Of a DNA stretch of 18,209 nucleotides, positions 1 through 18,209 are shown piece by piece. The stretch is from contig JAHZJY010000119.1 of NCBI GenBank assembly GCA_022600695.1, positions 1-18,209 of the forward strand, given 5' to 3'. Each line of letters starts with the position of its first letter. The first letter of the stretch is position 1. The notes beneath the pieces are model-generated. The model was given only the letters and a program-made list of their open reading frames with translations. It was not told where the DNA came from and ran no database searches. Origin of the DNA: Actinomycetes bacterium (lineage in GTDB: Bacteria > Actinomycetota > Actinomycetes > Mycobacteriales > Mycobacteriaceae). The translations under genes and the position numbers were made by a program.

Positions 1-203
1 ACCGAGACATCGTTGTTGAGGAATACCTGGCTCTCGACCCGGTCGAGGTAGATGTCGCGGGACTGGTCGGCCAGCCGGACCACCAGCATGCCGCCGCCGA
101 ACAGGCCGATGGAGATGGCCGTGGTCAGGATCATCGCGATCGTCATGGTGACGTTCCGACGAAGCCCCGTGGCGACCTCGTTGAGGAGGAATCCGGCGCG
201 CAT
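1..203 (-). CDS. ftsX: FtsX, cell-division ABC transporter permease subunit (5' part only)
   Basis: FtsX is the membrane partner of the ATPase FtsE; in mycobacteria the FtsEX complex regulates the peptidoglycan hydrolase RipC at the division site. Only the first 67 codons lie in the window, because the gene runs off its left edge. The translation starts [17 protein letters not shown], with a cytoplasmic basic segment, then one hydrophobic helix at about residues 18-40 ([20 protein letters not shown]), then the start of the large extracellular loop ([12 protein letters not shown]). This matches the mycobacterial FtsX N-terminus. The ATG directly follows the TAG stop of ftsE (TAGATG), so the two are certainly co-transcribed and probably translationally coupled. 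Partial because of the window boundary, not because of damage. Confidence 0.93.
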
Positions 204-893
204 CTAGCGGTCCATCCCGTACACGCCGCGCTGTTCGTCGCGAACCATCCGGCCCAGCGACAGTTCCACCACCCGTTGTCGCATGGCATCGACGATGTGG
301 TGGTCGTGGGTGGCCATCAGCACGGTGGTGCCGGTGCGGTTGATCCGGTCCAGCAGATCCATGATCTCCCGGCTGGTCTCCGGGTCGAGATTGCCGGTCG
401 GCTCGTCGGCGAGCAGTACCAGCGGCCGGTTGACGAAGGCCCGCGCGATGGCGACGCGCTGCTGCTCACCGCCGGACAGTTCGCCCGGCATCCGGTTGGC
501 CTTGCCGGACAACCCGACCATGTCCAGCACCTCGGGCACCACCTTCTTGATGAGGTCGTTCTGCTTGCCGATCACTTCCAGCGCGAACGCCACGTTCTCG
601 AACACCGTCTTCTGCTGCAGCAACCGGAAATCCTGGAATACGCAGCCGATGACCTGCCGCAGCTTGGGGACTTGCCGGCCGGACAGCTTGTTGACGTGGA
701 ACTTCGAAATCTGCATCTCCCCGGAGGTCGGCGTGTCCTCCGCTGTCAGCAGGCGCATGAAGGTGGATTTACCCGACCCGGACGGACCGATCAGGAAGAC
801 GAACTCACCCTTGTCGACCTTCAGGGTGACATTGTCCAGGGCGGGACGCGCGGACGCCTTGTACTGCTTGGTGACATGGTCGAGAGAGATCAT
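204..893 (-). CDS. ftsE: FtsE, cell-division ABC transporter ATPase
   Basis: Cytoplasmic ATPase that powers FtsX and so controls cell-wall hydrolysis at the septum. All ABC elements are present in the 229-aa product: Walker [10 protein letters not shown] at residues 36-44, Q-loop glutamine at about 87 (VFQDF), signature LSGGEQQ at 139-145, Walker B LLADEP at 160-165 and the switch histidine at about 196 (ATHDHH). The C-terminus [12 protein letters not shown] and the 229-aa length match M. tuberculosis FtsE (Rv3102c). An in-frame GTG lies immediately upstream (start at 896); I chose the ATG at 893 because it gives the family N-terminus [11 protein letters not shown]. No strong Shine-Dalgarno is visible. 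The gene is 35 bases downstream of the Thr/Pro-rich membrane protein gene and abuts ftsX. Confidence 0.97.
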
Positions 894-928
894 CACGGCT
901 CGTCAGTGTAGCCCCAGACCGCGGGGGC

Positions 929-1390
929 CTAGGGCGTCGGAGCCGCCGGGGTCGGACCGGTGGTCGGCACTCCGGACGGGCTCGGCGCCACCGACGTAGC
1001 CGTGGCACGCGGCGCGGTGGTCGTGGCCGCTCCGGGCGTGTCGGGTGCGCTCCCCGGCTCGCCTGTCGTGGTCGGAGCCGCCTCCTCGCCGCTCGTCGGG
1101 GTGGTGGGCGTGGTCGTTGTGGTCGGCGTCGTCGTGGTGGTTGTGGTCGTGGTGGGTAACTGCACGTCGGTCCGCGGAACCCAGGTGTAGGCCGGGTCGG
1201 GGATGAAGCCGGGCGGCACCACATCGGTGGCCGGGATCTGCAAGGGCGGGGCAGGCTCAGGTTGATAGGTCTCGAAGATCCACCAGGCACCCAGGAAAAC
1301 GAGGATCAGCACGACCGTGGAGGTGCGCGCGCGGCCGCCGAACAGGTAGCCGGGCCAGCGACGGCCCTCTGGCGGATTGCCGCCGCTCAC
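929..1390 (-). CDS. Thr/Pro-rich single-pass membrane protein, Rv3103c-like
   Basis: Function unknown. The 153-aa product has a basic N-terminal stretch (residues 1-22), one transmembrane helix at about 23-39 (TSTVVLILVFLGAWWIF), a short region with recognisable sequence (EPAPPLQIPATDVVPPGF and AYTWVPRTDV) and then a low-complexity tail from about residue 78 made almost only of Thr, Pro, Ala, Ser and Gly. The tail is probably outside the membrane, in the cell-wall space. Position between the MscS gene and ftsE matches Rv3103c of M. tuberculosis, described as a proline-rich membrane protein. The start is a GTG that overlaps the TGA of the upstream MscS gene (GTGA at 1387-1390), with an AGGGA element nearby, so translation is probably coupled. 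Its operon membership suggests, but does not prove, a cell-envelope or division role. Confidence 0.88.
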   Translation of the reverse strand: MSGGNPPEGRRWPGYLFGGRARTSTVVLILVFLGAWWIFETYQPEPAPPLQIPATDVVPPGFIPDPAYTWVPRTDVQLPTTTTTTTTTPTTTTTPTTPTSGEEAAPTTTGEPGSAPDTPGAATTTAPRATATSVAPSPSGVPTTGPTPAAPTP

Positions 1391-2352
1391 CGCTGCACCG
1401 TTCCCTGGGCGCCCGGCTGCGGGCTGCCGACGGCCGCCGACGGGGCCAGCCCGTCGACAACCGGAGTGCTGTCCCCGGACGTGAGGACGCCGGCCTTGGT
1501 CAACGCGGCGATGACCAGCAGCCGCAGCCGCCGACCCACCTCGAACTGCTTGCCGGGCAGGGTGCGAGCCACCATCCGCAGATTCACCGTGTCCCGTTCG
1601 ATGCTTTCCACCCCCATCAGTTGCGGCTCGTCCAGCAACAGTTCGCTCAACCCGGGATCCTCCGCCGCGGCCTCACAGACCTCGTGCAGGACTTCGTTGA
1701 CCACGTTGAGGTTCGCGGAACTCGGCACCGGAATGTCGATCACCGCCCGGGCCCAGTCCTTGGACAGGTTCAGCGCCTTCATGACATTGCCGTTGGGGAT
1801 GGTGAACATCTCACCTTCCGAGGTGCGCAGCTTGGTGACCCGCAGCGTCACCTCCTCGACAGTCCCCATCGCGGAGTTGCTGGGACCCAGCGTCAGCTCA
1901 ACCAGGTCGCCGAAGCCGTACTGCTTTTCGGTGATGATGAAGAACCCGCTGAGCAGGTCCTGCACCAGTCGCTGGGCGCCGAAACCCAGCGCGGCGCCCA
2001 GCACCGCCGCCGGTGCCACCAGGGAGCCGACCGGAATCGCCAGGATGCTGGTCGCCTGAACGGCGACCACCACCCCCAGCATGGCGATCGCGATATAGGA
2101 GATCACCGAGGAGACGGCTTGCCGGTGTTTGACACTCTCGGAGCGGACCAGCGCGTCGCTCTCCTCGAAGTTCGCGTCGATCCGCCAATTGATGCGCCGC
2201 GCCGCCCAGCTGATGAACCGGGCAGCCAGCAGCCCGCCGATCAACAGCAGCGTGAGCCGAAGGCCCCGCGTCAGGATCCATTCGCCGATCTGCCCGTTCC
2301 AGAATTCATGCCATTTCTGGGCCATCGGGAATGCCAGGATGTCAGTCGTCAT
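1387..2352 (-). CDS. Small-conductance mechanosensitive channel (MscS family), Rv3104c-like
   Basis: Inner-membrane channel of the MscS family, expected to release solutes on osmotic downshock. The 321-aa product shows TM1 at about residues 31-50, TM2 at about 80-102 and the characteristic pore helix TM3 at about 106-140, where small residues alternate ([20 protein letters not shown]), followed by [13 protein letters not shown] leading into the beta domain and the cytoplasmic cage ([21 protein letters not shown]). I placed the start at the ATG at 2352, which overlaps the last 11 bases of prfB. The frame stays open further upstream to 2520, but that part lies inside prfB and encodes no membrane-protein-like sequence. 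M10 is an alternative start. It lies between prfB and the Thr/Pro-rich gene, as in M. tuberculosis. Confidence 0.93.
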
Positions 2353-3457
2353 CTCGTCGGTTGCGCCACCGGATTCCCGCTTCCAGGAATCCGTCGATGT
2401 CCCCATCCAGGACAGCCGCCGGACTGCCGACCTCGTAGTCGGTTCGTAGGTCCTTGACCATTTGGTAGGGGTGCAGAACGTAGGAGCGCATCTGGTTACC
2501 CCATGAGCTGCCGCCGTCACCTTTGAGGGCGTCGAGCTCGGCGCGTTCTTCCTGCCGTTTGCTTTCCAGCAGTTTCGCCTGGAGCACCCGCATCGCAGAC
2601 ACCTTGTTCTGCAGCTGCGACTTTTCGTTCTGGCAGGTCACCACGATACCGGTCGGGATGTGGGTGAGTCGAACCGCGGAGTCGGTGGTGTTGACCGACT
2701 GGCCGCCCGGCCCGCTGGACCGGTAGACGTCGACGCGCAGGTCGGTCTCCGGGATGTCGATGTGGTCGGTCGTTTCGGTTACCGGCAACACCTCAACCTC
2801 GGCAAACGAGGTCTGACGGCGGCCTTGGTTGTCGAACGGGCTGATCCGCACCAATCGGTGGGTACCTTGCTCCACCGACAGGGTGCCGTAGGCGTAGGGC
2901 GCGTGCACGGCGAAAGTGGCGCTCTTGATACCGGCCTCCTCGGCATAGGAGGTGTCGAACACCTCGACACCGTAATCGTGCTGCTCGGCCCAGCGGATAT
3001 ACATCCGCATCAGCATCTCGGCCCAGTCGGCGGCGTCCACCCCGCCGGCGCCGGAGCGGATGGTGACCAGCGCCTCGCGCTCGTCGTACTCGCCGGACAA
3101 CAGGGTCCGGACCTCCATGGCCTCCACGTCGGCCTGGAGGGACTTCAGCTCGGTATCCGCTTCGACCAGCCCGTCGGCGGCGTCCTGTCCCTGCGCCTCG
3201 GCGGCCATCTCGTAGAGCACTGGAAGGTCTTCCACCCGCTGGCGCAAGCCTTCGACCCGGCGCAGCTCACCCTGGGCGTGCGACAGCTCACTGGTGACCC
3301 GCTGGGCCCGGGTCTGGTCGTCCCACAGATTGGGGTCGGACGCCTCGTGCTCGAGTTTCTCGATCCGCCCGCGAAGCGCGTCGACGTCGAGCACCCGTTC
3401 CACCGTTGTCAGGGTGGCGTCGAGGGCGGCGATGTCCGTCTGGCGATCCGGTTCCAC
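2342..3457 (-). CDS. prfB: Peptide chain release factor 2 (RF2)
   Basis: Class I release factor that recognises UGA and UAA in the ribosomal A site and triggers peptidyl-tRNA hydrolysis. The 371-aa product carries the codon-recognition tripeptide SPF at residues 206-208 (VRISPFDNQ) and the catalytic GGQ at 251-253 ([20 protein letters not shown]). Glu, Arg and Leu-rich helices fill the N-terminal domain. The start is a GTG at 3457, giving [13 protein letters not shown], which matches the mycobacterial N-terminus. Unlike E. coli prfB, there is no in-frame UGA near codon 26, so the autoregulatory +1 frameshift is absent. prfB is the first gene of the minus-strand operon that runs to ftsX, and the MscS start codon sits inside its last codons. 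It is divergent from fprA. Confidence 0.98.
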
Positions 3458-3465
3458 GGAGTCTC

Positions 3466-3471
3466 ACGTTA
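3466..3471 (-). promoter_or_regulatory. Candidate -10 element for prfB
   Basis: On the minus strand this reads TAACGT, fitting the mycobacterial -10 pattern TANNNT. It ends eight bases before the prfB GTG, so transcription would begin at or within a base or two of the start codon. No good -35 box and no Shine-Dalgarno is seen, which is compatible with a leaderless mRNA. This is pattern-based only. Confidence 0.4.
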
Positions 3472-3492
3472 CCGGCCCGGCACGGCGGTGAT

Positions 3493-3498
3493 TACCAT
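3493..3498 (+). promoter_or_regulatory. Candidate leaderless-promoter -10 element for fprA
   Basis: TACCAT followed by exactly six bases (CCCAGC) and then the fprA ATG. A TANNNT hexamer about seven bases upstream of an ATG with no Shine-Dalgarno is the typical arrangement of leaderless transcripts in mycobacteria. The same hexamer and spacing occur at the 119-aa membrane protein gene (5354-5359, minus strand). Confidence 0.5.
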
Positions 3499-3504
3499 CC
3501 CAGC

Positions 3505-4875
3505 ATGCGCCCTTACTACGTCGCTATCGTCGGCGCCGGCCCTTCCGGATATTTCGCGGCTGCCTCCCTGTTGCGGTTCGCCGACGAATCGGTCGGCAGG
3601 GGCGGCGCTGACGTGCAGGTGGACATGCTCGAAATGCTGCCCACTCCGTGGGGGTTGGTCCGTTCGGGTGTTGCGCCGGACCACCCCAAGATCAAATCGG
3701 TCAGCCGGACCTTCGAGAAGACGGCCGCCGACCCCCGGTTCCGGTTCTTCGGCAATATCGCCGTCGGACGCGACGTCGATACCGAGGACCTGGCCCAGCG
3801 CTATGACGCGGTGGTCTACGCCGTGGGGACCCAGTCCGACCGGGCGCTGGGCATCCCCGGCGAGGAGCTGCCGGGCAGTGTCGCCGCGGTCGACTTCGTC
3901 GGCTGGTACAACGCCCACCCACATTTCGCCGAAATGACTCCCGATATCTCCAGCGGACGGGCGGTGGTGGTGGGCAACGGCAACGTCGCCATCGACGTGG
4001 CGCGCATCCTGGTCACCGACCCCGACGTGCTGGCTCAGACCGACATCGCGGACCACGCCCTGGACGCTCTGCACGATCGCGGTGTCGCCGAGGTGGTGAT
4101 CGTCGGCCGACGCGGGCCTCTGCAGGGCGCTTTCACCACCTTGGAGCTACGCGAACTCGGCGAGTTGGAAGGCGTCGACGTCATCGTCGATCCAGCCGAC
4201 CTCGAGGGGATCAGTGACGCCGACGCCGCCGCGGCCGGTAAGACCACCGCGGCCAACATCAAGGTGCTGCGCGGCTACTCCACCCATACGCCGCGAGAGG
4301 GTATGCGGCGCATCGTCTTCCGTTTCTGCACATCCCCTGTCGAGATCACCGGCATCGAGCGGGTGGAGAACATCGTGTTGGGCCGAAACGAGCTCACCAC
4401 CGACGACGACGGCCGCGCCGTGGCGATTGACACCGGCGAGCGGGAGACGTTGCCGGCCGAACTGGTGGTGCGCGCGGTCGGCTATCGCGGCGTGGCCATC
4501 CCCGGTCTGCCGTTCGACGAGCGGGCCGGCACCATCCCGCATACCGCGGGACGGGTCACCGGCCGCAGCAATGACTATGTCGTGGGGTGGATCAAACGCG
4601 GCCCGTCCGGCGTCATCGGCACCAACAAGAAAGATTCCCAGGAGACCGTCGACACGCTCATCGCCGACCTGACCGGCGGGCAGTTCGACGACGTCGGACC
4701 GGACTACACCGATGAACTGGCCCGGTGGCTGATGCAGCGCCAGCCGGAGGTGGTCACCGACATCCACTGGCACATGATCGACACTCATGAGCGTTCAACA
4801 GGCGAGACGCACGGCCGTCCGCGGGTGAAGCTGGCCCGGGTGGCCGACCTGCTTCATATCGCGCACAGGCCCTAG
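3505..4875 (+). CDS. fprA: NADPH-ferredoxin reductase FprA
   Basis: Flavoprotein of the adrenodoxin-reductase family that passes electrons from NADPH through FAD to ferredoxins, and so to cytochromes P450 and other redox partners. The 456-aa product has the same length as M. tuberculosis FprA (Rv3106). The FAD dinucleotide fold is at residues 8-15 (IVGAGPSG), followed by MLEMLPTPWGLVRSGVAPDH, a hallmark of this family. The NADPH-binding fold is at about 157-167 (GNGNVAIDVAR), and the C-terminal FAD contact segment GWIKRGPSGVIGTNKKD is intact. The ATG at 3505 was chosen over upstream in-frame codons because it gives the conserved MRPYYVAIVGAGP start and is preceded by a leaderless-type -10. 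The stop codon lies in a short tandem duplication. Confidence 0.97.
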   Translation: MRPYYVAIVGAGPSGYFAAASLLRFADESVGRGGADVQVDMLEMLPTPWGLVRSGVAPDHPKIKSVSRTFEKTAADPRFRFFGNIAVGRDVDTEDLAQRYDAVVYAVGTQSDRALGIPGEELPGSVAAVDFVGWYNAHPHFAEMTPDISSGRAVVVGNGNVAIDVARILVTDPDVLAQTDIADHALDALHDRGVAEVVIVGRRGPLQGAFTTLELRELGELEGVDVIVDPADLEGISDADAAAAGKTTAANIKVLRGYSTHTPREGMRRIVFRFCTSPVEITGIERVENIVLGRNELTTDDDGRAVAIDTGERETLPAELVVRAVGYRGVAIPGLPFDERAGTIPHTAGRVTGRSNDYVVGWIKRGPSGVIGTNKKDSQETVDTLIADLTGGQFDDVGPDYTDELARWLMQRQPEVVTDIHWHMIDTHERSTGETHGRPRVKLARVADLLHIAHRP

Positions 4876-4896
4876 ACCTCCAGGCCCTAGACGTCC
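4867..4896 (+). repeat. 15-bp tandem duplication across the fprA stop codon
   Basis: Two adjacent 15-base copies, AGGCCCTAGACCTCC (4867-4881) and AGGCCCTAGACGTCC (4882-4896), differ at one base. A third partial copy, AGGCCC, follows at 4897-4902. The first copy contains the fprA TAG (4873-4875). The second contains another TAG in the same frame (4888-4890), so it acts as a back-up stop. Probably a small slippage duplication. Confidence 0.85.
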
Positions 4897-4965
4897 AGGC
4901 CCGGAACCGGGTTCGGCGCAGACCGCACGCCGGCTCCACCTGCACTGGTCTTGCCAGCTCCCCCT

Positions 4966-4982
4966 CGGGGCCGCCCGCCCCG
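4966..4982. terminator. Candidate GC-rich hairpin between convergent fprA and the 119-aa gene
   Basis: The arms CGGGGC (4966-4971) and GCCCCG (4977-4982) form a perfect six-base-pair stem with a five-base loop, between the ends of two convergent genes. There is no T-tract on either strand, so this is at best a weak or U-less intrinsic terminator. In a sequence this GC-rich, such a stem can occur by chance. Confidence 0.3.
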
Positions 4983-4987
4983 GCTCC

Positions 4988-5347
4988 TCAGGGGCCGAGT
5001 TGCTCCGGCTGCCCCGGCGGCCCAGGCTGCTCCGGCGGCGCGAACAACCACTTGTCCGGATTCTTCGGCGAATACATCACCGGCATCAACTGCCCCATCG
5101 TCGGCCAGGCGTCGGTGTCGACCGCCATCCGCTGATAGACCACATGTTCGTTGACCGTCGGCCCGGTGATCACCCCGGTGATCGTGACGAACTGCTCGCC
5201 GGGAACCTCGGGGCGCGGGCTGACCCCGGTCACCAGCAGCGTCCCATGGGCCATCTCACCGCCCGGCCCTCGTCGCCTCATCAGCCGCGGTCCGAGGATG
5301 AGCGCCAGGGCGCCGACGATCAGCAACAGGATCCCGAATTCCATCAT
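4988..5347 (-). CDS. Small membrane-anchored protein of unknown function, 119 aa
   Basis: I do not recognise a named family. Residues 3-19 form one hydrophobic helix ([17 protein letters not shown]), followed by a basic stop-transfer stretch [10 protein letters not shown] that predicts an N-out, C-in topology. The remaining 90 residues ([25 protein letters not shown] and [17 protein letters not shown]) form a small soluble domain of probable beta structure, ending in a Pro/Gln/Gly-rich tail ([16 protein letters not shown]). The two first codons are both ATG. The one at 5347 is six bases from a TACCAT -10, which fits leaderless initiation. The gene is convergent with fprA and divergent from hisN with only 23 bp between start codons. 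Codon use is ordinary, and the coding assignment rests on the helix plus promoter signal. Confidence 0.82.
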
Positions 5348-5353
5348 CGGGCC

Positions 5354-5359
5354 ATGGTA
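5354..5359 (-). promoter_or_regulatory. Candidate leaderless-promoter -10 element for the 119-aa membrane protein
   Basis: On the minus strand this reads TACCAT, followed by six bases (GGCCCG) and ATG at 5347. Hexamer and spacing are identical to those in front of fprA. No Shine-Dalgarno precedes the ATG. The hexamer overlaps by two bases a weaker TAGGAC (5358-5363) on the plus strand that could serve hisN, seven bases from its ATG. Confidence 0.5.
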
Positions 5360-5370
5360 GGACTACACCC

Positions 5371-6177
5371 ATGGGTGGCGACGTCTTCAACCCGGACGTG
5401 GCCGGGGATCTGGATCTGGCACTGGCGCTCGCCTCGCGTGCCGACACGATTTCGTTGCCGCGGTTCGGCGCTCTCGATCTACGGGTTGACCAAAAACCCG
5501 ATCTCACCCCGGTCACCGACGCCGATATCGCCGTCGAGCGCGAACTGCGGATCGTCCTTGCCCGGGAGCGGCCCGACGACCGGATCCTCGGCGAGGAGCG
5601 CGGCGGCACCCCGGTACTCGAAGGTCGACAGTGGGTGATCGACCCGATCGACGGCACCAAGAACTTCGTCCGCGGAGTTCCGTTATGGGCCACCCTGATA
5701 GCGCTGCTCGAGGATGGGATCCCCACCGTCGGCGTGGTCAGTGCACCGGCGCTGCGCCGACGCTGGTGGGCCGGTCGCGGACTCGGTGCACATTTGTCCT
5801 TCGCCGGGGCGCCGCCGCGCCGGCTGTCCGTCTCGGCCGTCGGCGATCTGGGATCGGCCAGCCTGTCGTTCTCCAGCCTCTCCGGCTGGTCCGATCTGGG
5901 CCTGCGGGAACACTTCCTCGACCTGACCGACGCGGTGTGGCGAGTGCGGGCATTCGGCGACTTCTTCTCGTACTGCCTACTCGCCGAGGGCGCGGTGGAC
6001 ATCGCCACCGAGCCGGAGGTCAAGCTGTGGGACCTGGCCCCGCTGGACCTGCTGGTCCGCGAGGCCGGCGGCAACTTCACCAGCCTCTCCGGCGAGACCG
6101 GACCGCACGGCGGCAGCGCCGTGGCGACCAACGGCCCACTGCACGCCGCGGTGCTGCGGGTCCTGTCCGGCGTGTGA
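5371..6177 (+). CDS. hisN: Histidinol-phosphate phosphatase, inositol-monophosphatase family (HisN, Rv3137-like)
   Basis: Mg-dependent phosphatase of the IMPase fold. The M. tuberculosis counterpart (Rv3137) supplies the histidinol-phosphate phosphatase step of histidine synthesis. The 268-aa product has the IMPase metal site: GEE at residues 74-76, the motif [12 protein letters not shown] at 88-99 with metal-binding Asp 91 and Asp 94, and the second motif [15 protein letters not shown] at 220-234 with Asp 221. The family and the HisN subgroup are clear from [25 protein letters not shown] and [10 protein letters not shown]. The ATG at 5371 gives about eight residues more than the 260-aa Rv3137, and GTG at 5398 is an alternative start. 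There is no Shine-Dalgarno, and the 23 bp shared with the divergent membrane gene suggests leaderless initiation. Other IMPase substrates cannot be excluded by sequence alone. Confidence 0.92.
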
Positions 6178-6197
6178 GATCGGTTACACAGACCTCG

Positions 6198-6221
6198 CTA
6201 TCTTACTCAGGAGTAAGATAG
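6198..6221. promoter_or_regulatory. Perfect palindrome, candidate repressor operator of fadE24-fadE23
   Basis: The arms CTATCTTACTC (6198-6208) and GAGTAAGATAG (6211-6221) are perfectly complementary, separated by the two bases AG. A 24-base dyad of this size and its AT-rich content stand out in GC-rich DNA. It lies 39 bases upstream of the fadE24 ATG. The right arm contains TAAGAT (6214-6219), a TANNNT -10 candidate, so a protein bound here would block the promoter. The form is typical of TetR- or FadR-type regulators of fatty-acid genes. Which regulator binds is not known from the sequence. Confidence 0.75.
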
Positions 6222-6260
6222 GTTCCGGATACCTACCCCGCACCCACCCTGAGGCGCCAC

Positions 6261-7652
6261 ATGACCAACACCCTCCCCTCCCGCAGCGGTCGCGCCCGGG
6301 ACAGCGCCGTTGGCCAGCGTCGGCGCAAACGCACCGCGACCGATATCGGACTGGCCCTGCTGACCCCCCTGGTCGGGCAGGAGTTCCTGGATCGGCACGG
6401 CCTACGCACCCCGCTCAACCGGGGTTTGCAGTACGGCGTCAAACAGGTTTTTTCGGCCGCCGGTGCGACCACCCGACAGTTCGGCAGGGTGTCGGGCCGG
6501 ACCAAACCGGCCGTCCGCCTGACGTCGCCACCGCACGCCGACTACTTCGACCTCACTCCCGACGATGACCAGAAGATGATCGTTGAGACGGTCAAGGAGT
6601 TCGCCGAGGAGATCCTGCGCCCGGCGGCGAGTGCGGCCGACGACGCCGCCGCCCACCCGGCCGACCTGGTCACCAAGGCCGCCGAACTCGGCATCACCGC
6701 AATCAAGGTGCCGGAGGAATTCGATGGCATAGCCGAAAACCGGACCGCCGTCACCAACGCCCTGGTGGCCGAGGCGCTGGCCTACGGAGACATCGGGCTG
6801 GCCCTGCCGATCCTCGCTCCGGGTGGGGTGGCCTCCGCGCTGACCCACTGGGGTGGCGCCGATCAGCAGGCCACTTACCTCCCCGCGTTCGCCGGGGACA
6901 CCGTGCCGCAGGCCTGCCTGACGATCGCCGAGCCACACCCGCTGTTCGACCCAACCGCCCTCAAGACCACCGCGGTGCGCACCCCCGGTGGCTACCGACT
7001 CGACGGGATCAAATCCCTGGTACCGGCGGCTGCCGACGCCGAACTGTTTGTCATCGCGGCGCACCTCAACGGTCGGCCCGCGCTGTTCATCGTCGAGTCC
7101 GACACGGCTGGACTGACTGTGCGCCCCGACCGCAGCATGGGCCTGCGGGCCGCCGCGCTCGGCCAGATCGAACTCCACAACGTCTCGGTCCCGCTCGCCG
7201 CCCGCCTCGGCGAGGCCGACGTCACCGACGCCGATGACGCCCGGGCCTATTCCGAGGCCATCGCGCTGTCCCGGCTCGGCTGGGCGGCGCTGGCAGTCGG
7301 CACATCGCATGCGGTTCTCGACTACGTCCTCCCCTACGTCAAGGAGCGCGAAGCCTTCGGCGAGCCCGTCGCACGGCGACAGTCGGTGGCTTTCATGTGC
7401 GCCGATATCGCCATCGAACTCGACGGACTGCGGCTGATCACGTGGCGCGGCGCCGCGCGCGCCGACCGGGGTCTGCCGTTCGCCCGGGAAGCCGCCCTGG
7501 CCAAGAAGTTCGGCACCGACAAAGCGATGCGGATCGGCCTCGACGGTGTGCAACTGCTCGGCGGGCACGGCTACACCAAGGAGCACCCGGTGGAGCGTTG
7601 GTACCGAGATCTACGGGCCATCGGCGTCGCCGAGGGTGTCGTCGTCCTCTGA
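6261..7652 (+). CDS. fadE24: Acyl-CoA dehydrogenase FadE24
   Basis: Flavin-dependent acyl-CoA dehydrogenase (first step of beta-oxidation), orthologous by sequence and position to M. tuberculosis FadE24 (Rv3139, about 468 aa; here 463). The first 95 or so residues are a basic, family-specific extension (RRRKRTATDIGLALLTPLVGQ). The ACAD fold begins near YFDLTPDDDQKMIVETVKEF. The second ACAD signature is present (EREAFGEPVARRQSVAF). The segment WYRDLRAIGVAEGVVVL at the extreme C-terminus aligns with the catalytic-glutamate segment of canonical ACADs, putting the base at Glu 458, five residues from the end. GAGG at 6251-6254 is a good Shine-Dalgarno. It is followed 29 bp later by fadE23, and the two probably form a heteromeric enzyme. 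Expression is probably controlled by the upstream palindrome. Confidence 0.94.
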   Translation: MTNTLPSRSGRARDSAVGQRRRKRTATDIGLALLTPLVGQEFLDRHGLRTPLNRGLQYGVKQVFSAAGATTRQFGRVSGRTKPAVRLTSPPHADYFDLTPDDDQKMIVETVKEFAEEILRPAASAADDAAAHPADLVTKAAELGITAIKVPEEFDGIAENRTAVTNALVAEALAYGDIGLALPILAPGGVASALTHWGGADQQATYLPAFAGDTVPQACLTIAEPHPLFDPTALKTTAVRTPGGYRLDGIKSLVPAAADAELFVIAAHLNGRPALFIVESDTAGLTVRPDRSMGLRAAALGQIELHNVSVPLAARLGEADVTDADDARAYSEAIALSRLGWAALAVGTSHAVLDYVLPYVKEREAFGEPVARRQSVAFMCADIAIELDGLRLITWRGAARADRGLPFAREAALAKKFGTDKAMRIGLDGVQLLGGHGYTKEHPVERWYRDLRAIGVAEGVVVL

Positions 7653-7681
7653 GCCCTTCCGAAACGACTGAGAGAATCACC

Positions 7682-8896
7682 ATGGCGATAAACCTCGAAA
7701 TGCCACGCAAACTGGAAGCGGTCATCGATATGGCCCACACCGGCGCCGCGGAGGTGCTGCGGCCGATCTCCCGGAAATATGATCTCGATGAGCACGCCTA
7801 CCCGGTGGAACTCGACACCGTGGCCAGTCTGTTCGAGGGCATCTCGGCGGCCAACACCATCTCGTTCGCCGGAGCCGACGCGTTCCGGGACAACAGTGAC
7901 GGACCCAAGGGAAATGTCAACGGCGGCAATATGTCCGCACTGCTGAACTCCCTGGAGATCGCCTGGGGTGATATCGCGTTACTGCTGTCGGTGCCGCGTC
8001 AGGGACTGGGCAACGCAGCCATCTCGGGGGTCGCCACAGACGAGCAACTGGCCCGGCTCGGCAAGGGCATCTGGGCCGCAATGGCCATCACCGAGCCGTC
8101 GTTCGGGTCGGACTCGGCCGCGGTGTCGACGACGGCGGTCCTCGACGGCGACGACTACATCATCAATGGAGAGAAGATCTACGTGACCGCCGGATCACGT
8201 GCCAGCCACATCGTGGTGTGGGCGACACTGGACAAGACCAAGGGCCGGGCTGCCATCAAGTCGTTCATCGTGCCGCGCGAGTATCCTGGCGTGACCGTCG
8301 AGCGACTGGAACACAAACTCGGCATCAAGGCCTCGGACACCGCCGCAATCCGGTTCGACAACGTCCGCATCCCGAGGGCGAACCTGCTCGGCAGCCCCGA
8401 CATTCAGGTGGACAAGGGATTCGCCGGGGTGATGGAGACCTTTGACAACACCCGGCCGATCGTGGCGGCCATGGCGGTCGGGGTGGCCCGCGCGGCATTG
8501 GAGGAACTGCGCACCATCCTCACCGACGCCGGCGTGGAGATTTCCTACGACAAGCCTGCTCACGCCCAGAGCGCGCCGGCCGCGGAATTCCTGCGGATGG
8601 AGGCCGACTGGGAGGCGGCCTACCTGCTGACGGTGCGCTCTGCCTGGCAGGCCGACAACGCCATCCCCAACTCCAAAGAGGCCTCGATGGGTAAGGCCAA
8701 GGCCGCCAGGGTGGCCAGCGACATAACCCTCAAGGCCGTCGAGATGGCAGGAACCACAGGGTATTCCGAGCAGACGCTGCTGGAGAAGTGGGCTCGCGAC
8801 TCCAAGATCCTGGATATCTTCGAGGGCACCCAGCAGATTCAGTTGCTGGTGGTCGCTCGTCGGCTGCTGGGCCTGAGCTCGGCCGAACTGAAATAG
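7682..8896 (+). CDS. fadE23: Acyl-CoA dehydrogenase FadE23
   Basis: Second acyl-CoA dehydrogenase of the pair, orthologous to Rv3140 (about 400 aa; here 404). Recognisable ACAD segments are WAAMAITEPSFGSDSAAV (middle-domain flavin contact), DDYIINGEKIYVTAGS and the C-terminal catalytic motif ILDIFEGTQQIQ with Glu 381. The usual R-x-x-FG-x-P...Q flavin-binding signature, seen in FadE24, is not recognisable: the corresponding region reads DAGVEISYDKPAHAQSAPAA. That fits a subunit specialised to work with FadE24. The frame is open well upstream, into fadE24, but the ATG at 7682 is right because it gives MAINLEMPRKLEAVID, is preceded by GAGAG, and follows fadE24 by 29 bp. Substrate is not predictable from the sequence. 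Confidence 0.94.
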   Translation: MAINLEMPRKLEAVIDMAHTGAAEVLRPISRKYDLDEHAYPVELDTVASLFEGISAANTISFAGADAFRDNSDGPKGNVNGGNMSALLNSLEIAWGDIALLLSVPRQGLGNAAISGVATDEQLARLGKGIWAAMAITEPSFGSDSAAVSTTAVLDGDDYIINGEKIYVTAGSRASHIVVWATLDKTKGRAAIKSFIVPREYPGVTVERLEHKLGIKASDTAAIRFDNVRIPRANLLGSPDIQVDKGFAGVMETFDNTRPIVAAMAVGVARAALEELRTILTDAGVEISYDKPAHAQSAPAAEFLRMEADWEAAYLLTVRSAWQADNAIPNSKEASMGKAKAARVASDITLKAVEMAGTTGYSEQTLLEKWARDSKILDIFEGTQQIQLLVVARRLLGLSSAELK

Positions 8897-8912
8897 CCCC
8901 GTAACCGCAGAA

Positions 8913-8959
8913 ACACGAAAGCGGGCCGCCGGCTGATGCCGACGGCCCGCTTGTCGTGT
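8913..8959. terminator. Long bidirectional hairpin terminator between fadE23 and the antigen 85 gene
   Basis: Inner arms AAGCGGGCCGCCGGC (8919-8933) and GCCGACGGCCCGCTT (8938-8952) pair with one mismatch around a TGAT loop. Outer arms ACACGA (8913-8918) and TCGTGT (8954-8959) extend the stem after a single-base bulge (G8953), giving about 21 pairs. It sits 16 bp after the fadE23 stop and 6 bp beyond the antigen 85 stop, so it can serve both convergent genes. The A-rich left and T-containing right flanks support terminator function in both directions. Confidence 0.85.
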
Positions 8960-8965
8960 ATCGGG

Positions 8966-10092
<1,127 letters not shown>

Positions 10093-10131
10093 CACCGTCA
10101 TTTTTGCGACCGCCCAGCCCCCGGAGCGCCC

Positions 10132-11244
10132 ATGGAATCCTTCGTTCACCTGCGCAAAGGAACGACCCCCCGGCGCCTGCACGCCGATCTGAACGCGCTC
10201 AAGGACGACGAACTCGGCCGCGGCGGCTTTACCGGGCGCACCGCGAATTTCTTTCGGCGACACGACCCCACCGAGTTCCGGGCGGCAGGTCCATTGCGCC
10301 CCGTCGACGTCCTCGCCGACGCCCTGGAACCGGGTGATGCCGTCGATCCGGCCGGGTCCCCCCTGCTGCTCTTCTCCAACCCGGACTGCCGGATCTCGCT
10401 GAGCCGCCGCCATCAGGACATGCCCTTTCACATCCGTCACGTCGACGGGGACTTGCTGTGTTTCGTCCACCAGGGCGAGGGCCGAGTGGAGACCGAGTTC
10501 GGCCCCCTGGCCTACCGCACCGGCGACTGGATCTACCTGCCCAAGGGCTGCACCTGGCGGCAACTGCCGAGCCCGGGCGGGCCGAGCAGTTGGCTGATGA
10601 TCGAGGCGAGCGACGAGTTCCGCACTCCCCCGCCGGGGCCACTCGGGCGGCACTGGCCCTTCGACCCGGCCCAGGCCGTCATTCCCGAACCGGCGCCCAT
10701 CGAGGACGACGAACGCGATGAGTACGAGGTGCGTCTGGTGCACCGGCCCATCGACGGTGTCGGGACCACCTCGTTGTTCTACGAACACAACCCGATCGAC
10801 GTCGAAGGCTGGCGGGGGGATAACTTCGCCTTCACCTTCCATATCGACGACTACAACGTCGTCACCTCCGACAGCGTTCACCTGCCCGCCATGGCGCATC
10901 TGTTCATGCAGGCCACCGGGGTATACGTCTGTAACTTCCTGCCCAAACCCGCCGAGATGGTGCCGGGCACCGAACGCACGCCCTGGTATCACCGCAATGT
11001 CGACTTCGATGAGGTCGCCTTCTTCCACGGCGGTTCGCTCTATGGCATACCGATGCCACCGGGGTTGATCAGCCATGCCCCGCAGGGCGTGCACCACGGT
11101 GCCCCGGAGAAGGCCCGCGAGCGGGCCCGACGCAAGTTCGACGACTTCACCTCGGTGGACTGGAAGGTCATCGCGATCGACACCCGGCGCAGGTTGCGCC
11201 CGTCACCGGCCGTCCTCGCAGCTGACTTGGGTCAGCACGGATGA
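10132..11244 (+). CDS. Homogentisate 1,2-dioxygenase family protein, short form
   Basis: Cupin-fold, probably iron-dependent ring-cleaving dioxygenase related to homogentisate 1,2-dioxygenase (HGD), which opens the aromatic ring of homogentisate. The product is 370 aa, against roughly 440 for classical HGD. Visible family segments are RHQDMPFHIRHVDGDLLCFV and GDWIYLPKGCTWR (N-terminal cupin), NFLPKPAEMVPGT, WYHRN at 286-290 and SHAPQGVHHG at 314-323. His 287 and a histidine at 321-322 correspond to HGD iron ligands. The carboxylate ligand would be Glu 294, one residue further from His 287 than in human HGD. The ATG is five bases after GGAG. Its stop overlaps the hydrolase start (ATGA). No maleylacetoacetate isomerase or fumarylacetoacetase is nearby, so the natural substrate may not be homogentisate. 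Confidence 0.82.
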   Translation: MESFVHLRKGTTPRRLHADLNALKDDELGRGGFTGRTANFFRRHDPTEFRAAGPLRPVDVLADALEPGDAVDPAGSPLLLFSNPDCRISLSRRHQDMPFHIRHVDGDLLCFVHQGEGRVETEFGPLAYRTGDWIYLPKGCTWRQLPSPGGPSSWLMIEASDEFRTPPPGPLGRHWPFDPAQAVIPEPAPIEDDERDEYEVRLVHRPIDGVGTTSLFYEHNPIDVEGWRGDNFAFTFHIDDYNVVTSDSVHLPAMAHLFMQATGVYVCNFLPKPAEMVPGTERTPWYHRNVDFDEVAFFHGGSLYGIPMPPGLISHAPQGVHHGAPEKARERARRKFDDFTSVDWKVIAIDTRRRLRPSPAVLAADLGQHG

Positions 11245-12413
11245 CCTACCAGCGGATCCCCTATCTCGTCGCCTATCGGAACGATTCGGGGGTCCGCGAC
11301 GTCTACGGCGGACTGGCCGAAGTCGTGGCGCTGGAGTGCCACCTGCTCAAGCCCGCAGAAGCCAGTGACACCGTCCTGGTGTTCATGCACCCATCCGCCG
11401 CCGGTGGCGGATATCTCCCCATGGTCACCGCGCTGGCCCGGGCCGGCCATCACGTCATCCACGCCGGCAGCCGATTCCGTGGCAGCGACTCTGCACTGCT
11501 GATGGAGAAGGTGGTGCAGGACCTCGGCGAGGTGATCGCCGACGCCCGGAACCGACTCGGCTACCGGCGGGTGGTGCTGGCCGGCTGGAGTGGCGGAGGG
11601 TCGCTATCGCTGCTCTACCAACAGCAGGCCCAGCACCCGACCGTGACGGCCAGCCCCTCCGGGGACGGCCCCGACCTGACCACCCTGGACCTGACCCCCG
11701 CCGACGGCGTCCTGCTGCTGGCCGCGCATATCAGCCGGCACGGCACCCTGACCGAATGGCTGGATGCATCCGTCCTCGATGAGGCCGACCCGTCCCGACG
11801 TGACCCGGACCTCGATCTCTACAACCCCGACAACCCCAACCAGCCGCCGTACACCGCTGAGTTCCTGCAGAACTACCGGCAGGCCCAGATCGACCGCAAC
11901 CGCCGCATCACCGGTTGGGTCAAGGAGAAACTCGCCGAACTGGCCGCAGCGGGCCGTGCCGATGAGGAGTACTGCTTCGTCGTGCACGGCACCATGGCCG
12001 ACCCGCGCTGGCTGGATCCGGCGGTGGACCCCAACGAGCGCGTTCCGGGCACCTGCTACCTCGGCGATCCGCAAGTGGTCAACGTCAGCCCGATCGGACT
12101 TGCCCGGTTCTGTTCGTTGCGCAGCTGGTTGTCGCAATGGAGCTATGACGATGCCCGCGGCGACGGGGTGGCCTGCGGACGCGATATCGCCGTGCCCACC
12201 CTGGTGATCGGCAACCTGGCCGACGACGCCTGCACCCCCAGCCATACCCGGCGGCTGTTCGAGGCCATCGGGCACCCGGACAAGGAGATGCACGAGATCG
12301 CACACGCCAACCACTACTACTCCGGACCCGAACAGCGCGAGCCGCTGGCGCAGGCGGTCGGCATCATCACCGACTGGCTTGACCGGCATCACCTTTCGGG
12401 ATCTACCCGATGA
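11241..12413 (+). CDS. Alpha/beta-hydrolase fold enzyme
   Basis: Serine hydrolase of the alpha/beta fold, 390 aa, substrate unknown. Strand and oxyanion region: TVLVFMHPSAAGGGYLPMV (44-62). The nucleophile elbow is GWSGGGS at 115-121 with Ser 117. The catalytic acid is Asp 328 or 329 (IGNLADDACTP) and the base His 355 or His 358 (HEIAHANHYY). An unusually long insert of about 200 residues (130-320) separates the nucleophile from the acid and could form a lid. The start ATG overlaps the dioxygenase stop and the end overlaps the CoA-transferase start (both ATGA), so the three are translationally coupled. Given its neighbours it may hydrolyse a C-C bond, ester or lactone in the ring-opened product; that is inference from position only. 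A plain esterase or thioesterase role is also possible. Confidence 0.85.
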   Translation: MTYQRIPYLVAYRNDSGVRDVYGGLAEVVALECHLLKPAEASDTVLVFMHPSAAGGGYLPMVTALARAGHHVIHAGSRFRGSDSALLMEKVVQDLGEVIADARNRLGYRRVVLAGWSGGGSLSLLYQQQAQHPTVTASPSGDGPDLTTLDLTPADGVLLLAAHISRHGTLTEWLDASVLDEADPSRRDPDLDLYNPDNPNQPPYTAEFLQNYRQAQIDRNRRITGWVKEKLAELAAAGRADEEYCFVVHGTMADPRWLDPAVDPNERVPGTCYLGDPQVVNVSPIGLARFCSLRSWLSQWSYDDARGDGVACGRDIAVPTLVIGNLADDACTPSHTRRLFEAIGHPDKEMHEIAHANHYYSGPEQREPLAQAVGIITDWLDRHHLSGSTR

Positions 12414-13615
12414 CCCCGACCGGAGCCCTGGACGGTATCCGGGTCCTCGAGGTCGGCACGTTGATCTCCGGACCGTTCGCCGGCCGACTGCTCGGCGATA
12501 TGGGTGCCGAGGTCGTCAAGATCGAACCCCCAGGCGCCCCCGACCCGCTGCGCACCTGGGGGCAAGCCGAAGTCGACGGCCACCACTTCTTCTGGACCGT
12601 GCACGCCCGCAACAAGAAGGCCGTCACCCTCAACCTGCGCGAGCCGGCCGGCCGGGACCTGTTCCTCGACCTCGTCGAGCGCTCCGATATCGTCGTCGAG
12701 AATTTCCGTCCCGGAACGCTGGAACGCTGGGACTTAAGCTATAACGTTCTGCGGCAACGAAATCCAGGCATCATCCTGGTGCGGGTATCCGGATACGGCC
12801 AGACTGGGCCGGATGCGGGCAAAGCCGGCTACGCCTCTGTGGCCGAGGCGGTCAGCGGCCTGCGGCACATGAACGGCTTTCCGGCCGGCCCCCCGCCGCG
12901 GCTGGCACTGTCCCTCGGCGACACCCTGGCAGGTATGTTCGCCGCCCAGGGGGCGCTGGCCGCGTTGTACCGGCGCACCGTCACCGGGGAGGGCCAGGTG
13001 GTCGATACCGCGCTGACCGAGGCCTGTCTGGCCGTGCAAGAGTCCACCATCCCCGACTACGACGCCGGGGGCGTGATCCGGGGGCCGTCCGGAACCCGGC
13101 TCGAGGGCATTGCCCCGTCAAACATCTACTGCAGCGCCGACGGCAGCTGGGTGGTGATCGCGGCCAACCAGGACACCGTGTTCCGCCGGCTGTGCCAGGC
13201 GATGGGCCGGCCTGAACTCGCGGTCGACCCACGGTTCGCCGACCACGCGGCGCGCGGCCGCAACCAGGACGAGTTGGACACCCTGATCGCGGACTGGGCC
13301 GTACAGCGCCAACCACGCGACATCATCGAAACCCTCAGCGCCGCAGGGGTGATCGCCGGCCCGATCAACACGGTCGCCGAGGTGGTCACGGACCCGCAGT
13401 TCCGCGCCCGCGGCATGCTCGTCGAGCACTATGACGAAGGCGCCGGCCGACCCGTACTCGGCCCCGGAGTCGTGCCGGTGCTGACTGCCACCCCCGGTGG
13501 GGTGCGCAGCGCCGGTCCGGCCCGTTCGGGGCAGCACAACAACGAGATCTACGGCGAGCTACTGGGCCTGAGCGCCGAGGCGATCGCCGAACTGACCACT
13601 CAAGGAGTGCTGTGA
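12410..13615 (+). CDS. CaiB/BaiF family (class III) CoA-transferase
   Basis: Transfers CoA from an acyl-CoA donor onto a free carboxylic acid through an enzyme-anchored mixed anhydride on an aspartate. The 401-aa product shows the family N-terminus LDGIRVLEVGTLISGPFAG, GDMGAEVVKIEPP, the NKK segment (HARNKKAVTLNL), VVENFRPG, and the catalytic aspartate at residue 171 in SLGDTLAGMFAA. The later part includes AAGVIAGPINTVAEVVTDPQ, typical of the family. Full length. The start ATG overlaps the hydrolase TGA, and the stop overlaps the next gene's GTG. In this cluster it most likely activates the acid that the hydrolase releases, feeding CoA-dependent steps. The acid and the CoA donor are not predictable from the sequence. 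Confidence 0.92.
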   Translation: MTPTGALDGIRVLEVGTLISGPFAGRLLGDMGAEVVKIEPPGAPDPLRTWGQAEVDGHHFFWTVHARNKKAVTLNLREPAGRDLFLDLVERSDIVVENFRPGTLERWDLSYNVLRQRNPGIILVRVSGYGQTGPDAGKAGYASVAEAVSGLRHMNGFPAGPPPRLALSLGDTLAGMFAAQGALAALYRRTVTGEGQVVDTALTEACLAVQESTIPDYDAGGVIRGPSGTRLEGIAPSNIYCSADGSWVVIAANQDTVFRRLCQAMGRPELAVDPRFADHAARGRNQDELDTLIADWAVQRQPRDIIETLSAAGVIAGPINTVAEVVTDPQFRARGMLVEHYDEGAGRPVLGPGVVPVLTATPGGVRSAGPARSGQHNNEIYGELLGLSAEAIAELTTQGVL

Positions 13616-14508
13616 GCGCACATGTCACGATTCGCGAGGTCGCCCTGCGCGACGGCCTGCAGATCGAATCGCCGATCCCGCTGTCCGCCAAACTCGATCT
13701 GCTGGCGGCGATCGCGGCGACGGGCGTGCGGGAGGTGGAGGCCACCGCGTTCGTCTCGCCCTCGAAAGTGCCCGCACTTGCTGATGCACCTGAGCTTGCC
13801 GCCGCGTTGACCGACTACCCCGATATCGAGTTCTCGGCGCTGATCGCCAGCCCCAACGGGTTACGCCGCGCCATCGCCGCCGGATTCCGGTCCGTGGAGT
13901 ACGTGGTGTCGGCTGCCGACGGGCACAGTCAGGCCAATGTCGGCCGTACCAGTGCCGAGGCCAGCGCCCAGATCGCCGATATCGTCACGATCGCCCATGA
14001 CGCCGGCGTGACCGTCGAGGTGATCATCTCCACTGCCTGGGACTGCCCCTTCGACGGGCCCACCCCGCCGCGGCGCGTCCTCGATGTCATCGACGCCGCC
14101 TGCGAACACGACGCCGACCGGATCGCCATCGCCGACACCATCGGTACCGCCACGCCCGGCCGGGTCGGCACGCTGGTGGACCTGGTGGCATCGCATATCG
14201 GCGACCGGCCACTCGGCGCGCACTTCCACAACACCCGAGGCGCGGGCCTGGCCAGCGCATGGGCTGCGGTGAGCGCCGGGGTGACCAGGCTCGACTCGTC
14301 GGTCGGCGGGCTGGGCGGATGTCCTTTCGCCCCGGGGGCCAGCGGCAATATCGCCACCGAGGATCTGGCGTACCTGTTGCGGGACAGCGGTATCGGCACC
14401 GATATCGACCTCGCCGCGGCGATCGAGGCCGGCCGCGTCGCGCAGGCCGTCGTGGGCCATCCACTGCCCAGCGCCCTGCTGCGATCCGGTGACCGGAACC
14501 TGGGCTAG
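13612..14508 (+). CDS. Hydroxymethylglutaryl-CoA lyase family enzyme
   Basis: Metal-dependent DRE-TIM barrel lyase, 298 aa, cleaving a 3-hydroxyacyl-CoA (HMG-CoA in the reference enzyme) to acetyl-CoA and a keto compound by retro-Claisen chemistry. Key residues are conserved: Arg 13 and Asp 14 (REVALRDGLQ), metal ligands His 204 and His 206 (GAHFHNTRG), the active-site Cys 237 in GGLGGCPFAPGASGN and Asn 246. VSPSKVPALADAPE matches the family. The GTG start at 13612 overlaps the CoA-transferase stop (GTGA) and has AAGGAG at 13602-13607. The gene sits between a CoA-transferase and a 4-hydroxyacyl-CoA-type module rather than in a leucine-degradation operon (no MCC or HMG-CoA-forming genes here). 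It may therefore act on a different 3-hydroxyacyl-CoA with a branched beta carbon. Confidence 0.92.
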   Translation: MSAHVTIREVALRDGLQIESPIPLSAKLDLLAAIAATGVREVEATAFVSPSKVPALADAPELAAALTDYPDIEFSALIASPNGLRRAIAAGFRSVEYVVSAADGHSQANVGRTSAEASAQIADIVTIAHDAGVTVEVIISTAWDCPFDGPTPPRRVLDVIDAACEHDADRIAIADTIGTATPGRVGTLVDLVASHIGDRPLGAHFHNTRGAGLASAWAAVSAGVTRLDSSVGGLGGCPFAPGASGNIATEDLAYLLRDSGIGTDIDLAAAIEAGRVAQAVVGHPLPSALLRSGDRNLG

Positions 14509-14526
14509 GCCGCGGGCACCGATCCG

Positions 14527-14532
14527 AAGGAG
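14527..14532 (+). promoter_or_regulatory. Shine-Dalgarno that fixes the start of the acyl-CoA dehydrogenase gene
   Basis: AAGGAG is six bases before GTG at 14539. Another GTG four bases upstream (14535) is out of frame. This is the only junction in the catabolic cluster without overlapping codons (30 bp), and it has a strong ribosome binding site instead. Confidence 0.8.
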
Positions 14533-14538
14533 ACGTGA

Positions 14539-15783
14539 GTGGATTTCACCCTGCCCGAACACCTCCCGCCGCTGCTGGCCGAGATGGACGCGTTCATCGA
14601 CGAGCAGATCAAGCCGCTGGAGCGCGAGCACATGCAGTACTTCGACCGTCGCCGGGAGTTCGCCCGCACCGACCTGGACAACGGCGGGGTACCACGCCGC
14701 GAGTGGGAGGACCTGCTCGACGAGATGCGCCGCCGCGCGGACGACGCCGGTTGGCTGCGCTACGGACTCCCCTCGAAATTCGGCGGCCGCGACGGCACCA
14801 ACCTGGAGATGGCGGTGATCCGGGAGCACCTCGCGCACCGGGGTCTCGGGCTGCACAACGACCTGCAGGACGAATCCTCGATCGTCGGCAACTTCCCGCA
14901 GGTGATCATGATGGACCGGTTCGGCACCGAGCAGCAGAAGTCCGAGTGGATCGAGGCCATGTTCACCGGCGGCAGGTCGATGGCCTTCGGGTTGACCGAA
15001 CCGGACCACGGCAGCGACGCCACCTGGCTGGAGACCACCGCCCGCCGGGACGGGGAACACTGGGTGCTCAACGGCTCCAAACGCTGGAACACCGGTGTTC
15101 ACCGGGCCACCCACGATCTGGTGTTCGCCCGCACCTCCGGTAACCCGGGGCAGGCTCTCGGCATCACCGCTTTCCTGGTGCCCTGCGACGCGGAGGGTTT
15201 CCGGGTGCCCTTCTATTGGTGGACCTTCAACATGCCCAGCGACCACGGCGAGGTGGAGTTGCGGGATGTACGGATCCCCGCCGAGGCCGTGCTGGGTGAG
15301 GTGGACCACGGCCTGGAGGTCGCCCAGACCTTCCTTCACGAGAACAGGATCCGGCAGGCCGCCAGCAGTCTCGGCGCGGCTCAGTATTGCATCGACCGCA
15401 GCGTCGATTATGCCTCCGGGCGAATCACTTTCGGTAAACCCCTTGCCGTCAACCAGGCCGTCCAATGGCCATTGGTCGAATTACAGACCGAAGCTCAGAT
15501 GGTGCGACTGCTGGTGTTCTACGCGGCCTGGGAGTTGGATCGCAATCATCATCTGCAGGTCTCGGACAAGGTGTCGATGGCCAACTACCGCGCCAACCGT
15601 CTGGTGTGCGAGGCCGCCGACCGGGCCATGCAAATCCACGGCGGGATCGGCTACAGCAGGCATGAACCCTTCGAGCATATTTACCGACACCATCGCCGCT
15701 ATCGGATCACCGAGGGCGCCGAGGAGATCCAGATGCGCCGGATCGCCCAGCGGATGTTCAGCTTCGGCCGTCGGAAACCCTGA
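14539..15783 (+). CDS. Acyl-CoA dehydrogenase, LvaC/ACAD10-11-type context
   Basis: Flavoprotein of the acyl-CoA dehydrogenase superfamily, 414 aa. N-terminal helices are followed by the middle-domain flavin segment SMAFGLTEPDHGSDATWLET and by LNGSKRWNTGVHRATH. The FAD signature SGRITFGKPLAVNQAVQWPL is intact, as is MQIHGGIGYSRHEPFEHIYR. The catalytic glutamate is Glu 392 in YRITEGAEEIQMRRIA. The gene is followed with a one-base overlap (TGATG) by an APH-fold kinase, then by a DUF6285-like gene. In Pseudomonas the corresponding LvaC takes the 4-phosphoacyl-CoA made by LvaAB and converts it on the way to a 3-hydroxyacyl-CoA. I infer an equivalent role here. An ordinary alpha,beta-dehydrogenation is the alternative, and the intact catalytic Glu is compatible with either. 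Confidence 0.9.
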   Translation: MDFTLPEHLPPLLAEMDAFIDEQIKPLEREHMQYFDRRREFARTDLDNGGVPRREWEDLLDEMRRRADDAGWLRYGLPSKFGGRDGTNLEMAVIREHLAHRGLGLHNDLQDESSIVGNFPQVIMMDRFGTEQQKSEWIEAMFTGGRSMAFGLTEPDHGSDATWLETTARRDGEHWVLNGSKRWNTGVHRATHDLVFARTSGNPGQALGITAFLVPCDAEGFRVPFYWWTFNMPSDHGEVELRDVRIPAEAVLGEVDHGLEVAQTFLHENRIRQAASSLGAAQYCIDRSVDYASGRITFGKPLAVNQAVQWPLVELQTEAQMVRLLVFYAAWELDRNHHLQVSDKVSMANYRANRLVCEAADRAMQIHGGIGYSRHEPFEHIYRHHRRYRITEGAEEIQMRRIAQRMFSFGRRKP

Positions 15784-16778
15784 TGAGCAGCTCGGAAAAG
15801 CTGGCTGCCGATATCGGCGCGGTGCTCCGACCGATCCTGGGGGCTGACATAGCGGTGTCGAATCTGCGGCTGCTGACCGGGGGCGCCAGCCGGACCACCT
15901 ACGCATTCGACGCGGTGGACGGCCAGCGACGACGGGCCCTCATCCTGCGCACCGCGCCGGTCGATGACGGCGATCAGATGGCGAGCATGGAACTCGAAGC
16001 AGCAACCCAGGCGGCCGCCGCCGATTCCGGAGCCCCCGTTCCGCACATCCTGATGGCCTCCAATTCCGCTGCACCGCTGGGTAAACCATTCCTGATGTGC
16101 GATGAGATCGCCGGCGAGACGATCGTTCGCCGGATCCAGCGCCGTCTCGACGGCCCGGGGCGCGATCGGCTGCTGACCGAGTGCGCGCGGGCCCTGGCCG
16201 CCATCCACCGGGCCCGCGCGGATGCGCCCGGCCTCATCGAGCGGGATCAGCTCGCCGACTGGCGGGTCCGGATCGACGCCATGGCCGACGACACCGGGAC
16301 CGCCACGACGGCCACCTTCGAGTGGGCGTTCCGCTGGCTGCAGGCGCACCGGCCGACACCCGCACCCCCGCGACTCGTGCACGGCGACTTCCGGATGGGC
16401 AACCTGATTGTCGACGGTTCAACCCTGGCCGCGGTGCTGGACTGGGAGTTGGTGCATATCGGGGATTTCCATGAAGACCTGGCCTGGTTCTGTTTGCGGG
16501 CATGGCGATTCGGGGCCCCGGTGCAGCGGGCCGCCGGCGGACTGGGCAGCATCGGGGACTTCCTCTCGGCCTACCGGGCCGCCGGCGGCACCGCCGTCGA
16601 CCGGTCGTCCCTACGCTGGTGGCTGGTGCTGGGCACGCTGCGCTGGGGGATGATCTGCCGCCACCAGGCGGGACGGCATCTGTCCGGGCAGACCAGATCG
16701 GTGGAACTGGCCGCGATCGGGCGGCGGGTGTGCGAGACGGAGTGGGACGTGCTCGACCTGCTGGAGAGTGCCCGGTGA
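15783..16778 (+). CDS. APH-fold phosphotransferase, predicted 4-hydroxyacyl-CoA kinase (LvaA-like)
   Basis: Kinase of the aminoglycoside phosphotransferase (APH/choline kinase) fold, 331 aa. The nucleotide-binding loop is LTGGASRTTYAF (31-42). The lysine-equivalent region reads RALILRTAP. The catalytic loop is LVHGDFRMGNLIV (198-210) with Asp 202 and Asn 207, and the metal-binding aspartate is Asp 220 in AVLDWELVHIGDFHEDLAW. It starts on the A of the upstream TGA and overlaps the downstream GTG by four bases. Association with an acyl-CoA dehydrogenase and a DUF6285-like protein is characteristic of LvaA, which phosphorylates the 4-hydroxyl of acyl-CoA, and of the fused kinase domain of ACAD10/ACAD11. 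An antibiotic-resistance role is unlikely in this setting. Substrate chain length is not predictable. Confidence 0.9.
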   Translation: MSSSEKLAADIGAVLRPILGADIAVSNLRLLTGGASRTTYAFDAVDGQRRRALILRTAPVDDGDQMASMELEAATQAAAADSGAPVPHILMASNSAAPLGKPFLMCDEIAGETIVRRIQRRLDGPGRDRLLTECARALAAIHRARADAPGLIERDQLADWRVRIDAMADDTGTATTATFEWAFRWLQAHRPTPAPPRLVHGDFRMGNLIVDGSTLAAVLDWELVHIGDFHEDLAWFCLRAWRFGAPVQRAAGGLGSIGDFLSAYRAAGGTAVDRSSLRWWLVLGTLRWGMICRHQAGRHLSGQTRSVELAAIGRRVCETEWDVLDLLESAR

Positions 16779-17131
16779 ACGGACAACCGGTGAACACCGG
16801 GCGGCCCACCGCGTCCGAACTCGTCGCCGCCGTCGCGGAGTTCCTGGAAGGTGATGTCCGTGCTGCCACCGCCGGGGCGGTCAACTTCCATGCCCTGGTG
16901 GCGGCCAATGCCCTGCGGATCGTGGAACGGGAACTCCTCCACGAGTCGTCCCCGGGTCCGGGAAACGCCCTGGCCGAATTGGGCTATGCCGACGAGGACG
17001 AGCTGGCCGACGCGATCCGCGCCGGGGCGTTGGACGGCCGGGACACCGAGGTGCTGGCCTGTCTGCGCAGCCTTGTCGGCCACCGGTTGGCCATCGCCAG
17101 TCCCGGTTACGGGAACCCGCCGACGACCTGA
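16775..17131 (+). CDS. DUF6285-like small protein, predicted kinase partner (LvaB-like)
   Basis: 118-aa mostly helical protein without signal peptide or membrane segment. Diagnostic stretches are RPTASELVAAVAEFLEGDV (10-28), NFHALVAANALRIVEREL (37-54) and LACLRSLVGHRLAIASPGY near the end. I recognise this as the DUF6285 pattern that accompanies LvaA-type kinases; in the Pseudomonas levulinate pathway the small protein LvaB is needed together with LvaA for 4-hydroxyacyl-CoA phosphorylation. The start is GTG at 16775, overlapping the kinase stop (GTGA). The frame is open further upstream, but only inside the kinase gene. A second in-frame GTG (16790) would shorten it by five residues. Last gene of the cluster. 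Confidence 0.85.
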   Translation: MNGQPVNTGRPTASELVAAVAEFLEGDVRAATAGAVNFHALVAANALRIVERELLHESSPGPGNALAELGYADEDELADAIRAGALDGRDTEVLACLRSLVGHRLAIASPGYGNPPTT

Positions 17132-17133
17132 CG

Positions 17134-17149
17134 GGCCACCGCGGTGGCC
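17134..17149. terminator. 16-base perfect palindrome after the catabolic cluster, possible terminator stem
   Basis: GGCCACCG (17134-17141) and CGGTGGCC (17142-17149) are a perfect dyad starting two bases after the DUF6285-like stop codon. As RNA it could fold as a six-pair stem with a CGCG loop. No T-tract follows. It could equally be a binding site for a regulator of the downstream hydrolase gene. Confidence 0.35.
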
Positions 17150-17206
17150 GCGCGATCAGCACCGTTCAGCGCGGCGTTATTCGCTATGCGTCAACCGGAT
17201 TCCGGA

Positions 17207-17212
17207 TAGTCT
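17207..17212 (+). promoter_or_regulatory. Candidate leaderless-promoter -10 element of the Ntn hydrolase gene
   Basis: TAGTCT (TANNNT) is followed by six bases (CGGCCG) and ATG at 17219. No Shine-Dalgarno precedes the ATG. The spacing is the same as for fprA and the 119-aa protein. A separate promoter here would mean the gene is not simply a continuation of the catabolic operon. Confidence 0.5.
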
Positions 17213-17218
17213 CGGCCG

Positions 17219-18187
17219 ATGTGCACCCGCGTCCTGTGGAATGACAACGACCTGGCGGTGCTGACCGGCCGCAGCATGGACTGGCCCGAATGCACCGAGC
17301 CGCTGATCGTGGCGTTCCCACCCGGCCGGCGGCGTGCGGGTTTCCAACCGCCCGGTGTCGGTGCTGATCCCAACCCGTTGAGCTGGACCAGCCGCTACGC
17401 CAGCCTGGTCACCACCATCTACGGGGTCGGCACCATCGACGGGCTCAACACCGCCGGGCTCGCCGGCCACGGCCTGTATCTGGAGGCCACCGACTTCGGC
17501 CGGCGTAACCCCGCCAAGCCCGGCATCCAGACCACCCTATGGTTGCAGTACCTGCTCGACCGCGCCGCGACCGTCGAGGAGGCGTTGACGTTGCTCGACG
17601 ATATCGAGCCGGTGAAGATCACCGTGCGCGGCCACGACTCCAACCTGCACCTCGCGCTGGAGGACAGCAGCGGAGATTCGGCGATCATCGAGCTCGCCGA
17701 CGGCCGCCCGGTGGTCCACCACGGCCGTCAGTACACCCTGATGACCAATGACCCGACCTACCAAGAGCAGCTGGCCCTGCTGTCCCAGCAGGACTTCTCC
17801 CACCCGAGCAAGGACCTGCCGCTGCCCGGTAACGTCAACGCCGTCGACCGGTTTCAGCGCGCGGCCTACTACTCGGCACTTCTGCCCAAGCCGGCAACGC
17901 AGCGCGAGGCGGTCGCCTCGGTGATGGCGGTCATGCGCAACGCGTCCGTGCCGTTCGGAGCCCCCTATGCCGAGTTCGGCGTCTACAACACCGAGTACCG
18001 CACCGTCACCGACCTGACCAACCGGATGTACTTCTTCGAGCTGACCACCAGCCCCAACGTCATCTGGGTGCACATGGACGGACTGGATTTGGCCGAGGGG
18101 TCTCCGACGCTGGCCATCGACCCGTATGACGAGACCTTGATCGGCAACGTCACCGATCGTTTCGTCCCCCGCGAGATGGTGTTCTAG
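17219..18187 (+). CDS. Linear amide C-N hydrolase, choloylglycine hydrolase / penicillin V acylase family
   Basis: N-terminal nucleophile (Ntn) hydrolase of 322 aa that cleaves amide bonds. The protein begins Met-Cys, so removal of Met exposes the catalytic Cys 2 with no propeptide. Other family residues are visible: Arg 18 and Asp 21 (TGRSMDWPE), Asn 77 (DGLNTAGLAGHGLYLE), Asn 177 (TLMTNDPTYQEQL), and an arginine in NAVDRFQRAAYY (211 or 214). These correspond to the bile-salt hydrolase/penicillin V acylase active site. No signal peptide is seen, so it is probably cytoplasmic. Family members hydrolyse conjugated bile salts, penicillin V or N-acyl homoserine lactones, and sequence does not decide between them. 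It lies 87 bp after the catabolic cluster on the same strand but has its own leaderless-type promoter candidate. Confidence 0.92.
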   Translation: MCTRVLWNDNDLAVLTGRSMDWPECTEPLIVAFPPGRRRAGFQPPGVGADPNPLSWTSRYASLVTTIYGVGTIDGLNTAGLAGHGLYLEATDFGRRNPAKPGIQTTLWLQYLLDRAATVEEALTLLDDIEPVKITVRGHDSNLHLALEDSSGDSAIIELADGRPVVHHGRQYTLMTNDPTYQEQLALLSQQDFSHPSKDLPLPGNVNAVDRFQRAAYYSALLPKPATQREAVASVMAVMRNASVPFGAPYAEFGVYNTEYRTVTDLTNRMYFFELTTSPNVIWVHMDGLDLAEGSPTLAIDPYDETLIGNVTDRFVPREMVF

Positions 18188-18209
18188 GCGTGCCCCGCCG
18201 CGAATCCGG

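Follow-up and report, generated by a model that had tools for sequence, protein, structure and literature searches.

What does a seven-gene mycobacterial cluster do that joins a ring-cleavage–type dioxygenase to CoA-dependent enzymes and a kinase, and do its genes belong together? The cluster lies within an 18,209-nucleotide stretch of DNA from a member of Mycobacteriaceae, referred to below in its whole length as the window. Its genes are annotated with generic names or as "homogentisate dioxygenase," and no description of the seven-gene cluster was found among the matches listed in open-licence literature; for one Mycolicibacterium strain, the available part of the source contains a pathway annotation only (PMC11347016). 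We put at about an even chance the possibility that the cluster is a catabolic operon in which ring opening feeds fat-style (β-oxidation) breakdown with the help of a kinase.

Organization of the cluster

All seven genes are located on the + strand. In order, they encode a ring-cleavage dioxygenase–like protein of the HGD fold (PF20510 match; 370 amino acids; positions 10132 to 11244), an alpha/beta hydrolase (PF12146; 390 amino acids; 11241 to 12413), a class III (CaiB-type) CoA-transferase (PF02515; 401 amino acids; 12410 to 13615), an HMG-CoA lyase–family protein with a GTG start (NF004283 and motifs; 298 amino acids; 13612 to 14508), an ACAD-fold flavoprotein of a Glu-type subfamily (three ACAD domains; 414 amino acids; 14539 to 15783), a small-molecule kinase of the APH family (PF01636; 331 amino acids; 15783 to 16778), and a DUF6285 protein, the presumed partner of the kinase (PF19802; 118 amino acids; 16775 to 17131). 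The dioxygenase/hydrolase and hydrolase/CoA-transferase junctions are 4-bp overlaps with the sequence ATGA, and the CoA-transferase/lyase and kinase/DUF6285 junctions are 4-bp overlaps with the sequence GTGA. The ACAD and kinase genes overlap by 1 bp (TGATG). A 30-bp gap on the + strand (14509 to 14538) separates the lyase and ACAD genes; the Shine-Dalgarno–like GAAGGAGA found there precedes the GTG start of the latter. The places of the open reading frames and their overlapping or abutting junctions are exactly as described in an earlier sequence-only reading of this DNA, and the enzyme families named there agree with Pfam for all seven proteins, with PF12146 as the only match above the cut-off for the hydrolase.

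Conservation of the cluster

The co-conservation check proposed in the sequence-only reading was run as a GTDB scan, from which the best 80 HGD loci were taken. We counted the 69 loci whose sequence extends 9.2 kb or more beyond the start of HGD and left out 11 that are cut by contig ends. As revealed by tblastn, all 69 counted loci have the seven genes on one strand and in an unchanged order, a few of the matches spanning just part of a gene. The 80 loci are nearly all mycobacterial because they were chosen as the best HGD matches, and it is within mycobacteria that no loss of co-conservation was seen. The mycobacteria concerned are environmental; fast-growing carriers of the cluster include Mycolicibacterium rhodesiae and M. 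chubuense. As a control, five genes flanking the cluster in the window were present in 47, 44, 40, 22, and 1 of these 69 loci; the comparison is slightly uneven, since some loci include little sequence upstream and a further 1.2 kb downstream is available in just 58 of 69. Differences from three relatives amount to 5.6 to 26.1% at first, 4.1 to 18.7% at second, and 27.0 to 45.8% at third codon positions, as would be expected of genes under purifying selection. Among 37 genomes sampled from the same genus, 34 have the dioxygenase. The view of the cluster as a single co-directional unit of jointly conserved genes is supported. The content of seven genes, in turn, holds for the window but not for 68 of the 69 counted relatives, which have an eighth gene, encoding a TetR regulator, between the lyase and ACAD genes, where the window has the 30-bp gap.

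As one set, the seven genes hold together within mycobacteria; outside Mycobacterium, just the HGD-hydrolase pair is constant. The hydrolase gene follows HGD in all 147 loci in which HGD identity is 54% or higher and 1 kb or more of sequence is available for it (redundant genomes included), while the other genes vary. Four Pseudonocardiaceae-like loci have HGD, hydrolase, ACAD, and APH-DUF6285 in order. In genus g23, the HGD, hydrolase, and CoA-transferase genes are present, with the remainder not nearby, and most of the 22 loci of genus g25 carry just part of the set. The CoA-transferase and lyase genes are found together in loci L130, L148, and L161; DUF6285 adjoins APH in 20 of 21 loci, and the two are fused in L026 and L027. 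A related cluster, L040, has an added thiolase gene and further genes that appear, by sequence, to be of the β-oxidation type. Rather than the one linear series of reactions put forward in the sequence-only reading, this mobility suggests two separable modules, one composed of the CoA-transferase and the lyase and the other of the kinase, DUF6285, and the ACAD.

In g25 locus L041, HGD is preceded by a gene for a protein of the HpaB/AbfD superfamily, whose best solved relatives, vinylacetyl-CoA isomerase and 4-hydroxybutyryl-CoA dehydratase, rank ahead of 4-hydroxyphenylacetate hydroxylases. In a comparison with 1u8v, the positions of the dehydratase residues H292 and C299, which we take to be [4Fe-4S] ligands, are occupied by Glu and His in the L041 protein (the other two ligands lie beyond the alignment). 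Because of these residues, we dropped the idea that in g25 this protein, as a 4-hydroxybutyryl-CoA dehydratase, takes the place of the kinase module; it may be a flavin monooxygenase.

The dioxygenase and the hydrolase

The dioxygenase matches PF20510 above the cut-off (E = 1.1e-06). When aligned with Pseudomonas putida HGD, its H287, D293/E294, and H321/H322 correspond to H331, E337, and H367, the last two with a one-residue ambiguity. We take these P. putida residues to be the iron ligands, and the alignment places a 2-His-1-carboxylate iron site in the window enzyme. H250 is aligned to HGD H288 by HMMER and is one residue off by MAFFT; given this disagreement, H250 was dropped as a candidate catalytic base. 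The structure model of the dioxygenase is poor (mean pLDDT of 47.0).

The hydrolase (PF12146, E = 1.9e-08) has a GWSGGG nucleophile elbow at residue 115, and S117 is invariant in the A3 alignment. Its structure model (pLDDT of 64.7) matches only generic alpha/beta hydrolases and gives no hint of the substrate.

The CoA-transferase and the lyase

The CoA-transferase spans the whole CoA_transf_3 domain (PF02515, E = 4.2e-121, profile positions 1 to 366 of 366). Its solved relatives include succinate–hydroxymethylglutarate CoA-transferase 9br7 (E = 6e-60), which ranks after a CAIB/BAIF protein and formyl-CoA transferase; overall, the window protein is no closer to the HMG transferase than to formyl-CoA and other CaiB-type transferases. 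Against NF052585, the succinate-HMG/glutarate CoA-transferase equivalog, it scores 248.1 bits, below the cut-off of 750. The lyase belongs to the hydroxymethylglutaryl-CoA lyase subfamily NF004283 (275 bits at a cut-off of 246), and its RDGLQ, HFHN, and GGCPFAPG motifs are also present in solved lyases. A class III transferase adjoining a motif-intact lyase recalls the succinate-HMG CoA-transferase and HMG-CoA lyase of HMG breakdown; here, however, the transferase resembles other CaiB types just as closely, and the pair lies within a putative ring-cleavage operon.

The kinase, DUF6285, and ACAD proteins

According to the available parts of the sources, a chemistry in which a kinase and an ACAD act through a phosphate is established for LvaA/LvaC and for ACAD10/11 (PMC11342911, PMC12440821, and PMC6692424). 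In the lvaABCDE operon of P. putida, an APH-type kinase, a small partner-like protein, and an ACAD-fold protein are encoded together, as they are here. Mammalian ACAD10 and ACAD11, which take part in 4-hydroxy acid catabolism, likewise pair kinase and ACAD-fold activities, as described in the available parts of PMC11342911 and PMC12440821, but they do so in one fused protein with a catalytic Asp, whereas in the window the kinase and the ACAD are encoded separately, and the ACAD is a Glu-type member of a different subfamily.

The window kinase (PF01636, E = 6.9e-33) contains HGDFRMGN at residue 200 and DWE at residue 220 and has the LvaA-type catalytic Asp followed five residues on by Asn; the spacing in the ACAD11 kinase is D220/N225, as given in the available part of PMC12440821. 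Its resemblance in sequence to the kinase domain of ACAD11 is weak (E = 9.3e-05). The earlier suggestion that the enzyme may phosphorylate a hydroxyl is supported. The small protein encoded downstream matches DUF6285 (PF19802) with an E value of 1.2e-21.

The window ACAD contains ITEGAEEIQ at residue 390 and TFLHENRIRQAAS at residue 264. At the positions of the LvaC/ACAD11 signature (R, R, H, R, and D), it has F, R, Q, S, and E, so that four of the five residues are absent and Glu replaces the catalytic Asp. Since its best solved relatives are, in addition, short-chain-type and other ordinary dehydrogenases, elimination of phosphate by this protein is putative. The phosphate-binding R, H, and R and the catalytic D are present in all eight LvaC-type comparison ACADs and in ACAD11. 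The ACADs of the four Pseudonocardiaceae-like loci and of L040 hold all five signature residues, and the best solved relative of the latter is ACAD11 (E = 4e-75).

A direct assignment to the lva operon was rejected: the ACAD signature fails, and neither the LvaD reductase (SDR) nor the LvaE CoA ligase has a counterpart among the seven genes. The genes upstream also differ, comprising here a ring-cleavage–type enzyme, a hydrolase, a CoA-transferase, and an HMG-CoA lyase. To this extent, the earlier statement that the cluster does not match levulinate degradation stands. It is only partly right, however, because the cluster ends in three genes similar to an Lva-type module of kinase, small partner, and ACAD and because, in the Pseudonocardiaceae-like loci, this slot is occupied by an ACAD that has all the signature residues, together with an APH-DUF6285 fusion; the combination suggests a step through a phosphorylated 4-hydroxyacyl-CoA.

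Alternative readings

The cluster could serve a variant of homogentisate/tyrosine catabolism in which unusual enzymes take over the later steps. The window dioxygenase shares the fold family and iron-site residues of HmgA, several sources name its homologues homogentisate 1,2-dioxygenase, and a 36 to 38% identical homologue adjoins 4-hydroxyphenylpyruvate dioxygenase (HPPD) in L151. However, it scores 41.3 bits against the hmgA equivalog TIGR01015 (cut-off of 510.75), a failure that is not decisive by itself because the HPPD-linked homologue, a short protein, fails too (76.1 bits). The operon HGD clade is also separate from the HPPD-linked clade, with modest support (78/86), and neither HPPD nor the isomerase nor fumarylacetoacetase is found among the scanned window genes. 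On these grounds we set homogentisate catabolism aside as very improbable, in line with the mismatch noted in the sequence-only reading. Slightly less improbable, but still unlikely, is a role in biosynthesis, signaling, or detoxification instead of carbon supply. The occurrence in 34 of 37 genomes is broad for a niche catabolic trait, and no transporter is found among the seven genes; on the other hand, a dioxygenase, a CoA-transferase, and a C–C lyase make up degradative chemistry, which the β-oxidation–type genes of L040 extend.

The remaining alternative retains the catabolic operon and concerns its last three genes. The ACAD would work as an ordinary FAD dehydrogenase with electron-transfer flavoprotein as its electron acceptor, and the kinase and DUF6285 would serve something other than 4-hydroxyacyl-CoA dehydration, e.g., phosphorylation of another hydroxyl of the ring-opened product. 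The relatives of known structure agree with this, as does the subfamily as a whole: the catalytic Asp and the phosphate-binding Arg, His, and Arg are absent from nine of nine members, which have a Glu base. Yet APH and DUF6285 accompany the subfamily in L187 and L192 as well, at a distance from any HGD setting, and an LvaC-type ACAD fills the same slot in related clusters. We regard the ordinary-dehydrogenase alternative as possible, though rather doubtful.

Proposed pathway

In the kinase-dependent pathway that we propose, the HGD-type dioxygenase would open an electron-rich, probably hydroquinone-like ring, and its constant partner, the hydrolase, would split or hydrolyze the ring-opened product to acids. 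One acid, 3-hydroxy-3-branched and thus HMG-like, would be converted by the CoA-transferase to a CoA thioester, from which the lyase would yield acetyl-CoA and a keto acid. On another branch, the kinase and its small partner DUF6285 would phosphorylate a different hydroxyacyl-CoA, most likely a 4-hydroxy one, and the ACAD-fold enzyme would take off the phosphate so that β-oxidation can go on. The reactions, their order, the branching, and the substrate class are all proposed from sequence. We tentatively suggest, at somewhat less than an even chance, that most sampled mycobacteria carry a pathway in which an HGD-fold ring-cleavage enzyme and a dedicated hydrolase feed kinase-dependent 4-hydroxyacyl-CoA dehydration. 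In this pathway, the dehydrating ACAD would belong to a second subfamily, recruited separately, in which Glu would act as the base on a phospho-acyl-CoA and the phosphate site would be unlike that of LvaC/ACAD11. It is pure speculation that the substrate could be a tocopherol-quinone-like prenylated hydroquinone, the side chain of which would end up as a branched 4-hydroxy acid.

If true, the cluster would connect the cleavage of a ring with a route through phospho-hydroxyacyl-CoA that has recently been demonstrated in mammals (ACAD10/11) and in bacteria that degrade levulinate. The second ACAD subfamily would offer a chance to test how, and with which residues, phosphate is removed, and the distinct modules make each step testable enzyme by enzyme. 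The dioxygenase at the head of this cluster is widespread in the genus, yet the genes bear generic names or that of homogentisate dioxygenase.

Organization and conservation of the cluster in mycobacteria

An ORF check on the window located the seven ORFs and six junctions of the cluster (10132 to 17131, plus strand) where the sequence-only reading had placed them, and Pfam backed its family names for all seven proteins: HGD-like dioxygenase, alpha/beta hydrolase, class III CoA-transferase, HMG-CoA lyase–family protein, ACAD, APH kinase, and DUF6285. The window is an entire contig of a 2.8-Mb assembly (401 contigs, ~86% complete), and homologue searches identified its relatives as mycobacteria. 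The nearest record found in a GTDB scan (347 HGD loci, of which the 80 best were retained) was a metagenome assembly, Actinobacteria bacterium casp-actino6 (L046), with a 90% identical dioxygenase. A literature search of open-licence papers returned, among the matches listed, no description of this cluster.

The HGD-like gene was present in 34 of 37 same-genus genomes, in one of them as two contig pieces, and with similar strength in two further genomes (61 genomes examined in all). In the first 16 mycobacterial loci retrieved, the complete set was collinear throughout, with only a partial match for one lyase. The 80 best HGD loci are nearly all mycobacterial; for counting, we used the 69 of them that had at least 9.2 kb downstream, leaving out 11 truncated by contig ends. 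All 69 contained the seven genes on a single strand and in the same order, with a few matches spanning only part of a gene; the co-occurrence of all seven families, which the sequence-only reading had named as a check on its coupled cluster, is thus borne out in this set. All seven showed codon-position differences indicative of purifying selection, which was weakest for the kinase and DUF6285.

In 68 of the 69 counted loci, a TetR gene separates the lyase and ACAD genes. It is cleanly absent from the window (14509 to 14538) and from locus L096, so that both operons are without their internal TetR regulator. The best TetR match in the window's own incomplete genome was only 37% identical over 84 residues.

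Flanking genes were less constant among the 69 loci, in some of which the flanking sequence is short. Upstream of the cluster (window 5371 to 8896), an inositol-monophosphatase–like gene and two ACAD genes were found in 40, 44, and 47 loci, respectively; they are reminiscent of Rv3137-fadE24-fadE23 in M. tuberculosis. Position 7397 is the listed start of the second ACAD ORF, but the true start is probably further downstream, because the ORF as listed runs into the first ACAD in a different frame. A putative esterase gene (PF00756; 8969 to 9955, minus strand), presumably antigen-85–like, is divergent from the cluster and occurs in 22 loci. The choloylglycine-hydrolase–like gene (PF02275) just downstream (17219 to 18187) is probably unrelated to the cluster, because it lies beside it in only 1 of the 69 loci.

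Relatives outside Mycobacterium

The dioxygenase was detected at E 1e-60 or better in 44 of 298 genomes drawn from the order and at E 1e-50 in 39 of 396 drawn from the phylum, 28 of the 39 being more distant homologues (36 to 41% identity). Scans by genus detected it in g25 (23 of 59), g23 (9 of 78), and g2 (1 of 2). A hydrolase gene lay 3′ of the HGD gene, on the same strand and within 5 kb, in 147 of 147 loci with HGD identity of at least 54% and 1 kb of room, a set in which several genomes are present more than once. Where the HGD was more distant (14 loci), the hydrolase followed in one only (L154, 37%). Outside Mycobacterium, the genes beyond HGD and hydrolase vary.

Four loci of family f12, which we guess to be Pseudonocardiaceae, have HGD, hydrolase, ACAD, and then APH with DUF6285, the APH-DUF6285 fusion being Pfam-confirmed in L026 and L027 and deduced in L038 and L039, where the matches span the full length. 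L040 has the order HGD, hydrolase, thiolase, further genes, ACAD, and APH; its CoA-transferase is encoded on the other strand. Five g23 loci have an HGD of ~70% identity, and four of them add the CoA-transferase. Among 22 g25 loci, a CoA-transferase occurs in three, a lyase in two, and an HpaB/AbfD-superfamily flavoprotein before HGD in seven. CoA-transferase and lyase are found together in L130, L148, and L161. In L041, the flavoprotein and ACAD genes (10245 to 11621, minus strand) stand directly before HGD, as in six other g25 loci. The L041 flavoprotein has not kept H292 and C299, iron-sulphur ligands of 4-hydroxybutyryl-CoA dehydratase, and so is perhaps a monooxygenase acting ahead of ring cleavage.

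Two further loci were observed. One mycobacterium carries a second HGD-like gene (L028, 6983 to 8095; 45 to 46% identical) without a hydrolase, next to genes resembling, by sequence, those for P450, SDR, acyl-CoA ligase, and CoA-transferase. A contig titled Bifidobacterium breve MAG (L060) encodes a mycobacterial HGD (79% identity) and hydrolase (85%), probably through a binning or labelling error.

Enzymes of the cluster

The window dioxygenase scored 41.3 bits against the HmgA equivalog, which requires 510.75. Candidate iron ligands H287, D293 or E294, and H321 or H322 are kept in alignment with P. putida HGD, whose ligand identities we assumed as reference. The short HGD homologue of the distant group in L151 is likewise below the HmgA cut-off (76.1 of 511 bits). 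Because it directly adjoins a gene for 4-hydroxyphenylpyruvate dioxygenase (HPPD; 433 bits versus a 277-bit cut-off) in L151 7959 to 10211, minus strand, it is probably a true homogentisate dioxygenase overlooked by the NCBIfam HmgA model, as is probably the case for its branch. The operon dioxygenases form a clade separate from this HPPD-linked branch, with modest support (78/86). Together, the HmgA score, the kept ligands, and the separate clade suggest that the window dioxygenase likely performs HGD-type chemistry on a substrate that is likely other than homogentisate.

The lyase exceeds the curated HMG-CoA lyase cut-off (275 versus 246 bits) and has intact motifs; no second lyase of this type matched strongly in the window's own incomplete genome. 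A leucine role is possible but not required, since HMG-CoA from leucine is handled in M. tuberculosis by an unrelated enzyme, Rv2498c, according to PMC6689899. The best relatives of the transferase include succinate-glutarate and succinate-hydroxymethylglutarate transferases, for whose equivalog it is below cut-off; similar scores are reached by formyl-CoA transferases and others of the CaiB type.

The ACAD and kinase invite comparison with lvaABC, as covered in PMC6692424, PMC11342911, and PMC12440821. The last describes a catalytic Asp and the 4-phosphate contacts R626, H634, and R637 as common to ACAD11 and LvaC. In the alignment, five positions read R, R, H, R, and D in ACAD11 and in each of the eight LvaC-type ACADs compared (the f12 four among them), whereas they read F, R, Q, S, and E in all nine members compared of the window ACAD subfamily, which rules out the window ACAD as an LvaC member; the two sets lie on opposite sides of a supported branch. 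Mouse ACAD11 is the best solved relative of the L040 ACAD (E 4e-75); those of the window ACAD are ordinary ACADs.

ACADs of the window type also stand beside APH and DUF6285 in L187 and L192 (62 to 63% identical), away from HGD; in L161, one lies close to an APH-DUF6285 gene. Of 149 genomes from the phylum, 19 had DUF6285, and 20 of the 21 DUF6285 loci examined (two places were entered twice) have APH as a direct neighbour. Given this company, we read the window ACAD as a putative kinase-partner ACAD of a second kind, which may remove phosphate.

Proposed pathway

The dioxygenase would open a ring, and the ring-opened product would be hydrolyzed to acids. One acid would undergo CoA transfer and lyase cleavage; another would be phosphorylated and then lose its hydroxyl with the assistance of the ACAD. 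This scheme fits the module boundaries seen among the loci. The two modules might act on two fragments or on one, and both the order of reactions and the substrate are put forward as proposals.
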